A stretch of DNA of 64,000 nt. It comes from Cellulosimicrobium terreum (GTDB lineage Bacteria; Actinomycetota; Actinomycetes; Actinomycetales; Cellulomonadaceae). The DNA is taken from positions 248,001 through 312,000 of the forward strand of contig JACYFD010000001.1 of assembly GCA_014803435.1 (NCBI GenBank), in the 5' to 3' direction. The notes beneath the pieces were generated by a model, which ran no database searches, was not told where the DNA came from, and saw nothing but the letters and a program-made list of their open reading frames with translations. Positions 1 to 64,000 of the stretch are shown piece by piece. Within the stretch, counting starts at the first letter, position 1. The number at the start of each line of letters is the position of its first letter. Both the position numbers and the translations under genes were made by a program.

Positions 1-561
1 GGTCGTGCCCGCCGCGGCGACGGACACCGAGATCGTGCCGGCCGGCAGGTCGAGGACGTCCTCGTCGGGGTTCTCCAGGCCGGTGATGACCGGGTCGTCG
101 CCCGCGAGGACGTCGACGGCAGGAGCCGCGGCCACGTGCCGCACGGTCAGCCGGCCCTCACCCGCGGCCGTCGGGGACATGTCGTTGGTGAAGAGCGTCG
201 CGGTGGGCGCTCCCTCGGCGTCCAGGTGCGCGACGGCGGTGTAGCTCCCACCCGCGTCGAGCGGGAGGTCGACCGGGCCGATGACGGGCTCGCTCGTGTC
301 GGTCGCGTCCGGCGCGGTGATGGCCACGGTGTACGTCCCGGCGGGCAGGTCGAGCGGTCCGGCCAGGTCGCCCGGCTGGAAGTCGTCGAGCGTGAGCTCG
401 TCGTCGACCCAGACGTCGACCGGCGTGTCCGGCACTCCGTGCAGGACGGAGAGCGACGCCCCGTCCTCGGTGTCGGCCGTGGCGGGGGCGACGAACGCTC
501 CCAGGGCGACGAGTCCGACGGCGCCCGCGAGCGCGGCGCTGCGTCGTGCGGTGCGGTGCAT
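1..561 (-). CDS. DUF4397-type exported protein, C-terminus cut by window edge
   Basis: Reading leftward from an ATG at 561 gives a signal peptide (basic start, hydrophobic core, cut near A-T-A-D around residue 30) followed by two successive beta-rich modules. Each has the DUF4397 pattern: 'LSVLHGVPDTPVDVWVDD', later 'LTVRHVAAAPAVDVLAGD', each followed by an L-P-A-G-T-Y/I turn. A good AGGAG lies just upstream of the start. DUF4397 domains occur in secreted or wall-bound proteins of actinobacteria, and their biochemical role is not established. About 187 codons are in the window and the 3' end is missing, so a C-terminal sorting signal or membrane anchor cannot be judged. It is divergent from the LacI-family gene. 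Confidence 0.8.
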   Translation of the reverse strand, partial: MHRTARRSAALAGAVGLVALGAFVAPATADTEDGASLSVLHGVPDTPVDVWVDDELTLDDFQPGDLAGPLDLPAGTYTVAITAPDATDTSEPVIGPVDLPLDAGGSYTAVAHLDAEGAPTATLFTNDMSPTAAGEGRLTVRHVAAAPAVDVLAGDDPVITGLENPDEDVLDLPAGTISVSVAAAGTT

Positions 562-662
562 GGTGGTTCTCCTCGGAAGGGTGGTGTCGGCGGGATCTGC
601 TGACACCGGTACTTCCGTGGCAGGCGGGGCTACGGATGCACCTGACGATGGATCAACCGCTG

Positions 663-673
663 CGAAAGTTGCG
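663..673. promoter_or_regulatory. Possible LacI-family operator upstream of the regulator gene
   Basis: CGAAAGTTGCG is a near-palindrome of the CGAAA-N-TTTCG type recognised by several actinobacterial LacI regulators of beta-glycoside and xylan genes. It sits between the divergent DUF4397 and LacI-type genes, about 55 bases before the LacI-type start, so autoregulation is plausible. A CTTTCCGC follows at 678 and may extend the symmetry. Assignment is by motif resemblance only. Confidence 0.4.
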
Positions 674-727
674 TTACCTTTCCGCGATCTAGACTCCGAT
701 CTGAACCGCGAACGTCGAAGGGGAAGC

Positions 728-1759
728 ATGGGCAAGGTGGCCGAGAGGGTGACTCTCGCGGAGATCGCGGGCCTCGCCGGCGTGTCGAGCGCGACGGTGT
801 CGAAGGTGCTCAACGGCAGGGACGGCGTCGGGCAGGCGGTGCGTGAACGGGTACTGGCCCTGCTCGACGAGCACGGGTACCGGCGTCGCGGCGGGGAGCG
901 TCGCAAGCCGGTCGGGCTGGTCGACCTGGTGATCCGCGACCTGTCGTCGCAGTGGGCGACGGAGCTCGTGCGCGGCGCCGAGGCGGAGGCCGCGCGGGCG
1001 GGTGCCGGGCTGGTCGTGACCGCGACCAACGGGCGGCGCGTCGGCAACCGGCACTGGTTCCAGCACCTCACCCAGCGCCGCACCGACGGGATCGTCATGG
1101 TCGTCTCGGAGCTGCACCCTGGCGCGGAGGACGAGCTGCGTCGCCTGAACACGCCCTTCGTCGTCGTCGACCCGGCGGGGATGGGCAACCCCGACCTCCC
1201 GACCGTCGCCGCGACCAACTGGGCCGGTGGCGTCGCCGCGACCGAGCACCTCCTGGGGCTGGGGCACACGCGCATCGGCATCATCACGGGACCGGCCGAC
1301 GTCGTGTGCGCGCGGGACCGCGTCGAGGGCTACCGCTCCGCGCTCCAACGTGCGGGACTGCCCGTGGACGAGTCCCTCGTGCGGTACGGCGACTTCCACG
1401 TCGGCGGCGGTCGACGTGGCGCAGCCGAGCTGCTCGCCCTCCCGGACCCGCCGACCGCGATCTTCGCCGGCTGCGACGAGCAGGCGAGCGGCGTCTACGA
1501 GGTCGCGCGCGAGCGCGGCCTGCGGGTCCCCGAGGACCTGAGTGTCGTCGGGTTCGACGACATCGCGCTGTGCCACTGGGTCTCGCCCAAGCTCACGACC
1601 GTGCGCCAGCCCCTGCACGAGATGGCGCGCGAGGCGACGCGCATGGTCCTCGACCTCGGTCGTGCCGACGGCGCGACCGCGACCCGCCTCGAGCTCGCGA
1701 CGAGCCTCGTCGTGCGGGAGTCGACCGCGCCGCCGCGGAAGGCCCCCGCACGAGGTTGA
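728..1759 (+). CDS. LacI-family transcriptional regulator
   Basis: A 343-residue repressor. An N-terminal LacI helix-turn-helix (about residues 7-55: T-L-A-E-I-A-G-L-A-G-V-S, then A-T-V-S-K-V-L-N-G) is followed by a periplasmic-binding-protein-like sugar-sensing domain to the end (about 62-335), including the family signature near the C-terminus with V-V-G-F-D-D-I and T-V-R-Q-P. The frame is open further upstream, but protein-like sequence and the helix-turn-helix begin only after the ATG at 728, which has a GAAGGGGA ribosome site. It is divergent from the exported DUF4397 gene, and no sugar-utilisation gene is adjacent, so the inducer cannot be named. XylR-like regulators of polysaccharide breakdown are the closest type. 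Confidence 0.88.
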   Translation: MGKVAERVTLAEIAGLAGVSSATVSKVLNGRDGVGQAVRERVLALLDEHGYRRRGGERRKPVGLVDLVIRDLSSQWATELVRGAEAEAARAGAGLVVTATNGRRVGNRHWFQHLTQRRTDGIVMVVSELHPGAEDELRRLNTPFVVVDPAGMGNPDLPTVAATNWAGGVAATEHLLGLGHTRIGIITGPADVVCARDRVEGYRSALQRAGLPVDESLVRYGDFHVGGGRRGAAELLALPDPPTAIFAGCDEQASGVYEVARERGLRVPEDLSVVGFDDIALCHWVSPKLTTVRQPLHEMAREATRMVLDLGRADGATATRLELATSLVVRESTAPPRKAPARG

Positions 1760-1775
1760 GTTGTGGACGGGTGGC

Positions 1776-2198
1776 TCAGCCGGCGCGCTCGGGGACGCCG
1801 AGCGAGGTGAGGAGTGCGACGACGCGGACGCGGATCTCGTCGCGGACGGTGCGGACGGCGTCGATGTCCAACCCCGCTGGGTCGTCGAGGACCCAGTCCT
1901 CGTACCGCGTGCCCGGGTAGAAGGGGCAGGCGTCGCCGCAGCCCATGGTGACGACGACGTCGGAGGCCTGGACGGCCTCGGGTGTCAGGACCTTGGGCTG
2001 CTGGTCGGTGAGGTCGATCCCGACCTCGCGCATGGCCTCGACCGCGACCGGGTTGATCCGATCAGCGGGTACGGACCCGGCGGAGCGGACCTCGACCGCG
2101 CCGGCGCCGAGGTCGCGCAGGAAGCCCGCGGCCATCTGGGAGCGCCCGGCGTTGTGCACGCAGACGAACAGGACGCTCGGACGCGCCGCACCGGTCAC
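1776..2198 (-). CDS. arsC: Arsenate reductase / arsenate-mycothiol transferase, LMW-PTP fold
   Basis: A 140-residue protein of the low-molecular-weight protein tyrosine phosphatase fold. The oxyanion loop C-V-H-N-A-G-R-S lies at residues 13-20 (catalytic Cys13, Arg19). A second cysteine motif, M-G-C-G-D-A-C-P, is followed by Y-E-D-W-V-L-D-D-P-A-G, the pattern of actinobacterial arsenate reductases that use mycothiol and mycoredoxin. It would convert arsenate to arsenite in the cytoplasm. The GTG start overlaps the arsR stop in a GTGA, so the two are translationally coupled. No arsenite pump lies in this operon; an ArsB-like permease is about 39 kb away. Confidence 0.9.
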   Translation of the reverse strand: MTGAARPSVLFVCVHNAGRSQMAAGFLRDLGAGAVEVRSAGSVPADRINPVAVEAMREVGIDLTDQQPKVLTPEAVQASDVVVTMGCGDACPFYPGTRYEDWVLDDPAGLDIDAVRTVRDEIRVRVVALLTSLGVPERAG

Positions 2199-2569
2199 CG
2201 TGCAGCTGCCGGGGTGTCGGCGAGGACGGCCCGCACCGCGCCGTCGACGAGGTCGCGTGCGCCCGGTGCGACCGCGAAGTACGCCCACTTCCCGCGCTGC
2301 TCGCGCGTGACCAGACCGGCCCGGACGAGCGTGGTCATGTGGTGCGACACGGTGGGCTGGGACAGGCCGACGGGGTCGGTCAGGTCGCAGATGCACGCCT
2401 CTCTCTCGGCCCGGGACGCGACGATCGACAGCAGCCGCAGTCGCGCCGGGTCTGACAGGGCCTTGAAGGTGGCCGCGACGTCGCGCGCGGCCTCGGCATC
2501 GAGACCTCCGACGTCGTCCGGTCCGCGGCAGGCGGTACTCGTCGACGCGAGGGGGAGCAGGGTCACCAT
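2195..2569 (-). CDS. arsR: ArsR/SmtB-family arsenite-responsive repressor
   Basis: A 124-residue winged-helix repressor with the ArsR sequence pattern: F-K-A-L-S-D-P-A-R-L-R-L-L, then A-C-I-C-D-L-T (a CxC pair at the start of the recognition region, the usual arsenite site), then Q-P-T-V-S-H-H-M. An additional Cys lies in the N-terminal tail. The frame is open further upstream, but the ATG at 2569 gives normal family length and leaves room for the divergent promoter. It heads the arsR-arsC operon and is divergent from arsM, with a perfect inverted repeat between them. Expected to release DNA when arsenite binds. Confidence 0.9.
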   Translation of the reverse strand: MVTLLPLASTSTACRGPDDVGGLDAEAARDVAATFKALSDPARLRLLSIVASRAEREACICDLTDPVGLSQPTVSHHMTTLVRAGLVTREQRGKWAYFAVAPGARDLVDGAVRAVLADTPAAAR

Positions 2570-2598
2570 GTGCCCATCGTCGCACACGTATTGACAAG

Positions 2599-2632
2599 CG
2601 TCGATGCGTCGTTCAGAGTCCTCGCATCGACG
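2599..2632. promoter_or_regulatory. Inverted repeat in the arsR/arsM divergent promoter region
   Basis: CGTCGATGCG at 2599-2608 is repeated as its exact complement CGCATCGACG at 2623-2632, with 14 bases between. It lies between the divergent arsR and arsM starts (2569 and 2658), beside a TTGACA at 2591-2596. This is where an ArsR dimer controlling both directions would be expected; binding is inferred. Confidence 0.6.
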
Positions 2633-2657
2633 TTCATCTATGCGAAGGAGCGGGATC

Positions 2658-3437
2658 ATGGCTGTCGGAGACATGGTGCGTGAGCAGGTCCGGGCGAGGT
2701 ACGCCGAGGCGGCCGGGGTGGCGGCAGCAGGGGGGCGTGCGGAGGGCGGTTGCTGCGCGACGTCGTCGTCGTGCTGCGGCCCGGACGCGCAGGCGCCGAT
2801 CTTCGGGTCCGGGCTCTACGACGCGCGGCAGGTCACGGCCCTGCCGCAGACCGCGGTCCTCGCGAGCATGGGGTGCGGCAACCCGACGGCGGTCGCCGAG
2901 CTGCGCGAAGGGGAGCGGGTCCTCGACCTCGGCTCCGGGGGCGGGATCGACGTGCTGCTGTCCGCGCGCCGCGTCGGACCGACCGGGTTCGCCTACGGCG
3001 TCGACATGACCACAGAGATGCTCGAGCTGGCGCGCGCTGCCGCCGCCGAGGCCGGTGCGACGAACGTCGAGTTCCGCCAGGGCGCGATCGAGGAGCTGCC
3101 CCTCGCCGACGGGAGCGTCGACGTGGTCATCTCCAACTGCGTCGTCAACCTCTCGACCGACAAGCCGGCGGTCCTCGCAGAGATGTACCGGGTGCTCGCG
3201 CCGGGCGGGCGCGTCGGCGTGTCGGACGTCGTGGCGGAGGACCACCTCACCGCGGCCGACCGCGCCGAACGCGGCAGCCACGTCGGCTGCGTCGCGGGCG
3301 CACTGTCCCGTGCCGAGTACCTCGCCGGCCTGACCGCGGCCGGGTTCGTCGACGTCGAGGTCGCGTTCACCCACGAGGTGACGGACGCCATGCACGGGGC
3401 GATCGTGCGCGCCACCAAGCCGAGGGCGTCCGCGTAG
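2658..3437 (+). CDS. arsM: Arsenite S-adenosylmethionine methyltransferase
   Basis: A 259-residue class I methyltransferase. An N-terminal cysteine-rich patch (G-C-C-A-T-S-S-S-C-C-G) is followed by the SAM-binding loop V-L-D-L-G-S-G-G-G. Then come the ArsM signatures S-N-C-V-V-N-L-S-T-D-K and, further on, H-V-G-C-V-A-G-A-L, which place the conserved arsenic-binding cysteines. It methylates arsenite to mono-, di- and trimethyl products that are volatile or exported. The ATG at 2658 has AAGGAG seven bases ahead and follows the ars inverted repeat. With arsC it makes a reduce-then-methylate detoxification set. Divergent from arsR and probably controlled by it. Confidence 0.92.
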   Translation: MAVGDMVREQVRARYAEAAGVAAAGGRAEGGCCATSSSCCGPDAQAPIFGSGLYDARQVTALPQTAVLASMGCGNPTAVAELREGERVLDLGSGGGIDVLLSARRVGPTGFAYGVDMTTEMLELARAAAAEAGATNVEFRQGAIEELPLADGSVDVVISNCVVNLSTDKPAVLAEMYRVLAPGGRVGVSDVVAEDHLTAADRAERGSHVGCVAGALSRAEYLAGLTAAGFVDVEVAFTHEVTDAMHGAIVRATKPRASA

Positions 3438-3443
3438 CCCGGC

Positions 3444-3643
3444 GGTGCGGGAGCCGTGACCAGGGTGCCGACGCGTCGCCGGGTGGTGACCAGCCCGGCG
3501 GCCTCGAGGTCGCGGTAGGTGCGCGCGACGGTGCCGGGCGCGATGCCGAGGTCGTTCGCCAGCGCGCGGACCGTGGGCAGCCGCAGCCCGTCCGCGAGCT
3601 CCCCTGCCGTGATCAGGGCCGACCCGATGCCTCTATGGTCCGG
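3444..3643 (-). pseudogene. Remnant of a YtrA-type GntR regulator
   Basis: On the minus strand this stretch encodes a recognisable GntR winged-helix segment: G-L-R-L-P-T-V-R-A-L-A-N-D-L-G, then A-P-G-T-V-A-R-T-Y-R-D-L-E-A-A-G-L-V, then R-V-G-T-L-V. The N-terminal part normally present (Y-x-Q-I-x-x-Q-I) is missing. An in-frame stop lies just upstream (around 3644-3646) and no ATG, GTG or TTG precedes the helix-turn-helix in frame. The frame then runs into the antisense of arsM. I read it as a decayed fragment of a small YtrA-like regulator. Confidence 0.6.
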
Positions 3644-3683
3644 TCACGCGCGTCCGGTCAAGTCAGCGCCTAGACTCGACGGA

Positions 3684-3745
3684 CGGCGATGGATCCCGCC
3701 TGAGCGCTACCGCTCGAACCGCCGCCCGGCTGATGGTTCCTGTCT
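3684..3745 (+). promoter_or_regulatory. Fluoride riboswitch (crcB motif)
   Basis: The stretch matches the fluoride-sensing aptamer: GGCG-ATG (3685-3691) and closing CGCC (3697-3700) form P1 with an eight-base loop. GGC-TGATGG-TTCC at 3728-3740 matches the conserved GCUGAUGG plus the pseudoknot strand. GGATCC at 3691-3696 can pair with GGTTCC at 3735-3740 except for one U-U mismatch. An extra perfect hairpin (GAGCG 3702-3706 with CGCTC 3711-3715) lies in the middle. A TAGACT -10-like box at 3671-3676 sits just upstream. It precedes a stress protein and two CrcB genes, exactly the expected regulon. Confidence 0.82.
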
Positions 3746-3757
3746 CGTCGCTCGTCG

Positions 3758-3777
3758 GCGGGCAGGACGCTGCCCGC
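3758..3777 (+). promoter_or_regulatory. Expression-platform hairpin of the fluoride riboswitch
   Basis: GCGGGCAG, loop GACG, CTGCCCGC: a perfect 8-bp stem immediately before the GGAAGG ribosome site (3778-3783) of the universal stress gene. It follows the aptamer by about 12 bases and could act as an attenuator or control access to the ribosome site. No U-run follows, so a translational mechanism is at least as likely as termination. Confidence 0.55.
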
Positions 3778-3792
3778 GGAAGGTGGTCCGCC

Positions 3793-4362
3793 ATGGGCTC
3801 CAGGCCCGTCCCGCAGCCGGCCCTCGATCGGATGGTGCCGTTCGCGGCGCACCCCGTCGTCGTCGGCGTCCATCCCGGCCAGGACCCGCTCGTCGTCCGC
3901 ACGGCCGCGTCGCTGGCGCTCGCGGTCGGCTCCGGGCTGCACCTCGCGTACGCGGACACGTCCCGGTACGTCGTGGAGGAGGGGGCGGGCGGGGCGGTCG
4001 TCCACGCGCCGATCGAGCCCGACGCCGCCGACGACGCATGGCAGGACACGTTCGACGCGCTGCGGGCAGAGGTCGGCGCAGCTTTCGGCGGGGACGGCGG
4101 CGGGGGTGGCGGTAGCGCGCCGGCCTGGGAACTGCACTACCTCGCCGGGCGCCCCGACCGCGCCCTGACGCACCTCGCGCGTGCCGTCGACGCCGCGGTG
4201 ATCGTCGTCGGGACGCGTGCACCCGGCGCCAGTGCGCGGCTGCGCGAGGCCATGGAGGGCTCGGTCGCGGCGCACCTTGCGCACCACCAGCACCGGCCGG
4301 TGCTCACGGTGCCGCTCGCGGTCGTGGACTGGAAGGAGCTGCGGGCGCCGTGGGCCGGCTGA
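3793..4362 (+). CDS. Universal stress protein (UspA) domain protein in the fluoride operon
   Basis: A 189-residue single USP domain: P-V-V-V-G-V-H near residue 20, and the late nucleotide-binding-type segment A-A-V-I-V-V-G-T-R followed by G-S-V-A-A-H-L-A-H-H-Q-H-R-P-V-L-T-V-P. A glycine-rich insert lies at about residues 98-106. The ATG at 3793 follows a GGAAGG site; a second ATG at 3832 is possible. It is the first gene after a fluoride riboswitch and overlaps the first crcB gene by 13 bases, so it should be induced by fluoride. Its role in fluoride tolerance is unknown. Confidence is good for the fold. Confidence 0.82.
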   Translation: MGSRPVPQPALDRMVPFAAHPVVVGVHPGQDPLVVRTAASLALAVGSGLHLAYADTSRYVVEEGAGGAVVHAPIEPDAADDAWQDTFDALRAEVGAAFGGDGGGGGGSAPAWELHYLAGRPDRALTHLARAVDAAVIVVGTRAPGASARLREAMEGSVAAHLAHHQHRPVLTVPLAVVDWKELRAPWAG

Positions 4363-4817
4363 ACCCGGGCCCGCGCCGTCGTCCACCGCTGGTCGCCCTC
4401 GCGGGGATCGTCGCGCTCGGCGGCGCGGTCGGCACGACGGCGCGTGCCCTCCTCGAGCACGTGTTCGCCCCGGTCCCGGGGTCGTGGCCGTGGACGACGT
4501 TCGCCATCAACGTGGTCGGGTCGTTCGTCCTCGGCGTGCTGCTCGAGACGCTCGTGCGCTCGGGGCCGGACGAGGGCCGTCGACGGACCGTGCGCCTCGG
4601 GTGCGGGACCGGCGTCCTCGGGGGGTTCACGACGTACAGCACGTTCGCGGTCGAGGCCGAGCGCCTGCTCACGGGCGGGCACGCGGCGCTCGGCGTCGCG
4701 TACGCGCTGGTGAGCGTCGTCGTGGGGATCGTCGCCGCGTGCGCGGGCATCGTGCTCGCCGGCGCGTGGGCCCGACGACGCCGGGCGGGCCGGGCGGGGC
4801 AGGAGGCGGGAGCATGA
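4350..4817 (+). CDS. crcB: Fluoride channel subunit CrcB/Fluc (first of pair)
   Basis: A 155-residue, four-helix membrane protein. Motifs of the family are visible: G-G-A-V-G-T-T-A-R near the start, T-F-A-I-N-V-V-G-S-F in TM2, and G-V-L-G-G-F-T-T-Y-S-T-F in TM3, which carries the Phe-box/Na+-site region. A longer basic tail (A-R-R-R-R-A-G-R-A-G) follows TM4. The GTG start lies inside the end of the USP gene, and the stop overlaps the second crcB in ATGA. Paired adjacent genes typically make a heterodimeric fluoride-specific channel in the cytoplasmic membrane, exporting F- that has entered as HF. Confidence 0.92.
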   Translation: MGRLNPGPRRRPPLVALAGIVALGGAVGTTARALLEHVFAPVPGSWPWTTFAINVVGSFVLGVLLETLVRSGPDEGRRRTVRLGCGTGVLGGFTTYSTFAVEAERLLTGGHAALGVAYALVSVVVGIVAACAGIVLAGAWARRRRAGRAGQEAGA

Positions 4818-5197
4818 CGGGCCCGGACTGGGTGATCGTCGCGGTGGCGGGCGGGCTCGGTGCAGCCGCGCGCTTCGTCGTCGACACGCTCGTCGCGCGG
4901 CACAACCGCCTCTCGACACCGCTCGGGACCCTCGTCGTCAACGTCGGCGCGTGCCTCCTGCTCGGCCTGGTCACGGGGTGGGGCCTGAACCATGGGAGCG
5001 CCGGCTCGTCCGCCGGCGCGGTCGTGGCCGTGCTCGGCACCGGGTTCCTCGGCGGCTACTCGACGTTCAGCACCGCGAGCGTCGAGGCGGCGCGACTGCT
5101 GCTCGCCGGTCGCGGGATCGCGGCGATCCTGCACGCGGGAGGCATGCTCGTCGCCGGGATCCTCGCGGCCGCGCTCGGCATCGCTCTCACCGCCTGA
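4814..5197 (+). CDS. crcB: Fluoride channel subunit CrcB/Fluc (second of pair)
   Basis: A 127-residue partner subunit with the same four-helix plan: G-G-L-G-A-A-A-R-F at residues 14-22, G-T-L-V-V-N-V-G-A in TM2 and G-T-G-F-L-G-G-Y-S-T-F-S-T-A-S in TM3. The conserved Arg, Asn and Phe-box positions are all present. It starts in ATGA overlap with the first subunit, and its stop codon lies inside a terminator stem. Nothing unusual in length. Divergence between the two copies fits obligate hetero-oligomerisation. Confidence 0.92.
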   Translation: MTGPDWVIVAVAGGLGAAARFVVDTLVARHNRLSTPLGTLVVNVGACLLLGLVTGWGLNHGSAGSSAGAVVAVLGTGFLGGYSTFSTASVEAARLLLAGRGIAAILHAGGMLVAGILAAALGIALTA

Positions 5198-5211
5198 GGG
5201 TCCTCAGGCGG
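5190..5211 (+). terminator. Terminator of the fluoride operon
   Basis: CCGCCTGAGG at 5190-5199 and CCTCAGGCGG at 5202-5211 form a perfect 10-bp stem with a two-base nominal loop. The crcB stop codon lies inside the left arm. No U-tract follows, as is common in GC-rich actinobacteria. Confidence 0.65.
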
Positions 5212-5336
5212 TGCGGGCCGCGTGGTGTCGCGGCGCTGAGGTGACCGGCGCGTCGGAGTAGGCGGTCGCCCGATCCGCGGGGCGCGACCTCAGGGGCAGC
5301 GTGGGTGGTGCACGTCCGCAGAGAGAGGTCGCCACC

Positions 5337-5819
5337 ATGTCGAGGTCCGTCTTCAGGTCGAGGTCCACCACCGTCCGTCCGCTGCGGTACGCCGCGGTGC
5401 CGTTGCTGCTCGTGACGGCAGCGCTGGCGTCGTGCCACGTCGACCCGACGTCGCTGGACGAGTCCGTCGCCGACGTCACCTACCTCGGCATGCCCGTCGG
5501 GACCGGGGCGCTGCGCCCGCCCGTCGACCCGGAGCAGCACGGCATCGGGTACGCCCGCGGGGCGGAGGCGCAGACGGTCTACGTCGTGACCGTGGGCTCA
5601 CGCTCGTGCCCGCTGACGCCCGTCGACGTCGAGTGGGACGCAGCCGATCGCACGCTCGAGTTCCGGTTCGGGCGGCGCCCGACGACGGACGAGCGGCCGT
5701 GCACTGTCGACGTCGTGCCGTCGACGAGCGTCGTGCACGTGCCCGGCCTGCCCGACGACGAGCCGGTCACCGTCCGCACGGGAGCGGGCGCCGAGGTGGT
5801 CCTCCCCGCCGCCCGCTGA
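5337..5819 (+). CDS. Putative lipoprotein of unknown function
   Basis: A 160-residue protein with a basic N-terminus (R-S-R-S-T-T-V-R), a hydrophobic segment and a lipobox L-A-S-C at about residue 36. It should be lipidated and held on the outer face of the membrane. The mature part has two more cysteines (R-S-C-P-L and R-P-C-T-V), which could form one disulfide, and is beta-rich; I recognise no family. The start at 5337 follows AGAGAGGTCGCCACC. It converges on the GAPDH gene with only eight bases between stops and belongs to no obvious operon. Confidence 0.7.
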   Translation: MSRSVFRSRSTTVRPLRYAAVPLLLVTAALASCHVDPTSLDESVADVTYLGMPVGTGALRPPVDPEQHGIGYARGAEAQTVYVVTVGSRSCPLTPVDVEWDAADRTLEFRFGRRPTTDERPCTVDVVPSTSVVHVPGLPDDEPVTVRTGAGAEVVLPAAR

Positions 5820-5827
5820 CCGCGTCC

Positions 5828-6844
5828 TCAGTCGCGCGCGAGGAGCTCGAGCGTGTCGATCACACGGTTCGAGAAGCCCCACTCGTTGTCGTACCAGGCG
5901 ACGACCTTGACGTGCCTGCCGTCCACGCGGGTCAGCTCGGCGTCGAAGATCGCCGATGCGGGCCGGCCGGTGATGTCGCTGGAGACCAGGGGCTCGTCGG
6001 CGTAGTCGAGGATGCCCTGCAGAGCGCCGTCGGCTGCGGCGCGGTACGCCGCGAGGACGTCGTCGCGTGAGACCTCGCGGGCCACCGTCGTGTTGAGCTC
6101 GACGAGCGAGCCCACGGGGACGGGCACGCGGATCGAGTCGCCGGACAGCTTGCCCGCGAGTCCCGGCAGCACGAGGCCGATGGCCTTCGCGGCACCGGTC
6201 GTGGTCGGCACGATGTTGACGGCGGCGGCGCGGGCCCGGCGCAGGTCGCGGTGCGGGCCGTCCTGCAGGTTCTGTTCCTGGGTGTAGGCGTGGACGGTCG
6301 TCATGAACCCGTGCTCGATGCCGGCCAGGTCGTCCAGCACGGCGGCGAGCGGGGCGAGCGCGTTGGTGGTGCACGACGCGTTCGAGACGATCACGTGCTC
6401 CGCCGGGTCGTAGGCGTCCGTGTTCACGCCGTAGGCGAGCGTGACGTCGGCGCCCGCGGCGGGGGCGCTGACCAGCACGCGCCGTGCCCCGGCGTCGAGG
6501 TGGGCGCGCGCGGCGTCGGCCGAGGTGAACCGGCCCGTGGACTCGAGCACGATGTCGACGCCGAGGTCCGCCCACGGCAGGGCGGCAGGGTCGCGCTCGG
6601 CGAGGACCGCGATGCGACGCCCGTCGACCACCAAGGCGTCGCCGTCGACGTCGACCGGTCGGCCGAGCGGGCCGAGCGCGCTGTCGTACCGCAGCAGGTG
6701 CGCGAGGGCGTCCGGGGCCGTGAGGTCGTTGATCGCGACGACCTCGAGGTCGCTGTCGCGCTCGAGCAGGGCGCGAAGGGTGTTGCGGCCGATGCGGCCG
6801 AAGCCGTTGATCGCGATGCGTGTCGTGCGAGTGGTGTCCGTCAT
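5828..6844 (-). CDS. gap: Glyceraldehyde-3-phosphate dehydrogenase, type I
   Basis: A 338-residue glycolytic enzyme converting glyceraldehyde-3-phosphate, phosphate and NAD+ to 1,3-bisphosphoglycerate. I see I-N-G-F-G-R-I-G-R-N at the N-terminus (NAD-binding loop), the catalytic S-N-A-S-C-T-T-N, and W-Y-D-N-E-W-G-F-S at the C-terminal end. AAAGGA precedes the ATG. In actinobacteria the main copy usually lies with pgk and tpi. This one stands alone between a lipoprotein and an oxidoreductase, so it may be a second isozyme, for example for gluconeogenesis or stress. That is inference. Confidence 0.93.
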   Translation of the reverse strand: MTDTTRTTRIAINGFGRIGRNTLRALLERDSDLEVVAINDLTAPDALAHLLRYDSALGPLGRPVDVDGDALVVDGRRIAVLAERDPAALPWADLGVDIVLESTGRFTSADAARAHLDAGARRVLVSAPAAGADVTLAYGVNTDAYDPAEHVIVSNASCTTNALAPLAAVLDDLAGIEHGFMTTVHAYTQEQNLQDGPHRDLRRARAAAVNIVPTTTGAAKAIGLVLPGLAGKLSGDSIRVPVPVGSLVELNTTVAREVSRDDVLAAYRAAADGALQGILDYADEPLVSSDITGRPASAIFDAELTRVDGRHVKVVAWYDNEWGFSNRVIDTLELLARD

Positions 6845-7002
6845 GAGGCGTCCTTTCGTCGCCTCCATGCTCGGCGGCGCCGTGGTTCTCCGACAGTGGC
6901 TCGGAAGCCACGGTGCGCAAGGAAGCCGCCAGACGTGACGCCATCGATCGCAAGGATCTCGCCAAGTCCACCGCTTCACCGGCGGATGACACAGGCGTCT
7001 TG

Positions 7003-7965
7003 CTAGGGAGCGATCTCGAGCGCCAGCTTGCCGACGTAGTGATCGCGCAGGGCCAGGTGCGCGTCCTGGACGCGCTCCAGGGGGAAGGTCCGGGCGACGT
7101 GGACCTCGAAGGAGCTCGAGGAGACGATCGCGTTCAGACGCTCGGCGGCGGACCGGCTCCGGTCTCCGTCGTAGTGCGACACCGTCGCGTCGGGCGGTGT
7201 CGCGGGCAGGGGGTGGACGCCGTTCGGCCACGCGATCCGCCCGGATGCCCTGACCGCTCGGAGCGACCGTTCGGTCGTCTCGCCGCCCACGGTGACGAGG
7301 GCGGCGTCGAGACCGTCGGGCGCGAGCTCCGACGCCGCGGCGAGGACGTCGTCCTGGCGACCGTCGACCACGACGTCGGCGCCCAGCCGTCGGGCGAGGG
7401 CGACACCGTCCTCGCCGGAGGCGACGGCGACGACCCGGAGGCCGCGGTGCCGCGCGAGCTGCACGGCCATGTGCCCGATCCCGCCGCTGGCGCCGAAGAC
7501 CAGGAGCGACGCGCCAGGCGGCAGATCGAGCAGGTCGAGTCCGCTCAGAGCGGTCAGCGCGTCCCAGGCCATCGCCCCGGCCTGCTCGGTCGGCAGCCGC
7601 TCGGGCACGTGCGCCACGTGCTCCGCCTCGACGACGGCGTACTCCGCGTAGCCGCCGCCGCGTGGCACCGGCATCGTCGCCGCGTAGACCCGGTCGCCGA
7701 TCGCGAACCGCGTGACGTCGCGCCCGACGGCGGCCACGACGCCGGCCACGTCCCACCCCAGGACGTAGGGGAACGTCGACGGCATCCCGAACGCGCCGTC
7801 GTAGGCTCCCTCACGCTCCACGGCGTCCCACGAGCCGACACCGGCGTACTCCACCCGGACGAGGACGTCGTCCGCGCCGACCTCCGGACGAGCGAGGCGG
7901 CGCAGCGCGAGCTGGTCCACGCCGCCGAACCGGTCGAGGACGGCAGCATGCATCTGCTCGTTCAT
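7003..7965 (-). CDS. NADP-dependent quinone-oxidoreductase-like protein (zinc-free MDR family)
   Basis: A 320-residue medium-chain reductase. The GroES-like N-terminal domain includes L-R-R-L-A-R-P-E-V-G-A-D-D-V-L-V-R and G-W-D-V-A-G-V-V. The Rossmann domain has L-V-F-G-A-S-G-G-I-G-H-M-A. The zinc-ligand cysteines of true alcohol dehydrogenases are absent, as expected for the quinone reductase branch. The ATG at 7965 has TAGGAG upstream. It is divergent from a MarR regulator, and two identical-type operators lie between them. This is a classic arrangement for electrophile- or quinone-inducible detoxification. The substrate is unknown. Confidence 0.85.
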   Translation of the reverse strand: MNEQMHAAVLDRFGGVDQLALRRLARPEVGADDVLVRVEYAGVGSWDAVEREGAYDGAFGMPSTFPYVLGWDVAGVVAAVGRDVTRFAIGDRVYAATMPVPRGGGYAEYAVVEAEHVAHVPERLPTEQAGAMAWDALTALSGLDLLDLPPGASLLVFGASGGIGHMAVQLARHRGLRVVAVASGEDGVALARRLGADVVVDGRQDDVLAAASELAPDGLDAALVTVGGETTERSLRAVRASGRIAWPNGVHPLPATPPDATVSHYDGDRSRSAAERLNAIVSSSSFEVHVARTFPLERVQDAHLALRDHYVGKLALEIAP

Positions 7966-7982
7966 CACCGCTCCTACTTTGC

Positions 7983-7995
7983 TTGATTGGATCAA
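7983..7995. promoter_or_regulatory. MarR-type operator 1, TTGA-N5-TCAA
   Basis: TTGATTGGATCAA, extended to a perfect 17-base palindrome at 7981-7997. It overlaps the expected promoter of the oxidoreductase, whose start is 18 bases away, and matches operator 2 in half-sites and spacing. Confidence 0.65.
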
Positions 7996-8016
7996 GCAGC
8001 AACGTAGCAGGCTTGG

Positions 8017-8029
8017 TTGAGTGCATCAA
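8017..8029. promoter_or_regulatory. MarR-type operator 2, TTGA-N5-TCAA
   Basis: TTGAGTGCATCAA, centred 34 bases from operator 1 and 23 bases before the MarR start. Same half-sites as operator 1 but different spacer bases, which supports protein recognition rather than chance duplication. Outer bases GCTTG/CAAGC are also symmetric around it. Confidence 0.6.
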
Positions 8030-8051
8030 GCATCGTGGTTACCCTGGTCTC

Positions 8052-8474
8052 ATGGCTCTGTCGAACGGACCCGTCGCCGCCTCGTCCGAGGCCGAGGTCG
8101 CGCTGTTCGACCTGGTCGACGTGTACGACCGCGCGTACGAGGTAGCGGCGGCCGGGCTGTCGCTCAGCACGGCGCAGGCATGCGTCCTCGGACGGCTCGA
8201 GGAACCCCGCGGCATGGGTTCCCTGGCCCGGGAGCTGGGCTGCGACGCCTCCAACATCACGCAGATCGTCGCCCGCCTCGAGGCGGCCGGCCTCGTGACC
8301 CGTGAGCCGAACCCGGACGACGGCCGCTCGCGCCTGGTGACCCGGACCACCCAGGGAGACGAGCTCGCCGGCCGGTTCCAGGAGGCTTTCACCTTCGCCC
8401 GTGCGGCGGTGGGTCGGCTCACGCCTGACGAGCAGGACCAGCTGACTGCCCTGGTGCGCAAGGCGCTCGGGTGA
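8052..8474 (+). CDS. MarR-family transcriptional regulator
   Basis: A 140-residue winged-helix repressor. The DNA-binding part is M-G-S-L-A-R-E-L-G-C-D-A-S-N-I-T-Q-I-V-A, then the wing with E-P-N-P-D-D-G-R-S-R-L-V. The D-x-R-S/x-R-L wing signature is intact. The frame is open upstream, but the ATG at 8052 gives the normal length and places both TTGA-N5-TCAA operators ahead of it. Likely represses itself and the divergent oxidoreductase and is relieved by a small phenolic or electrophilic ligand. Confidence 0.88.
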   Translation: MALSNGPVAASSEAEVALFDLVDVYDRAYEVAAAGLSLSTAQACVLGRLEEPRGMGSLARELGCDASNITQIVARLEAAGLVTREPNPDDGRSRLVTRTTQGDELAGRFQEAFTFARAAVGRLTPDEQDQLTALVRKALG

Positions 8475-8487
8475 CCTGAACCTGCAC

Positions 8488-9444
8488 TCAGGCGGAGAAC
8501 GTGTGCCGGTACTCCGTCGGCGACGTCCCGAGGATCCGGTGGAAGTGCAGACGGAGGTTCGCCGCAGTGCCGAGCCCCACGCGGTGGGCGATGTGCTCGA
8601 CGTCCAGGTCACTGCGCTCCAGCAGCTCGCGTGCCAGGTCCACACGGGCCCGCAGCACCCACTGCATCGGCGTGCAGCCGGTGTCCTCGACGAACCGGCG
8701 CGAGAACGTCCGGGGCGAGACGCTGGCGTTGCGCGCGAGCGTCTCGAGGGTCAGCTGCTCGGTGAGGTGCTCCAGCGCCCACGCGCGCGTCTCGGCGAAC
8801 AGGTCGCCGAGCGGCTCCGGCACGCTCCGCGGCACATATTGCGCCTGGCCGCCGCTACGGTACGGCGCGGCGACCAGCCGCCGGGCCACGTGGTTGGAGA
8901 GCCCGACGCCGTGGTCGCGCCGCACCAGGTGCAGGCACAGGTCGATGCCCGACGCCGCTCCCGCGGAGGTGAGGACCCCGCCCTCGTCGACGAACAGCAC
9001 GTTCTCGTCCACCCGCACGAGCGGGTGCTTGTCGCGGAGCGCCCTCGTGTAGTGCCAGTGGGTCGTCGCGCGCCGACCGTCCAGCAGGCCCGTCGCCGCG
9101 AGCGCGAACGCGCCCGTCGAGATGGCCGCGAGCCGGGCTCCACGGGCGTGGGCGGTCCGGAGCGCGTCGACGACGACCTCCGGCGGGTCGCCGTCCGCAG
9201 GTTTCCTGTACCCCGGCACGAACACGGTGTCGGCGCGCTCGAGCGCGTCCAGCCCCTCGGCCACGTGGTACGACAGGCCGTCGCCGCCCGTCACGAGCCC
9301 GGGCGCCGCGCCGCACACCCGCACCTCGTACGGCATGCTCGGACGGTGGGAGAACACCTGCGCCGGGATCCCGACGTCGAGCGGCTTGGCGCCCTCGAGC
9401 ACCAGCACCGCGATCTGGTGGTTGCTCCGGCTCGCCTCGGTCAC
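8488..9444 (-). CDS. DJ-1/PfpI-AraC transcriptional regulator
   Basis: A 318-residue protein. An N-terminal class I glutamine-amidotransferase-like (DJ-1/PfpI) domain spans about residues 8-180 (A-V-L-V-L-E-G-A-K-P-L-D-V, later A-A-I-S-T-G-A-F-A-L, where Thr replaces the nucleophile Cys). An AraC helix-turn-helix pair follows at about 215-315 (F-S-R-R-F-V-E-D-T-G and H-R-V-G-L-G-T-A-A-N-L-R). This is the GlxA/FtrA-type architecture. Its GTG start overlaps the stop of the upstream FUSC-like gene as GTGA, making it the last gene of a signalling operon. Confidence 0.87.
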   Translation of the reverse strand: MTEASRSNHQIAVLVLEGAKPLDVGIPAQVFSHRPSMPYEVRVCGAAPGLVTGGDGLSYHVAEGLDALERADTVFVPGYRKPADGDPPEVVVDALRTAHARGARLAAISTGAFALAATGLLDGRRATTHWHYTRALRDKHPLVRVDENVLFVDEGGVLTSAGAASGIDLCLHLVRRDHGVGLSNHVARRLVAAPYRSGGQAQYVPRSVPEPLGDLFAETRAWALEHLTEQLTLETLARNASVSPRTFSRRFVEDTGCTPMQWVLRARVDLARELLERSDLDVEHIAHRVGLGTAANLRLHFHRILGTSPTEYRHTFSA

Positions 9445-10436
9445 ACCACGGATCGTAGGCGCCGTGCTGTCCAGGCCGCACCGAGCGCGAGCGCGACGCC
9501 GAGCAGCGTGGCGCCGACGCGTTCCACGAACCAGTGCTCGGCGCCGGCGTCGTCGCCCACGAGCAGGAGCGAGAGCACGACGGTCGTCGTGAAGAACGGC
9601 AGGACGTACCACCGGCTCCCGGCGGTCGCGGTGCCGCACGCCAGCACGGCGAGCAGCAGCGCGGCGAGCACGGGGTCGGGGGCGCCGAGCGCCACCACCG
9701 CGCACGCGAGCAGCGCACCCGCGAGCACGGCGACGGACCGCTGGGTGCCGCGGGCGCGCAGCGCGTCCCACCGAGGACGGCTCACGAGCAGCGCCGCCGT
9801 GCAGGCCCACCCCGGATGGTCGATGCCGAGCGCGAACCCGATCGCGGCGGCGAGCGCTCCCGCCACGCCGATCTGGACGCCGTAGGCCACCATCGCGGCC
9901 CGGGGCGGGGGTGGCGCGGAGGTTCGCGGCGCGGTCGCGCGTACCGGCCAGGCGAGCGAGACCAGCGCCGCGTACACCGAGCCGGCGAGCAGGAGAACCG
10001 CCGCGCCGGCCCCGGCCGTGGCGCCGTCGACGGACAGGCCGGCGCCGAACAGCGGCAGCCCCAGCCCGAGCGCGAGCGGTGCGAGACGCCGACCGGGCCG
10101 CGACGTGGCGGTCGCCGTCGCGCTGGCCACGAGCACGCTCAGCACGAGCACCGTCGCGACGGCGAGCACCGGCGTCGACGCGACGAGGGAACCGAGGAAG
10201 AGCGACACCCCGGCGACCGCACCGACGAGCACGCCGAGCACGCGCTCGCGCCGGGTCGCGCGCAGGCCCAGCGCGACGGCGGGAAGCACCCCGACCGCGA
10301 GAGCGAGCCCGCGCGCGGGGTCCGCCACCGTCGCCAGCACGGGGACGACCGCGTACGCGGTGCCGAGCAGCAGGGCGAGCCACGACCACGACACCGCAGG
10401 ACGGCGCGGTCCGCCGTCGGGAGGTGCGCCGGTCAT
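9441..10436 (-). CDS. FUSC-like integral membrane protein
   Basis: A 331-residue, strongly hydrophobic protein with about ten predicted helices in two halves separated by a Pro-rich cytosolic stretch (A-P-R-T-S-A-P-P-P-P-P-R). The second half has the FUSC-type signature A-A-L-L-V-S-R-P-R-W-D-A-L-R-A-R-G-T-Q-R. FUSC proteins include aromatic-acid and polyamine exporters. Here the N-terminal half lacks the cytosolic domain of AaeB-type pumps. It overlaps the response regulator upstream and the AraC-type regulator downstream by four bases each, so it is probably the transported target of the two-component system. Confidence 0.75.
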   Translation of the reverse strand: MTGAPPDGGPRRPAVSWSWLALLLGTAYAVVPVLATVADPARGLALAVGVLPAVALGLRATRRERVLGVLVGAVAGVSLFLGSLVASTPVLAVATVLVLSVLVASATATATSRPGRRLAPLALGLGLPLFGAGLSVDGATAGAGAAVLLLAGSVYAALVSLAWPVRATAPRTSAPPPPRAAMVAYGVQIGVAGALAAAIGFALGIDHPGWACTAALLVSRPRWDALRARGTQRSVAVLAGALLACAVVALGAPDPVLAALLLAVLACGTATAGSRWYVLPFFTTTVVLSLLLVGDDAGAEHWFVERVGATLLGVALALGAAWTARRLRSVV

Positions 10437-11086
10437 CCGCGGGCCAGCGCGGCCTCGTGCGCGAGGATCGCGGTCTGCGTGCGGTTCGTCGTCCCGAGCT
10501 TGGCCATCGCGTGCGCGAGGTACGCCTTGACGGTCGACTCCGCCAGGAAGAGCCGTCGCGCGATCTCTGCGTTCGACAGGCCCTCGGCGAGCGCACCGAC
10601 GACGTCGCGCTCCTTGGGCGCGAGCGCGTCGATGCGGCGTCGTGCCTCCGCGCGACGCGCGGGCAGCTCGTCCCCGGCCGCCTCGAGCAGGTGCCGCGCG
10701 ACGGCGGGGGAGAGGATCGCGTCGCCCGCGACGGCGGCACGGATCCCGTGGTGCAGCTCGTCGGGCGTCGAGTCCTTGAGCAGGTAGCCGGCGGCGCCGG
10801 CGCGCATCGCCGGCAGGAGGTACTCGTCGGAGAGGAAGCTCGTGAGCACCACGACCGCGGTCCGGGGGCGCTCGCGGTGGATGGATGCGAGCGCGTCGAG
10901 ACCGTCCATGACCGGCATCTGCATGTCGAGCAGGACCGCGTCCGGGGCCTCGCGGCGGACGAGCTCGACGGCCTGCGCGCCGTCGTCCCCCTCGCCGACG
11001 ACCATGAGGTCGTCTGCCGCCTCGACGAGCCGGACGATCCCGGCGCGCAGCAGGGCCTCGTCGTCCACCACGGCCACGCGGATCAT
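10433..11086 (-). CDS. NarL/LuxR-family response regulator
   Basis: A 217-residue regulator. The receiver domain (residues 1-120) has the acidic pair V-D-D-E, the phospho-acceptor in L-L-D-M-Q-M-P-V-M-D-G, the conserved T-S-F and the lysine in L-L-K-D-S-T. A LuxR helix-turn-helix follows at about 150-212 (L-A-P-K-E-R-D-V-V, then S-N-A-E-I-A-R-R-L-F-L-A-E-S-T-V-K). The ATG overlaps the kinase stop by ATGA. It should be phosphorylated by the adjacent kinase and may activate its own operon. Confidence 0.92.
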   Translation of the reverse strand: MIRVAVVDDEALLRAGIVRLVEAADDLMVVGEGDDGAQAVELVRREAPDAVLLDMQMPVMDGLDALASIHRERPRTAVVVLTSFLSDEYLLPAMRAGAAGYLLKDSTPDELHHGIRAAVAGDAILSPAVARHLLEAAGDELPARRAEARRRIDALAPKERDVVGALAEGLSNAEIARRLFLAESTVKAYLAHAMAKLGTTNRTQTAILAHEAALARG

Positions 11087-12180
11087 GCCGTCCTCCTCGG
11101 GAGCGTCGCCCGCAGCAGGTAGCCGCCGGCCGCGGTCGGTCCGGCCTCCAGCGTGCCGCCCAGGAGGCCGACGCGCTCGCGCAGGCCGGCGAGCCCGAAG
11201 CCGCCGGTCGTCAACCCGGTCGCCGGGGCCGTAGGGGCGGCGTTCTCGACGTCGACCCGGACCCCAGCGTCGACAGGCTCGACGGTGACCGTCGTCGCGG
11301 CGCCGGGGGCGTGCCGGACGGCGTTCGTCAGCCCCTCGCTCACGACCCGCGTCACGGTGCGGTCCACGAGGTCGGAAGGGCTCGACGGCGCCACCCGGAC
11401 ACTGAGCTCGACGGGCTGCCCGGTGCGACGTACCTCGTCGACGAGCCGGTCGAGATCGGGGTCCGATCCCGGTGACGGGGCACGGCCGGCGTCGGCGGGT
11501 GCACCGGGAACGGTGGCCGCGAGCGCGGTGAGCACCTGACGCATCTCGGCGAGCGCGGCACGGCCGCCGTCGCTGATCTCCCCGGCGAGACGACGGACCT
11601 CCTCGTCCTGCGTCGTCGTGCCGATGACGCCGGCCTCGACCACGACGTAGCTGATGCGGTGCGCGACGACGTCGTGCAGCTCGCGCGCGAGGCTCGCCCG
11701 CTCGGCGGCGCGCGCCGCGACCTGTGCATGCTGCGTGGCCCGACGGTCGCCCTCGATCTGGAGCCGGCGCGACCGGCCGGCGAAGTAGGCGAACAGGAGG
11801 ACGAGGATGCCGCCCCACAGGACCGTGGGCGGCGTCGTCGCCGTGCTCGTGCGCCACACGGGGAGCGCGAGCGCCGTGGTCCCGACGACGGCGACCGCGC
11901 TCGCGAGCGGGGCCGTGACCAGCGCCCCGACGGAGTACAGCGCCCCGACGGTGGCGACGACCGGGGACACGAACGACAGCAGGCCGCAGGCCGCGAGCAC
12001 CAGCAGCGGAGCGCGGCGGCGCCCGAGGAGCAGCGCCGCCCCCGCGACCTGTGCGGCGATCTCCGCCGTGGTGGTCGCCCAGCCGAGGTCGGGCGGTGCG
12101 CGCAGGACGGCGAGGAACCCTCCGGCGAGCGCGCACGCCCCGGCCAGGAGGACGTCGTCGCGCGTCGCGTGGCCTGCCAC
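11083..12180 (-). CDS. Sensor histidine kinase, HisKA_3 (NarL-type partner)
   Basis: A 365-residue kinase. Five or six N-terminal membrane segments (residues 10-150) form the sensor. These are followed by the dimerisation/phosphorylation helix with R-E-L-H-D-V-V-A-H-R (phospho-His) and a HATPase domain with S-E-G-L-T-N-A-V-R-H-A-P-G and G-F-G-L-A-G-L-R-E-R-V. The GTG start is the only reasonable one. There is no large extracytoplasmic domain, so the cue is likely membrane-associated, such as antimicrobial or envelope stress. First gene of the kinase/regulator/FUSC/AraC operon. Confidence 0.9.
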   Translation of the reverse strand: MAGHATRDDVLLAGACALAGGFLAVLRAPPDLGWATTTAEIAAQVAGAALLLGRRRAPLLVLAACGLLSFVSPVVATVGALYSVGALVTAPLASAVAVVGTTALALPVWRTSTATTPPTVLWGGILVLLFAYFAGRSRRLQIEGDRRATQHAQVAARAAERASLARELHDVVAHRISYVVVEAGVIGTTTQDEEVRRLAGEISDGGRAALAEMRQVLTALAATVPGAPADAGRAPSPGSDPDLDRLVDEVRRTGQPVELSVRVAPSSPSDLVDRTVTRVVSEGLTNAVRHAPGAATTVTVEPVDAGVRVDVENAAPTAPATGLTTGGFGLAGLRERVGLLGGTLEAGPTAAGGYLLRATLPRRTA

Positions 12181-12348
12181 GGACCCAGGCTAGCCAGCGC
12201 GTCGTGCCCGACCGGTCCGGGGCGCGCCCGCAGGAGTCGACTTTCGGAGGTAGTGGTCGCACCCGTTCGGGCGTGCCGGGGGACCCCTTGCCGGCGGGAA
12301 CGTGGAGTCATCGGGAAACACCCACCAGGAAGACAGAGGAGCTCCACC

Positions 12349-14367
12349 ATGAAGGTTCTTCGCACCGCCACCACCACCGCCGTCTCGGCCGCGCTCGTGC
12401 TGGGCGCTCCGATCGCGGCGTTCGCCTCCGACGGCGACGCCGCCCCCGAGGCCGGGCCCGAGTCGTCGGCCCCCGCCCCGGAGGCTCCGGCCGAGGAGGC
12501 GCCGGTCGACGTGGCCCCGGCCGCCGAGGCGCCCGCAGCTGCCGCGGAGCCCGCCGCCGAGACGCCTGCACCGGTCGACCCGGTCGTCGCTCCCGCCCCC
12601 GAGCCCGCCGAGCCGGCCGAGCCGACCGACGCGACGGACGACGCGGTCGACGAGGCCGTCGACGGGACCATCGCGGAGGATCCCGCGGTGGAGGACGCCA
12701 CCGCCGCGGCCCCCGAGGCCGACGCGGAGAACGCTGACACCACGGACGTCGCGGAGGCTCCGGAAGGGCTCGCCCCGACGGCAGCCCCTGTCGCCGCGGC
12801 CGCCGCTGCGCCGATGACCATGGCCGCAGCCCAGGCGTCGTACCCCGACGCCGAGTACGAGCCGCACTGGCACGACGGCTACTACGAGGGCTTCCCCTGC
12901 GACTACTGGTACTTCCAGGAGCCCGCCGAGGGTGGCTCGGGCCGCGACTGGTCGGGCTGGGGGATGCCGCAGCTGCACATCCTGCACCACGAGCTCGTGG
13001 ACGACGACGGCACGACGCACATGGTCTACGACCGGGACATCGCGAACTCGTGGTGGCACGCGTGGAACGGCGAGGTCGCGAAGGCCGACCCCGAGGGGAT
13101 GCACTGGAGCAACACCGACGCCCAGCAGACCATCCTCGTGGACGGCTTCACCGGCGGCGCCGACATGGCTGCCCGCGCGGCGAACGCCCGCGACCTGCTC
13201 GACCGTGCCGGGGTGACGTCCGAGCGCTCGGCCGCCGACGACTGGACAGCGGAGTACACGGCCTACGAGGCGACGCAGTTCGCCGTCTGGTACTTCTCGA
13301 CCGGCCACGACGTCATGGGCCTGTTCTTCGACGTCGACGACGCCGGGCACGTCACGGTGAGCGACTTCGCGCAGCAGCAGCTGGGCGGGGAGTGGGCGTG
13401 GGGCCAGAGCGACCGCGCGGCGACCATGCAGACGGCGGCCTGGCTCATCGAGCAGGCGCTCACCGAGAACGTCGTCATGCCGCAGCCGGGGTTCGTCTCG
13501 AACGGCTTCGTCCGCAACGCGGACGGCTCGACCGACTACGGCTTCACCGCCTCGCTCGTCGGCGGCACGGGCGACGTGCACGTCGAGCTCCGCACGGCCG
13601 ACGGAACGGCGCTGCCGGCGGGTGTCGTCCTCGTCGACGCGCACGGCCAGGTCGTGGACTCGGTGACGCCCGGGCAGAAGGTGTTCGTCCGTGTGCCTGC
13701 CGGCACGGACGTGGCGAGCCTGCCCGCGTTCCAGGTGTGGGGCTCCGCCGAGGGCACCACGAAGGGCAGCCCGAACTTCTACACCGGCCAGGACCTGAAC
13801 AGCTCCGCCTGGGACGACGCCACCCAGACGTGGATCCGCAGCGGTCAGCAGCACTGGCTCATCGGCCTGGGCGGTCTCGACAGCGTCTCCGTGGCCTGGG
13901 ACTGGATCGGCGTGACGCTCGCCGACGAGCCGGAGGACCCGACCACGGACCCGGTGACCGACCCGGTGACCGACCCGACCACGGACCCGACCACGGACCC
14001 GGTGACCGACCCGGTGACCGACCCGACCACGGACCCGACCACGGACCCGGTGACCGACCCGGTGACCGACCCGGTCACGGACCCGGAGACGGACCAGGTC
14101 ACGGACCCGGAGACGGACCAGGTCACTGACCCGGTGACCGTCGACACGACCGGCACCGCCGTCGTCATGAGCGTGGACTCGTCCGACCCGACCAACCTCG
14201 GGCTGACGGACACGCGGCCGGTGGCGCAGGTCGAGCGGGAGTCCGCGGTGCCTGAGTCGCTCGCGACGACGGGCGCGGATGCGAGCCTCCTCGCGGCCGG
14301 GGCGTTCATCGTCCTTGCCGGGACGGGCCTCGTGCTCGCATCGCGCCGCCGGTCCCGCGAGAGCTGA
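12349..14367 (+). CDS. Sortase-anchored surface protein with probable thioester domain (TED)
   Basis: A 672-residue surface protein. A signal peptide (residues 1-27) is followed by an Ala/Pro/Glu-rich stalk (28-165). A globular region (about 166-350) has Phe-Pro-Cys184-Asp-Tyr and, 126 residues later, T309-Q310-F-A-V-W314. These two motifs are the Cys and Gln signatures of Gram-positive TED adhesins, which form an internal Cys-Gln thioester. A beta-sandwich segment, a T-D-P-rich repeat stalk (about 530-598) and a C-terminal sorting signal follow (L638-A-T-T-G, hydrophobic helix, S-R-R-R-S-R). AGAGGAG precedes the start. TED proteins bind targets covalently; the target here is unknown, and the domain call is by motif only. 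Confidence 0.8.
   Translation: MKVLRTATTTAVSAALVLGAPIAAFASDGDAAPEAGPESSAPAPEAPAEEAPVDVAPAAEAPAAAAEPAAETPAPVDPVVAPAPEPAEPAEPTDATDDAVDEAVDGTIAEDPAVEDATAAAPEADAENADTTDVAEAPEGLAPTAAPVAAAAAAPMTMAAAQASYPDAEYEPHWHDGYYEGFPCDYWYFQEPAEGGSGRDWSGWGMPQLHILHHELVDDDGTTHMVYDRDIANSWWHAWNGEVAKADPEGMHWSNTDAQQTILVDGFTGGADMAARAANARDLLDRAGVTSERSAADDWTAEYTAYEATQFAVWYFSTGHDVMGLFFDVDDAGHVTVSDFAQQQLGGEWAWGQSDRAATMQTAAWLIEQALTENVVMPQPGFVSNGFVRNADGSTDYGFTASLVGGTGDVHVELRTADGTALPAGVVLVDAHGQVVDSVTPGQKVFVRVPAGTDVASLPAFQVWGSAEGTTKGSPNFYTGQDLNSSAWDDATQTWIRSGQQHWLIGLGGLDSVSVAWDWIGVTLADEPEDPTTDPVTDPVTDPTTDPTTDPVTDPVTDPTTDPTTDPVTDPVTDPVTDPETDQVTDPETDQVTDPVTVDTTGTAVVMSVDSSDPTNLGLTDTRPVAQVERESAVPESLATTGADASLLAAGAFIVLAGTGLVLASRRRSRES
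13936..14139 (+). repeat. Coding tandem repeat encoding a T-D-P-rich stalk
   Basis: Blocks of the form T-T-D-P-V-T-D-P-V-T-D-P (48-nt register, nearly identical at DNA level) recur nearly three times and then decay into T-D-P-E-T-D-Q-V units. It lies in frame in the surface-protein gene and likely forms an extended wall-spanning stalk whose length can change by slippage or recombination. Confidence 0.85.
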
Positions 14368-14411
14368 CGACCTGCACGACGCGCACCAGCGCCCGATCAG
14401 CGCACCTCACC

Positions 14412-14447
14412 AGCCCGGCCCTGCACCCCACGGTGCGGGGCCGGGCT
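14412..14447 (+). terminator. Terminator after the surface-protein gene
   Basis: A 16-bp stem (14412-14427 with 14432-14447) with a CCAC loop and one T-G wobble pair, 45 bases after the stop. It is strong and GC-rich, with no U-tract. Confidence 0.75.
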
Positions 14448-14489
14448 CGTCGCGCTGCGGCGTCGGGCCGGACGAGGCAGAGTCGTGGC

Positions 14490-15653
14490 GTGACGTCGTC
14501 GACGACGGCCCCCGCGCCGTCGGCCCGCGCGCTCAACCGCGCGACGCTCGCGCGCCAGCTCCTGCTCGCGCGCGAGGCGACCACCGTGCCCGACGCGCTG
14601 CGGAGGATCGTCGCGCTCCAGGCCCAGCACCCGCCGTCGGCGTACGTCGCGCTGTGGAACCGGGTCGCGGGTTTCGACCCGGCCGATCTCGACGCCGCGC
14701 TCGCCGACCGCACCGTGGTCAAGGGGTCCCTCCTGCGCATCGCGCTCCACCTCGTGCACGCCGAGGATTACGAGGCCGTCCACACGGCGATGCAGACGTC
14801 GCTCCGAGCAGCGCGCCTGCACGACCCACGCTTCGCCGTCAGCGGCATCTCGATCGACGAGGCGCACGCGATCGTCCCCGACCTCCTCGCGTTCGCCGCG
14901 AGCCCGCGCACCGGCGCGGAGCTGGAGGCCTGGGTCGACCAGCGCGTGCCCGACGTCCCGAAGGGTGCGTGGTGGGCGCTGCGCACGTTCGCCCCGCTGC
15001 AGCACGTGCCGACGGGCGAGCCGTGGGCGTTCGGCACGCGCACGTCGTACGTCGCGGCGGGCACGCCCGCACTGCCGCGTGAGACGACGGCCTTCGACGA
15101 CGCGCTCCCCACGCTCGTCCGGCGCTACCTCGAGGGCTTCGGGCCGGCGTCGGTCGCGGACTTCTCGCAGTTCGCGATGATCCCGCGCGCCCGGGTGCGC
15201 AGGGCGGTCACCGCTCTGGGCGAGAGCGTCGACCGGTTCCCCGGCCCGGACGACGTCGAGCTGCTCGACGTCCCCGCCACCCCGCGCCCGGACGAGGGCG
15301 TGCCCGCGCCGCCCCGGCTGCTGGGCATGTGGGACGAGACGCTCCTCGCGTACGCGGACCGGTCGCGCGTCCTGCCGCCGGACGTGCGGCCTCTCGTGAC
15401 GCGCTCCAACGGGGACGTCCTGCCGGCCGTGCTCGTGGACGGGTACGTCGTCGGCGTGTGGCGCCCGGCGGGGGGTGGGGTCGAGGTCACGACCTACCGA
15501 CCGGTGCCCGACGACGCGTGGCCGGCCCTCGAGGACGAGGCGCGGTCGCTCGTGGCGTTCCTCGCGGACCGCGAACCGGCTCCGTTCGCCCGCTACGACC
15601 ACTGGTGGGCCAAGCTCCCGCCCGGCGCGGTCCGGGTGATCGGGACGCCCTGA
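14490..15653 (+). CDS. Winged-helix protein of the AlkZ/YcaQ DNA-glycosylase superfamily
   Basis: A 387-residue member of the HTH_42 (PF06224-type) family. Near residue 42 it has I-V-A-L-Q-A-Q-H-P, whose Q-x-Q corresponds to the catalytic motif of AlkZ/YcaQ glycosylases that excise bulky alkyl bases or unhook crosslinks. The following L-R-I-A-L-H-L-V-H and the C-terminal R-P-A-G-G-G-V-E-V segment fit the tandem winged-helix and beta-barrel plan. The GTG at 14490 gives normal length. It stands alone, not beside a toxin cluster, so it may be a housekeeping alkylation-repair paralogue. Activity is inferred. Confidence 0.75.
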   Translation: MTSSTTAPAPSARALNRATLARQLLLAREATTVPDALRRIVALQAQHPPSAYVALWNRVAGFDPADLDAALADRTVVKGSLLRIALHLVHAEDYEAVHTAMQTSLRAARLHDPRFAVSGISIDEAHAIVPDLLAFAASPRTGAELEAWVDQRVPDVPKGAWWALRTFAPLQHVPTGEPWAFGTRTSYVAAGTPALPRETTAFDDALPTLVRRYLEGFGPASVADFSQFAMIPRARVRRAVTALGESVDRFPGPDDVELLDVPATPRPDEGVPAPPRLLGMWDETLLAYADRSRVLPPDVRPLVTRSNGDVLPAVLVDGYVVGVWRPAGGGVEVTTYRPVPDDAWPALEDEARSLVAFLADREPAPFARYDHWWAKLPPGAVRVIGTP

Positions 15654-15799
15654 GCGGCTGCGACGAGGGCGGGGCGCTGCAAGTCACGGTGCCCGACGGC
15701 ATCCACTGGGAGTCCGGGTCGCGCGGACACGCTCATGGAGCAGTCCGAGGCACGTGATGGCCGAGGAGTAATCCCCCGGGGCGCCGCTACGGTGGACGG

Positions 15800-16231
15800 A
15801 TGCCGTCGATCAAGCAGGTCCAGATCACCTTCGACTGCGCCGAACCCGCACGCGTCGCCCGCTTCTGGTGCGAGGTGCTGGGCTACGCCCTCCCGGTACC
15901 CGAGGGCTTCGCGTCGTGGGCCGAGTACGAGCACTCCCTGCCGGCGGAGGACCGGGGTGCGTGGGGCGTCGCCCAGGATCCGACGGGCGTGGGACCGCGC
16001 CTGTACTTCCAGCGCGTCCCGGAGGGCAAGGTCGTCAAGAACCGGGTGCACCTCGACGTGCGGGCCGGCACCGGTCTCGTCGGCGACGAGCGCCTCGCCA
16101 CCCTGGAGGCGGAGTGCGCGCGGCTGGTCGCGCTGGGCGCGGTCCACGTGCGGACCATGCTCGCCGACGGCGAGGAGGAGTCGTGCATCGTCATGCAGGA
16201 CGTCGAGGGCAACGAGTTCTGTCTCGACTGA
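15800..16231 (+). CDS. VOC-superfamily (glyoxalase-like) protein
   Basis: A 143-residue protein with one vicinal-oxygen-chelate fold built of two beta-alpha-beta units. It starts Q-V-Q-I-T-F-D-C-A-E-P-A-R-V-A-R-F-W, has N-R-V-H-L-D-V-R midway (metal-ligand position) and ends D-V-E-G-N-E-F-C-L-D. This is the PF18029-like branch common in actinobacteria, whose substrates are unknown. A second VOC protein of a different branch is at 28574-28942. It is not clearly in an operon; the pentapeptide-repeat gene starts 46 bases later. Confidence 0.82.
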   Translation: MPSIKQVQITFDCAEPARVARFWCEVLGYALPVPEGFASWAEYEHSLPAEDRGAWGVAQDPTGVGPRLYFQRVPEGKVVKNRVHLDVRAGTGLVGDERLATLEAECARLVALGAVHVRTMLADGEEESCIVMQDVEGNEFCLD

Positions 16232-16277
16232 GACCGACGGGGCGGGATCGGCTCCTGGTTCGTAGCACCATCGACCC

Positions 16278-16943
16278 ATGCCACCGAAGAAGCCCACGAC
16301 CGCGCCGCCCGTCCTCGACCCGGTCGTCCTCGCCGACCTCACGCCCGGAGACCGCTACGACCTCGAGGACGAGGCGGACCTGGAGGGGTTCGCGTTCTCC
16401 GACCTCGAGCTCGACGAGCTGTCGCTGCGCGATGCGAGCCTCTTCGGGTCGCGGCTCGAGGGCGTGCGCGCCGGGGAGGCGGAGCTGCGCGGAGCGACGC
16501 TGACCGAGGTCGTCCTCGAGCGCGTCGACGTCCCGGTGGTGCGCGGTGTCCGGAACCGCTGGCGCGGCGTCGAGGTGCGCGGTGCCCGCATCGGGTCGGC
16601 GGAGCTCTATGAGTCGACGTGGGACGGGGTGCACCTCGTCGGGTGCAAGCTCGGGTTCGTGAACCTGCGCGGTGCCGTGCTGCGCGACGTCGCGTTCACG
16701 GACTGCACGATCGACGAGCTCGACCTGGTGCAGGCGAACGCGACGCGCGTGTCGTTCACCGACACCCGGGTGCGTCGCCTGGACGTCCAGGCCTCGACCT
16801 TGGCGCACGTCGACCTGCGCGGCGCCGACCTGCACGACCTCGCGGGCGTCGGCTCGCTGCGCGGCGTGACCATCAGCCCCCCGCAGCTCGCCCAGCTCGC
16901 CGACCTCCTCGCCCGCGACCTGGGCATCACCGTCGCGGACTGA
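16278..16943 (+). CDS. Pentapeptide-repeat protein
   Basis: A 221-residue protein whose centre (about residues 35-190) is a run of degenerate five-residue repeats of the A(D/N)Lxx type: L-R-D-A-S-L-F-G-S-R-L, F-V-N-L-R-G-A-V-L-R-D-V-A-F, H-V-D-L-R-G-A-D-L. It should fold as a right-handed quadrilateral beta-helix. Some relatives (Qnr, MfpA) mimic DNA and protect gyrase, but most have no known role and this one is too divergent to assign. The C-terminus ends in a short helix (Q-L-A-Q-L-A-D-L-L-A). Confidence 0.85.
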   Translation: MPPKKPTTAPPVLDPVVLADLTPGDRYDLEDEADLEGFAFSDLELDELSLRDASLFGSRLEGVRAGEAELRGATLTEVVLERVDVPVVRGVRNRWRGVEVRGARIGSAELYESTWDGVHLVGCKLGFVNLRGAVLRDVAFTDCTIDELDLVQANATRVSFTDTRVRRLDVQASTLAHVDLRGADLHDLAGVGSLRGVTISPPQLAQLADLLARDLGITVAD

Positions 16944-16993
16944 CACACCGCGGCCGCGGTGTCGTGGGCGCAGCAGGGGTGGTCGACCGGTCG

Positions 16994-17086
16994 TCAGGCG
17001 GTGACGAGCCCGATCACGAGCAGAGTGGCGACGATGACACCGGCGCACACGGTCAGGCCGAGGATCAGCTGGCGGTTCTTGTCCAT
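16994..17086 (-). CDS. Very small single-pass membrane protein (30 residues)
   Basis: Starts M-D-K-N-R-Q, followed by about 23 uninterrupted hydrophobic residues (L-I-L-G-L-T-V-C-A-G and onward to L-V-I-G-L-V-T-A), the profile of a one-helix membrane microprotein with a charged cytoplasmic tip. A GTG six bases upstream in frame is an alternative start. The ribosome site is weak, and reality rests on composition and on filling an otherwise empty gap. No family recognised. Confidence 0.45.
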   Translation of the reverse strand: MDKNRQLILGLTVCAGVIVATLLVIGLVTA

Positions 17087-17191
17087 GGACACCCAGCCTG
17101 CCCCAGCGCCCGGCGCCCGGCCCGCCGACGAGGGCACGGACCTGTCCGGCAGACTGCCGGTAGGGTCCCGACGACGAGAGAACGGTGTGAG

Positions 17192-17842
17192 ATGGCACGG
17201 CACGAGCAGGACTCGTCGCGACCGCCCGATCGGCTGGTCGCGCTGCTGGTGCGCGCGCTCGCGGACGCCCAGGACGGTCCCTGGGACCTCATCACCTTCC
17301 GGGCGACCGTCGCGGGGGACCGCAGGCAGTCGTCGGTGTCGCTGGTCGGTCCCGGGTTCCCGCCACCAGCGCCGCGAGAGCCCGCGGAACGTGACGTCTG
17401 GGAGGTCCTCGCCGACCTCCGGGCCGCGATGGCTGACCCGGGCACGGGTGCGTGGTTCACCCTCACGATCGACGTCCCCGTCCAGGGGGACCCCGTGGTC
17501 GTCGTCGACGCCGAGCGCGAGCCGTCGCTCCTGCCACCGGCGACCCCTGCGGACTACGCGCTCGACCTCGCCCGCCACCCCCGCGACGTCGGTGCCCAGC
17601 CGCCGTGGTTGCGTGAGCGGCTCTCGTGGGCCGCGCTGACGCCGGACCAGGCGCGCCGGGCGGACATCGGCCGGGACGCGCTGGACCCCTGGCCGACGTG
17701 GGGCGGATCGCGCCCGCTGTTCCCTGTCGCCCTTCAGGGAAAGGACGTCGTCGTCACCGACGGGGGAGGGCGACGCGCCGTCGTCGCCCCGGACGACACG
17801 GTGGAGGTCGTCGACACACCGCCCACCTCGCGCGAGCGCTGA
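17192..17842 (+). CDS. Uncharacterised protein resembling YezG-type immunity proteins
   Basis: A 216-residue soluble protein. The middle region reads G-A-W-F-T-L-T-I-D-V, then D-P-V-V-V-V-D-A-E-R-E-P, then A-D-Y-A-L-D-L-A-R-H-P-R-D and P-W-L-R-E-R-L. That order (GxWF strand, D-x-x-x-E-P loop, D-Y-x-x-D-L helix, P-x-W-L) resembles actinobacterial YezG/DUF600-like immunity or antitoxin proteins. No toxin gene is adjacent, so this may be an orphan or a domesticated copy. The resemblance is from memory of the pattern and would need a profile search. Confidence 0.5.
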   Translation: MARHEQDSSRPPDRLVALLVRALADAQDGPWDLITFRATVAGDRRQSSVSLVGPGFPPPAPREPAERDVWEVLADLRAAMADPGTGAWFTLTIDVPVQGDPVVVVDAEREPSLLPPATPADYALDLARHPRDVGAQPPWLRERLSWAALTPDQARRADIGRDALDPWPTWGGSRPLFPVALQGKDVVVTDGGGRRAVVAPDDTVEVVDTPPTSRER

Positions 17843-17849
17843 CGCCGGG

Positions 17850-19409
17850 CTACCGCACGAGAGCGCGCACCGCGTCGATGGTGTCCGCCTCGGCGGCGGA
17901 CTTGTCGTCGCGGTAGCGCAGGACGCGTGCGAACCGCAGCGCGAGGCCGCCGGGGTAGCGGGTCGAGCGCTGGAGCCCGTCGAACGCGATCTCCACGACC
18001 TGCTCGGGCCGCACGTGCACGACGTACCCGTCGTCGGACGTCGCCAGGTCGCGGAACCGCTGCGTCTGCCACGCCAGCATCTCGTCCGTCATGCCCTTGA
18101 ACGTCTTGCCGAGCATGACGAACCCGCCCTCGGGGTCGCGTGCGCCGAGCCAGATGTTCGACAGCCAGCCCGCGCGGCGTCCCGACCCCTGCTCCACCGC
18201 CAGCACCACGAGGTCGAGCGTGTGGCGCGGCTTGACCTTCACCCAGCCGGCGCCGCGGCGCCCGGCGGCGTACGGGGCGTCGAGCGACTTCACGACGACG
18301 CCCTCCTGGCCCTGCGCGACGGCGTCGTCGAAGAACGCGGACGCCGCGCCGGGATCGGCCGTGACCAGGCGCCGCACGGCGTGCTCCCTGGCGACGGCGT
18401 CCAGCACCGCGAGGCGTTCGCGCAGCGGCTCGTCGAGCAGGTCGCGACCGTCCACGTGGAGCACGTCGAAGAAGAACGGCGTGAGCTCGTGGGTGGCCGC
18501 GAGGTCGGCCTCGACTGTGGTCGGGCGATCGCCGGGCGCGTGGGTCGCCGACCGGGCCGCGGTCTCCTGGAACGGACGCGGGACGCCGTCAGGCCCGACG
18601 ACGAGCGCCTCCCCGTCGAGCACCAGCCGCTGCTCGCGCAGCCCGCGGACCGCCGCGGTGATGGTCGGCACGCGCTCGGTGATGTCGTCGAGGGAGCGCG
18701 TGAAGACGTGGACGTCGTCGCCGTCCCGGTGCACCTGCACGCGGATGCCGTCGAGCTTGACGTCGACCGCGACCTCGGTGCCGGCGCCGAGCGTGTCGAG
18801 GGCCGCGGCGACGTCCGGTGCGGAGGCGGCGAGCATGGGCCGCACGCCCTGGCCGACCGTGAGCGTGAACCGCGCGAGCGCGGCCGCAGCCTCGTCGAGG
18901 TCCGCGGCGTCGAGCGCCGCGCGTGCGACCGGTCCCGTCGCGCCCCGCAGCATGACCGCACGCCGGACCGTGGCAGCGGGGACCTTCGCGGCCTCCGCCA
19001 CGGCATCGACCACCACCGCGTCCAGCGCGCCCTGCCGCAGCTCGCCCGACACGAGCCCGGCGAGCAGCCGCTGCTCGCGCTCGGTCGCCGCGCCGAACAG
19101 GGCCGCGGCCTCCGCGGAGCGGGCCGTCGCCGAGCCCGGCCCGGACAGCTCGGCCATGCGCGCGAACGCCGCGTCCACGGCGGCGAGGGTCAGGCCGGGG
19201 GAGGCCGCGGCGTCGGGCAAGGACCGCAGGGACCGCCACCCCAGCCCGGTGCGGCGCTGCCGCAGCTCACCCGCGAGGTACGCGACGGCGATCTCGACGT
19301 CCTCGCCCGACGCGCCGCGGAGCAGGTCGGCGATCGCCGCGCGCTTCGCGAGGCGCGAGCGGGTGGACGCGACCGCGTCCGACGTGGCGGCGATCTCGGC
19401 GAGCAGCAT
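17850..19409 (-). CDS. ATP-dependent DNA ligase, LigB type
   Basis: A 519-residue ligase. The N-terminal DNA-binding helical domain (residues 1-200) precedes the adenylation domain with the nucleotidyl-lysine motif V-K218-L-D-G-I-R-V-Q. Later motifs are L-D-G-E-A-L-V, F-F-F-D-V-L-H-V-D-G, E-G-V-V-V-K-S and W-V-K-V-K-P, followed by an OB-fold. Length matches actinobacterial LigB. The frame is open upstream, but family-like sequence starts at the ATG at 19409. It is a secondary ligase beside the essential NAD-dependent LigA; no Ku or LigD gene is nearby. Confidence 0.92.
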   Translation of the reverse strand: MLLAEIAATSDAVASTRSRLAKRAAIADLLRGASGEDVEIAVAYLAGELRQRRTGLGWRSLRSLPDAAASPGLTLAAVDAAFARMAELSGPGSATARSAEAAALFGAATEREQRLLAGLVSGELRQGALDAVVVDAVAEAAKVPAATVRRAVMLRGATGPVARAALDAADLDEAAAALARFTLTVGQGVRPMLAASAPDVAAALDTLGAGTEVAVDVKLDGIRVQVHRDGDDVHVFTRSLDDITERVPTITAAVRGLREQRLVLDGEALVVGPDGVPRPFQETAARSATHAPGDRPTTVEADLAATHELTPFFFDVLHVDGRDLLDEPLRERLAVLDAVAREHAVRRLVTADPGAASAFFDDAVAQGQEGVVVKSLDAPYAAGRRGAGWVKVKPRHTLDLVVLAVEQGSGRRAGWLSNIWLGARDPEGGFVMLGKTFKGMTDEMLAWQTQRFRDLATSDDGYVVHVRPEQVVEIAFDGLQRSTRYPGGLALRFARVLRYRDDKSAAEADTIDAVRALVR

Positions 19410-19608
19410 GCTCCATCGTCGCGCCGACCACCCACACCGTGCTCGGTGGGCCGTCAGGGTGCCGGCGACTACTGCGTCGAGCGCTCCCGCAGGTCGCGTC
19501 GGGCCGCGTCGTACGAGTTGCGGCACCTGCCTCGGCAGGGGACCGTCGGCGAGGGCAGCGTGACCGGCACGCGCCCGCCATCGCATGCCTACCTGCCGAG
19601 GGAGACCC

Positions 19609-21519
19609 ATGTCGTACGCCCCGAAGGACGCCTCCGCTGCGACCGCTGCCGCGAACCACGAGGCCCGCGCGCTGTACGCGCTCGACGACGTCGAGGACTT
19701 CGACACCGCGCGGCGCGGCAAGATCGCCGACATCCCCGACGGAAAGGTCCGGCTCGCTGACGGTCGCGTCGCCTACGACGAGGCGACGCTGTCCTTCCTG
19801 GACGACGACGAGGCACGGAACCCGGACACGGTGAACCCGAGCCTGTGGCGGCAGTCCCAGGTGATCCACGAGCCGGGCCTGTACAAGGTCGTCGATCGTC
19901 TCTACCAGGTGCGCAACAACGACATCGGGAACCTCACGATCGTCGAGGGCGACGACGGCCTGGTCGTCATCGACTGCACGACGGGCGTGGAGGTCGCGCA
20001 GCAGGGCCTCGCGCTGTTCCGCGAGAACGTCGCGGACAAGCCCGTCGTCGCGGTCATCTACACCCACACGCACATCGACCACTACGGCGGGGTCAAGGGC
20101 GTCGTGGACGAGGCGGACGTCGTGTCCGGGAAGGTGCCGATCATCGCGCCGGGCACGATCGCGTCGTTCGACAAGTTCGCGATCGGGGAGAACGTCGTCG
20201 CGGGCAACGCGATGAGCCGCCGCGCGGCGTACGCGTTCGGCAACCTCCTGGACAACGACCCGCACCAGATGATCACCTGCGGCATCGCGTCCATCGGCGG
20301 GCACGGGATCACGGTCTCCTACATCTCCCCGACGGACCCGATCACCGAGACCGGGCAGACCCGGACCCTCGCCGGCCTCACGTTCGAGTTCCTCTACGCC
20401 CCGGACACCGAGGCGCCCGAGGAGATGCACATCTGGATCCCCGAGCTCAAGGCGCTCACGTGCGCCGAGAACGCGAACCACTCGCTGCACAACATCCAGA
20501 CCCTCCGCGGTGCCCGCACGCGCGACGCGCGCAACTTCGCCCGGTACCTCGACGAGACCCTCGTGCGCTGGGGCGACGACGTCGAGGTCCACTACGGCCC
20601 GCACACCTGGCCCGTCTGGGGCAACGCCGAGGTCGTGGCGTTCCTCGAGTCCCAGCGTGACACGTACAAGTACATCCACGACCAGGCCCTGCGCCTCGCG
20701 AACAAGGGCTACACGCCGCTCGAGGCGGCGGAGGTCGTCGAGCTCCCCGAGGTGCTGCGGCGCAAGTGGTTCAACCGGGGGTACCACGGCACGCTGCACC
20801 ACAACGTGCGGGCGGTGTTCACCAAGGAGCTCGGCATGTGGGACGGCGACCCGGTCTCGCTGCACCCGCACACGCCGGTCGACACCGCGGCCCGCTACGT
20901 CGCCGCGTTCGGTCGCGACACGATCCTCGCCGAAGGGCGCCGCGCGTTCGACGACGGTGACTACCGCTGGGCGACGCAGATCCTCCACCACCTGGTCTTC
21001 GCCGACCCGGAAGACGGCGAGGCCAAGGGCCTCCTGGCCGACGCTTACGAGCAGCTCGGCTACCAGGCGGAGGGCCCGCAGTGGCGTGGCATCTACCTCA
21101 CGTCGGCGCGCGAGCTGCGCGAGGGCGTCATCTCCGCCCGGTTCGCGAGCGGCAGCCCGGACACCATCGCCGGGATGCCGGTCGACATCCTCTTCGACTA
21201 CGCCGCCGTGCACGTGATCGGGGAGAAGGCGGCCGACGTCGACGTGCGGTTCGACGTCGAGTTCACCGACCGGGGCGAGACGTGGACCGCTTGGGTCGCG
21301 AACGGCGTGCTCAACGCGCGACCAGGCGCCTCGACCGACGCGCCGCTCACGGTTCGCGCACCGAAGGCGCTGGTCGCCGCCGTGCTCCTCCAGCCCGCGG
21401 CGGCGGGGAAGCTGGCGGCGGCGGGAAAGCTGACGCTCGACGGCGACGCCGCCGTGCTGGACGCGTACGCGACGGTCGTCGACGAGTTCGACCCGAACTT
21501 CCCGATCGTCACGCCGTAG
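19609..21519 (+). CDS. Alkyl/aryl-sulfatase, metallo-beta-lactamase fold (SdsA-like)
   Basis: A 636-residue type III alkylsulfatase. The metal site T-H153-T-H155-I-D157-H158-Y-G-G lies at about residue 152. Next come further ligands in C-A-E-N-A-N-H-S, a helical dimerisation domain (about 370-500), and a C-terminal SCP2-like lipid-binding domain. It cleaves sulfate esters such as dodecyl sulfate, giving alcohol and sulfate. No signal peptide is visible (M-S-Y-A-P-K-D), so it looks cytoplasmic, unlike secreted SdsA1. GAGGGAG precedes the ATG. The approximately 200-base gap to the divergent ligase gene shows no further gene. Confidence 0.92.
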   Translation: MSYAPKDASAATAAANHEARALYALDDVEDFDTARRGKIADIPDGKVRLADGRVAYDEATLSFLDDDEARNPDTVNPSLWRQSQVIHEPGLYKVVDRLYQVRNNDIGNLTIVEGDDGLVVIDCTTGVEVAQQGLALFRENVADKPVVAVIYTHTHIDHYGGVKGVVDEADVVSGKVPIIAPGTIASFDKFAIGENVVAGNAMSRRAAYAFGNLLDNDPHQMITCGIASIGGHGITVSYISPTDPITETGQTRTLAGLTFEFLYAPDTEAPEEMHIWIPELKALTCAENANHSLHNIQTLRGARTRDARNFARYLDETLVRWGDDVEVHYGPHTWPVWGNAEVVAFLESQRDTYKYIHDQALRLANKGYTPLEAAEVVELPEVLRRKWFNRGYHGTLHHNVRAVFTKELGMWDGDPVSLHPHTPVDTAARYVAAFGRDTILAEGRRAFDDGDYRWATQILHHLVFADPEDGEAKGLLADAYEQLGYQAEGPQWRGIYLTSARELREGVISARFASGSPDTIAGMPVDILFDYAAVHVIGEKAADVDVRFDVEFTDRGETWTAWVANGVLNARPGASTDAPLTVRAPKALVAAVLLQPAAAGKLAAAGKLTLDGDAAVLDAYATVVDEFDPNFPIVTP

Positions 21520-21526
21520 CGAACCG

Positions 21527-21579
21527 CGAGACACCCTCGGAGCCGGGCCGCCAGGCGGTCCCGCTCCGAGGGCGTCTCG
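21527..21579. terminator. Bidirectional terminator between alkylsulfatase and DUF1254 genes
   Basis: The 17-base arms 21527-21543 and 21563-21579 are complementary except for one A-C mismatch, with a 19-base loop that is itself partly self-complementary. The element lies between converging stops and can serve both strands. Confidence 0.7.
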
Positions 21580-21581
21580 GG

Positions 21582-22850
21582 TCAGTCGAGGGCGACGACG
21601 TCGGGAAGGGTCCAGGATTTGTCGAAGAGCGCGCTCGTGGGCCCGTAGAAGCGGACGAGGATCTCGAGGCCCCGGTCGGGGTGGCTCGGCAGCCAGTTCG
21701 ACTCGTCGCCGTCGGGTGGCGTGGGGCCGACGTGGAGGTCGACCGAGCCGTCGTCGTTCGTGCGCAGCCCGGGCGTCGTGGAGGCCCGGCTCGCGTACGG
21801 GACATCACGGACCAGGGCGTGGGTCTCCCGGTCGTACGCCGGGGCCGACCAGTAGAGCTCGACCGGCGGGTCGGCCGGGACGGTCAGGCGGTAGCTGCGG
21901 TCCCCCCTCAGCGGGTTGCCGTCCGCGTCGCGGATGCTCATCAGGTAGAACTGCCCGGCACCCATGTGCTTGATGCCGGAGAACGCCCAGTAGTACGCGC
22001 CACCGCGGGCGTCGACGGGGTAGGAGTCCGGGTCGTCGAACCCGGCGCTCGCGGCCTTGACCAGCTCGGGCGAGGCGGGGAGCGCCCACGCGGTGCCGGG
22101 GAAGAAGGGTGTGGCGAAGAACGACTCGTACTGCCCGTCGAGCCACTCCCGGGCCTCCGTCGCCGCGTCGGACAGCGCGGCGCGCGTCGCCTCGTCCGGG
22201 GCGAACGCGGTGCCCTTGGCGATGCCGAGCGACCGGAGCACGTCGATCATGACCCGGTCGCGCTCGAGCCACGGCTGGTGCTGGACGAAGTCGGCGAGGA
22301 GCTCGAAGAAACTGACGTCGTAGGTGCGGGTGGCGTCGAAGTCCGCGTCGGCCGCGTCGACGAACACCGTGTCGGCAGGCTCGCCGGCCTCCGACAGCGG
22401 GTAGACCGCCAGCCGCTTGCCGTAGGCGACCGCAGCCTGGACGTCGGACGCCGCGCCGCTCGCGATGCTGGAGCGCAGCAGCGCGTAGCCCACGTCGACC
22501 CCTGACCGGAGCGGGACGTAGCCCTCGGGCACCTCGCCGTCGAAACCCGGCGGAAGGATGAGGTAGCGGCCCCCGGCCCCTCGGTCGACGCCGGCCTTGC
22601 CGACGTCCTCCAGCGGGACCTGCCACCCGTCCATCACCGACCCGATGATCGCCGCGCCGTCGTCCGTGGCGGCCGGGATCTCCAGCACCACGGGTCCCTG
22701 GCTCACGTCGTAGAACGGCATGAAGTAGATCGCGTCCGGGTTCGGCGTCAGGGTCTGGTTGTGCCAGTCCAGAAGCCGCGACCAGTACACGATCTGGTTC
22801 GGCCAGCACCCGAGGCGCTCGGCGGCGTCCCGCATCAGCGCGTAGTTCAC
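21582..22850 (-). CDS. DUF1254/DUF1214-type protein, 5' end unclear or truncated
   Basis: 422 residues from a GTG at 22850. It has the DUF1254 features N-Q-T-L-T-P-N-P-D-A-I-Y-F-M-P-F and G-P-V-V-L-E-I-P-A-A early, and DUF1214 features L-T-V-P-A-D-P-P-V, S-R-A-S-T-T-P-G and D-L-H-V-G-P-T-P-P near the C-terminus. The frame continues upstream of 22850 with V-D-A-V-V-W-G-I-P-A, which belongs to the family, but no ATG, GTG or TTG precedes it in that frame before the neighbouring gene. No signal peptide is found. The gene is therefore probably 5'-truncated or frameshifted. Family function is unknown. Confidence 0.7.
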   Translation of the reverse strand: MNYALMRDAAERLGCWPNQIVYWSRLLDWHNQTLTPNPDAIYFMPFYDVSQGPVVLEIPAATDDGAAIIGSVMDGWQVPLEDVGKAGVDRGAGGRYLILPPGFDGEVPEGYVPLRSGVDVGYALLRSSIASGAASDVQAAVAYGKRLAVYPLSEAGEPADTVFVDAADADFDATRTYDVSFFELLADFVQHQPWLERDRVMIDVLRSLGIAKGTAFAPDEATRAALSDAATEAREWLDGQYESFFATPFFPGTAWALPASPELVKAASAGFDDPDSYPVDARGGAYYWAFSGIKHMGAGQFYLMSIRDADGNPLRGDRSYRLTVPADPPVELYWSAPAYDRETHALVRDVPYASRASTTPGLRTNDDGSVDLHVGPTPPDGDESNWLPSHPDRGLEILVRFYGPTSALFDKSWTLPDVVALD

Positions 22851-23023
22851 GGCCGGGATCCCCCAGACGACCGCGTCAACGCCTCGCCTGCGGACCGTGC
22901 TCTCGTGCCGGTTCGTGCCCGTGCTCGTCTTCGCTCGACCCCTCGTCGCCGTCGTGTGCTGGTCACGATAGGCGGAGGTCGGAGACTCGGCGCGTCGGCG
23001 GCGGCTCGGGACCGCTACGCGGC

Positions 23024-24571
23024 TCAGGCGTCCGTCGGGTTCGGGCGTCGACGGGACGCCAGCGCCCGCAGCACGGAGCCGAGGAGGACGAGACCGAGTG
23101 CGGTGGCTGCCAGTGTCCCGCTCGCCGACCCTGTCGACGCGATCTCCTGGACCACGGGTACGGCACCCGGCGGGGCGTCGACGGCCGGTTCCGGGGCGAC
23201 GGGCTCCGGGGCGGGCGCGGGGTCCGGGTCGGGCGGAGCGGGCGGGACCGGGTCCGGTGCGGGAGCGACGACGCTCACGTCCGCCCCCGCGACGGCCTGC
23301 GGGCCGCCGTTGCGGCTCGACGTCTGCCCCGTGAACACCTGCGTGGTCGATGTCCCGCCCGAGCTCGTCAACGTCACGGTGGCGGCGTAGCTCCCGGGCG
23401 TCGCGTAGACGTGCTCGGTGGTCGGCACCGTCGTCGTCTGCGTCGACCCGTCCCCGAAGTCCCAGGCGTACGAGGCGATCGACCCGAAGGCGACCGTCGA
23501 GCCGGACGCGTCGAACGCGGTGGCCGACCCGGCGGGCGCCGGGACCACCGGGGCGAGGACGGCGACCGGAGCCTGGTCGGGCGTGACGGCCAACGTCCCG
23601 AGCGCGGCGCCGGTGACCGGGATCGGCGCGCGTGCCGTCCCGCTGGCGACGTCGATCGGGACGACCTGAGGCGGTTGGTACACCGAGACGTAGGCCGTCA
23701 GGCCGTCGGGTGTGAAGGCGATGGACTGCCCCTCACCGGGCAGGGGGATCGGTGCACCGACGCTCAGGTCGGGAAGGCTCAGCGGCACGACGGAGTCGTC
23801 CCCGTCAGCCGGGCCGTATCTCGCCACGTAGAGGATGGTCCCGTCCGGGTCGACCGCGACCGTCTTGAGCCCGGCGCCGAGAGCGATCGCCGGACCGGCC
23901 ACCCCGCCCGGGAGCGCCACCGGAGTGAGGGACCCGTCGACCCCGGCGACGAACGCCGTCGACCCGTCGGGCGTGATCGTCACGTCCCAGGCACCGGCCG
24001 GGAGCGGGACCGGTGTGCCGGCGACCTCCGTGGTCAGCGACACGGGCACCAGGCCCCCTCCGTTCTCGAGCGTGACCCAGGCGGTGGCGCCGTCGGGCGT
24101 GATCGCGACACCGTAGGGGAAGTCGCCGACAGGGACGGTCGCTGTGACGGTACCGGTGGCCACGTCGACCACGGTCAACGTGTCGGAGAAGAAGTTCGTG
24201 GCGACCGCGGTCGATCCGTCCGGGGTGATGGCGACCCGGTAGGTCGTGCTGCCCGCCGGGATCGGTGCGGACGTGGGACCGGAGGGCAGCTCGACCGGCG
24301 TGATGGAACCAGGGCTCGGGTTGTTCGCGACGTATGCCGTCGTCCCGTCCGGTGTGATCGCCACCCCGTAGGGGATGGGACCCGGCTGGAGCGATCCGGT
24401 GACGGTCTCGGTGGCGGAGCTGATCACGGCCAGCTGGGTCTCCTGGCCCTGCACCGCGACGTACAGCGGCCAGTCGTCCCCCGGGGCGCTCCACGCGACC
24501 GGAGCGGCGAGCGCGACGACCAGGAAGCCCGCGCTCGTCACGAGAACGGTCCTTCGTGCCGAGATCCTCAT
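23024..24571 (-). CDS. Surface-anchored YVTN beta-propeller/PKD protein
   Basis: A 515-residue exported protein. The signal peptide ends around A-W-S-A (29). YVTN-type propeller blades follow (about 35-335), each with G-V-A-I-T-P-D-G-x-T-A-Y/W-V. A PKD domain spans about 350-435 (Y-A-W-D-F-G-D-G-S and H-V-Y-A-T-P-G-S-Y). Next are a D-P/A-P-rich linker and a C-terminal I-A-S-T-G motif, hydrophobic helix and R-R-R-P. The tail resembles a class E sortase signal, so wall anchoring is likely. The ATG overlaps the stop of the beta-helix gene (ATGA), so the two are co-translated and perhaps work together on the surface. Confidence 0.82.
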   Translation of the reverse strand: MRISARRTVLVTSAGFLVVALAAPVAWSAPGDDWPLYVAVQGQETQLAVISSATETVTGSLQPGPIPYGVAITPDGTTAYVANNPSPGSITPVELPSGPTSAPIPAGSTTYRVAITPDGSTAVATNFFSDTLTVVDVATGTVTATVPVGDFPYGVAITPDGATAWVTLENGGGLVPVSLTTEVAGTPVPLPAGAWDVTITPDGSTAFVAGVDGSLTPVALPGGVAGPAIALGAGLKTVAVDPDGTILYVARYGPADGDDSVVPLSLPDLSVGAPIPLPGEGQSIAFTPDGLTAYVSVYQPPQVVPIDVASGTARAPIPVTGAALGTLAVTPDQAPVAVLAPVVPAPAGSATAFDASGSTVAFGSIASYAWDFGDGSTQTTTVPTTEHVYATPGSYAATVTLTSSGGTSTTQVFTGQTSSRNGGPQAVAGADVSVVAPAPDPVPPAPPDPDPAPAPEPVAPEPAVDAPPGAVPVVQEIASTGSASGTLAATALGLVLLGSVLRALASRRRPNPTDA

Positions 24572-27500
24572 CGGGTAACCCTGTCGTTCCTCGTCGTCCG
24601 CCTCGCCCGCTCGCCAAGGGAGGTCAGGAGGAGAAGCGCTCCGCCCAGCGCGACGAGCAGGCCCGCTGCCAGGAGCGCTGCCGGTGGCACAGCCCATCCT
24701 GAGGCCGCCAGATCTGCCGCCCCGGGCGGTACGGGAACAGCCGCGACGGGCGGGACCGGCTCGTCGGACTCCCCTGGCGGCACCAGGGGCGGTACCGGTG
24801 CCGGAGGTGGTGCTGGGGGCGGCACCGGCCCGTCCGTGGGGCAGACCTCCAGCCCGTCCGGGGGGTCGACGAGGATCGCGGCGGACGGGTTGACGCGTAC
24901 CTCCAGGACCCACTCGGCGCGGGTTGCGGTGCCGTCCGTGTCCACCAGCGCTGGTGCCACCTCGAGCTCTCCGGTCAGCGGGTCGTCGGGCTGCCATCCA
25001 GGCGGGACCGGTACGTACTGCACGGCGTCGGCGCCGTCGGCGAGGATCGCGTCCTCGTCGGCCGCCGCGATCGTGGCGTCGCGCTCGGGGTAGGCGTCCG
25101 TGGACCACCAGATGGCGGCGACCACCGGTGTCGGATCGGCGGGCACACCGCTCATGCGGATGTCGTAGTCCAGGTAGCCGACGTCCGCCCGGCACACTGC
25201 GTCCGCGGCGACCACGACGCTCGGCTGCGTCGTGCACAGCTCCGGGTAGAGGACCTGGGTCGTCCGCTCCTCCGTGATGAACGCGCCGCCGCCGTCGTAG
25301 CCCGTGGCTGCGACCCTGGGGCCGCACGCGGATCCCCAGTCGTTCTGCCCGGGCTGCGTCTCCTCGCGGGCGTCGACGGCGACGACGCCGTCGATCATCT
25401 CGTTCTCGGTGTTCGTGTCCTCGCCGGCCTCCGCGTTGGGGAGCGTGACGATCGCGACGGAGTCCGTCGGGAAGGAGTTGGAGGAGACGTCGATGGTCGT
25501 GCGCACCGCGCGACGGTCCTCGGGGACCTGGAGGATCGCGAAGGGCCCGAGCGCCGCGCGGACCGAGCCCGCGCGCTCGAGCCCTACCGGCTCGGGGTCG
25601 GGGTCGGGCTCGGGTGACGGTTCGGAGGGGGTCGCCGGGTCCGGAGGGTCCGCGGGCATGAGCTCGATGGAGACGGGGGTCGCGTCGGGGACGCTCTCGA
25701 CGGCGCCGACGCGGACGAACGGTCCGGTGCCGGTGAAGCGGTTGCCCGTGACGGCGAGGTCGCTGGAGGAGTAGGAGCCGGGCTCGTCGAGGTCTTCCCA
25801 GAACGTCGTGACGCTCAGAGCGGAGGCGGTGGGGACGGCAGGGGCGAAGTCGATGTCGTTGTCCTCGACGACCATCCCGTGCACAGGGGTGGCGAGGATG
25901 ACATACCTGTCGCTCCCCGTCACCGTGTTGCGGCGGAAGTCGACGTCGGTCACGCCCTGTGGGAGGTAGATCCCGGCAGGGTTGGCGGTGAACGTGTTGT
26001 CGTGCCAGCGGATGTCGCTGCTCACCTGGCGGAGGTTGTTCACCGGGACGTCGCTCGGGTTGATGGTGAGGTTGGCGATCGCCGCGTTGTCGTGGACTGC
26101 GCTGTCGCGCAGCTCGTACCCGGTGACGCCCTCGGTGTAGCTGGCGTACCACTCCATGCCTGAGACGTCGGCGCCGTCGACGACGGCGTCGTAGGTCATG
26201 TCCCAGTAGAGCCCGGACGCTCCACCCACGAGCACGGCGTCGTTCACGGCGACGCCACGGGAGGTGTAGAAGCGGATCGAGTTCGTGCCAGCCGTCGGGC
26301 CCGGCCCGGCGACGCCGGTGATGTGCGCACGCGTGATGACGGCGTCCACGGCCTCCCACCCGTTGATACCGTCTCCGCGCACGTCGAGGTCGGCGTCCAC
26401 GATCTGGGCCCCGACGGAGCTCGCGACCTGCACGCCGCTCCCAGAATCTGTGACGACCGGGCGGATGATCTGCGGTCCGGCGATGGGCGGCAGCCCCAGG
26501 TCGGGGTCCGCTCGCGTCGCACCGATGCCGACCGTGACGCCGGAGACCCTGGCGTCCGTGACCACCGCGCCGGGTGCGCGCGCGACGGTGATGCCCGTCT
26601 GCGGCAGCTCGCCGGTGCCCGTGACGTCGACGTCGGTGACCGTCGCGCCCGTCGTGGCGCCCAGCGCGATGCCGAACGCCTTGATGTTGACGATCCCGAT
26701 GGTCGAGTCCGAGATGGTCGGCCCGGCTCCGGTGTTGTTGCCGTCCACGTAGATTCCGCGCGTGAATCCCGACACCGTGACGCGGGCGACCGTGGCGTCC
26801 TGGGCCATCAGCACGCGGATGCCGTCCGTGATCCCGGTGGCCCCCTCGCCCTGCACCCCGGTGTCGGTGACCGACGGCGCGACGGTGGCGCCGAGGTTGA
26901 TGCCGATGACCCGGGCGCTCACCGTGGCGTCGGAGATCTGCGGACCGGCCGCCTCGCTGGCGTCGTCGGCATGGATGCCGCGCGCGAACCCGGACACCTC
27001 GGTGCTGTCCACCACCTCCACCCCGGACGCGCGACGCAGGTTCACCCCGGTCGAGTTGGACGCCGCGGTCCCGGCGCCCGTCCGTCGGACCACCATCTCC
27101 GAGAGGCTGGCACCCGAGGACGCGCCGAGGTCGATGCCCGTCAGGGAGGCGCCGATCGAGCTGGCGGTCAGCGTGGGCCCCGCGCCGGCGTGTGCCGCCG
27201 CGAGCAGCACTCCGGTCGCGAAGCCGTCGACCGTCGTCCCGGTCACGGTCGCGCTCGTCGCCAGGTGGACGTTGACCGCGGTGCCGGCTCCGCCGCCGGT
27301 GAAGCTCATCCCGCTGACCGACGGCGCGCTCGTGGTCCCCAGGGAGATGCCGCCACCCGTCACCGTCATCGAGCCGCCGACGAAGGCCGGGCCGACGTTC
27401 GCGTTGCCGGCGGTGATCGACGCCCCGGTCGTCACGCCGCTCACCGACGCGTCCTCGATCCGTGCCGAGGCCGACCCGGCGAGCCCGATCGCCGTCGCGA

Positions 27501-28446
27501 CGTCCGTGATGACCGGCCGCAGCACCTGCGTACCGACCGAGGATCCGAGGTTGATCGCGACCGTGCCGGTGAGGGGCGTCGTCCCGTCCGAGGTCGTGTT
27601 CGTGACGACCAGGTCCGGGAGCTGGACGCCGACGGCGGTGTTCGCCACCGTCACGACGCTCTGGCTGCGGGCGTACGGGCTCAGGGTCAGGTTGGTGGTG
27701 CTGAGGCTGCCGGCGTTGACGAGGATGCGCCCGTAGACCGTCGACGGGGACGCAGCGACGATGGTCGTCCCGCGCTGGACCTGCAGCTGCGAGGTGAACT
27801 TATACGCACCGGGCGTGATGCCCACGGTCCCGCCGTCCGGGACCCCGCTGAGCGCAGCTGCGAGAGTGATCTTCGTGTCCGGCTCGACGTCACCGATCCA
27901 CGCGATGAGCGCACCGTCGGACGCCGCGTCCGGGGGAAGCGGCGCGATCGCAGCAACGACGCCAACCGCGGGCGTGACCTCTGGTCGTCCCGAGACGTCG
28001 CCGACGTGCTCGGGAGGCGTCGGTGCGGCAGCAGTCGGTGCAACCGTCGGTGCGTTCTCCGTAGGTGCGGAGCCGGCGCTCGGAGTCTGGGCCGCCGCCG
28101 GGTCCGGCGCGTCGTCGACCTCGGTGAGCGGTGCACCGGCGCTCGGGTCTGGCCCGCCCGTCGGTCCGGGCTCGTCGGTCCCGGGATTCGCTGTGTCGGC
28201 CGGGCTCGTCGGCTCCGTCGTCGGCTCGGTGGTCGGCTCCGAGGTCGGTCGGGTGTCGTCCCCTGGCGTCGTCGGCTCGATCGGGTCGGCTGGGGCCGGA
28301 GACTCCGTCCCTGCGGGGGCGTCCGACGGGTTCGACGGGTCGGCCGCCCACGCGGCCGTCGGCACGAACAGGCTGAGCGCCACGAGCGCCGACACGACGG
28401 ACGAGGTTCTTCTCGACCTCGACCGTGACTGATCCTGCCGATCCAT
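24568..28446 (-). CDS. Very large surface beta-helix (PbH1) repeat protein
   Basis: 1292 residues. The signal peptide ends near A-A-W-A-A-D (35). A Thr/Pro/Glu-rich stalk spans about 36-150. A long right-handed beta-helix region (about 165-870) follows, with recurring 25-40-residue turns of the form V-T-G/V-S-G-F-x-x-G-I and pairs of P-x-I-S-D-A/S-T. A C-terminal domain contains cysteines (A-C-G-P, E-L-C-T-T, D-A-V-C-R, L-E-V-C-P), then a Pro-rich linker and L-A-A-S-G, hydrophobic helix and R-R-T-T-R at the end. Beta-helices of this kind often bind or cut polysaccharide, but no catalytic motif is recognisable. First gene of the two-gene surface operon, with a CRP-like site upstream. Confidence 0.8.
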   Translation of the reverse strand: MDRQDQSRSRSRRTSSVVSALVALSLFVPTAAWAADPSNPSDAPAGTESPAPADPIEPTTPGDDTRPTSEPTTEPTTEPTSPADTANPGTDEPGPTGGPDPSAGAPLTEVDDAPDPAAAQTPSAGSAPTENAPTVAPTAAAPTPPEHVGDVSGRPEVTPAVGVVAAIAPLPPDAASDGALIAWIGDVEPDTKITLAAALSGVPDGGTVGITPGAYKFTSQLQVQRGTTIVAASPSTVYGRILVNAGSLSTTNLTLSPYARSQSVVTVANTAVGVQLPDLVVTNTTSDGTTPLTGTVAINLGSSVGTQVLRPVITDVATAIGLAGSASARIEDASVSGVTTGASITAGNANVGPAFVGGSMTVTGGGISLGTTSAPSVSGMSFTGGGAGTAVNVHLATSATVTGTTVDGFATGVLLAAAHAGAGPTLTASSIGASLTGIDLGASSGASLSEMVVRRTGAGTAASNSTGVNLRRASGVEVVDSTEVSGFARGIHADDASEAAGPQISDATVSARVIGINLGATVAPSVTDTGVQGEGATGITDGIRVLMAQDATVARVTVSGFTRGIYVDGNNTGAGPTISDSTIGIVNIKAFGIALGATTGATVTDVDVTGTGELPQTGITVARAPGAVVTDARVSGVTVGIGATRADPDLGLPPIAGPQIIRPVVTDSGSGVQVASSVGAQIVDADLDVRGDGINGWEAVDAVITRAHITGVAGPGPTAGTNSIRFYTSRGVAVNDAVLVGGASGLYWDMTYDAVVDGADVSGMEWYASYTEGVTGYELRDSAVHDNAAIANLTINPSDVPVNNLRQVSSDIRWHDNTFTANPAGIYLPQGVTDVDFRRNTVTGSDRYVILATPVHGMVVEDNDIDFAPAVPTASALSVTTFWEDLDEPGSYSSSDLAVTGNRFTGTGPFVRVGAVESVPDATPVSIELMPADPPDPATPSEPSPEPDPDPEPVGLERAGSVRAALGPFAILQVPEDRRAVRTTIDVSSNSFPTDSVAIVTLPNAEAGEDTNTENEMIDGVVAVDAREETQPGQNDWGSACGPRVAATGYDGGGAFITEERTTQVLYPELCTTQPSVVVAADAVCRADVGYLDYDIRMSGVPADPTPVVAAIWWSTDAYPERDATIAAADEDAILADGADAVQYVPVPPGWQPDDPLTGELEVAPALVDTDGTATRAEWVLEVRVNPSAAILVDPPDGLEVCPTDGPVPPPAPPPAPVPPLVPPGESDEPVPPVAAVPVPPGAADLAASGWAVPPAALLAAGLLVALGGALLLLTSLGERARRTTRNDRVTR

Positions 28447-28492
28447 GTCGCCACCCCCGGTGCGGTCGTCCCCGTCGAACAGTAGCCGCAGG

Positions 28493-28508
28493 TGTGACCC
28501 GCGTCACC
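28493..28508. promoter_or_regulatory. CRP/GlxR-like site upstream of the surface-protein operon
   Basis: TGTGA-CCCGCG-TCACC differs from the CRP/GlxR consensus TGTGA-N6-TCACA by one base and is flanked by further symmetry (AGG/CTT). It is centred about 54 bases before the beta-helix protein start, a typical activator or repressor distance. Confidence 0.5.
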
Positions 28509-28573
28509 TTATTGGCACCTGGGGTCGCTTCCGACTCATACCCACGCGTCGAGCACCTGGCGTCGCCGCCGCG

Positions 28574-28942
28574 TCAGCGCGTGGGGAGCGTCCGGGTGAG
28601 GTTCAGCGGGTTGCCGTCGGGGTCCTGCACGTGGGCCACGCGCTCACCCCACGGCATGTCCTTGCCGCCGCGTTCGACCGAGCCGCCCAGGGCCTCCACC
28701 CTGCCGACCGTCTCGTCGACGTCGTCGACGCCGATGCTCAGCAGGATCCGCGTGCCGCGCCGGTCGTCGGCGTCCGCCCTGGCCACGAGCGCGAGGTCCG
28801 TGTCGCCGATCCGCAGGCCGACGGAGAAGACCGGGCCGCGCGCCGGACGCCGGAAGACGACCTCGGCCCCGAACAGCTCGGTGTAGAAGGCGAGCAGGGT
28901 GGCGTGGTAGGCCGTGACGATCACCGGCTGGATGGTGGACAT
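28574..28942 (-). CDS. VOC-family (glyoxalase/bleomycin-resistance-like) protein
   Basis: A 122-residue protein with the VOC pattern: T-A-Y-H-A-T-L-L-A-F-Y-T-E-L-F-G at the start, I-G-V-D-D-V-D-E-T in the middle, and V-A-H-V-Q-D-P-D-G-N-P-L-N-L at the end (D-P-D-G-N with the following ligand region). It belongs to the general antibiotic-resistance/dioxygenase-like branch; no ligand can be assigned. The ATG at 28942 gives normal family size. It is divergent from a lipoprotein gene and lies downstream of nothing obvious. Confidence 0.85.
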   Translation of the reverse strand: MSTIQPVIVTAYHATLLAFYTELFGAEVVFRRPARGPVFSVGLRIGDTDLALVARADADDRRGTRILLSIGVDDVDETVGRVEALGGSVERGGKDMPWGERVAHVQDPDGNPLNLTRTLPTR

Positions 28943-29092
28943 GGTGCTCCTGTCGCGAGGGGTCGGGTCATCGGCAGACCCGCGGGCGACGGGGAACTCA
29001 TCGCGGGCGAACGCCCGATTCATCCCTTGTGGGGTGAGTGACGGGTTAGTGTGACCGCGTCGTCCGACGACCCCACGAACGAAGGAGTGCCC

Positions 29093-29599
29093 GTGCCGAG
29101 GCCCGCGTCGATCCGCCTGCTCACCCTTGTCACCGCCGGTGCCCTCGCCCTTGCCGGCTGCTCCGGCGGGTCCGCGGGGGAGCCCACGACCCCGCCGGCC
29201 GCGAGCGAGACGAACACGAGCGAGACAGCCACGAGCGAGACGGGCGCCGCGAGCGAGACCGTGCCGGACGACGTCGTCGACGCGCAGGACCTGCCGAACG
29301 AGCCCGTCGGGTCCGAGATCACCGTCGCCGGTGAACCGGCCACGGTGTGCATCTACGGCGACGGCTACGGCACCAGCGTCTGGGCCGCGGGCGGCACGAC
29401 GTCGTGCGAGCTCGTCGAGGCGACGTACGCGGCGGCGACCGAGGGCCACGACGTCGACCAGGTCCTGCGCGACGTCCTCGGTGCCCGGCTCACCGTCACC
29501 GACCCGGCGTCCGGGGCCGAGCACGTCCTTACCTGCGCGCAGCGCGGCGACACCCTGACGTCGTGCGTTGGCGACGACGTCGTGGTCCACATCTACTGA
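29093..29599 (+). CDS. Putative lipoprotein
   Basis: 168 residues. A GTG at 29093 follows a perfect GAAGGAG with a five-base spacer; this start gives a compact type II signal peptide (R-P-A-S-I-R-L-L-T-L) with lipobox L-A-G-C-S. After it come a Ser/Glu/Thr linker of repeated S-E-T units and a domain with four cysteines (V-C-I-Y, S-C-E-L, L-T-C-A, T-S-C-V) that may form two disulfides. No named family recognised. It is isolated between divergent and convergent neighbours. Confidence 0.75.
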   Translation: MPRPASIRLLTLVTAGALALAGCSGGSAGEPTTPPAASETNTSETATSETGAASETVPDDVVDAQDLPNEPVGSEITVAGEPATVCIYGDGYGTSVWAAGGTTSCELVEATYAAATEGHDVDQVLRDVLGARLTVTDPASGAEHVLTCAQRGDTLTSCVGDDVVVHIY

Positions 29600-29638
29600 C
29601 GGATCACCGCGTGGTGCCCATGCGCGGCCCGCGCCCGG

Positions 29639-30280
29639 TCAGGAGCGCTTCGCGCCCAGCAACGGGTCGAGGGTCGCCCGCGACCGGGGGCCGCCCGACG
29701 CGACCGCGTCGACGACCTGCTCGGCGAGCTCCCGGAGCCGCAGGTTGCGGTTGTTGGAGACGCCGCGCAGCAGCCGGAACGCGTCGTCGGCGTCGAGCCC
29801 GTACACCGCGGCGAGCACGCCCTTGGCCTGCTCGATGACGCCTCGGGACTCCGCGGCGGCCGCGATCTGCTCCGACGCGCGCTCGTCGCTGCGCTCCGCC
29901 ACGGCGCTGGTGATGTCGATGAAGTAGCCCTCCACGGCGACCAGCTCGCCCGACGTCTCGTCGTGCAGGCCCTGACCGACGATGGTGAGGGTCCGCTCGC
30001 GCCCCCGGGCGTCGGTGATCCGGTGCACGCTCGTGAACGGGGCGCCGGTCCGCGTGCCCGTGTCGAGGATGCGCCGCACCCGCTCCCGGTCGTCGGGGTG
30101 CTTGTGCGCGAGGACGAGCTCGGTCGTCGGGACGACCTCGCCCGGGGCGAAGCCGTGGATGAGGTACGCCTCGTCGGACCACCACCAGGTGCCGGTGCGG
30201 AGGTCGACGCGGTACTGGCCGGTCAGCTGGTGCGAGCCGAGCGCGAGCGCGCGTTCGACGCCTGTGGGGTCGACAGGCAT
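29639..30280 (-). CDS. PAS-ANTAR regulator
   Basis: A 213-residue protein. A PAS_3-type fold occupies residues 15-130 (W-W-W-S-D-E-A-Y-L-I-H-G-F, then H-P-D-D-R-E-R-V, then G-Y-F-I-D-I-T). A C-terminal ANTAR RNA-binding domain (about 138-200) has S-R-G-V-I-E-Q-A-K-G-V-L-A and A-F-R-L-L-R-G-V-S-N-N-R-N-L-R-L-R-E-L-A. ANTAR domains bind paired hairpins in nascent RNA to block termination. This is the first of three adjacent ANTAR genes on one strand. The spacing to the next is 107 bases, so separate transcription is possible. Confidence 0.88.
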   Translation of the reverse strand: MPVDPTGVERALALGSHQLTGQYRVDLRTGTWWWSDEAYLIHGFAPGEVVPTTELVLAHKHPDDRERVRRILDTGTRTGAPFTSVHRITDARGRERTLTIVGQGLHDETSGELVAVEGYFIDITSAVAERSDERASEQIAAAAESRGVIEQAKGVLAAVYGLDADDAFRLLRGVSNNRNLRLRELAEQVVDAVASGGPRSRATLDPLLGAKRS

Positions 30281-30387
30281 GGGTGGTGGACCTCCGAACG
30301 TCAAACGGACGAAGAGCCGTGGCCTGACTCGTCGGCTCACAGTAGTCCTGCTGGGCGCGTGAGGTGAACCGGGCGCTGTCCGGACGG

Positions 30388-31113
30388 TCAGCTCCCGGAC
30401 CGGCGCGGTCCGGCGCGTCCGGGCGAGTCGTCGCCCGCCGAGAAGTCGTAGCGGCGTTCGACGACGGACGTCGCGAGCTCGGTCAGCGTCGTGGCGTCGG
30501 CGAACGCGTGCGCGCGCAGCAGGGCGAGCGCGTCGACCGGGGCCAGGCCGAGCTGCGCCACCACCATGCCGGTCGCCTGGTGCACGGTCGCGCGGGGCCG
30601 CCAGGCGCTCGCGGACCCCTCGAGCTCGGGGTCGTCCCGCAGGAGTGACGCGCCGACCGCGTCCGCGAGGAACTGCCGTTCCTCGGGGGGCAGGGCCAGC
30701 TCGACGCCGTCGGCCTGGTGGAGCGTGACGACGCCGACCGTGTACGGGGCCGGCAGGAGGGGCAGCGCGTACAGGGTCGCGGTCCCCGCGACCTCCCGGG
30801 CGTGGTGCACGAACTCGCCGAGGCCACCGCTCGCGTCGGCGGCGAGCCGGACGACGGCCGCACTGCGGGTCCGTGCGACCTCCTGTCCGGGGCCCTCGCC
30901 GACCACGTCCTCGAGGTCCTCGAGCCGTTCCGCGACGGGGTCTGTCGCGCACACGGTCCAGCGTTCCGGGGCGCTCTGCGACAGCGTGATCGCGCCGCCG
31001 CGGGCGCCGAGCATCTCCACGCACGCGCGGCACAGCCGCAGCGCGAGGGGCTCGCGCCGTCCCGTCCCCGCAAGCCGCGTCGCGAGCTGCGACTGCACGC
31101 CTGCCCTGTCCAT
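30388..31113 (-). CDS. GAF-ANTAR regulator
   Basis: 241 residues. A GAF sensor (about 20-160: A-C-V-E-M-L-G-A-R-G-G-A-I-T-L, then V-V-G-E-G-P-G-Q-E, then Y-A-L-P-L-L) is followed by an ANTAR domain (about 168-222) with V-H-Q-A-T-G-M-V-V-A-Q-L-G and A-L-A-L-L-R-A-H-A-F-A. The C-terminus is a short Gly/Arg/Pro tail. The ligand is unknown. Organisation matches soluble actinobacterial GAF-ANTAR antiterminators. It lies between the PAS-ANTAR gene and a second GAF-ANTAR gene. Confidence 0.87.
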   Translation of the reverse strand: MDRAGVQSQLATRLAGTGRREPLALRLCRACVEMLGARGGAITLSQSAPERWTVCATDPVAERLEDLEDVVGEGPGQEVARTRSAAVVRLAADASGGLGEFVHHAREVAGTATLYALPLLPAPYTVGVVTLHQADGVELALPPEERQFLADAVGASLLRDDPELEGSASAWRPRATVHQATGMVVAQLGLAPVDALALLRAHAFADATTLTELATSVVERRYDFSAGDDSPGRAGPRRSGS

Positions 31114-31198
31114 CGTGCGCCACCTCCGTCCGCCCGTCCGTGGCTGCTCCTCACGATCCCACAGCGGTCGCCGCTCGCAGCGGGAGGAGCGGGCGAAA

Positions 31199-31864
31199 CT
31201 AGCGGGCGACGCCGTCCTCGGGGCCGTCCGGCACGATGAGCGAGCGCACGATCGTCTCGGCGACCGCGCGCGGGCTGAGCCCACGGTGCCGCGCGGCCGA
31301 CTCGACGACGCGACGCGCGTCCGCCTCGGAGCAGCTGTTCGTCTGCATGATCGCCCCGACGGCCCGCTCGACGGCCAGCGAGTCGGTCAGGTCGCGGTAC
31401 AGGCCGACCGCCGCGTCCTCGAGCTCGGAGAGCTCGAGCCGCAGCCGCAGCGCCGCCGCGGTGAGCCGGGCGTAGGAGTCCGCGGCGTCGAGCAGCTCGG
31501 CGCTCCAGGTCCCCGGCTCGCGGGAGTACAGGTTGAGCGCGACGGCGATGCCCTCGGACACGGGCGCGGGAACGCCCGCGGACGAGGCAAAACCTTCCGC
31601 GACCGCCTGCTCCCGCCAGCGCGTCCAGCGCGTCTCGGTGCTGATGTCGGGGACGAGCTGCACGTGCAGCTGCTCGATCGCGGTGATGCACGGACCGGCG
31701 TCTGCCAGCGCCTCGACGCTGTCGCAGCGCGCCGCGGCCTCCGAGCTGCTCCCGGCCCGCACGGACACGCCCAGCTCGCGGACGGTCACGCTCACCTCCA
31801 GGCCGCTCCCGAGGACCGTCGCCGCGCGCACGGCCAGCTCGCGGGGGAAGTCGGCGATGGTCAT
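31199..31864 (-). CDS. GAF-ANTAR regulator
   Basis: 221 residues. The N-terminal GAF-like domain (about 20-145) contains a D-A-G-P-C-I-T-A-I motif and A-L-N-L-Y-S-R-E-P-G-T-W. The ANTAR domain (about 155-212) has L-A-V-E-R-A-V-G-A-I-M-Q and A-R-R-V-V-E-S-A-A-R-H-R-G-L-S. Of the three ANTAR proteins here this one differs most from the GAF-ANTAR neighbour, which argues against recent tandem duplication. Its cysteines (A-R-C-D-S, G-P-C-I, N-S-C-S) could be redox-sensitive, but this is speculation. Confidence 0.86.
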   Translation of the reverse strand: MTIADFPRELAVRAATVLGSGLEVSVTVRELGVSVRAGSSSEAAARCDSVEALADAGPCITAIEQLHVQLVPDISTETRWTRWREQAVAEGFASSAGVPAPVSEGIAVALNLYSREPGTWSAELLDAADSYARLTAAALRLRLELSELEDAAVGLYRDLTDSLAVERAVGAIMQTNSCSEADARRVVESAARHRGLSPRAVAETIVRSLIVPDGPEDGVAR

Positions 31865-31933
31865 GTGTCCTCCTCGGTGCCTGTCCCTGACGACCGTAGC
31901 GGCGCCAGGGGGCGGATGGCACCTCCCCGCGCC

Positions 31934-33205
31934 TCACCGGGTGCCGCCGTCGGTGTCCTGAGCGCGCTCGAGCAGGTAGTCGCGCTCCACGGCGTTCTCG
32001 GTCAGCGCCGCGGCGGCGCGGAACGTCGCCGCAGCCTCGCCCGTGCGGCCGAGCTCGGACAGCAGGTGCGCGCGGACGGCGCGCTCCCGGAACCGGGTGA
32101 GCGGGTCGGCGCTCAGGCCGTGCGCGTGGTCGAGGCTGTCGAGCAGGGTCAGCCCGCGGGTCGGGCCGAACGCGCGCGCGACGGCGACGACCCGCGCGAG
32201 GCGGACCGGGCCGGTCGGCGTGAGCCGTTCGAGCCACAGGTAGAGGGCCGCGACCTGCGGCCAGTCGGTCGCGCCGTCGTCCGTCGCCGCGGCGTGCACG
32301 GCGGAGATCGCCGCCTGCACCTGGTACGGGCCGACCGCGCGCCGCGTCCACACGTCCTCGAGGACCGCGGTGCCCTCGTCGATCATCGACCGGTCCCAGA
32401 GGTTGCGGTCCTGGCCATCGAGCGGGACCAGCCGGTGCTCGACGTCGGTCCGGGCCGGCCGACGCGCCTCGGTGAGCAGCATGAGTGCGAGCAGCCCGGC
32501 GACCTCCCCGTCGCGCGGGCTGTGGTCGCGTGCGAGCCGGGCCAGGCGGATCGCCTCCTGGGCGAGGTCGACCCGGCCCAGCTCGGTGCCCGCGCTGGCC
32601 GTGTAGCCCTCGTTGAAGACGAGGTAGAGCACGCGCAGGACGGAGGTGAGCCGCGCGTCGCGGTCCTGCGCCGTCGGGGCGACGAACCGTGCGCCCGCCC
32701 GTGCGAGCTGCTGCTTCGCCCGGCTGATCCGCGTCCCCATCGTCGCCTCCGTGACCCCGTAGGCCCGCGCGATCTCGGCCGTCGTGAGACCGCCGACGGC
32801 CCGGAGCGTGAGGGCGACCTGCGACGTCGGGCTCAGGGCCGGGTGGCAGCACAGGAGGAGCACGGTGAGGCTGTCGTCGTCGTCGACCACCCGGGGCCGG
32901 CGGTCAGACTCCTGGACCGCGAGCTCCGTGCCACCCACCAGGCGTTCGCGGCGGTGTCGCGCGTGCTCGGCGCGCAGGAGGTCGACCATCCTGCGGTACC
33001 CCACACGGATCAGCCACGACCGGGGATCGGCCGGGACGCCGTCGACCGGCCACTGCGCGCTCGCCGCGAGGAGCGCCTCCTGGACCGCGTCCTCCGCGAC
33101 GTCGAACCGGCTGAAGCGGCGCGCGAGCGCGCCGAGCACCTGCGGCGCCTCGGTGCGCAGCAGGTCCTCGATCGTGCCGTCGGGCACGGCGTGCAGAGCG
33201 GGCAT
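31934..33205 (-). CDS. ECF42-type RNA polymerase sigma factor with TPR-like C-terminal domain
   Basis: A 423-residue sigma factor. Region 2 (residues 10-80: A-E-D-A-V-Q-E-A-L, then P-R-S-W-L-I-R-V-G-Y-R-R) and region 4 (about 110-165: T-T-A-E-I-A-R-A-Y-G-V-T-E-A-T-M-G-T-R-I-S-R-A-K) are followed by a roughly 250-residue helical TPR/DUF6596-type extension starting with L-Y-L-V-F-N-E-G-Y. This is the ECF42 architecture, in which the extension replaces a separate anti-sigma factor. The gene starts five bases after the DGPF-protein gene ends, the known genetic partner of ECF42. Family studies report a TGTCGA -35 motif for target promoters. Confidence 0.9.
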   Translation of the reverse strand: MPALHAVPDGTIEDLLRTEAPQVLGALARRFSRFDVAEDAVQEALLAASAQWPVDGVPADPRSWLIRVGYRRMVDLLRAEHARHRRERLVGGTELAVQESDRRPRVVDDDDSLTVLLLCCHPALSPTSQVALTLRAVGGLTTAEIARAYGVTEATMGTRISRAKQQLARAGARFVAPTAQDRDARLTSVLRVLYLVFNEGYTASAGTELGRVDLAQEAIRLARLARDHSPRDGEVAGLLALMLLTEARRPARTDVEHRLVPLDGQDRNLWDRSMIDEGTAVLEDVWTRRAVGPYQVQAAISAVHAAATDDGATDWPQVAALYLWLERLTPTGPVRLARVVAVARAFGPTRGLTLLDSLDHAHGLSADPLTRFRERAVRAHLLSELGRTGEAAATFRAAAALTENAVERDYLLERAQDTDGGTR

Positions 33206-33210
33206 CGGCC

Positions 33211-33582
33211 TCAGGCGGCGAACTCGTCGCCCATGATCGGCCGGATCTCGACCGGCTCGCCGAGAATCTCGACGATGCGGCTGACGATCTCGACGGCCCG
33301 CTCGTGGCTCGCGACGTCGATCACCGCGAAGCTGGCGAGGACCTCCTTGAGCTCGGCGAACGGGCCGTCGGTGGCGACGACGCCGGCGTCGGTCCGCCGC
33401 ACCGTCGTGCTCACGGCCGGGTGGCCGAGACCCTCGCTCGAGACGAACTCGCCGGTCGCCCGCAGCTCGGCCTCGAACCGCTGGTAGACGGCGAACGCCG
33501 CGAGCGCCTCCTCGGAGGGGACGTCCGCGGTCGCCGCGTCCCAGTCGGCGGTCGGCGTGTAGCCGAGGACCAGGTACTTCAT
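33211..33582 (-). CDS. DGPF/YCII-related partner of the ECF42 sigma factor
   Basis: A 123-residue YCII-superfamily protein. It begins M-K-Y-L-V-L-G-Y and carries the name-giving T-D-G-P-F-A-E-L-K-E at about residue 71, then G-F/A-S-F-A-V-I-D-V-A-S. Proteins of this group accompany ECF42 sigma factors in many actinobacteria; they are main targets of the sigma factor and their biochemical role is unknown. It is co-transcribed with the sigma gene. Starts and length are standard. Confidence 0.9.
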   Translation of the reverse strand: MKYLVLGYTPTADWDAATADVPSEEALAAFAVYQRFEAELRATGEFVSSEGLGHPAVSTTVRRTDAGVVATDGPFAELKEVLASFAVIDVASHERAVEIVSRIVEILGEPVEIRPIMGDEFAA

Positions 33583-33647
33583 CGTCGTTCTCCCTCGTTT
33601 CGTGGGGGTGCATGGGGTGCGTGGGGTGCGAGGACGGCCCGGCGGTC

Positions 33648-34337
33648 TCAGTCCTTCGAGGGTGTCAGACGGCGGTGCAGCCGCACCGCGACGACCGTTG
33701 TCCACGTGAACGCGACAAGTCCCGTCGCGGCGACCTGCACACTCGCGTGATCCGGTGAGACCGGCAGCAGCAGCACCAGTGCCACCGCGCCGTGACCGAC
33801 GGCCGCCAGGGTACGACGCTCACGGATCGCGCGGACCGTGAGCACGGCGCAGGCGATCGCGATCCCCGTGAACGCGAGCACCGCGGCGACCGAGTGCGCG
33901 ACGCCGTGCCACGACATCGCAGCGGCCGGGCCGTCGGGCGTGCCCACGGGGAAGCCGTGCTCGGGGTCCATGACGAACACGCCCGCGAGGACGAACCCGA
34001 GTCCGGAGAGCGCGAGGAGGACGGGGACGGCGCGGCGCCCGACGCCGTCGGGCACGAGCCGGCGGTGGGCGACCGCCAGGGCGAGGATCCCCAGGCCGGT
34101 GAGGACGAACGTCGTGATCTGGATCCAGCCCAGGCTGCCGGTGGAGAGCTGGCTGAGGGGGTGGACGCGCAGGTCGAAGCCGTCGCGCGTGAGCATCTGC
34201 ACGGCTGCGGACGCGTAGAAGAACGGGCCGGTCGCCGCCGCCGCGGCGAGCAGGAGGCGGGTGGACCGGCGCGTCGGTCGGGACGGTGCCGTACGGGTGT
34301 GCGGCGTGCCGGACTGCGTGGACGGCTGTGCGCTCAT
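33648..34337 (-). CDS. DUF998-family integral membrane protein
   Basis: 229 residues with six predicted membrane helices. It has the DUF998 pattern H-P-L-S-Q-L-S-T-G near the end of the first loop and, in a later loop, M-D-P-E-H-G-F-P-V-G and S-W-H-G-V-A-H-S-V-A. A hydrophilic, Thr/Ser/Pro/Arg-rich N-terminus (about 27 residues) precedes TM1. Function is unknown. It lies 65 bases upstream of the DGPF-sigma pair on the same strand and may be the first gene of that operon, with the CRP palindrome and TGTCGA motif in its promoter. Confidence 0.85.
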   Translation of the reverse strand: MSAQPSTQSGTPHTRTAPSRPTRRSTRLLLAAAAATGPFFYASAAVQMLTRDGFDLRVHPLSQLSTGSLGWIQITTFVLTGLGILALAVAHRRLVPDGVGRRAVPVLLALSGLGFVLAGVFVMDPEHGFPVGTPDGPAAAMSWHGVAHSVAAVLAFTGIAIACAVLTVRAIRERRTLAAVGHGAVALVLLLPVSPDHASVQVAATGLVAFTWTTVVAVRLHRRLTPSKD

Positions 34338-34395
34338 GGGGTGCTCCTGGTCCTGGTCGGTGTCGCGCCCTCTCTGGGCCTGACACCGCTACCTC

Positions 34396-34419
34396 GTCGG
34401 ACCTGTCGGCATCTCGACA
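34396..34419 (-). promoter_or_regulatory. Candidate ECF42-type promoter before the DUF998 gene
   Basis: On the minus strand TGTCGA (34419-34414) is followed after 14 bases by CGAC (34399-34396), resembling the reported ECF42 pattern of a TGTCGA -35 and a CG-rich -10. It sits about 60 bases before the DUF998 start, ahead of the DGPF and sigma genes. The -35 lies within an inverted repeat (CCTGTCG 34402-34408, CGACAGG 34415-34421). Confidence 0.4.
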
Positions 34420-34428
34420 GGCATCGGG

Positions 34429-34444
34429 TGTGATCTAGGTCACA
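34429..34444. promoter_or_regulatory. Perfect CRP/GlxR-type palindrome
   Basis: TGTGATCTAGGTCACA is an exact TGTGA-N6-TCACA site, extended to GGTGTGA/TCACACC at 34427-34446. It lies between the divergent DUF998 and DUF1579-type genes and is about 100 bases from each start. It suggests cAMP-linked control of one or both. Confidence 0.75.
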
Positions 34445-34545
34445 CCGCTCCGGTGCCTGGTCGATGTCGAGAACCCGACGCCCGCCCCGAGGTGACGGTG
34501 AGCGCCCCGACCGGGGCGACGCCGCACGACGAGGGAGACGGAACC

Positions 34546-34977
34546 ATGACCGAGACCACCGAGACCATCAGCGCAGAGCTCTCCGCCCTCGACCGCCTCG
34601 TCGGCACGTGGGCCGTCACGGGCGGCGCCGAGGGCGTCGTCACCTACGAGTGGATGCCTGGAGGCTGGTTCCTGCTCCAGCACGTGCACCTCGTCCAGGA
34701 CGGCCACGAGATCGACGGCCTCGAGGTGATCGGCGCCCTCCGCCCGTTCGGCGAACCGGCCGGCGAGGACGTCGTGTCGAGGTTCTACGGCTCGGCGGGC
34801 GAGACGTTCGACTACGTCTACGAGCTCGTCGGGGACACCCTGACCATCTGGGGCGGCGCCAAGGGCAGCCCCGCGTACTTCCGGGGAACCCTCGACACCG
34901 CGGGCGACTCGCTCGTCGGCGAGTGGGTCTACCCCGGGGGCGGCGGCTACGCGTCCACCATGACGCGCACCGCCTGA
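34546..34977 (+). CDS. DUF1579-like lipocalin-fold protein
   Basis: 143 residues. The opening A-L-D-R-L-V-G-T-W-A-V-T-G and the later Y-E-W-M-P-G-G-W-F-L-L-Q-H-V match small beta-barrel proteins of the DUF1579/lipocalin-like type. R-F-Y-G-S-A-G-E-T-F-D-Y-V-Y and L-T-I-W-G-G fit successive strands. The start was placed at the ATG after GAGGGAGACGGAACC. Such genes are frequent members of ECF42/DGPF neighbourhoods. No ligand known. It is divergent from DUF998 and shares the CRP site. Confidence 0.75.
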   Translation: MTETTETISAELSALDRLVGTWAVTGGAEGVVTYEWMPGGWFLLQHVHLVQDGHEIDGLEVIGALRPFGEPAGEDVVSRFYGSAGETFDYVYELVGDTLTIWGGAKGSPAYFRGTLDTAGDSLVGEWVYPGGGGYASTMTRTA

Positions 34978-35067
34978 GCCGCCGTCCGGGTTGCGGGCAT
35001 CCGCGGCTCCGCCGACCCTGGGGCCTGGTCCGGAGGTGGGCCGCCCGACCGGCGCTCGGAGGATCCC

Positions 35068-36162
35068 ATGACCGCGCTCGCGCACACCGACCCGCACCCC
35101 CTCGGGCCCCGCCCCCTGGCAGCACCGGGCGAGGCCCCGGACGGCTCGCCCGACGTCGTCCTCGGTCCGGAGGAGCTCGCGGCCGTGCGCGCCCTCGGGA
35201 CCGACGTCCGCGCAACGCTGGCGTGGGTGGCCGAGGTCGCGGCGCGGTTCCCCCTGCCGGGCGACGGGCGGACGGCGGGGCTGTGGGCGGCGCTCGCGAC
35301 CGTCGCGGCGGTCGATGTCGGCGTGGCCCGCGCGCTGGAGCCGCACCTCGACGCGCTCGCGATCCTCGCGCAGGTCCCTGGCCCGGTCGCGCTCGACGCC
35401 GTCGGCGTCGACGGGGGCAGCACCTGGGGGGTCTTCGCCGCCGAGGGGCCGGGTGCGCGCCTCGAGGCGACGGCGGCCGACGGCGCGTGGTCCCTCACCG
35501 GCACCAAGCCCTGGTGCTCGCTCGCCGCGGACCTCAGCCACGCGCTCGTCACGGCCTGGACCGACGACGGCCGGCGCCTCTTCGCCGTGGACCTGCGCGC
35601 GCCGTCGGCCGAGCCCGCGGACGGCCCGTGGGTCGCGCGCGGGCTCGCGCAGGTCGTCAGCGCGTCCGTCCGGTTCGACACCGCACCGGCGGTCCCCGTG
35701 GGCGACGCGGGCTGGTACCTCGGACGACCGGGGTTCGCGTGGGGCGGGATCGGGGTCGCGGCGTGCTGGTGGGGCGGCGCCGTCGGGCTCGCGCGCACGC
35801 TGTGGGACGCGCTCGGCCGCCGCGAGCCCGACCAGCTCGCGCTCGCTCACCTCGGGGCGACCGACGTGGCGCTCGGCGCCGCGCGGGCCGCTCTCGCCGA
35901 GGCCGCCACGGCGGTCGACGACGGCCTCGACGGCCGGGACGCCGCGCTCGTCGCACGCCGGGTCCGGGCCGTCGTCGTCGACGCCGTCGAGGAGGTCCAG
36001 CGCCGGTGCGCGCACGCGCTGGGCCCCGGGCCGCTCACGACCGACGAGGAGTTCGCCCGCCGCGTCGCCGACCTCGGCCTGTACGTCCGCCAGCACCACG
36101 CCGAGCGCGACCAGGCAGCGCTCGGACGCGACCTGCTCGCGGCGGGGGATCGGCCGTGGTGA
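35068..36162 (+). CDS. Acyl-CoA-dehydrogenase-like flavoprotein
   Basis: A 364-residue protein with the ACAD plan: an N-terminal helical part with T-A-G-L-W-A-A-L-A-T-V, a middle beta-domain with W-S-L-T-G-T-K-P-W-C-S-L-A (the canonical L-x-G-x-K substrate/FAD region) and a C-terminal helical bundle. The catalytic Glu region is weakly conserved. It is shorter and more divergent than true beta-oxidation enzymes, and its natural substrate is unknown. GGAGG precedes the ATG. Its stop overlaps the next gene (GTGA), making it first of a three-gene operon with a deacetylase-methyltransferase fusion and a glycosyltransferase. Confidence 0.82.
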   Translation: MTALAHTDPHPLGPRPLAAPGEAPDGSPDVVLGPEELAAVRALGTDVRATLAWVAEVAARFPLPGDGRTAGLWAALATVAAVDVGVARALEPHLDALAILAQVPGPVALDAVGVDGGSTWGVFAAEGPGARLEATAADGAWSLTGTKPWCSLAADLSHALVTAWTDDGRRLFAVDLRAPSAEPADGPWVARGLAQVVSASVRFDTAPAVPVGDAGWYLGRPGFAWGGIGVAACWWGGAVGLARTLWDALGRREPDQLALAHLGATDVALGAARAALAEAATAVDDGLDGRDAALVARRVRAVVVDAVEEVQRRCAHALGPGPLTTDEEFARRVADLGLYVRQHHAERDQAALGRDLLAAGDRPW

Positions 36163-37598
36163 GCTTCGACCACCGCGAGCCCGGGACGCCCGAGGACGCC
36201 TGGGTGGACGCGGGCATTCTCGACCGGCCGCGAGAACTCGACCTCGCCGACGTCGCGGCACTCGTCGTGCTGGCCGCGCACCCCGACGACGAGTCCCTCG
36301 GTGCGGGCGGGCTGGTGCACCGGCTCGCGGCGCGCGGGGTGCCCGTGACCCTCGTCGTCGCGACCGACGGCGAGGGCTCCCACCCGGGCTCCGCGACGCT
36401 GCCGCGCGAGCTGAGGGACAGACGTCGCCGCGAGGTCCTCGACGCGGTCGACGCGCTCGCCGACGGCGCGCGCGTCCTGCTGCTCGGCCTCCCGGACGGC
36501 GGCCTGCGCGAGCACCGCGAGACGCTGCGCACCGCCGTCGCGGCCGCGGTGGACCTCTCTCGCGCCACCGACCCCCGGGCTGGCGACGCCGTCGGGCGCA
36601 CGCTCCTGTGCGCGCCGTGGCGCGGCGACGGGCACCGCGACCACCGCGTCGCCGGGGAGGTCGCGGCGGACGTCGCGGCCGACTCCGCGAGCACGCACGA
36701 CGTCCGGCTCGTGGAGTACCCCGTCTGGCTGTGGCACTGGGGCGACCCGGCAGGGTCCGACGTGCCGTGGGACGCGCTGCGCGGCCTGCGCCTCACCGAC
36801 GAGGAGGTCGCCGCGAAGGCGAAGGCCGTGGCCGCCCACGCCTCGCAGGTCGGGCCGCTGTCCGCCCGGCCCGGCGACGAGGCGGTCGTCGGGCCCGAGA
36901 TGCTGCGCCACGCGGCCCGCCCCGTCGAGGTGCTGGTCGAGGCGCGCGACGACGGCCGGGTCAAGCCCGGTCACGCGAGCCCCGACCGGGCCGACCCGGA
37001 GCGCTCGCTCGCGCGGGACTTCTTCGACCGCTTCTACACGGGGCGCGCCGACCCGTGGGGGTTCGAGTCCCGCTGGTACGAGGAGCGCAAGCGCGCGCTC
37101 CTCCTCGCGTCGCTGCCGCGCCCCCGGTTCCGTTCCGCGCTCGAGGTCGGGTGCTCGACCGGCGTCCTCACGGCAGCGATCGCGTCGCGCGCCGACCGCG
37201 TCGTGGGCGTCGACGTCGCGGATGCGCCCCTGGCGGCCGCGCACAGGCGGCTCGGCCCCGACGTCGAGCTGCTCCGGCTCGACACGCCCGAGGCATGGCC
37301 CGAGGGCACGTTCGACCTCGTCGTCCTCTCCGAGGTCCTCTACTACTACGGGCACGACGACCTCGACCGCACCCTCGACCGCGCGACCGGGTCGCTCGCC
37401 GACGACGGCGTGCTCGTCGCGTGCCACTGGCGCCACGACGTCCCCGAGTACCCCCTCGGCGGCGACGAGGTGCAGGCGCGCGTCGTCGCACGGCCCGAGC
37501 TGGACGTCGTCGCGCACCACGCGGAAGAAGACTTCCTCCTCGACGTGCTCGCCCGCCGCCCCGCACGGTCGGTTGCGCGCGAGACGGGGCTGGTATGA
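36159..37598 (+). CDS. Fusion of PIG-L/LmbE deacetylase and class I SAM methyltransferase (NodS-like)
   Basis: 479 residues in two domains. Residues 1-265 form a PIG-L (LmbE/MshB-type) zinc deacetylase: A-A-H41-P-D-D44-E-S for the metal and base, and H-R-D-H-R for the third ligand. Residues about 280-479 form a methyltransferase: F-Y-x-x-x-x-D-P-W-G-F-E-S-R-W-Y-E, the SAM loop A-L-E-V-G-C-S-T-G, then V-L-S-E-V-L-Y-Y-Y. The second half resembles NodS/SAM N-methyltransferases. Together they suggest deacetylation of an N-acetyl-sugar followed by N-methylation. GTG 36159 overlaps the upstream stop; GTG 36156 is equally possible. Confidence 0.88.
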   Translation: MSFDHREPGTPEDAWVDAGILDRPRELDLADVAALVVLAAHPDDESLGAGGLVHRLAARGVPVTLVVATDGEGSHPGSATLPRELRDRRRREVLDAVDALADGARVLLLGLPDGGLREHRETLRTAVAAAVDLSRATDPRAGDAVGRTLLCAPWRGDGHRDHRVAGEVAADVAADSASTHDVRLVEYPVWLWHWGDPAGSDVPWDALRGLRLTDEEVAAKAKAVAAHASQVGPLSARPGDEAVVGPEMLRHAARPVEVLVEARDDGRVKPGHASPDRADPERSLARDFFDRFYTGRADPWGFESRWYEERKRALLLASLPRPRFRSALEVGCSTGVLTAAIASRADRVVGVDVADAPLAAAHRRLGPDVELLRLDTPEAWPEGTFDLVVLSEVLYYYGHDDLDRTLDRATGSLADDGVLVACHWRHDVPEYPLGGDEVQARVVARPELDVVAHHAEEDFLLDVLARRPARSVARETGLV

Positions 37599-38305
37599 CG
37601 GTCGAGGCCGTCGCGGTGGTGGTGCCCGCGCACGACGAGGACGAGCTGCTGCCCGCCTGCCTCGCCTCCGTGGAGCGGGCCGTGCGGGCCCTGCACGACG
37701 CGCGCCCCGACCTGCTCGTGGCCACCCTCGTCGTCCTCGACGGGTGCACCGACGCGAGCGCCGACGTCGTGCGCGCCGCGGCCGTGCCCGCACTGAGCAC
37801 CGACCACGTGGGCGTGGGCGGGGCCCGGCGCGCAGGCGTCGAGGCCGTCCTCGACCTCCTGCCCGAGACCCCGGCGGACCGGACCTGGCTCGCGTGCACT
37901 GACGCCGACTCGGTCGTCCCCGACCACTGGCTCACCCACCACGTCCGCCTCGCGGACGACGGCGCGGACGTCGTCGTCGGCACGGTCCGGCCCCGGCTCG
38001 ACGAGCTCTCGCCCGACCGCGCGGCGGCCTGGCGCTCGCGGCACGTCCCCGGCCAGGCCAACGGGCACGTGCACGGCGCGAACCTCGGCGTCCGCCGGTC
38101 GACCTACGACGCGGCGGGCGGCTTCGCGACCGTCGCCGAGCACGAGGACGTCGGGCTCGTGCACGCCGCGCGGCTGGCGGGCGCCCGGGTCGTCGCCGAC
38201 GCGCAGGCCGAGGTGCTTACGTCCGCGCGCCTCGTGGGGCGGACGCCCGGCGGCTACGCGCGGCACCTGAGGGAGGACCTCGTGCCCCTCGACCGCTCCG
38301 CGTAG
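37595..38305 (+). CDS. Family 2 glycosyltransferase
   Basis: 236 residues with a GT-A fold: V-V-V-P-A-H-D-E-D-E-L-L-P-A-C-L at the N-terminus, T-L-V-V-L-D-G-C-T-D-A-S-A-D, the nucleotide-sugar/metal motif C-T-D-A-D-S-V and a late G-A-N-L-G-V-R-R-S-T-Y-D-A-A-G-G-F. E-H-E-D-V-G-L fits the catalytic E-D region. No membrane segment is predicted, so it acts at the cytosolic face. ATGA overlap with the deacetylase-methyltransferase indicates tight coupling, and the three proteins likely build or tailor one glycoside. The acceptor is unknown. Confidence 0.87.
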   Translation: MTVEAVAVVVPAHDEDELLPACLASVERAVRALHDARPDLLVATLVVLDGCTDASADVVRAAAVPALSTDHVGVGGARRAGVEAVLDLLPETPADRTWLACTDADSVVPDHWLTHHVRLADDGADVVVGTVRPRLDELSPDRAAAWRSRHVPGQANGHVHGANLGVRRSTYDAAGGFATVAEHEDVGLVHAARLAGARVVADAQAEVLTSARLVGRTPGGYARHLREDLVPLDRSA

Positions 38306-38424
38306 CCGGGCGTCCGCCTGGCTGGTGTGCGGGTCGCACCCGCCGCATGGTGGAGAGAAAGACGGTTCTGAGGTGGCTGACGACGTCTGACGGGCCGCAG
38401 GACTCCGACGACGGGAACGCTGCC

Positions 38425-39495
38425 ATGACCCTCATCTCGAACCCGGCCCCGCGGCCTGCTGCTCGCACGGTGCGCGACTACTCGGTCCTCGCGAAGCTCG
38501 TCCGCGAGTCCGGGCTCCTGCGCCGCCGGTACACCTACTACTGGTCGCGGATGATCCTCACCGTCGCGGCGTTCGCCGGGGTCTGGGTGGCGGTCGTCCT
38601 GGTGGGCGACTCGTGGTGGCAGCTCGTGCTCGCCGCGGCGCTCGCCGTCGTCCTCGCGCAGCTCGCGTTCCTCGGGCACGACAGCTCCCACCGGCAGATC
38701 TTCCGCTCCCGGGCGTGGAACGACTGGACCGCGCGGGTGCTGGCGAACGGGTTCGTCGGGCTGAGCCACGCGTGGTGGACCGCGAAGCACGACGCGCACC
38801 ACGCCGCGCCCAACCAGGAGGGCCACGACCCCGACATCAAGCCCGGGGTCGTCGCGTTCACGCCGGCCGTCATGGCGAGCCGACGCGGCTGGCGCGGGTG
38901 GCTCGCCCGCAAGCAGGGCTGGTTCTTCTTCCCGCTCCTCACGCTCGAAGGGCTCAACCTGCACGTCGCGAGCGTGCGGGCGGTCCTGCGCCGCGGCCAC
39001 CTGCCGCACCGCGGGGTCGAGGTCCCCGTCCTGCTCACGCGGCTCGCGGTCTACCTCGCGGCGCTGTTCCTGCTCCTGCCGCCCGCGATCGCCGGGGCGT
39101 TCCTCGGCGTGCAGCTCGCCCTGTTCGGCGTCCTGCTGGGTGGGGCGTTCGCCCCCAACCACAAGGGCATGCCGATCGTCCCCGCCGACGCCGACGTCGA
39201 CTTCCTGCGCCGGCAGGTGCTCATGTCACGCAACATCCGGGGCAACGCGTTCGTCGACCTGCTCATGGGCGGGCTGAACCGCCAGGTCGAGCACCACCTC
39301 TTCCCGAGCATGCCGCGCCCCAACCTCCGGCGCGTCCAGCCCCTGGTCCGCGAGCACTGCGAACGGCTCGGCGTCGCGTACACCGAGGTCGGGTTCTTCG
39401 CGTCGTACCGGATCGTCGTGGGCTACCTCAACGACGTCCCCGGCCGCGCGCGCGACCCGTTCGCCTGCCCGCTGGCGGCTAGCCTCGGACGATAG
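38425..39495 (+). CDS. Membrane fatty-acid desaturase
   Basis: 356 residues from the ATG at 38425 (an upstream ATG at 38347 would add 26 residues without family features). The three histidine boxes are present: H-D-S-S-H (after L-G), H-D-A-H-H and Q-V-E-H-H-L-F, separated by two pairs of membrane helices. This is the front-end/acyl-lipid type that inserts a cis double bond using ferredoxin or cytochrome electrons. Its stop lies 17 bases inside the 3' end of the converging helical gene. It is beside, but not clearly in, the acyl-CoA-dehydrogenase/glycosyltransferase operon. Confidence 0.9.
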   Translation: MTLISNPAPRPAARTVRDYSVLAKLVRESGLLRRRYTYYWSRMILTVAAFAGVWVAVVLVGDSWWQLVLAAALAVVLAQLAFLGHDSSHRQIFRSRAWNDWTARVLANGFVGLSHAWWTAKHDAHHAAPNQEGHDPDIKPGVVAFTPAVMASRRGWRGWLARKQGWFFFPLLTLEGLNLHVASVRAVLRRGHLPHRGVEVPVLLTRLAVYLAALFLLLPPAIAGAFLGVQLALFGVLLGGAFAPNHKGMPIVPADADVDFLRRQVLMSRNIRGNAFVDLLMGGLNRQVEHHLFPSMPRPNLRRVQPLVREHCERLGVAYTEVGFFASYRIVVGYLNDVPGRARDPFACPLAASLGR

Positions 39496-39991
39496 GGCGC
39501 GTGAGCGCGGCAGGCCGCAGGCGCTCGAGCAGGTCTGTGAGGTCGTCCACCTGTCGTCGCGCCTGCTCCTCGAGCTCGGCGGCGCGCGACCGGTCCACGA
39601 CGACGTCCTCGGGGAGCTGCTGGAGGGTCCGCCAGCCGCTCTGCTTGCCGGTCACCGCGCCGCGCAGGAGCTCGACCTCGAGCAGCGCCGACAGGGGCGA
39701 CTGCCGCACGACGCGCCCGTTCGGCTTGAGCCGCCCGACCCGCTCGGCCGCCGCCGCGAGCAGCACCTTGTACCGGCTCACGTGGAAGCCGAGGGCCTTC
39801 GTCGTGGCGACGAGGAACTCGCGCTCCTCGTCGAGCTCGTCGACCATCGGGCCGACGACGTCGCCCACCGGCGTGCCCTCGTACGCCCGGGCCATGCGCC
39901 GGACGCGGTTCAGCCCGACGGTCGCGCCCGCGACGTGGTCGTCGAGGTAGGTCGCGATGAGGTCGCGGTCCGTCTGCCGCGTCGACGTCAT
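39479..39991 (-). CDS. Uncharacterised all-helical protein
   Basis: 170 residues, rich in Glu, Arg and Leu, with about four amphipathic helices (V-R-R-M-A-R-A-Y, D-E-L-D-E-E-R-E-F-L, A-E-L-E-E-Q-A-R-R-Q-V-D-D-L). The size and helix plan fit a ferritin-like or DUF892-type bundle, but metal-ligand E-x-x-H pairs are not evident, so no family is claimed. The ATG overlaps nothing upstream; its stop is inside the convergent desaturase. It is followed by the alcohol dehydrogenase gene with a four-base overlap (ATGA), so the two genes form an operon of which this is the downstream member. Confidence 0.6.
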   Translation of the reverse strand: MTSTRQTDRDLIATYLDDHVAGATVGLNRVRRMARAYEGTPVGDVVGPMVDELDEEREFLVATTKALGFHVSRYKVLLAAAAERVGRLKPNGRVVRQSPLSALLEVELLRGAVTGKQSGWRTLQQLPEDVVVDRSRAAELEEQARRQVDDLTDLLERLRPAALTRPIVRG

Positions 39992-41193
39992 CGTGCCGCC
40001 TCAGCCCAGGGGTCGAGGACGACCTTGATGCAGCCGTCCTCCTTGCGCTGGAACGTCCGGTACGCCTCGGGCGCGCGCTCCAGCGGGACGCGGTGCGTGC
40101 GCAGGTCGAGGACGCCCAGCGGATCGGCGGCGTCCTGGACGAGCGGCAGGAGGTCGTCGGTCCAGCGCCGTACGTTGGCCTGGCCCATGCGCAGCGTGAG
40201 CTGCTTGTCGAAGAGCTGCATCATCGGCAGCGGGTCCTTCGCGCCGCCGTAGACACCGGAGATCGACACGGTGCCGCCGCGCCGCACGACGTCGAACGCC
40301 GTGTAGAGCGCGGCGAGGCGGTCGGTGCCCACGCGCTCGGTGAGCGGCGCTGCGACGGCGTCGGGCATCCTGCCGACGACCTTCTGCGTCGCCTCGGCGA
40401 CGGGCGACCCGTGCGCCTCCATGCCGACGGCGTCGACCACGGAGTCCGGGCCGCGTCCGTCCGTCAGGTCGCGCAGGGCGGCGGCGAGGTCGTCGACGGG
40501 ACCCGGGTCGACGGTCCGGACGCCGTGCCGCTGCGCCATCGCACGGCGCTCGGGAACGGGGTCGACGCCGACGACCAGCCCGGCGCCACGGTGCAGGGCG
40601 ACGCGGGCGGCCATCTGGCCGATCGGCCCGAGCCCGAGCACGACGACGCTCCCACCCTCGGGGACTCCCGCGTACTCGACGGCCTGCCACGCGGTCGGGA
40701 GCACGTCCGAGAGGTAGAGGTAGCGTTCGTCGGGCGTGCCGTCGTCGGGCACGACCAGCGGCCCGTAGTGCGCCTGCGGGACGCGCAGGTACTGGGCCTG
40801 GCCGCCGGGGACCTGACCGTAGAGCTTGGTGTAGCCGAACAGTGCGGCGCCCTTGTCCTGCGCGTGCACCTGCGTCGTCTCGCACTGGGACTGCAGGCCA
40901 CGGCTGCACGTCCAGCAGCGACCGCAGGAGATGTTGAACGGCACGACGACGCGGTCACCCACCCGCAGGTCGCCCGCCGCGGAGCCGACCTCCTCCACGA
41001 CCCCCATCGCCTCGTGGCCCAGCACGTCGCCGGAGTCCAGGAACATCCCGAGCACGCCGTACAGGTGCAGGTCGGAACCGCAGATCGCCGTCGACGTCAC
41101 GCGCACGACCGCGTCCGTCGGCTCCTCGACCCGAGGGTCGGGGACGTCCTCGACGCTCACGCTCTCGCGCCCCTGCCAGGTCAGTGCACGCAT
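39988..41193 (-). CDS. Zinc-dependent alcohol dehydrogenase, formaldehyde-dehydrogenase-like branch
   Basis: 401 residues. The catalytic zinc region is C38-G-S-D and G-H60-E61. The structural-zinc cysteines are C90, C93, C96 and C104 (I-S-C-G-R-C-W-T-C, then C-E-T). The Rossmann loop is V-L-G-L-G-P-I-G-Q. The inserted Y-L-Y-L-S-D-V-L-P-T-A-W and the 400-residue length are typical of the glutathione-independent formaldehyde dehydrogenase/threonine-dehydrogenase-like branch. Substrate not determined. Its gene is upstream of the helical unknown (ATGA), and the pair is divergent from the ArsB-like permease. Confidence 0.9.
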   Translation of the reverse strand: MRALTWQGRESVSVEDVPDPRVEEPTDAVVRVTSTAICGSDLHLYGVLGMFLDSGDVLGHEAMGVVEEVGSAAGDLRVGDRVVVPFNISCGRCWTCSRGLQSQCETTQVHAQDKGAALFGYTKLYGQVPGGQAQYLRVPQAHYGPLVVPDDGTPDERYLYLSDVLPTAWQAVEYAGVPEGGSVVVLGLGPIGQMAARVALHRGAGLVVGVDPVPERRAMAQRHGVRTVDPGPVDDLAAALRDLTDGRGPDSVVDAVGMEAHGSPVAEATQKVVGRMPDAVAAPLTERVGTDRLAALYTAFDVVRRGGTVSISGVYGGAKDPLPMMQLFDKQLTLRMGQANVRRWTDDLLPLVQDAADPLGVLDLRTHRVPLERAPEAYRTFQRKEDGCIKVVLDPWAEAAR

Positions 41194-41343
41194 CGGATCC
41201 TCTTCTCGTCGATCTCCGTCTCGCGCCGGCGAGACTCTGCACCGACGCCGTCAGTGAAGCACCGCGGCCGCTCGCTCACACGCCGGGGTGGCGTCACCGG
41301 ACCGTCCAGGGCGGGCGGGCACGAGGTGCCGTAACCTTCGGCC

Positions 41344-42564
41344 GTGACGTCTCCTGGTCCGGACGCCGCAGGCCCGGACGTCCGAGCCGCGGGGTCGCGC
41401 CGTCGACTCCGCGTCCCCCTCTGGGCGATCGCGGTCGTGCTCGTCGTGGCACTGCCCGCGACAGGGCTGCTCCCCGCCGACGACGCGCGGGGCCTCCTCG
41501 TGCGCACGGGCCCGGTCCTCGTGTTCCTCCTCGCGATCACGGTCGTCGCGGAGCTGTGCGCGGGCGCAGGACTGTTCGACGCCGTGGCGGGGCGTGCCGC
41601 GCGTGCGGCCCGAGGCCGGCGGCTCGCGCTCTGGGCGCTCGTCGTCGTCATGGCCACGGGGAGCACCGTGGTGCTGTCGCTCGACTCGACGGCCGTCCTC
41701 GTCACGCCCGTGGTCCTCGCCCTCGCGCGTCGCACCGGCTCGCGGCCGCTGCCGCTCGCGCTCACGGTGCTCGCGCTCGCCAACACGGCGTCGCTGCTGC
41801 TGCCCGTCTCCAACCTCACGAACCTGCTCGCCGCGTCGCGGTTCGGCACCGGGTACGTCGGCGTCATGTGGCTGCCTGCGCTCGCGGTGCTCGTCGTGAC
41901 GGTCGTCGTCCTGCTGGTGCTGCACGGCCGGTCCCTCACCGGGCGCTTCGAGCTCACCGCGCACGGCCCGACGCCGCCCGACCGGGTCCTGCTCCTCGTC
42001 ACCGGCGCCGTGGTGACGCTGCTCGCCCTCGCGTTCGCGGCCGAGCTGCCCGTGGCGCTCGCCGCGCTCGCCGGCGTCGTCGTCCTCGGTCTCGCCACGT
42101 GGTGGCGCAAGGTGCCGCTCCTCGTCCCCGTGCGCGAGATGGTCCCGTGGCGGTCCGCGCTCGTCGTCGCGGCACTGTTCGTCGTCGTGGAGACGTGGCA
42201 CGCGCACGGGCTGGGCGACATCCTCGCGGCGGTCGCCGGGGACGGGGCGGACGGGGGAGACCTGGCGCGCCTCGCGACGACGGGCGTGGTCGCCGCCAAC
42301 GCGGTGAACAACCTGCCGGCGTTCCTCGCGCTCGCCCCGACGGCGGGGGAGGACGTCGACCGGCTCGCGACACTGCTCGTCGCGGTGAACGCCGGTCCGC
42401 TCGTCACGCCGTGGGCGTCGCTCGCGACCGTGCTGTGGTGGCAGCAGTACCGCCGCCACACGTTCGGCAGCGGCGGTCCGCCCGCGTGGCCCGTCGTGCG
42501 ACAAGGGCTCGTCCTCGCACCGCTCGTCGTCGCGGCCGGCGTCGTCGCCGTCGCCCTGGGCTGA
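41344..42564 (+). CDS. ArsB/SLC13-type membrane permease
   Basis: A 406-residue, ten- to eleven-helix transporter. The two re-entrant hairpin signatures are visible: L-L-L-P-V-S-N-L-T-N-L-L in the first half, and A-N-A-V-N-N-L-P-A-F-L and N-A-G-P-L-V-T-P-W-A-S-L-A-T in the second, as in ArsB and related anion/citrate permeases. V-L-S-L-D-S-T-A-V-L precedes the first. It could export arsenite in support of the distant ars genes, but the same motif set is found in other anion permeases. GTG start at 41344 with a weak ribosome site. The next gene follows after 24 bases. Confidence 0.8.
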   Translation: MTSPGPDAAGPDVRAAGSRRRLRVPLWAIAVVLVVALPATGLLPADDARGLLVRTGPVLVFLLAITVVAELCAGAGLFDAVAGRAARAARGRRLALWALVVVMATGSTVVLSLDSTAVLVTPVVLALARRTGSRPLPLALTVLALANTASLLLPVSNLTNLLAASRFGTGYVGVMWLPALAVLVVTVVVLLVLHGRSLTGRFELTAHGPTPPDRVLLLVTGAVVTLLALAFAAELPVALAALAGVVVLGLATWWRKVPLLVPVREMVPWRSALVVAALFVVVETWHAHGLGDILAAVAGDGADGGDLARLATTGVVAANAVNNLPAFLALAPTAGEDVDRLATLLVAVNAGPLVTPWASLATVLWWQQYRRHTFGSGGPPAWPVVRQGLVLAPLVVAAGVVAVALG

Positions 42565-42588
42565 GCGCGCCGCGACTGTCACCCTGTC

Positions 42589-43716
42589 GTGCGGGCGTGC
42601 CGACGGCAGACCACGATCGGACACGTGGACAGCGCAGCAGGAACGACCCGACGTCGAAGGCGCCGGACGGTCGATGCCCTGCACGGGCAGTGGGTGCGCC
42701 ACCCGAGGTGGTCGCTCGCTCTCAAGGGAGCGGTCGCGGCCGCGCTCGCGTGGTTCGTCGGCGTCCTGGCCCCCGAGCCCTTCTCCGACTACCCGTACTA
42801 CGCTCCGCTCGGCGCCGTCGTCGCGACGACCAGCACCCTCGCGCGGTCGGTCCGCGAGTCCGTCCAGGCGCTCGCGGCGTTGCTGCTCGGCGCCGCGATC
42901 GCACGGACGGCCGACCTCGTGCTCGCGCCGGGGGCGCTGTCGATCGCGGTCGTGGTGGGCGTCGCGCTCCTGTGCTCGGGATGGCGCCGGTTCGGCGAGA
43001 TGGGCTCGTGGGCGGTGACGTCCGCCCTGTTCGTGCTCATCATCGGCAACACCGACAAGTTCGGGTTCGTCGGCGCGTACGCGGGGCTCCTCGTCGTCGG
43101 CGCGGCGGTGGGCGTCGGCATCAACCTGCTCGCTCCGCCGCTGCCCCTCACCCCGACCGAGGATGCGCTCGACCGTCTGCGCGACACCCTCGCCGAGCAG
43201 GTCGAGGGCCTGGCGGACGGGTTGGAGGGCGACCGCCCTCCGTCGTCGGACGAGTGGGCCGAGCGCCGGCGGGAGATCCTGCCGACGCTCGACCGGGCGC
43301 GCGACGCGGTGGCCCGGTCGCACGAGGCGGCCCGCGCGAACCTGCGGGTGCGGCGGCACCGGGACTGGGCGACCTCCCAGACGCGCCGCTCGGCCCAGCT
43401 GGAGACCTCGGCGGACGTGGTGGAGATCCTCGTGCGCCTCCTCGTCGAGTGGGAGCACGACGGTCGCGAGCACGTCGCGCTCGGTCCACGGCTGCGGCCG
43501 GACGCGGCCCTCGCGCTGCGCGCCTACGCGGACGCCGTCCGGCGCGTCGGGGCCGACGACGCGGACGCCGGGCCCGACCCCGTGCTGGGCGAGCGCGTCG
43601 ATGCGCTGGCCAAGGCTGTCCGCGCTGCCCGCCGGGGCTCGGACGAGGACTACTTCGTCGCCGGAGCGCTCGTCCTCGCCCTGCGCCGCGGGTCAGCAGC
43701 CCTCGCCCAGAGCTGA
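42589..43716 (+). CDS. Aromatic-acid-exporter-like FUSC protein
   Basis: 375 residues. After a very basic N-terminus (R-R-R-R-R-R), six membrane helices (about 45-185) contain Y-Y-A-P-L-G-A-V-V-A-T and the FUSC-type R-E-S-V-Q-A-L-A-A-L-L-L-G-A. A cytosolic helical domain (190-375) follows, ending in D-Y-F-V-A-G-A-L-V. This is the half-size ArAE/FUSC_2 form, which should dimerise. Starts: GTG 42589 is given; GTG 42625 (V-D-S-A-A-G) is equally likely. It is probably co-transcribed with the ArsB-like gene. The substrate may be an aromatic anion. Confidence 0.8.
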   Translation: MRACRRQTTIGHVDSAAGTTRRRRRRTVDALHGQWVRHPRWSLALKGAVAAALAWFVGVLAPEPFSDYPYYAPLGAVVATTSTLARSVRESVQALAALLLGAAIARTADLVLAPGALSIAVVVGVALLCSGWRRFGEMGSWAVTSALFVLIIGNTDKFGFVGAYAGLLVVGAAVGVGINLLAPPLPLTPTEDALDRLRDTLAEQVEGLADGLEGDRPPSSDEWAERRREILPTLDRARDAVARSHEAARANLRVRRHRDWATSQTRRSAQLETSADVVEILVRLLVEWEHDGREHVALGPRLRPDAALALRAYADAVRRVGADDADAGPDPVLGERVDALAKAVRAARRGSDEDYFVAGALVLALRRGSAALAQS

Positions 43717-43720
43717 CCCC

Positions 43721-43750
43721 TTGACGCCCGGGAGAGGGCTCTCGTAATGT
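43721..43750 (+). promoter_or_regulatory. Candidate promoter of the alpha-1,3-glucanase gene
   Basis: TTGACG (43721-43726), 18-base spacer, TAATGT (43745-43750), a sigma-70-like pair in a very GC-rich background. It leaves a 5' leader of about 230 bases before the ATG at 43988; apart from this promoter I see no feature in that gap. Confidence 0.45.
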
Positions 43751-43987
43751 CTGCACTGTTCGACGCAAGAAGTTGACAGGCAAGCAGCACAAAGCAGTGC
43801 CGATTCTGCAACTCTCGATGTGCGTGGTCCCGTCTCTCGCGAGCACCCTCTGCGGGCGGACGCGCCGTCGTACCTGACCCGACCCACCTGAGACGTTCCG
43901 CGCCACCAGCACGGTCGCGGGCCGTCGTCGGGCACCGACGCCCGTGGGTGGACGACCCCGCCGTCCGGCGGGAGAACGAGGACGTTC

Positions 43988-46900
43988 ATGAGAACCCCCT
44001 GGAAGCACGCGACCGTGGCCGGGGCCGCGCTCGCGCTCGTCGTACCCCTCGGCGTGGTGGCCACAGCGCACGCCGCGCCCGCGCCTGCCGCCGTCGTGGC
44101 GGCCGCGGCGGCACCCGCCAACCTCGCGCTGAACCGGCCGATCGCGGCGTCGTCCGTCACGCAGACCTACGTCGCGCGCAACGCGAACGACGGGAACGCG
44201 AGCTCGTACTGGGAGGGCGCGGGCGGGCAGTACCCGTCCGACCTCACGGTCGACCTCGACGGCGACGCCGACGTGACGAAGGTCGTCGTCAAGCTGCCGC
44301 CGCCCGCCGCCTGGTCCACCCGGACCCAGACCTTCTCCGTGCTCGGCCGGGCCGACGGCGCGAGCACGTTCAGCACGCTCAAGGCGTCCGCGACGTACAC
44401 GTTCAACCCGTCGACGGGCAACGTCGTCGAGATCCCCGTGACCGTCACGACCTCCGACGTCCGCGTCGTCTTCACGGCGAACTCCGGCGCGACGAACGGG
44501 CAGGTGTCCGAGCTCGAGGTCTGGGGCACCGCGGACGACGAGCCTACCGACCCGACCGACCCGCCGACCGACCCCCCGACCGACCCGACGGGTACCAACT
44601 ACGCGAAGAACCGCCCGGCCGTCGCGTCGTCGACGGAGTGGTCGTACGCGGCGACGAACGCCGTGGACGGGCAGACCGGCACGTACTGGGAGGGCGCGGG
44701 CGGGCAGTACCCGTCGACCCTCGACGTGCAGCTCGCGTCGCAGACGCAGCTCAGCCGCGTCACCGTCCGGCTCAACCCCGACGCCGCGTGGGGCGCGCGC
44801 ACCCAGACGTTCTCCGTGTGGGGTCGCTCCGGCACCGGGGCGTGGCAGGAGCTCAAGGCGTCCGCGGCGTACGCGTTCGCGCCGTCGAGCGGGAACGCGC
44901 GGAGCGTCGACGTGACGGGCAGCGTCACCGACGTCCGGCTGCGGTTCACGGGCAACACCGGCGCGGGCAACGGCCAGGTCGCCGAGCTCGAGGTGTACGG
45001 CGCGCCCGCGCCGAACCCGAACCTCACGGTCAGCGCCGTGACGGCGAGCCCGGCCGCGCCCACGGAGAAGACCCCCGTGACGCTCACGGCGACGGTGAAG
45101 AACACTGGCGACCGCGCGTCGTCGGCCACGACCCTGGACGCGACGCTCGGCGGGACGAAGGTCGGCTCGGCGGCCGTGCCGGCGATCCAGCCCGGCGCGA
45201 GCGCGCAGGTTCAGGTGGCGGCAGGCACACGCGGGGCCGGCGAGTACACGGTCGGCGCGGTCGTCGACCCGGCGAACACCGTCGTCGAGCAGAACGAGAC
45301 CGACAACGCGCACGTCAGCGCGACGAAGCTCGTGGTGAGCGAGGCCGCAGGACCTGACCTGCAGGTCCTCGGTGTCGCGACGACGCCGTCCAACCCGGCC
45401 GTGGGCGCGAAGGTCTCGTTCTCGGTGCAGGTGAAGAACCGCGGCTCGCAGGCCGTCCCCGCGGGGTCGGTCACGCGCGTCGTCGTCGGCTCCACCACGC
45501 TGAACGGCACGACGCCGGCCGTGGCGTCCGGCGCGACCGTGACCGTCACGCCCAGCGGGACGTGGACCGCGACCAACGGCGGGGCGACGGTCACCGCGAC
45601 GGCCGACGCGACCGGGGTCGTCGCCGAGACGAACGAGGGGAACAACACCGCGACGCAGTCGATCGTCGTCGGGCGCGGCGCGGCCTCGCCGTACACGACG
45701 TACGAGGCGGAGGACGGCCGGTACACGGGCACGCTGCTCCAGACGGACGCGGTGCGGACGTTCGGGCACACGAACTTCGGTACCGAGTCGTCGGGCCGCA
45801 AGTCGGTGCGCCTCGACTCGGCCGGCCAGCACGTCGAGCTCACCTCGACCGTGCCGACCAACTCCATCGTCGTGCGCAACGCGATCCCCGACGCCCCCGG
45901 CGGCGGGGGCCAGGAGAAGACGATCAGCCTCTACGCGGACGGCCAGTTCGTGCAGAAGCTCACGCTCTCCTCGAAGCACTCGTGGCTGTACGGGAACGTC
46001 GACGGGCCCGAGGCGCTGAGCAACACCCCGAGCGGCGACGCGCGTCGGCTGTTCGACGAGTCGCACGCGCTGCTGCCGAGGTCCTTCCCCGCGGGCACCG
46101 TGTTCAAGCTCCAGCGCGACGCCGGCGACGACGCGGCGTACTACGTCATCGACCTGATCGAGCTGGAGCAGGTCGCGCCGCCGACGTCGAAGCCCGCCGC
46201 GTGCACGTCGATCACCGAGTACGGCGCCGTCCCGAACGACGGGCTCGAGGACACCGCTGCCATCCAGGCCGCGGTGACCGCGAACCAGAACGGGCAGATC
46301 GACTGCGTGTGGATCCCGGCGGGGCAGTGGCGCCAGGAGAAGAAGATCCTCACCGACGACCCGCTGAACCGCGGCATGCACAACCAGGTGGGCATCAGCG
46401 ACGTGACGATCCGCGGCGCGGGCATGTGGCACTCCCAGCTCTACAGCCTCATCCAGCCGCAGGACGCCCCGGGCATGATCAACCACCCGCACGAGGGCAA
46501 CTTCGGGTTCGACATCGACGACAACGTCCAGATCTCCGACATCGCGATCTTCGGCTCCGGCCGGATCCGCGGGAACAACGCCCAGGAAGAGGGCGGCGTC
46601 GGGCTCAACGGCCGCTTCGGCAAGAACACGAAGATCACCAACGTGTGGATCGAGCACGCGAACGTCGGCGTCTGGGTCGGGCGCGACTACACCAACATCC
46701 CCGAGCTGTGGGGACCCGGCGACGGCGTCGAGTTCTCCGGGATGCGCATCCGCAACACCTACGCGGACGGCATCAACTTCAGCAACGGCACGCGCAACTC
46801 GCTCGTGTTCAACTCGTCGTTCCGCAACACGGGCGACGACGCGCTGGCCGTCTGGGCCAACCCGTACGTCAAGGACCGGAACGTCGACATCGGCCACTCC

Positions 46901-47422
46901 AACGCGTTCCGCAACAACACGGTCCAGCTGCCGTGGCGCGCCAACGGCATCGCGATCTACGGCGGCTACGACAACTCGATCGAGAACAACCTGATCTCCG
47001 ACACGATGAACTACCCCGGCATCATGCTGGCGACCGACCACGACCCCCTGCCGTTCTCGGGGACGACGCTCATCGCCAACAACGGTCTCTACCGCACCGG
47101 CGGGGCGTTCTGGAACGAGGACCAGGAGTTCGGCGCGATCACGATCTTCCCGCAGACGCACGACATCGTCGGCGTCACGATCAGGGACACGGACATCGTC
47201 GACTCCACGTACGACGGCATCCAGTTCAAGAACGGCGGCGGCAACATGCCGGACGTGAAGATCACGAACGTGCGGATCTCCGGGTCCCAGAACGGGTCCG
47301 GCATCCTCGCGATGGGCGGCGCTCGCGGCAACGCGATCCTGTCGAACGTGACCATCACCGGCTCGCGCGACGGCGACGTCGCCAAGGAGCCCGGCTCGCA
47401 GTTCGTCTTCACGGGCCAGTAG
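43988..47422 (+). CDS. Secreted multidomain alpha-1,3-glucanase / mycodextranase (GH87)
   Basis: 1144 residues. The signal peptide ends near A-H-A-A-P (30). Two discoidin/F5-8C-type sugar-binding domains (about 45-185, 205-340), each with N-x-N-D-G-N/V-D-G-Q and E-G-A-G-G-Q-Y-P, are joined by a D-P-T-D-P-P linker. Two CARDB domains span about 345-450 and 455-555, a CBM-like sandwich 560-735, then the GH87 right-handed beta-helix. In the last, Asp927 (A-D-G-I-N-F) precedes Asp950-Asp951 (G-D-D-A-L-A) by exactly the spacing of the catalytic trio of bacterial GH87 enzymes. It hydrolyses alpha-1,3-glucan of fungal walls or dental mutan. GGAGAACGAGG precedes the start. Confidence 0.9.
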   Translation: MRTPWKHATVAGAALALVVPLGVVATAHAAPAPAAVVAAAAAPANLALNRPIAASSVTQTYVARNANDGNASSYWEGAGGQYPSDLTVDLDGDADVTKVVVKLPPPAAWSTRTQTFSVLGRADGASTFSTLKASATYTFNPSTGNVVEIPVTVTTSDVRVVFTANSGATNGQVSELEVWGTADDEPTDPTDPPTDPPTDPTGTNYAKNRPAVASSTEWSYAATNAVDGQTGTYWEGAGGQYPSTLDVQLASQTQLSRVTVRLNPDAAWGARTQTFSVWGRSGTGAWQELKASAAYAFAPSSGNARSVDVTGSVTDVRLRFTGNTGAGNGQVAELEVYGAPAPNPNLTVSAVTASPAAPTEKTPVTLTATVKNTGDRASSATTLDATLGGTKVGSAAVPAIQPGASAQVQVAAGTRGAGEYTVGAVVDPANTVVEQNETDNAHVSATKLVVSEAAGPDLQVLGVATTPSNPAVGAKVSFSVQVKNRGSQAVPAGSVTRVVVGSTTLNGTTPAVASGATVTVTPSGTWTATNGGATVTATADATGVVAETNEGNNTATQSIVVGRGAASPYTTYEAEDGRYTGTLLQTDAVRTFGHTNFGTESSGRKSVRLDSAGQHVELTSTVPTNSIVVRNAIPDAPGGGGQEKTISLYADGQFVQKLTLSSKHSWLYGNVDGPEALSNTPSGDARRLFDESHALLPRSFPAGTVFKLQRDAGDDAAYYVIDLIELEQVAPPTSKPAACTSITEYGAVPNDGLEDTAAIQAAVTANQNGQIDCVWIPAGQWRQEKKILTDDPLNRGMHNQVGISDVTIRGAGMWHSQLYSLIQPQDAPGMINHPHEGNFGFDIDDNVQISDIAIFGSGRIRGNNAQEEGGVGLNGRFGKNTKITNVWIEHANVGVWVGRDYTNIPELWGPGDGVEFSGMRIRNTYADGINFSNGTRNSLVFNSSFRNTGDDALAVWANPYVKDRNVDIGHSNAFRNNTVQLPWRANGIAIYGGYDNSIENNLISDTMNYPGIMLATDHDPLPFSGTTLIANNGLYRTGGAFWNEDQEFGAITIFPQTHDIVGVTIRDTDIVDSTYDGIQFKNGGGNMPDVKITNVRISGSQNGSGILAMGGARGNAILSNVTITGSRDGDVAKEPGSQFVFTGQ

Positions 47423-47440
47423 CCGACACCCCCTGGGGGT

Positions 47441-47522
47441 GCCGAACACGACCTTGGGGTCGTTATCCATCGGATAACGACCCCAAGGTCGTTCTCGACG
47501 GCGAGTGGTGGCGTGCTCGACG
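47441..47522. repeat. Palindromic intergenic repeat, copy 1 (likely bidirectional terminator)
   Basis: Perfect 21-base arms at 47448-47468 and 47472-47492 with a 3-base loop form a strong hairpin between the converging glucanase and deaminase genes. A 27-base tail at 47496-47522 differs by one base from the tail of copy 2 (50633-50659). A second, slightly altered run of this tail follows up to about 47537. A small CACCCCC/GGGGGTG hairpin (47427-47441) precedes it. Confidence 0.85.
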
Positions 47523-47535
47523 GCGGGTGGTGGCG

Positions 47536-48057
47536 TCAGCGCCAGAAGCCCTCGTGGGGGGTCGCCGCCTCGTCCTCCAGGGCGGGACCGACGACGTCGA
47601 CGTGCCGCTGCCCGCGTGCGAAGACCTCCCGGCACGGCAGGTCGAACGTCGGGTTCTCGGGGTTGTCGCCCGTCAGGGCCAGCAGCCGGGACTCGGACAG
47701 GGCGTAGACGACCCGGCCCACGCCGGTCCAGTAGACGGCCCCCGCGCACATGGCGCAGGGCTCGGCGCTCGTGTAGAGCGTCGCTCCCGCGAGCTCGTCG
47801 AGCGGGACGGCGCGCGCCGCGGCGGCGACGGCGGCCAGCTCGGCGTGCTGCGTCGGGTCGCCCTCCGGCGGCATCGAGTTGTTGCCGCGTGTCGCGAGCA
47901 CGGTCCGGCCGTCCGCGGCGACGACGATCGCGCCGAACGGGTGGCGTCCCCGGTCCTTCGCGTCCTGCGCGACGCCGATCGCGGTGCGCAGGTGCTCGAG
48001 GTCGGCCGGGCTCAGGGTGGCGGTCGCGCTGACGTCGGTGCTCAGGGTCGGGGTCAT
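47536..48057 (-). CDS. Nucleobase/nucleoside deaminase (CMP/dCMP deaminase fold)
   Basis: 173 residues. The zinc-hydrolase signature is complete: T-Q-H-A-E-L (His ligand and proton-shuttling Glu) and S-A-E-P-C-A-M-C-A-G-A (two Cys ligands). The preceding P-F-G-A-I-V-V and T-R-G-N-N-S fit the guanine/cytosine-deaminase subgroup (GuaD/TadA-like). The C-terminal F-A-R-G-Q-R-H-V-D-V-V and P-H-E-G-F-W match guanine-deaminase-like proteins. It is next to an NCS2 permease on the same strand, so uptake plus deamination of a purine or pyrimidine base is the likely role. Confidence 0.88.
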   Translation of the reverse strand: MTPTLSTDVSATATLSPADLEHLRTAIGVAQDAKDRGRHPFGAIVVAADGRTVLATRGNNSMPPEGDPTQHAELAAVAAAARAVPLDELAGATLYTSAEPCAMCAGAVYWTGVGRVVYALSESRLLALTGDNPENPTFDLPCREVFARGQRHVDVVGPALEDEAATPHEGFWR

Positions 48058-48091
48058 GGGCTTGTCCTTCTCTGGTGACGGAGCCGGGTGG

Positions 48092-49513
48092 CTACGGGGT
48101 CGTGGTCGCGACGACGGCGGGTGCGGCGTCGGTGAGCGCTGCGTCGGTGGGTGTGGCGTCGGTGGGTGTGGCGTCGTCAGACGCGGTGGAGCGCCGCTCG
48201 CCCATGACGGCGTTGAGCAGGACGGCGGTGATCGCGCCCAGGAAGATCCCGCTGTCGACGACGAGCGAGAACGGCTCGGGGACCTGGGCGAACAGCTCGG
48301 GGGAGGCCATGGGCAGCACCCCGACGCTCACGGACACGGCGACGATGAGCGCGTTCCGCGTCCCGTCGTACCGCACGCGGGCGAGCTCCTGGATGCCGGC
48401 GGCGGTGGTCATGCCGAACATCACGATCGCCCCGCCGCCGAGGACGGCGGGCGGGATCGCGGCGACGACCGCGCCCGCCTTCGGGAGCAGGCCGAGCACG
48501 ATCATGAGGGCGCCGCCGGTGGCGACGACGTAGCGGCTGCGGACCTTCGTCATAGCGATCAGGCCCGTGTTCTGGCTGAAGGCGTTGAGCGGGAACCCGT
48601 TGTAGAGCCCGCCGAGCATCGAGCCGAGGCCGTCCGCGCGGAACGCCGCGGCGAGCCGCTTCCGGTCCACCGGCACGTCGGTGATCTTGCCGATCGCGAG
48701 CATGTTGCCCGTCGTCTCGGCGAGGATCACGAGCATCGCGAGCGACATCACGAGGATGGGCACGACGTGGAACTGCGGCGGACCGAACGCCAGCGGCGTC
48801 GCCACTCCCGCCCACGGCGCGGCGCCGACGCCGCCGAAGTCCGTCGCGCCGGTCGCGAGCGCGGCGCCGGTCCCCACGGCGAGGCCCGCGAGCACGGAGA
48901 GGCTGCTCCACAGGCCGCGCCCGAGCACGTACACCGCGATCGTGACGACGACCGTGAGGAGGCCGAGCAGGAGGTTGCGCGGCGCGCCGAAGTCGGGGCT
49001 GCCCTGGCCGCCGCCCAGCCAGCCGGCCGCGGCAGGCATGAGCGAGATGCCGACGATCGTGATGAGGCAGCCGATGACCACGGGCGGGAAGAAGCGCAGG
49101 AGCCGCGAGAAGAGCGGCGCTACCGCGATGGTGAGCGCGCCCGCCGCGATCACCGAACCGAAGACGGCGGTGATGCCGTACTCCTGCCCGATGAGGAGCG
49201 CCGGCGCGAGCCCGATGAACGAGGCGCCCTGGACGAGCGGGAACCGCGCGCCGAACTTCCACAGCCCGAGGGTCTGGAGGAGCGTGCCGAGCCCGCCGAC
49301 GACGAGGTTGGCGTTGATGAGGGTGACGGTCTGGGCGTCGGTGAGCCCGAGGACCTCGGACAGGATGAGCGGGACGGCGACGACCCCGGCGTAGAGGACC
49401 AGGACGTGCTGCAGGCCGAGCGACAGCGAACGGCCGAGGGGGAAGCGCTCGTCGACGGACGTGCGCGCGGCGGCGTCGGGCCGCGGCGGTCGGGCGGTGC
49501 GGAGCAGGGACAC
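48092..49513 (-). CDS. NCS2-family nucleobase permease (uracil/xanthine type)
   Basis: 473 residues, 14 membrane segments. The NCS2 hallmark G-L-Q-H-V-L-V-L-Y-A-G is near the start and F-V-Q/L-V-Q-G-A-S-F-I-G-L-A-P-A follows. A-E-T-T-G-N and G-L-Y-N-G-F-P-L-N-A-F-S-Q-N-T-G-L carry the conserved substrate-site Glu and the xanthine/urate-branch N-x-G. The C-terminus has a short Thr-Asp-Ala-rich tandem repeat (D-A-T-P-T twice). Proton symport of xanthine, urate or uracil is expected. GTG start. Upstream lies a divergent LysR gene. Confidence 0.9.
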   Translation of the reverse strand: MSLLRTARPPRPDAAARTSVDERFPLGRSLSLGLQHVLVLYAGVVAVPLILSEVLGLTDAQTVTLINANLVVGGLGTLLQTLGLWKFGARFPLVQGASFIGLAPALLIGQEYGITAVFGSVIAAGALTIAVAPLFSRLLRFFPPVVIGCLITIVGISLMPAAAGWLGGGQGSPDFGAPRNLLLGLLTVVVTIAVYVLGRGLWSSLSVLAGLAVGTGAALATGATDFGGVGAAPWAGVATPLAFGPPQFHVVPILVMSLAMLVILAETTGNMLAIGKITDVPVDRKRLAAAFRADGLGSMLGGLYNGFPLNAFSQNTGLIAMTKVRSRYVVATGGALMIVLGLLPKAGAVVAAIPPAVLGGGAIVMFGMTTAAGIQELARVRYDGTRNALIVAVSVSVGVLPMASPELFAQVPEPFSLVVDSGIFLGAITAVLLNAVMGERRSTASDDATPTDATPTDAALTDAAPAVVATTTP

Positions 49514-49604
49514 GGAGGTCTCCCTTCTCTCGGGCGGACGTCGACTCTGACGTCCGCAGGACTGGTCCCTGATGGGACGGTGCGACGACGCTAGACCGAC
49601 TCTC

Positions 49605-49633
49605 GTCGATGGTAAAAGTCACTTATCATCGAC
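49605..49633. promoter_or_regulatory. Inverted repeat between NCS2 permease and LysR genes
   Basis: GTCGATG (49605-49611) and CATCGAC (49627-49633) are exact complements around a 15-base AT-richer centre (GTAAAAGTCACTTAT). It lies 22 bases before the LysR start and about 90 from the permease start, the normal place for a LysR recognition site. Confidence 0.6.
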
Positions 49634-49654
49634 AAAACCGATAGGAGTGCGTGG

Positions 49655-50572
49655 ATGCGCGTCTCGCTCGAACGTCTTGAGGCCTTCGTCGTCGCTGCCG
49701 AGGCCGGGTCGTTCTCTGCCGCCGCGCGACGGCTCGGCAAGTCGCAGTCGACGTTGTCCGCCGCGATCGCCCAGCTCGAGATCGACGTCGGGACGGACCT
49801 CTTCGACCGCTCGACCCGGCGACCGACGCTCACCGACGCCGGGCGGCGTCTGGCCCTCGAAGCCCGCACCGTGGTGGACCGCGCGCTGGACTTCGAACGC
49901 CACGCCGACGCGCACGCGCTCGACGAGGCGGGCTCGATCACCCTGAGCGTGAACGTGCCGCTGCGCGTGCTCGCGACGCCGCTGCGGGAGTTCGGGGACG
50001 CGTTCCCCTACGTGAACGTCGTGGTGCTCAGCTCGGTGGGCGACGCCGTGGACGCGCAGGTCCGCGCGGGCGCGGCCGCGATCGGGGTGGGGTTCGCCGC
50101 GCAGAACTACGACCGGTCGCTGGAGTTCCGCCAGCTCGGCAAGCTGATCCTCCTGCACGTCGTCGGGCGCGACCACCCGCTCGCCGGTCGTCGCACGGTC
50201 TCGTTCGCGGACCTGCGCGAGCACCGTCGGCTCGCCTACAACGACCAGGTCGCGGTCCAGCCCACGACCGAGTACCTGCAGTCCGCGCAGACGTGGCAGA
50301 TCTTCGGGTACGGACCCTTGGTCGAGATGACCAGGGCCGGCCTGGGCTGGTCGACCGTGCCCCGCCAGCTCGTGCTCGGCGAGCTCGCCCGCGGCGACCT
50401 CGTCGAGCTCCAGCTGGAGGCCTACCCCTTCACGGACTGGCTCGTCAGCGTCGACATGGTCTTCTCACGAGCCCGCCGCCCCGACGCGCCCGAGCAGTGG
50501 CTGCGCGAGCGCCTCGCCCGCCACCGCGTCTCCGAGCGTGACCGGCACGGCAACGCCACGGCCCCGCACTGA
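49655..50572 (+). CDS. LysR-family transcriptional regulator
   Basis: 305 residues. The winged helix-turn-helix is at residues 3-62 (L-E-R-L-E-A-F-V-V-A-A-E-A-G-S-F, then A-A-R-R-L-G-K-S-Q-S-T-L-S-A-A-I). The LysR substrate-binding domain follows from about 92 to 290, with G-L-G-W-S-T-V-P near its end. It is divergent from the nucleobase permease and deaminase genes and most likely controls them through the GTCGATG repeat. Effector unknown; a purine or purine breakdown product is plausible. AGGAG lies ahead of the start. Confidence 0.9.
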   Translation: MRVSLERLEAFVVAAEAGSFSAAARRLGKSQSTLSAAIAQLEIDVGTDLFDRSTRRPTLTDAGRRLALEARTVVDRALDFERHADAHALDEAGSITLSVNVPLRVLATPLREFGDAFPYVNVVVLSSVGDAVDAQVRAGAAAIGVGFAAQNYDRSLEFRQLGKLILLHVVGRDHPLAGRRTVSFADLREHRRLAYNDQVAVQPTTEYLQSAQTWQIFGYGPLVEMTRAGLGWSTVPRQLVLGELARGDLVELQLEAYPFTDWLVSVDMVFSRARRPDAPEQWLRERLARHRVSERDRHGNATAPH

Positions 50573-50576
50573 CCCT

Positions 50577-50660
50577 CGCCGAACACGACCTGAGGGTCGT
50601 TGTCCGACGGATAGCGACCCTCAGGTCGTGTTCGACGGCGCGTGGTGGCGTGCTCGACGA
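50577..50660. repeat. Palindromic intergenic repeat, copy 2 (likely bidirectional terminator)
   Basis: 25-base arms 50581-50605 and 50609-50633 pair fully if two G-T wobbles are allowed, with a GAC loop. The tail 50633-50659 is shared with copy 1. It again fills the space between converging stops (LysR and PPOX protein). Arm sequences differ from copy 1 in several places yet keep pairing, which indicates selection on structure. Confidence 0.85.
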
Positions 50661-50672
50661 CGCGGAGATGCG

Positions 50673-51197
50673 TCAGGAGCCTCGCTGCCGCTCCTCGCGC
50701 TGCTGGATGAGCTCCGCGACGGCGCTGGGGAGCGTCTCGTCGAAGTCGATGAGCTTCGCCCAGGTCGGCGTCACGACGATCCGGACCATGCGCTCGTAGA
50801 GCGAACGCACCTCCTTCTCCCACTCGACCCGCTGCTCGGCCGTCATGTCGTAGGTCGTGTTGGCCTCGAGGTACTCGTCGGGGATGCCCTCGACCTCGTC
50901 GAGCTCCGCACGCCCGCGGACCAGGAGGATCGCTGGCGGGTGAGCCTCCGTGTCGATCGTGAGGGCGACGGCCGGGTCGCGGCGCAGCGCGTGGATCTTC
51001 GGCGCGTTCGGCGGCGAGCACATGACGATCGTCGCGCCGTTCCAGGCGAACGCGATCGGGATGACGCGCGGCGTCCCGTCCCTCGCGACGTAGGCGAGGC
51101 GGGTGAGGTCACGGGCGAGCAGCTCCTGGCTGAGCGGCTTCTCGAGGACGGCCAGGACCTCCTCGGGTCGCATGGTGGGCTGCGTCTGCGGGTTCAT
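50673..51197 (-). CDS. PPOX-class (pyridoxamine-5'-phosphate-oxidase-like) flavin or F420 protein
   Basis: 174 residues with the split-barrel fold: L-A-Y-V-A-R-D-G-T-P-R-V-I-P-I-A-F-A-W-N-G, then M-C-S-P-P-N-A-P-K-I-H-A-L-R-R-D-P and V-A-L-T-I-D-T. Such proteins bind FMN or F420 and reduce diverse substrates. The C-terminal helix region (E-W-E-K-E-V-R-S-L-Y-E-R-M) is typical of a mycobacterial-type subgroup. The ATG overlaps the MFS stop upstream (ATGA), placing it last in the hydrolase-MFS-PPOX operon. Substrate and flavin choice are unknown. Confidence 0.83.
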   Translation of the reverse strand: MNPQTQPTMRPEEVLAVLEKPLSQELLARDLTRLAYVARDGTPRVIPIAFAWNGATIVMCSPPNAPKIHALRRDPAVALTIDTEAHPPAILLVRGRAELDEVEGIPDEYLEANTTYDMTAEQRVEWEKEVRSLYERMVRIVVTPTWAKLIDFDETLPSAVAELIQQREERQRGS

Positions 51198-52468
51198 GTC
51201 GGGAGCCTCCCTGGTGTCGGGTCTGCCGGTCCGAGGTCCCGGACCGCGCGGTCTAGAGGTTCGACGTCGCCCGTGCCGGCCCGGCCCGAGGTCGGGAACG
51301 CCCGGCGGGCGACGAGCACGACGACGAGGGCGCTCGCGACGATGGCCGCGCCGACGTACGGCACGACTCCGAGACCCGGGCCTGCGAGGACGAGCGCACC
51401 GAGCGCAGCCCCGCCGCCGATGCCGATGTTCGACGTCGTGTTGACGAGCGCGCCGGTGACGTCCGGGGACGCGCCGTGGGTCCGGATCGCCGCGGCCTGG
51501 AACACGGAGGCGACGCCGCCGAAGCCCGCGCTCCACACCGCGGTGGCGACGAGCACGCCGACGAGCCCGGGGAGCGTGAGCCCGAGCGCGAGCATCCCGC
51601 CCGCGACGGCGACGAGCAGGACGACGGTGGTGCGGCGCGGCCGGTGGTCGAGGCGGGCGGCGGCGAACGCCGTCCCGACGAGCCCCAGCGCCCCGAGGAC
51701 GATCAGCGCCGGACCGAGGGCCGACTCGCGCAGCCCTGCGGCCAGGAGCAGCACCGACACGTAGGTGTAGACGGTGTACTGGCCGAGGTAGGCGAGCGTG
51801 TTGGCGGTCACGGCGGACCCCAGCGCCGCGCGGCGCGCGGACCGGGCGGCGTCGGCAGGCGGGGCCCCGCCACCGGGCACGGCGGGCAGGAGCGCGGCGA
51901 CCAGCACCGCGGTCACCGCGCAGGCACACGCGAGCACCACGAACGAGGTCCGCCACCCGACCGCCGTCCCGAGCGCCGTCGACAACGGGACACCCAGCAC
52001 GAACCCGGCCGACGCCCCCGCCGTGACGAGCGCGAGCGCGCGACCCGTGAGGTGCGGGCGCACGAGCCGGGACGCGTACCCGATGCTCACGGAGAAGAAC
52101 ACGGCGTGCGCCGCCCCGCCGAGGGCCCGTGCCGCCGCGACGAGGCCAAACGTGTCCGAGACCGCGACGAGCACGTTGCTCGCGGTGTACACGGCGAGCG
52201 TCGTCAGCAGCAGGCCCTTGCGGGGCAGCCGCCGCGTGCCGAGGGTCAGCGGGACGGCGAGCGCCGCCACCATGAACGCGTACGCGGTGACGAGCAGCCC
52301 CGCGACGGACTCCGTGACCTCCAGGTCCGTGCTGATCAGCGGCAGCAGCCCGATCGGCACGAGCTCGGTCGTGATCGCGACGAACGTCGCGAGGCTCAGC
52401 GCGACGATCCCGCCCGCCGCCTCGCGGACGGTCCCGGGGGAGTGCGCCGACCCGGGCGGACGCGTCAT
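51194..52468 (-). CDS. MFS efflux transporter, DHA1/AraJ-like
   Basis: 424 residues, twelve predicted helices. T-E-L-V-P-I-G-L-L-P-L-I-S in TM1 and V-T-A-Y-A-F-M-V-A-A-L-A-V-P in TM2 are typical of the AraJ/NepI branch, followed by R-R-L-P-R-K-G-L-L-L (motif A region). A basic charged loop separates the two halves. Members export sugars, nucleosides or drugs; the cargo is not inferable. It overlaps both neighbours by four bases, so the product of the upstream hydrolase might be exported. Confidence 0.88.
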   Translation of the reverse strand: MTRPPGSAHSPGTVREAAGGIVALSLATFVAITTELVPIGLLPLISTDLEVTESVAGLLVTAYAFMVAALAVPLTLGTRRLPRKGLLLTTLAVYTASNVLVAVSDTFGLVAAARALGGAAHAVFFSVSIGYASRLVRPHLTGRALALVTAGASAGFVLGVPLSTALGTAVGWRTSFVVLACACAVTAVLVAALLPAVPGGGAPPADAARSARRAALGSAVTANTLAYLGQYTVYTYVSVLLLAAGLRESALGPALIVLGALGLVGTAFAAARLDHRPRRTTVVLLVAVAGGMLALGLTLPGLVGVLVATAVWSAGFGGVASVFQAAAIRTHGASPDVTGALVNTTSNIGIGGGAALGALVLAGPGLGVVPYVGAAIVASALVVVLVARRAFPTSGRAGTGDVEPLDRAVRDLGPADPTPGRLPT

Positions 52469-53328
52469 CGCGCGAGTGCGGTGAGCGCCGCAGCCGCGCC
52501 GGACCGCAGCACCGAGACGTGCCCGGCGTCGGGCAGGAGGCGCAGCGCGGCGCCCGGGACGTGCTCCGCGATCCACAGCCCGTGCGTCGGGGGGACCATC
52601 CGGTCGAGACCGCCCTGCAGGACGAGGGTGGGGACGGTCACGTCGGACACGTCGAAGCCCCAGCGGCGGACGTAGGCGAGGTCGTCGTCGACGGCTGGCG
52701 CCGGCCCCGACGCGACCGCCGGCCCGACGACGGAGTCGAACCACGACCACTCGGCGTGCAGCGCGTCGAGGTCGGAGTCGGAGAAGCCCAGCTCGCCCTC
52801 CGTGCCCGACGCCGCGAACGCCTCCCGCGCCTCGCGGCCCTCGACGGCGGCGCCCAACGACAGGACGCTCCCGGACGCCATGCCCCCGAACCAGTCCAGC
52901 CCGGTCGCGACCGACGGCTCGTACGGGGCGAGGCAGCCGCCGACGACCGCCTGGGTCACCCGGTCCGGCAGCAGTGCCGCGCACGCGAGCGCGTGCGGCC
53001 CGCCGCCCGAGTGGCCGAAGACCGCGAACCGGCCCACGCCGAGCGCGTCCGCGACCGCCGCGACGTCGTCCGCCGCCGACGCGACCGAGCGGTCCGGGTG
53101 CGGCGTCGACCCGCCGTAACCCGGCCGGTCGTACCCGACCCAGCGGATCCCGAGCCGGTCCGAGAGGTCGAACAGCGGCGCGGGCGGCGGGCCGATGTTC
53201 GGCGTCCCGTGGTGCCACACGACGACGAGGCGCTCGTCCCCCGGGTCGGCACCCAGCGGCGACCGGTCGTACGCGTGCAGCACCCGGCCGTCGGGGGTAG
53301 GCAGGTCGAGCTCGACGATCGTGGACAC
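52465..53328 (-). CDS. Alpha/beta-hydrolase
   Basis: 287 residues from a GTG with AGAGGAA upstream. The oxyanion strand V-W-H-H-G-T-P, the nucleophile elbow G-H-S-G-G-G-P, and a late V-L-Q-G-G-L-D-R-M-V and D-A-G-H-V-S-V supply the Asp and His of the triad. A lid region lies between about 140 and 215. The family includes haloalkane dehalogenases, epoxide hydrolases and esterases; none can be selected. First gene of the operon with MFS and PPOX genes (four-base overlaps). Confidence 0.87.
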   Translation of the reverse strand: MSTIVELDLPTPDGRVLHAYDRSPLGADPGDERLVVVWHHGTPNIGPPPAPLFDLSDRLGIRWVGYDRPGYGGSTPHPDRSVASAADDVAAVADALGVGRFAVFGHSGGGPHALACAALLPDRVTQAVVGGCLAPYEPSVATGLDWFGGMASGSVLSLGAAVEGREAREAFAASGTEGELGFSDSDLDALHAEWSWFDSVVGPAVASGPAPAVDDDLAYVRRWGFDVSDVTVPTLVLQGGLDRMVPPTHGLWIAEHVPGAALRLLPDAGHVSVLRSGAAAALTALAR

Positions 53329-53398
53329 GGAACTTCCTCTGGCTGGGCGACGGTGTGAGACGGGTGGCGGTGGATGTGACCGGCTCGTCCGGCGGAAC

Positions 53399-54286
53399 TC
53401 ATCGTCCCCCACGTCGGTGTCGTCCCGGGTCCTGCGCGGCGTCGGGCTGGGCGACGGCGTGCTCGGCGGCGCGGCTGACCTGCTCCCACGCGGCCCAGGT
53501 CTCGACCCGCTGCTGCGAGACGTGGTGTGCGAGGTCGTAGGTCATGCTCCCGAGCGCGAGGCGCAGCGGTGGGTCGTCGCTGTCGACCACGGTGAGCATC
53601 GCCTCGGCGGCGAGCCGCGGGTCGCTGTCCACCGACCCGTCGGCCCACTGGCGCTCGAGCTCGGCACGCAGCGGCCCGTAGGCGTCGGCAGGCGTCGTGG
53701 CGGTCATGCTCGTGTAGAGGTCGGTCCAGTACCCGCCGGGCTGCACGACGGTGACCTTCACGCCGAACGCTGCGGCCTCCATGGCGAGGGCCTCGCTCAG
53801 GCCCTCGAGCGCGAACTTGCTCGCGCTGTACATGCCGGTACTGGGGAAGCCACCGAGCGCGGCGATGCTCGAGATCTGCAGGACGTGGCCCGACCCCTGC
53901 CGGCGCAGGTGCGGCAGCACCGCCTGGGTGACCCACAGGGCACCGAAGAAGTTGACCTCGAGCTGGGCCCGCGCCTGGGCCTCGGTGAACTCCTCGACCA
54001 TGCCCATGGACATGGTGCCCGCGTTGTTCACCACGACGTCCAGCCGACCGACGTGCTCGACGGCGGTGGCCACCGCGGCGTCGACCGCGTCCTTGTCGGT
54101 GACGTCCACGCTCAGTGCGAGGACGCGGTCGCGGTGCCGGGCGTCGAACAGGTCGGTCGACGCGGTCCGTGCGGCGGCGACCACGCGGTCGCCGCGCTCG
54201 AGTGCTGCGACCGCGAGCGCATGGCCGATGCCGCGGCTGGCGCCGGTGATGAACCACGTGCGGGGGGCGGGGGACGACGGAAGCAA
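53399..54286 (-). CDS. Short-chain dehydrogenase/reductase, divergent from TetR
   Basis: 295 residues. The classical SDR features are present: F-I-T-G-A-S-R-G-I-G near residue 12, V-N-N-A-G-T-M at about 88, catalytic Ser in I-S-S-I-A-A and Tyr/Lys in Y-S-A-S-K, then Q-P-G-G-Y-W-T-D. The start is a TTG at 54286: it is the only start placing GAGGAGAATCCC at correct distance while preserving the nucleotide-binding strand. It lacks a final C-terminal fold after about 245 (V-S-Q-Q-R-V), with a charged tail. Substrate unknown. Controlled by the divergent TetR. Confidence 0.88.
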   Translation of the reverse strand: MLPSSPAPRTWFITGASRGIGHALAVAALERGDRVVAAARTASTDLFDARHRDRVLALSVDVTDKDAVDAAVATAVEHVGRLDVVVNNAGTMSMGMVEEFTEAQARAQLEVNFFGALWVTQAVLPHLRRQGSGHVLQISSIAALGGFPSTGMYSASKFALEGLSEALAMEAAAFGVKVTVVQPGGYWTDLYTSMTATTPADAYGPLRAELERQWADGSVDSDPRLAAEAMLTVVDSDDPPLRLALGSMTYDLAHHVSQQRVETWAAWEQVSRAAEHAVAQPDAAQDPGRHRRGGR

Positions 54287-54326
54287 GGGATTCTCCTCAT
54301 GGTCGGTGTTGCGGAGTTCAGCAGAC

Positions 54327-54341
54327 GAGACGGTCCGTCTC
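54327..54341. promoter_or_regulatory. TetR operator 1, GAGACG-N3-CGTCTC
   Basis: GAGACGGTCCGTCTC, flanked by C/G to make 17 symmetric bases, located 41 bases ahead of the SDR start. Same half-sites as operator 2. Confidence 0.7.
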
Positions 54342-54379
54342 GCTGAGATTCGACCCTAGACCACCGATCCCGGTTCGGC

Positions 54380-54394
54380 AAGACGCAACGTCTC
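54380..54394. promoter_or_regulatory. TetR operator 2, AAGACG-N3-CGTCTC
   Basis: AAGACGCAACGTCTC, centred 53 bases from operator 1 and 34 bases before the TetR start. It supports repression of both divergent genes by the TetR protein. Confidence 0.7.
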
Positions 54395-54420
54395 GTCTTG
54401 TTCGCGCTATCCTGGGTCGC

Positions 54421-55026
54421 ATGTCACGACCCGATCCCGCACGCCGCAACGAGAGCTCGCGCCGCGCCGTCCTCACGGCCACCCTCGACCTTCTCCAGGA
54501 GGTGCCCTATCCCCGGCTGAGCATCGAGGGCATCGCCACGCGGGCCGGCGTCGGGAAGCAGACCATCTACCGGTGGTGGCCCTCGAAGGCCGCGGTCCTC
54601 TTCGACGCGTTCCTCCTGCTCAGCGAGGCGGACGCTGGGGAGCGCCCGCAGCTCCCCGATACGGGCGACCTCCGGGCCGACCTCACCCTGGTGCTGCGCG
54701 CGACCGTCGCCGAGCTGAACGACCCCCGCCTCGCCGAGCCCATGCGCGCGCTCGCCACCGAGGCCGCCCAGGACGAGGCGCTGGCCGCGACGTACCACGA
54801 GCGGCTCGACGCCCCGCTCCGCGAGGCCAAGCGAGAACGTCTGCGCAGCGCGCAGGCAGCCGGAGAGCTCGCGGCGGACCTCGATCTCGACGTGGCGGTC
54901 GACATCATCTGGGGGCCTGTCCTCAACCGGTGGCTCCAGCGGAGCGGACCTCTGGACGACGCGTACGTCGACGCGCTCGTCGACACCGCCCTGCGGGGGA
55001 TGCTGACCCAGGGACGCGTGCCCTGA
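54421..55026 (+). CDS. TetR-family transcriptional regulator
   Basis: 201 residues. The helix-turn-helix (residues 10-58) has L-S-I-E-G-I-A-T-R-A-G-V-G-K-Q-T-I-Y-R-W-W-P-S-K, the Y-R-W-W subclass often paired with reductases or efflux pumps. The C-terminal ligand domain (about 80-200) has D-D-A-Y-V-D-A-L-V-D-T. Two matching GAGACG-type palindromes lie between it and the divergent SDR gene, so it probably represses both. Ligand unknown. Confidence 0.9.
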   Translation: MSRPDPARRNESSRRAVLTATLDLLQEVPYPRLSIEGIATRAGVGKQTIYRWWPSKAAVLFDAFLLLSEADAGERPQLPDTGDLRADLTLVLRATVAELNDPRLAEPMRALATEAAQDEALAATYHERLDAPLREAKRERLRSAQAAGELAADLDLDVAVDIIWGPVLNRWLQRSGPLDDAYVDALVDTALRGMLTQGRVP

Positions 55027-55054
55027 ACCCTCCTCGCCGTGGCATCCTGACGCG

Positions 55055-55702
55055 GTGCGCGTCGAACCGGTGAGCGAGGAGGTCCTCGTGGACCGGGTCG
55101 TGGACCGCGTGCTCGCCGCGTCGCCCGAGCTCGTCGACGGCGCTGCCCGCGGCGTCGTCCGGGTGCTCGTCGACGGGCACCCGTCCACGCACCCCGAGGC
55201 GCTCGCTGACGCGCTGGTCGCGCCTCTGCGGGCGGCGGGTCGGCCGGTCGCGCGGGTCCAGGTCGCGGACTTCTGGCGCCCGGCGTCGCTGCGCCTGGAG
55301 CACGGACGCGAGGACCCGGACGCCCTGCTCGACGCGTGGATCGACGTGGCCGGGCTGAACCGCGAGGTGCTCGACGCCGTCGGGCCGGGCGGGTCCGGAC
55401 GCTATCTCCCGAGCCTGCGCGACCGGGTGACGGACCGCGCCACGCGCGCCGCGTACGTCGATGCGGCGCCGGGGCTCGTCGTCGTGCTCGACGGCTCGCT
55501 GGCCATGGGTCGAGGGCTCACGACGGACCTGTCCGTGCACCTCACGGTCCGCGCGGCGACGCTCGCACGCCGTACCGCGCCCGACGACGCGTGGACCCTT
55601 CCCGCGTACGCGCGCTACGACCGCGAGGCGCGCCCGCAGGAGGTGGCGGGCGTCGTCGTACGGGTCGACGACGCCCGCCACCCCGCGCTCGTCGTGCGCT
55701 GA
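55055..55702 (+). CDS. Uridine-kinase-like protein lacking the Walker A motif
   Basis: 215 residues. The overall order matches actinobacterial uridine-kinase-family proteins: V-V-R-V-L-V-D-G strand, then A-D-F-W-R-P for the substrate loop, D-A-V-G-P-G-G-S-G-R-Y-L, A-P-G-L-V-V-V-L-D-G-S-L, T-V-R-A-A-T-L-A-R-R and Y-D-R-E-A-R-P. But the expected P-loop G-x-x-G-x-G-K-S/T is replaced by D-G-H-P-S-T-H-P-E-A with no Gly-Lys-Ser. ATP binding is therefore doubtful. It may be an inactive paralogue, a regulator or a decaying gene, though the frame is intact. GTG start 28 bases after the TetR stop. Confidence 0.65.
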   Translation: MRVEPVSEEVLVDRVVDRVLAASPELVDGAARGVVRVLVDGHPSTHPEALADALVAPLRAAGRPVARVQVADFWRPASLRLEHGREDPDALLDAWIDVAGLNREVLDAVGPGGSGRYLPSLRDRVTDRATRAAYVDAAPGLVVVLDGSLAMGRGLTTDLSVHLTVRAATLARRTAPDDAWTLPAYARYDREARPQEVAGVVVRVDDARHPALVVR

Positions 55703-55709
55703 ACGCGAG

Positions 55710-56192
55710 TTAGCGCGGCAGGTGGGACTCGACCAGGCCGACGATCGCCGGGTCGTCGGGCTCGGTGCGGGGCCGGAACCGGTGCACCTCGCCACCGGGC
55801 ACGACCACGAACTTCTCGAAGTTCCACGTGACGCGACCGGCCTTGCCGTCGGCGTCGGGCGTCTTCTTCAGCTCCGTGTACAGCGGGTGCGCGTGGCGTC
55901 CGTTGACGCGCACGCGGTCCACGACGGGGAACGTCACGCCGTAGGTGAGCGAGCAGAACTCCTCGATCGCCTCGTTGGTGCCGAGCTCCTGCAGGAACTG
56001 GTTGCTGGGGAACCCGATGACCTGGAACCCGCGGTCGCCGTACTCCTTCTGCATGGTCTCCAGGGTCGCGTACTGCGGGGCGAGGCCGCACCGCGAGGCG
56101 ACGTTGACGACCAGCACGACGTCGTCGCGGTGCTCTCCGAGGCTGTGCGTGGTGCCGTCCATCGCCTGGAACGGGATGTCGTAGAGGGTCAT
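55710..56192 (-). CDS. Glutathione-peroxidase-family thiol peroxidase
   Basis: 160 residues. [12 protein letters not shown] carries the peroxidatic Cys (not selenocysteine), P-S-N-Q-F the Gln of the catalytic tetrad, and W-N-F-E-K-F the Trp and Asn. A resolving-type Cys lies in E-F-C-S-L. In actinobacteria, which lack glutathione, these enzymes use thioredoxin and reduce hydroperoxides. It converges with the uridine-kinase-like gene and is divergent from an SDR. Normal length. Confidence 0.92.
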
Positions 56193-56295
56193 CTCCGCAT
56201 CCTGCCACGCAGTCTCGCGGCCGGGACCGGTGCGGGCTACGGTGCTGGGGCGGGTCGCCGGCGCCCGTGGACGGCTGACGCGGACGGGGTTCGGG

Positions 56296-57084
56296 ATGCA
56301 GATCGACGGCAGCGTCGCGCTGGTGACGGGCGGGGCCTCGGGCCTCGGGCGCGCGACGGCGGAGGGCCTGGTCGCGCGGGGAGCGCGCGTCGTGCTCGCT
56401 GACCTCGCGTCGTCCGACGGCGCCGCGGTGGCGTCCGCGCTGGGCGACGCCGCACGGTTCGTCCCGACGGACGTGACCGACGCGGACGACGTCGCGCGGG
56501 CGCTCGACGCCGCGGACGAGCTCGGCGGTGCGCGCGTGGTGGTGGGCTGTGCGGGCGTCGTGCTCGCGCAACGCGTCGTCGGGCGCTCCGGGGTGCACGC
56601 GCTGGACGCGTTCCGTCGCGTCGTCGACGTCAACCTCGTGGGGTCGTTCAACGTCGTGCGGCTCGCGGCGGAGCGCATGCTCGCGCTCGACCCGCTGCCC
56701 GACCCCGAGGCCCCGGACGGCCCGGGCGAGGAGCGCGGCGTCGTCGTGCAGACCGCGTCGGTCGCGGCGTACGACGGCCAGGTCGGGCAGGCCGCCTACG
56801 CGGCGTCGAAGGCGGGCGTCGCGGGGCTCACGCTCCCGCTCGCGCGCGACCTCGCGCAGCACCGCATCCGCGTCATGACGATCGCCCCCGGGATCTTCCG
56901 CACACCGATGATGGCGTCCCTGCCCGAGGAGGCGCAGGCGTCCCTCGCGCAGCAGGTGCCGCACCCCGGCCGCCTCGGTCGCCCGGCGGAGTTCGCTCGG
57001 CTGGTCCGCGCGATCGTCGAGAATCCCATGCTCAACGGCGAGGTGATCCGGCTCGACGGCGCGATCCGCATGGCGCCGCGCTGA
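56296..57084 (+). CDS. Short-chain dehydrogenase, 3-hydroxyacyl-CoA dehydrogenase type II-like
   Basis: 262 residues. [11 protein letters not shown] is the NAD(P) loop, A-D-L-A-S (Asp after the second strand) favours NAD, and the catalytic Ser lies in [21 protein letters not shown] with Tyr and Lys 13 and 17 residues on. The inserted segment [16 protein letters not shown] and [11 protein letters not shown] match the HSD10-like branch used in branched-chain fatty acid or steroid oxidation. The start is the ATG at 56296 before M-Q-I-D-G-S. Confidence 0.9.
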
Positions 57085-57228
57085 GTGACCGCTCTCAGTC
57101 CCACGCGCCGTGCAGGGTGCGGGGTCCGGCGGCCCGTGCAACGCTCGTGGTTCTTCCGCTCGCGACGCCGTCCGGGCGGGAAGACGTAGGTAGAGAGCTC
57201 GACGCGCCGACCGAAGGAGCTCCGACCC

Positions 57229-57714
57229 GTGAGACCTGCAGATCGCACATCGTGCGAGTATCCGGCGACGGTCGACGTCCCCGCGGCCGGCAGCGGTGTC
57301 CCGACGACGCGACCGTCGGGTCACTTCGGCGTCGTCCACGAGTGGTCGATCGAGTCGCTCGACGGGCTCACGACGCTGCGTCATGAGCTGGGCGAGATCC
57401 TGGGCGCCGAGGGGGGGTCGGACGTCGGGCTGGGCCAGACGCCCGAGAAGCTGGTGCTCGTGGCGTCCGAGCTCGCGACGAACGCGCTCGAGCACGGGCG
57501 CCCGCCCACAGAGGTCCAGCTCCGCGACGACTCGACCACGTGGTTGCTCGACGTCGCGGACCACGACCACCGGACGGCCCCGGAGTACGCCGGCGAGCGG
57601 GTCCCCGGCGAGGGCGGTCTCGGGCTGCACCTCGCGCGGGTGCTGTCGCTCGAGGTCGGCTGGTACACGACGGGGCAGACGAAGAACGTCTGGGTGACGT
57701 TCCCGAAGGCCTGA
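57229..57714 (+). CDS. Anti-sigma-factor-type ATPase domain protein (HATPase_c_2)
   Basis: 161 residues. An unconserved N-terminal 30 residues is followed by an RsbW/SpoIIAB-like fold: R-H-E-L-G-E-I-L, L-V-L-V-A-S-E-L-A-T-N-A-L-E-H-G (N box) and G-G-L-G-L-H-L-A-R-V-L-S (G box), with D-V-A-D-H-D in the D box. GAAGGAG precedes the GTG. Stand-alone proteins of this kind regulate sigma factors or phosphatases in partner-switching systems. No antagonist or sigma gene is adjacent, and the ECF/ANTAR genes are 25 kb away. Confidence 0.86.
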   Translation: MRPADRTSCEYPATVDVPAAGSGVPTTRPSGHFGVVHEWSIESLDGLTTLRHELGEILGAEGGSDVGLGQTPEKLVLVASELATNALEHGRPPTEVQLRDDSTTWLLDVADHDHRTAPEYAGERVPGEGGLGLHLARVLSLEVGWYTTGQTKNVWVTFPKA

Positions 57715-57813
57715 GGGCGCAGCGGTACGGCAGGGGTACGGGCGTAGGCAGGGTGCGGGCGCTACGCTCGGGAGCAGCCGCAGCGTACGTCGGGTGAAGA
57801 GAATCTCCGCTGC

Positions 57814-57838
57814 GCACAAACTCTGTGAAACTTTGTGC
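57814..57838. promoter_or_regulatory. Inverted repeat ahead of the kinase-MurR operon
   Basis: GCACAAA (57814-57820) and TTTGTGC (57832-57838) are exact complements with 11 bases between, and end 12 bases before the kinase GTG start. The AT-rich sequence is unusual for this genome. A MurR/RpiR operator is the simplest explanation, since that regulator is encoded two genes on. Confidence 0.6.
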
Positions 57839-57850
57839 CACACTGGGCGC

Positions 57851-58903
57851 GTGCCTCTCTCCGTGCCCCGCAGCAGGCCCGACGACGGGTGGGTCGTCGG
57901 GCTCGACGTCGGCGGCTCCGGCAGCCGCCTCGCCGCACGACGCCTCGGTCCGGGCGCGGACGACCGCCGGCCCGACGTGTCCGTCACAGGGCGTCCCGTC
58001 GCCATCCGGCCCGACGGCAGCGACGCGGCGGACGTGGTCCGCGACCTCCTCGTGCGGCTGCGCGCCGAGGTGCCGGAGGTCGCGGAGGTCCGTGCGGCGG
58101 CGGTCGGCGCCACGGGGCTCGCGACGCTCGTCCGCGATCCCGCCGAGCTCCACGCCGCGCTGCGAGACGGCCTCGCCCCGCTCGCCGCGACCGTCGACGA
58201 GCGGGCCCCGCTGCGCACCGCCGTCGCCGCCGACGCGGTCACCGCGCACGTCGGCGCGCTCGGCGGTCGCGGGGGAGCCGTCGTGGCCGTCGGCACGGGC
58301 GCGATCGCGTTCGGCACCGACCTCGGCACCGTCTGGCACCGGGTCGACGGCTGGGGCCACCTGCTCGGCGACCTGGGCGCGGGGTCGTGGATCGGCGTGC
58401 AGGGGCTGCTCGCGGCGGTCGCCGCGCACGACGGCCGGGCGTCCGGTGGGTCCGGTCTGCTCCTCGCCGCGGCCACCGCGCGGTTCGGCCCCGTGCAGAC
58501 GTGGCCCTCCCAGCTGTACACCCGCCCGGACCGGGCGCAGGTGCTCGCCTCCTTCACGCCCGACGTCGCCGCCGCCGGGGCGGCCGGGGACCCCGTCGCC
58601 CGCCAGGTGCTGGCCGGGGCCGGCGTGCACCTGGCGACGACGCTCGCCGCCGCGTTCGTCGACGGCGTCCCGCCCCTCGGAGCCGCGACCGGTGGCGTCC
58701 TCGCCATCGGCCCGCTCCTCACCGAGCCGTTCCGGGCCCGCCTCGGCTTTCTGCGTCCCGACGTCGAGCTCGTCCCCGCAGCCGGGACGCCGCTCGACGG
58801 CGCCCTCCACCTGGCCGGGCGGCTCGCCCGCGACCCCGGCACCGTCGTCGGGCAGGAGCCCTGGCTCACGCTCGACCCCCCGACCCGAACCGAGGAGCCC
58901 TGA
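57851..58903 (+). CDS. BadF/BcrA-type sugar kinase (GlcNAc/MurNAc kinase-like)
   Basis: 350 residues of the ASKHA fold. The phosphate-1 loop is G-L-D-V-G-G-S-G-S-R, the phosphate-2 region includes V-A-V-G-T-G-A-I-A-F-G, the central G-W-G-H-L-L-G-D-L-G-A-G-S-W-I-G is the family hallmark of N-acetylglucosamine kinases, and a C-terminal G-G-V-L-A-I-G-P-L follows. The GTG is the only start giving a normal N-terminus. The next gene follows immediately (stop TGA, then ATG). With MurR and a D-lactate dehydrogenase, MurNAc or GlcNAc from wall recycling is the likely substrate. Confidence 0.83.
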   Translation: MPLSVPRSRPDDGWVVGLDVGGSGSRLAARRLGPGADDRRPDVSVTGRPVAIRPDGSDAADVVRDLLVRLRAEVPEVAEVRAAAVGATGLATLVRDPAELHAALRDGLAPLAATVDERAPLRTAVAADAVTAHVGALGGRGGAVVAVGTGAIAFGTDLGTVWHRVDGWGHLLGDLGAGSWIGVQGLLAAVAAHDGRASGGSGLLLAAATARFGPVQTWPSQLYTRPDRAQVLASFTPDVAAAGAAGDPVARQVLAGAGVHLATTLAAAFVDGVPPLGAATGGVLAIGPLLTEPFRARLGFLRPDVELVPAAGTPLDGALHLAGRLARDPGTVVGQEPWLTLDPPTRTEEP

Positions 58904-59791
58904 ATGGCCGCCGACGGCCTCGTCCGCATCCGCCAGTCCCTGCCCACGCTCCGCCCCGCGGAGGCGCGCATCGCGGAGGTCGTCCTCGCCGACCCCGCGA
59001 CCGTGGTCGGCAAGACCATCACGGAGCTCGCCGCCCTCGTCGGGACGTCGCAGGCCACGGTCGTGCGGTTCTGCCGCGCCGTGGGCTACGCGGGCTACCC
59101 CGACTTCCGCATCGACCTCGCGCAGGCGACGAGCCGGCGCGCGGTCGAGCAGGAGCGCGCCAACGTCGCGCACGGCGAGATCGACCCCGACGACACGCTG
59201 CAGGACGTCGTCGAGAAGATCGCCTTCCACGAGGCGCGGACCATCGAGGAGACCGCGCGCGCGCTCGACCTCGACGCGCTCGAGGCCGTCGCCGCCGCCG
59301 TGTCCGCGGCGCCGCGGATCGACCTCTTCGGCGTCGGGTCCAGCGGGCTGACCGCGCAGGACCTCGCGCAGAAGCTCCAGCGCATCGGCCTCGTCTGCTT
59401 CGCCTCGCCGGACCCGCACGTGCAGCTCCAGTCGGCCGCGCTCCTCGGTCCCGGCGCGGTCGCGGTCGGCGTCTCGCACAGCGGCCTGACGGTCGAGACG
59501 AACCACGCGCTGCGCATCGCGCACGACCGCGGCGCGACGACCGTCGCGATCACGAACTTCCCCGAGTCCCCGCTCGTCGCCCACGCGGACCTCGTGCTCA
59601 CCACCACCGCGCGCGAGACGGCGTTCCGGTCCGGTGCGCTCTCGAGCCGGATCGCCCAGCTCGCGATCGTCGACTTCCTCTTCGTGCGCGTCGCCCAGCG
59701 CCTGTTCGACCGCACGACCGAGAACCTGCGTGCGACCTACGAGGCGGTGCAACCGCACCGGCTGGGCTACGAGCGCAGGGCCCGCCCGTGA
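58904..59791 (+). CDS. MurR/RpiR-family regulator
   Basis: 295 residues. The N-terminal RpiR helix-turn-helix (about 1-77) has A-E-A-R-I-A-E-V-V-L, then I-T-E-L-A-A-L-V-G-T-S-Q-A-T-V-V-R-F-C-R. The SIS sugar-phosphate-binding domain (about 130-270) has D-L-F-G-V-G-S-S-G and A-V-G-V-S-H-S-G-L-T-V-E-T. MurR responds to MurNAc-6-P, RpiR-type regulators to other sugar phosphates. It lies between the kinase and the D-lactate dehydrogenase genes (GTGA overlap with the latter). It probably binds the GCACAAA repeat and senses the kinase product. Confidence 0.9.
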   Translation: MAADGLVRIRQSLPTLRPAEARIAEVVLADPATVVGKTITELAALVGTSQATVVRFCRAVGYAGYPDFRIDLAQATSRRAVEQERANVAHGEIDPDDTLQDVVEKIAFHEARTIEETARALDLDALEAVAAAVSAAPRIDLFGVGSSGLTAQDLAQKLQRIGLVCFASPDPHVQLQSAALLGPGAVAVGVSHSGLTVETNHALRIAHDRGATTVAITNFPESPLVAHADLVLTTTARETAFRSGALSSRIAQLAIVDFLFVRVAQRLFDRTTENLRATYEAVQPHRLGYERRARP

Positions 59792-62739
59792 GCCGGTCGA
59801 CCCGGACGGCGCCGGGGTTCGAGCTCCGCACGGACCTCCTGACCCGCGTCGCGCACGCGCACGACGCGTCGCACTACCTGCTGCGGCCCGACGTCGTCGT
59901 CCGTGCCCACGACCGTCACGGCGTCGTCGCGGCGCTGCGCGAGGCGGACCACCGCGGGCTGCCCGTGACGTTCCGGTCCGGCGGGACGAGCCTGTCCGGG
60001 CAGGCGTCGGGCGGCGGGATGCTCGTCGACACGCGCACGCGATTGACACGCGTCGAGGTGCTCGACGACGGCGAGCGCGTGCGGTGCGAGCCGGGCGCGA
60101 CCCTGCGCCTCGTCAACGGGCACCTGCTGCGTCACGGGCGCCGGCTCGGACCCGACCCGGCGAGCGAGATCGCGTGCACCATCGGCGGGGTGGTGGCGAA
60201 CAACTCGAGCGGCATGACGTCGGGCACCGCGCGCACCGCCTACCGGACCGTCGAGGCGATGACCGTCGTGCTCGCGGACGGGACGGTGCTGGACACGGGT
60301 GCGCCCGACGCGGACGCCCGCCTGCGCGGACTCCGGCCGGACCTCCACGCGGGCCTCGCCACGCTGCGCGACCAGGTCCGGTCGAGCACGACCGCGCGCG
60401 CGGAGGTCGAGCGACAGTTCGCGATGAAGAACACCATGGGCTACTCGATCAACGCCCTGCTGGACCACGACCGGCCGGTGAAGATCCTCGAGCACCTCAT
60501 GATCGGGAGCGAGGGGACGCTCGGCTGGGTCGCCGACGTCACGTTCCGCACCGTCCCGTTGCTGACCCACGCGACGACGACGCTGCTCGTGCTCGACTCG
60601 CTCGAGCGCGCGACCGACGCCCTCCTGCCGCTCGCGGCGACGGGCGCGGAGGCGATCGAGCTGCTCGACGCCGCGTCGCTGCGGGTCGCGGCGACGGACC
60701 CCGCCGCGGACCCGAGCATGCGGACGCTCGCCGCCGAGGCGGGCATCACCGGTCAGACCGCGCTGCTCGTCGAGTACCGCTCCGCCACCCCGGACGCGCT
60801 CGCGCCGCTCGAGGACGCGGCACGCGACGTCGTCGGCTCCCTCGCGCTCGAGCTGCCGGCCGCCCTCACGCGCGACCCTGCGACGCGCGAGCGCCTGTGG
60901 CGGGTGCGCAAGGGCCTGTACACCGCGGTCGCGGGCGCGCGGCCCGCGGGGAGCACGGCCTTGCTCGAGGACGTCGCGGTGCCTGTGGAGGACCTGACCG
61001 CGACGGTCCGCGATCTCGGCGGCGTGTTCGCGCGGCACGGGTACGACGACGCGGTGACGTTCGGCCATGCGAAGGACGGCAACCTGCACTTCATGATCAC
61101 CCCGCGGCTCGGGGACCGGGCCGAGCTCGACCGATACGCGGCGTTCAGCGAGGACCTCGTCGAGCTGGTCCTGTCCCACGGCGGGACGCTCAAGGCCGAG
61201 CACGGCACGGGGCGCATCATGGCGCCGTTCGTGCGCCGCCAGTACGGCGACGAGCTGTACGACGTCATGCGCGAGGTCAAGCGCCTGCTCGACCCGCAGG
61301 GGCTGCTCAACCCGGGCGTCGTCCTGAGCGACGACCCGGCGGAGCACCTGCGGAACCTCAAGGTCGAGGTGTCCGCGGGCGGCGACGACGCGCCCCTCGT
61401 CGACCGCTGCGTCGAGTGCGGGTACTGCGAGCCGGGCTGCCCGTCCCGCACCGTCACGACGACGCCCCGCCAGCGCATCGCGCTCCTCAAGGAGATGGCC
61501 TCGGCGTCACCGGCCGAGCGTGCCGAGCTCGAGCGCGCCTACGACTACGCGGGCGTGCAGACGTGCGCCGTCGACTCGTTGTGCGTCGAGGCGTGCCCCG
61601 TCGGCATCGACACGGGCGCCGTGATGAAGGGTCACCGCGCCCGGTCGCACGGAGCCCTCGTGCAGCGCGGGGCGGAGGTCGTCGCGGAGCGCTGGGGCGG
61701 CGTCCTCACCGGCGTTCGCGGCGCGCTCGCCGTGGCCGACGTGCTGCCGACGCCGCTCGTGCGGGGCGCCTCGCAGGTCGGGCGCGCGCTGCTCGGGGCG
61801 GACGTCGTGCCGCTCGCGGGGGCCGACCTGCCGGGGCCTGGTTCCCGCCGTGGCGCCGGGCCGGAGGTGCAGGTCCCGGATGCACGTGTCCCCGAGGGGC
61901 CCACGGGTGCGGGGCCGCGGGCCGTGCTCTTCGCGTCGTGCACGGGCGAGATGTTCGCGCCCGCCGCGGGAGGCGTCGGGGCCGAGGAGGCGCTGCGTCG
62001 ACTGTGCGAGCGCGCGGGCATCGGGCTCACCACGCCCGCCGGCGTCGGCTCGCTGTGCTGCGGCACGCCCTGGTCCTCGAAGGGCCTGCCCGACGGCGCC
62101 GCGACCATGGCCCGGCGCGTGGCGGACGCGCTGTGGGTCGCGACGCGCGAGGGCGAGCTGCCTGTGGTGTGCGACGCGTCGAGCTGCACGCACGGGCTCG
62201 TCGAGTCGGTCCGCCGGCTCGCCGGCGACCCCGCCGGTCCTGATGGCGCCGAGGGTGCCGGTGACGCCGACCTGCGCGAGCGGGCGTCCCGGCTGCGGTT
62301 CGTCGACGCGGTCACGTTCGTGCGGACCGACGTCCTGCCCGCCCTCGCGGGACGGGGCGTCGAGATCGCGCGGGTCGGGGACGTCGTCGTGCACCCGACG
62401 TGCGCGTCCGTGCACCTGGGCACGGTCGACGACCTGCGGGCGGTCGCCGCGGCGGCCGCCGAGCGGGTGGAGGTCCCCGCCTCGTGGGGCTGCTGCGGGT
62501 TCGCTGGCGACCGCGGCATGCTGCACCCGGAGCTGACCGCGGGTGCCACGCACGCCGAGGCGGGCGAGGTGGCCCGGCTCGGCGGCTCGCTCGACGGCGG
62601 CGGCTTCGACGCGTACGTGTCGAGCAACCGGACGTGCGAGACGGGCATGTCCCGCGCGACGGGCCACGACTACGTGCACGTGCTCGAGGTGCTCGAGGCC
62701 GCGACGCGCGGCGAGGCGGCCACGACTCCGGGCCGATGA
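59788..62739 (+). CDS. FAD- and Fe-S-dependent D-lactate dehydrogenase (membrane-associated, Dld type)
   Basis: 983 residues from the GTG overlapping the RpiR stop. An FAD_binding_4 domain (about 25-200: T-F-R-S-G-G-T-S-L-S-G-Q and V-V-A-N-N-S-S-G-M) and a FAD-oxidase C domain (about 250-500: G-H-A-K-D-G-N-L-H-F, E-H-G-T-G-R-I-M-A-P-F) are followed by two ferredoxin-like 4Fe-4S motifs (C-V-E-C-G-Y-C-E-P-G-C-P and C-A-V-D-S-L-C-V-E-A-C-P) and CCG domains ending in G-S-L-C-C-G-T-P and W-G-C-C-G-F-A-G-D. This is the large Dld/GlcD-GlcF fused form that feeds electrons into the chain. D-lactate, released from MurNAc by MurQ, is a likely substrate. Confidence 0.9.
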   Translation: MSRSTRTAPGFELRTDLLTRVAHAHDASHYLLRPDVVVRAHDRHGVVAALREADHRGLPVTFRSGGTSLSGQASGGGMLVDTRTRLTRVEVLDDGERVRCEPGATLRLVNGHLLRHGRRLGPDPASEIACTIGGVVANNSSGMTSGTARTAYRTVEAMTVVLADGTVLDTGAPDADARLRGLRPDLHAGLATLRDQVRSSTTARAEVERQFAMKNTMGYSINALLDHDRPVKILEHLMIGSEGTLGWVADVTFRTVPLLTHATTTLLVLDSLERATDALLPLAATGAEAIELLDAASLRVAATDPAADPSMRTLAAEAGITGQTALLVEYRSATPDALAPLEDAARDVVGSLALELPAALTRDPATRERLWRVRKGLYTAVAGARPAGSTALLEDVAVPVEDLTATVRDLGGVFARHGYDDAVTFGHAKDGNLHFMITPRLGDRAELDRYAAFSEDLVELVLSHGGTLKAEHGTGRIMAPFVRRQYGDELYDVMREVKRLLDPQGLLNPGVVLSDDPAEHLRNLKVEVSAGGDDAPLVDRCVECGYCEPGCPSRTVTTTPRQRIALLKEMASASPAERAELERAYDYAGVQTCAVDSLCVEACPVGIDTGAVMKGHRARSHGALVQRGAEVVAERWGGVLTGVRGALAVADVLPTPLVRGASQVGRALLGADVVPLAGADLPGPGSRRGAGPEVQVPDARVPEGPTGAGPRAVLFASCTGEMFAPAAGGVGAEEALRRLCERAGIGLTTPAGVGSLCCGTPWSSKGLPDGAATMARRVADALWVATREGELPVVCDASSCTHGLVESVRRLAGDPAGPDGAEGAGDADLRERASRLRFVDAVTFVRTDVLPALAGRGVEIARVGDVVVHPTCASVHLGTVDDLRAVAAAAAERVEVPASWGCCGFAGDRGMLHPELTAGATHAEAGEVARLGGSLDGGGFDAYVSSNRTCETGMSRATGHDYVHVLEVLEAATRGEAATTPGR

Positions 62740-62751
62740 GGCCTCGGTTCC

Positions 62752-63993
62752 TCAGCGTCGGACGGGCACCGGCTCCGCGACAGACCGCACCTGGCCGGCG
62801 ACGGCGAGGCTCAGCACGGTCGCGGCGCAGATGACGAGGAGCGCGTGGCGGGCGCCGACCCCGTCCACGAGCAGACCGAGCAGCGGGGGTGCGGCGAGCA
62901 TCGCCATCGTGGAGAACGAGGCCGCGACGGAGACCCGGGCCGCGGCGTGCGCCGGGTCGTCCGACGCCGCGGCGATCGCGATCGGGTTGGCGAGCGCGGC
63001 GCCGAAGCCCCACAGGACGATGCCGACCCACGCGAGCGGGAGGCTCGGCGCGAGGCCGAACAGCCCGAGCCCCACGAGCGCGGACACGCCGGACACGCGC
63101 AGGACGAGCACGCGCCCGTACCGGTCGATCAGGCGCGTCCCCGCGAAGCGGAACACCGTCATCGCGACGACGAACGTCCCGAAGGCGATGGCGCCGAGCG
63201 CCTCGCGCGCCGCGAAGCCGTCGACGACCGCGATGGAGAGCCATGTGTTCGCCGACCCTTCCGACAACGAGGCGGCGAGCAGCACGAGCCCGATGAGCAG
63301 CGTGCGCGGCTCGCGCCACGCGGCGAGCGCGGCGCGGATCCCGGAACCGCGGGCGTGCTCCGGTGCGCGTGGCGGGGCGACCGCAGTCGACGGAGCGAGG
63401 ACCGCGAGCCGTACGGCCGTCACCACGACCGTGACGACGACGAGCTGGGCCGAGATGCTCACGTGCGCCCAGGAGAACGCTGCCGCGACGAGCGCACCGA
63501 GGGCCGCGCCGATGGAGAACGCGGCGTGGAAGTGGGGGAGGATCGCGCGGCCGACGCGCTGCTCGACGGCGGCGGCACCGATGTTGATCGGGATGTTCGT
63601 CAGCGCGCCGCACACGCCGTTGACGAACGCGGCGACGGCGAACATCGGGACGTTCCCGGTCGCGGTCGACGCGGCGAGCAGGCCGAACCCGACGACGTTG
63701 CCCGCGGTGGCGACCGCGAGGGAGGTCCGGATGCCGAACCGGGTGACGACGGCACCCGAGGACAGGACCGAGACCAGGGACCCGATGCCGCCGACCAGCA
63801 GCAACGAGCCGAGCTGACCGGAGCTGAGGCCCAGGTCGGCCCGCACCGACGGGAGCCGGCTCATCCAGGCCGTGCCGAGAACCCCGAACAGGACGAACTG
63901 CACCATGAGCGCCCACCGGGCCCGGCTCACCGTGACGGCGTCCACCGGGGGACGGGCAGCGTCTCGACCGGAAACTGTTGGGGTTGTTGACAC
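62752..63993 (-). CDS. MFS transporter at window edge
   Basis: 413 residues from a GTG at 63993, seven bases from the window end, so upstream control signals are not visible. Twelve helices; F-G-V-L-G-T-A-W-M-S-R-L-P-S-V-R in TM1 and S-G-Q-L-G-S-L-L-L-V-G-G in TM2 place it in the YbjJ-like branch. I-P-I-N-I-G-A-A-A-V-E-Q carries the motif-C-like region. Converges with the D-lactate dehydrogenase (12 bases between stops). Substrate unknown. A functional link to lactate or wall-sugar transport is possible only by position. Confidence 0.85.
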   Translation of the reverse strand: MSTTPTVSGRDAARPPVDAVTVSRARWALMVQFVLFGVLGTAWMSRLPSVRADLGLSSGQLGSLLLVGGIGSLVSVLSSGAVVTRFGIRTSLAVATAGNVVGFGLLAASTATGNVPMFAVAAFVNGVCGALTNIPINIGAAAVEQRVGRAILPHFHAAFSIGAALGALVAAAFSWAHVSISAQLVVVTVVVTAVRLAVLAPSTAVAPPRAPEHARGSGIRAALAAWREPRTLLIGLVLLAASLSEGSANTWLSIAVVDGFAAREALGAIAFGTFVVAMTVFRFAGTRLIDRYGRVLVLRVSGVSALVGLGLFGLAPSLPLAWVGIVLWGFGAALANPIAIAAASDDPAHAAARVSVAASFSTMAMLAAPPLLGLLVDGVGARHALLVICAATVLSLAVAGQVRSVAEPVPVRR

Positions 63994-64000
63994 TTTCCGC

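What the first reader, a model, noticed from the sequence alone, without database searches (positions are those of the whole stretch)
35068..38305. Three-gene tailoring operon with a PIG-L deacetylase fused to a SAM methyltransferase
An acyl-CoA-dehydrogenase-like protein, a bifunctional deacetylase-methyltransferase and a GT2 glycosyltransferase overlap by four bases each. The chemistry reads as oxidising an acyl or amine intermediate, removing N-acetyl, methylating the freed amine and transferring a sugar. That pattern resembles thiol-glycoside (MshB-like) or Nod-factor-type (NodS-like) tailoring, but no scaffold synthase is present. The product appears undescribed. This is the best candidate in the window for a new pathway.
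Basis: partly seen in the sequence, partly recalled or inferred. Interest (0 to 1): 0.78.

Follow-up and report, generated by a model that had tools for sequence, protein, structure and literature searches.

The report
Widespread stress-linked amino-sugar tailoring cassette
Three overlapping genes, whose relatives also sit side by side in bacteria of other phyla, encode four enzyme domains predicted to make an unknown sugar compound with a methylated amino group that likely helps cells survive stress.

Summary
In detail: three co-directional ORFs (35068-36162, 36159-37598, 37595-38305) overlap by 4 bases each. They encode an acyl-CoA-dehydrogenase-fold flavoprotein (A), a PIG-L deacetylase fused to a NodS-like methyltransferase (B) and a GT2 (C). 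The cassette recurs in Proteobacteria, Deinococcus and Nostoc, often with PIG-L and methyltransferase as separate neighbours.

New here: (1) the acyl-CoA-dehydrogenase catalytic Glu is found in 0 of 169 relatives of A; (2) in a Rubrobacter-containing lineage an unrelated CE4 (NodB-type) deacetylase stands in for PIG-L; (3) relatives lie among catalase, Dps, Ku/LigD and trehalose genes; in Comamonas the operon is otsA-ACAD-PIGL-MT-GT2-otsB; (4) B is neither MshB nor NodS by curated cut-offs.

Likely reading: GT2 adds GlcNAc to a small scaffold, PIG-L frees the amine, the methyltransferase methylates it and A oxidises. Trehalose is the best-supported but unproven scaffold; that link comes mainly from Proteobacteria, not from the window's lineage. 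The product is unknown and no chemistry was shown.

The parts
35068..36162 (+). Gene A: acyl-CoA-dehydrogenase-fold flavoprotein without the catalytic Glu (aligned residue Q342 or H343, depending on the alignment)
36159..37598 (+). Gene B: PIG-L deacetylase fused to a NodS-like class I SAM methyltransferase
36264..36671 (+). PIG-L domain of B (residues 36-171), motifs AHPDDE and HRDH
37047..37436 (+). Methyltransferase domain of B (residues 297-426); nearest solved structure 4isc (2.6e-36)
37595..38305 (+). Gene C: GT2 glycosyltransferase with DAD and HED motifs
36159..36162 (+). 4-base stop/start overlap A/B (GTGA)
37595..37598 (+). 4-base stop/start overlap B/C (ATGA)

Best explanation
The three genes are the actinobacterial form of a cassette of four enzyme families (acyl-CoA-dehydrogenase-fold flavoprotein, PIG-L deacetylase, NodS-like methyltransferase, GT2) that recurs across bacterial phyla and likely makes a small N-methylated amino-sugar glycoside used under oxidative or desiccation stress. 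Proposed order (inferred, untested): C transfers N-acetylglucosamine from its nucleotide sugar to a small sugar scaffold; the PIG-L half of B removes the acetyl group; the methyltransferase half methylates the freed amine; A, which lacks the acyl-CoA-dehydrogenase base, acts as a flavin-dependent oxidase or oxygenase on the same molecule, perhaps at the amine as in the nitrososynthases of like fold. Trehalose or trehalose 6-phosphate is the most likely scaffold, made by OtsA (one copy in this genome, far from the operon). Shown: the domains, motifs, overlaps, co-occurrence, correlated divergence, the deacetylase swap and the neighbouring genes. Inferred: every reaction, the order, the scaffold and the role.
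For: Co-occurrence in the same 59 genomes of the order: B in 14 (E<=1e-40), A in 16 (E<=1e-20), C in 17 (E<=1e-15); all 14 B genomes have A and C. Four domains together (PIG-L or CE4 as deacetylase) in 79 of 80 named loci, 63 of 74 unnamed-genome loci and 18 of 25 plasmid loci (the first two sets share genomes). Six gene orders occur while the set stays together. Distance matrices of the four proteins correlate at r 0.77-0.85 over 127 distinct loci; 200 permutations reach at most 0.22. Functional swap: 27 of 34 loci without a nearby PIG-L have a CE4 polysaccharide deacetylase within 2.2 kb upstream (26 distinct; L120 and L140 appear to be one plasmid); one Sulfitobacter protein fuses GT2, NodS-like and CE4 domains. 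A: Glu at the catalytic column in 0 of 169 relatives (2 gaps, 1 X) and in 3 of 3 true dehydrogenases of the same genome (smaller alignment). Sugar link for A: in one Deinococcus (L116) A carries an N-terminal domain related to the neighbouring GH1 protein (E 1e-17 for that single comparison). Stress link: Dps-like gene within about 10 kb in 19 of 80 named loci, 0.6 expected; heme catalase in 5 of 20 plasmid genera, 0.03 expected; in A. baumannii ACICU_02432-02435 fall 31- to 62-fold together with otsA in colistin-dependent mutants (PMC5660220, passages).
Confidence: 0.5

Rival explanations
1. The cassette modifies a cell-surface or lipid-linked glycan rather than a small solute: GT2 adds GlcNAc to a polymer or lipid, B deacetylates and N-methylates it, and A modifies it further.
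For: Extra glycosyltransferase genes beside the cassette in Novosphingobium, Sphingobium, Paracoccus and Jiella; fold neighbours of C include lipid-phosphate and glycan-chain enzymes (ArnC, GtrB, WrtF); the trifunctional Sulfitobacter protein sits beside sulfotransferase and polysaccharide genes.
Against: The model of C is a compact 236-residue GT-A domain (no membrane prediction was run); a GT4 like that of Novosphingobium was found near 1 of 80 named loci (L041; other glycan genes were not searched for systematically); Comamonas encloses the cassette in otsA/otsB.
Confidence: 0.25
2. A thiol or antioxidant pathway of the mycothiol/bacillithiol kind, with B as the deacetylase of a GlcNAc-polyol.
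For: PIG-L fold, GT plus deacetylase logic, oxidative-stress neighbours.
Against: B is 24 bits against MshB cut-off 224 and 41 against BshB1 cut-off 182.5; the genome has its own Mca (441 bits, over cut-off) and an MshB-like protein (174 bits, below cut-off). No cysteine ligase is named in the annotated plasmid neighbourhoods; none was searched for as such.
Confidence: 0.07
3. A really is an acyl-CoA dehydrogenase and the product is a glycolipid or lipo-oligosaccharide (Nod-factor-like).
For: Acyl-CoA dehydrogenases lead the structural list; a fatty acid desaturase gene starts 42 bases after C in the window; the MT domain resembles NodS.
Against: Catalytic Glu in 0 of 169 aligned relatives; relatives of the desaturase lie near only 3 of the 179 loci searched. 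Acyltransferases were not searched for.
Confidence: 0.12

Closest known systems
Mycothiol pathway deacetylase MshB (TIGR03445) and bacillithiol BshB1 (TIGR04001)
   Same: PIG-L fold deacetylase; in those pathways it acts after a GlcNAc transfer (recalled)
   Different: B scores far below both curated cut-offs and is fused to a methyltransferase; GT2 here, while MshA is a GT4 (recalled)
Nod-factor NodS (N-methyltransferase) and NodB (CE4 deacetylase)
   Same: Deacetylate-then-N-methylate logic (recalled); MT domain hits Pfam NodS (44 bits, cut-off 24); a CE4 enzyme replaces PIG-L in a Rubrobacter-containing lineage
   Different: Below the NodS equivalog cut-off (54 against 300)
Nitrososynthases DnmZ, KijD3 and the Micromonospora enzyme 3mxl (amino-sugar N-oxygenases of acyl-CoA-dehydrogenase fold)
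   Same: Fold; Foldseek ranks 3, 5, 7, 10, 18; they tailor amino sugars
   Different: About 20 percent identity; true dehydrogenases score as well; no activity shown
OtsA/OtsB trehalose synthesis operon
   Same: Encloses the cassette in two Comamonas; near it in Acinetobacter
   Different: Not beside the cassette in the window
PDB 4isc, deposited only as 'Methyltransferase'
   Same: Closest solved relative of the MT domain (2.6e-36)
   Different: No paper naming it in the library searched

Membership tests
MshB (mycothiol deacetylase) | Score above NCBIfam TIGR03445 cut-off 224.35 | tested here: not met
   24.1 bits; the genome's own MshB-like protein scores 174 and its Mca 441 in the Mca model
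MshB (mycothiol deacetylase) | Deacetylates GlcNAc-inositol | not testable with these tools
   needs an assay
NodS | Score above NF041650 cut-off 300 | tested here: not met
   53.6 bits
NodS | Linked to nodABC genes | tested here: inconclusive
   no gene named nodA, nodB or nodC in the neighbourhoods shown, but plasmid annotation is incomplete and the window was not searched for them by model
PIG-L superfamily | Score above PF02585 cut-off and its motifs | tested here: met
   80.1 bits against 28.2; AHPDDE and HRDH
Acyl-CoA dehydrogenase (catalytic) | Catalytic Glu at the EGT position (motif recalled) | tested here: not met
   0 of 169 relatives, 3 of 3 true enzymes, (one search places Gln there, the larger alignment mostly His)
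Acyl-CoA dehydrogenase (fold) | Overall fold | tested here: met
Nitrososynthase (DnmZ/KijD3) | Closer in fold to N-oxygenases than to dehydrogenases | tested here: inconclusive
GT2 | Pfam PF00535 and DxD motif | tested here: met
   50.9 bits against 23.3; D103 and D105 invariant in A6

The most novel reading that the evidence does not exclude
Bacteria of many phyla share a mobile pathway that converts trehalose (or trehalose 6-phosphate) into an N-methylamino, possibly N-oxidised, trisaccharide: a new kind of charged compatible solute or radical scavenger, made by an otsA-cassette-otsB logic and assembled with interchangeable PIG-L or CE4 deacetylases.
Probability: 0.2. Interest if true: 0.86.

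Novelty: new variant of a known kind. Interest (0 to 1): 0.62.

Why it matters
A four-enzyme set that stays together in four phyla (Actinomycetota, Pseudomonadota, Deinococcota, Cyanobacteriota), on plasmids typed as conjugative and beside stress genes, with no product found in the papers searched, is a gap in carbohydrate biochemistry. The Comamonas operon names a scaffold to test, and the Glu-less flavoprotein an unusual redox step. If the product is a trehalose derivative, it would be a new class of stress solute that Acinetobacter would make too.

Tried and rejected
Fatty acid desaturase 38347-39495 as a further operon gene: starts 42 bases after C, but relatives lie near only 3 of 179 loci, so left out. 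Dps as a general neighbour: strong in the named loci (19 of 80), absent from the 14 positives of the order sample. Trehalose genes in Actinomycetota: no enrichment. The 'OtsB' hit of L175 is a beta-phosphoglucomutase-family protein beside GH65, so it is not counted as trehalose-phosphatase; the ORF I gave for its GlgE-like hit matched nothing in Pfam. L131 (Leisingera) and L216 are not the cassette and count as misses. Consensus promoter and terminator scan: none found, uninformative at this G+C. N-oxygenase reading of A: the fold comparison could not separate it from dehydrogenases. N-terminal Deinococcus domain: no match in the PDB; that of the second Deinococcus (L122) only a chance-level one in Pfam. 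Full-text searches with zero papers. Searches gave Acinetobacter baumannii papers only; I saw passages of five and only the listing of three (PMC10044110, PMC5635159, PMC8942024); no function of these four genes appears in what I saw. The tags A1S_2226-2229 for this operon in ATCC 17978 are my inference from A1S_2225 (blsA) and A1S_2230; ABUW_1490 was a wrong guess (csuC). All this covers only the held open-licence library.
Full report
THE OBSERVATION. B may start at the GTG one codon earlier. Domain calls are sound for B and C. A is marginal in Pfam but is predicted with confidence (pLDDT 90.4) as an acyl-CoA-dehydrogenase fold. The closest named proteins are from Cellulosimicrobium. Those searches gave 2118, 4214 and 1360 homologues of B, A and C, from candidate lists capped near 8000.

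CO-OCCURRENCE. A search of the same 59 genomes of the order found B in 14 (E<=1e-40), A in 16 (E<=1e-20) and C in 17 (E<=1e-15). All 14 with B, the window's genome included, have A and C. In three of the 14 the match to B is not one full-length piece: G228 has two adjacent matches, G220 and G242 only the methyltransferase half. The two extra A genomes are G139, which has the MT domain and C, and G008, where A is in two pieces without B or C. The extra C hits are G139 and two weak ones, G204 and G238, E about 1e-16. So the genes are present or absent as a set, and most genomes of the order lack them. In G200 and G243 the GT2 lies about 3 kb from its partners.

ANATOMY ELSEWHERE. One search found loci by patterns in B alone and kept the best 80. 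Of these, 79 have all four domains within 3.5 kb of the MT; the miss, L048, has B within 0.3 kb of its contig end. 78 have the order ACAD-PIGL-MT-GT2. L058 is labelled Stenotrophomonas, but its B is as close to the window's as those of other Micrococcales, so the label is doubtful. In 74 loci from unnamed Actinomycetota genomes 63 have the set when either deacetylase counts; in 25 plasmid loci 18 do. The named and unnamed sets share some genomes. In many relatives, for example Acinetobacter, Comamonas and G228, PIG-L and MT are neighbouring genes, so B is a fusion of partners. Orders seen are ACAD-PIGL-MT-GT2, GT2-ACAD-PIGL-MT, GT2-PIGL-ACAD-MT, GT2-MT-PIGL-ACAD, PIGL-MT-GT2-ACAD and ACAD-MT-PIGL-GT2. 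The four distance matrices correlate at 0.77-0.85 (127 distinct loci, 200 permutations at most 0.22); shared organism history contributes to this. In Legionella lytica the annotated 'hypothetical protein' after GT2 matches the A profile (156 bits).

DEACETYLASE SWAP. 34 of 179 loci had no PIG-L near the MT. The other seven are L124, L127, L131, L159, L172, L185 and L216. In four of the 27 (L153, L154, L166, L169) A and GT2 were not detected. CE4 and PIG-L are unrelated folds (recalled), so what is kept is the reaction, N-deacetylation (inference). L216 fuses GT2, NodS-like and CE4 domains in one protein. A pyridine-nucleotide FAD oxidoreductase recurs after MT in this lineage and could feed electrons to A (inference).

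GENE A. In an alignment with three acyl-CoA dehydrogenases from the same genome the catalytic Glu column holds Glu in those three and in none of 169 relatives (2 gaps, 1 X; the loci are not all distinct). The smaller alignment puts a Gln there that is invariant in A3 and A5; the larger one has mostly His, the next residue. Relatives by profile and fold include desulfurisation monooxygenases and the amino-sugar nitrososynthases as well as dehydrogenases, and the scores do not separate them. In Deinococcus L116 A has an extra N-terminal domain related to the GH1 protein next door (25 percent identity, 1e-17); L122 has a protein of like length whose extra part matched nothing firm.

SETTING. The 25 plasmid records cover 20 genera with the cassette or a part of it. 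Heme catalase (60 bits or more) lies within about 10 kb in 5 (0.03 expected); by annotation some catalase lies near in 8, with Deinococcus, Paraburkholderia and Rubrobacter added. OtsA lies near in 2 (0.02 expected), and any of OtsA, OtsB, GH65 or GlgE in 4: Comamonas, Acinetobacter, Legionella, Cupriavidus. The base rates come from whole-collection counts that include small plasmids, so they are low; at ten times the rate catalase stays significant (1.4e-5) and OtsA is marginal (0.018). A Dps-like gene is near 19 of 80 named loci (0.6 expected), but 10 of the 19 are Arthrobacter or Pseudarthrobacter, and it is near only 2 of 74 unnamed-genome loci. In the two Comamonas records otsA and A overlap by 4 bases and otsB follows GT2 directly. 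In Acinetobacter baumannii the four genes ACICU_02432-02435 drop 31- to 62-fold together with trehalose-6-phosphate synthase (27- and 50-fold) in colistin-dependent mutants (PMC5660220, passages only), and such an operon lies beside blsA (PMC6240043, passage). That shows shared expression change and place, not function.

WHAT IT IS NOT. B is far below the curated cut-offs for MshB, BshB1 and NodS. The genome's Mca passes its own cut-off elsewhere, and an MshB-like protein is present at 174 bits, below the cut-off. The desaturase behind C is not part of the conserved set.

VERDICT. A real, widespread cassette, with no description found in the papers searched. The chemistry class (glycosyl transfer, N-deacetylation, N-methylation, flavin oxidation) is likely; the scaffold is uncertain, with trehalose favoured by operon structure in Proteobacteria. 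Every enzymatic step is inference from family membership.

Noticed in passing
   Followed up: no
L116:6895-9258 and L122:4190-6529: Deinococcus acyl-CoA-dehydrogenase-like proteins of 787 and 779 aa; in L116 the extra N-terminal domain is related to the adjacent GH1 protein.
   Followed up: partly
L216:6366-9446: Sulfitobacter indolifex single protein with GT2, NodS-like methyltransferase and CE4 deacetylase domains.
   Followed up: partly
window 39988-41193 (-): Zinc alcohol dehydrogenase whose relatives (E<=1e-8) lie in 27 of the 179 loci searched; possibly part of the same stress setting.
   Followed up: partly
window 31934-34337 (-): A DUF6596 protein (sigma-factor-like by eye), a YCII-domain protein and a DUF998 protein in a row.
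   Followed up: no
window 41344-42564 (+): CitMHS/ArsB-type transporter.
   Followed up: no
L120:16392-19418: Arsenic genes (arsM, an ArsR regulator, arsH, two arsC) a few kb from the Rubrobacter cassette.
   Followed up: no
L058: Contig labelled Stenotrophomonas maltophilia whose B is 46 percent identical to the window's; likely contamination or a wrong label.
   Followed up: no
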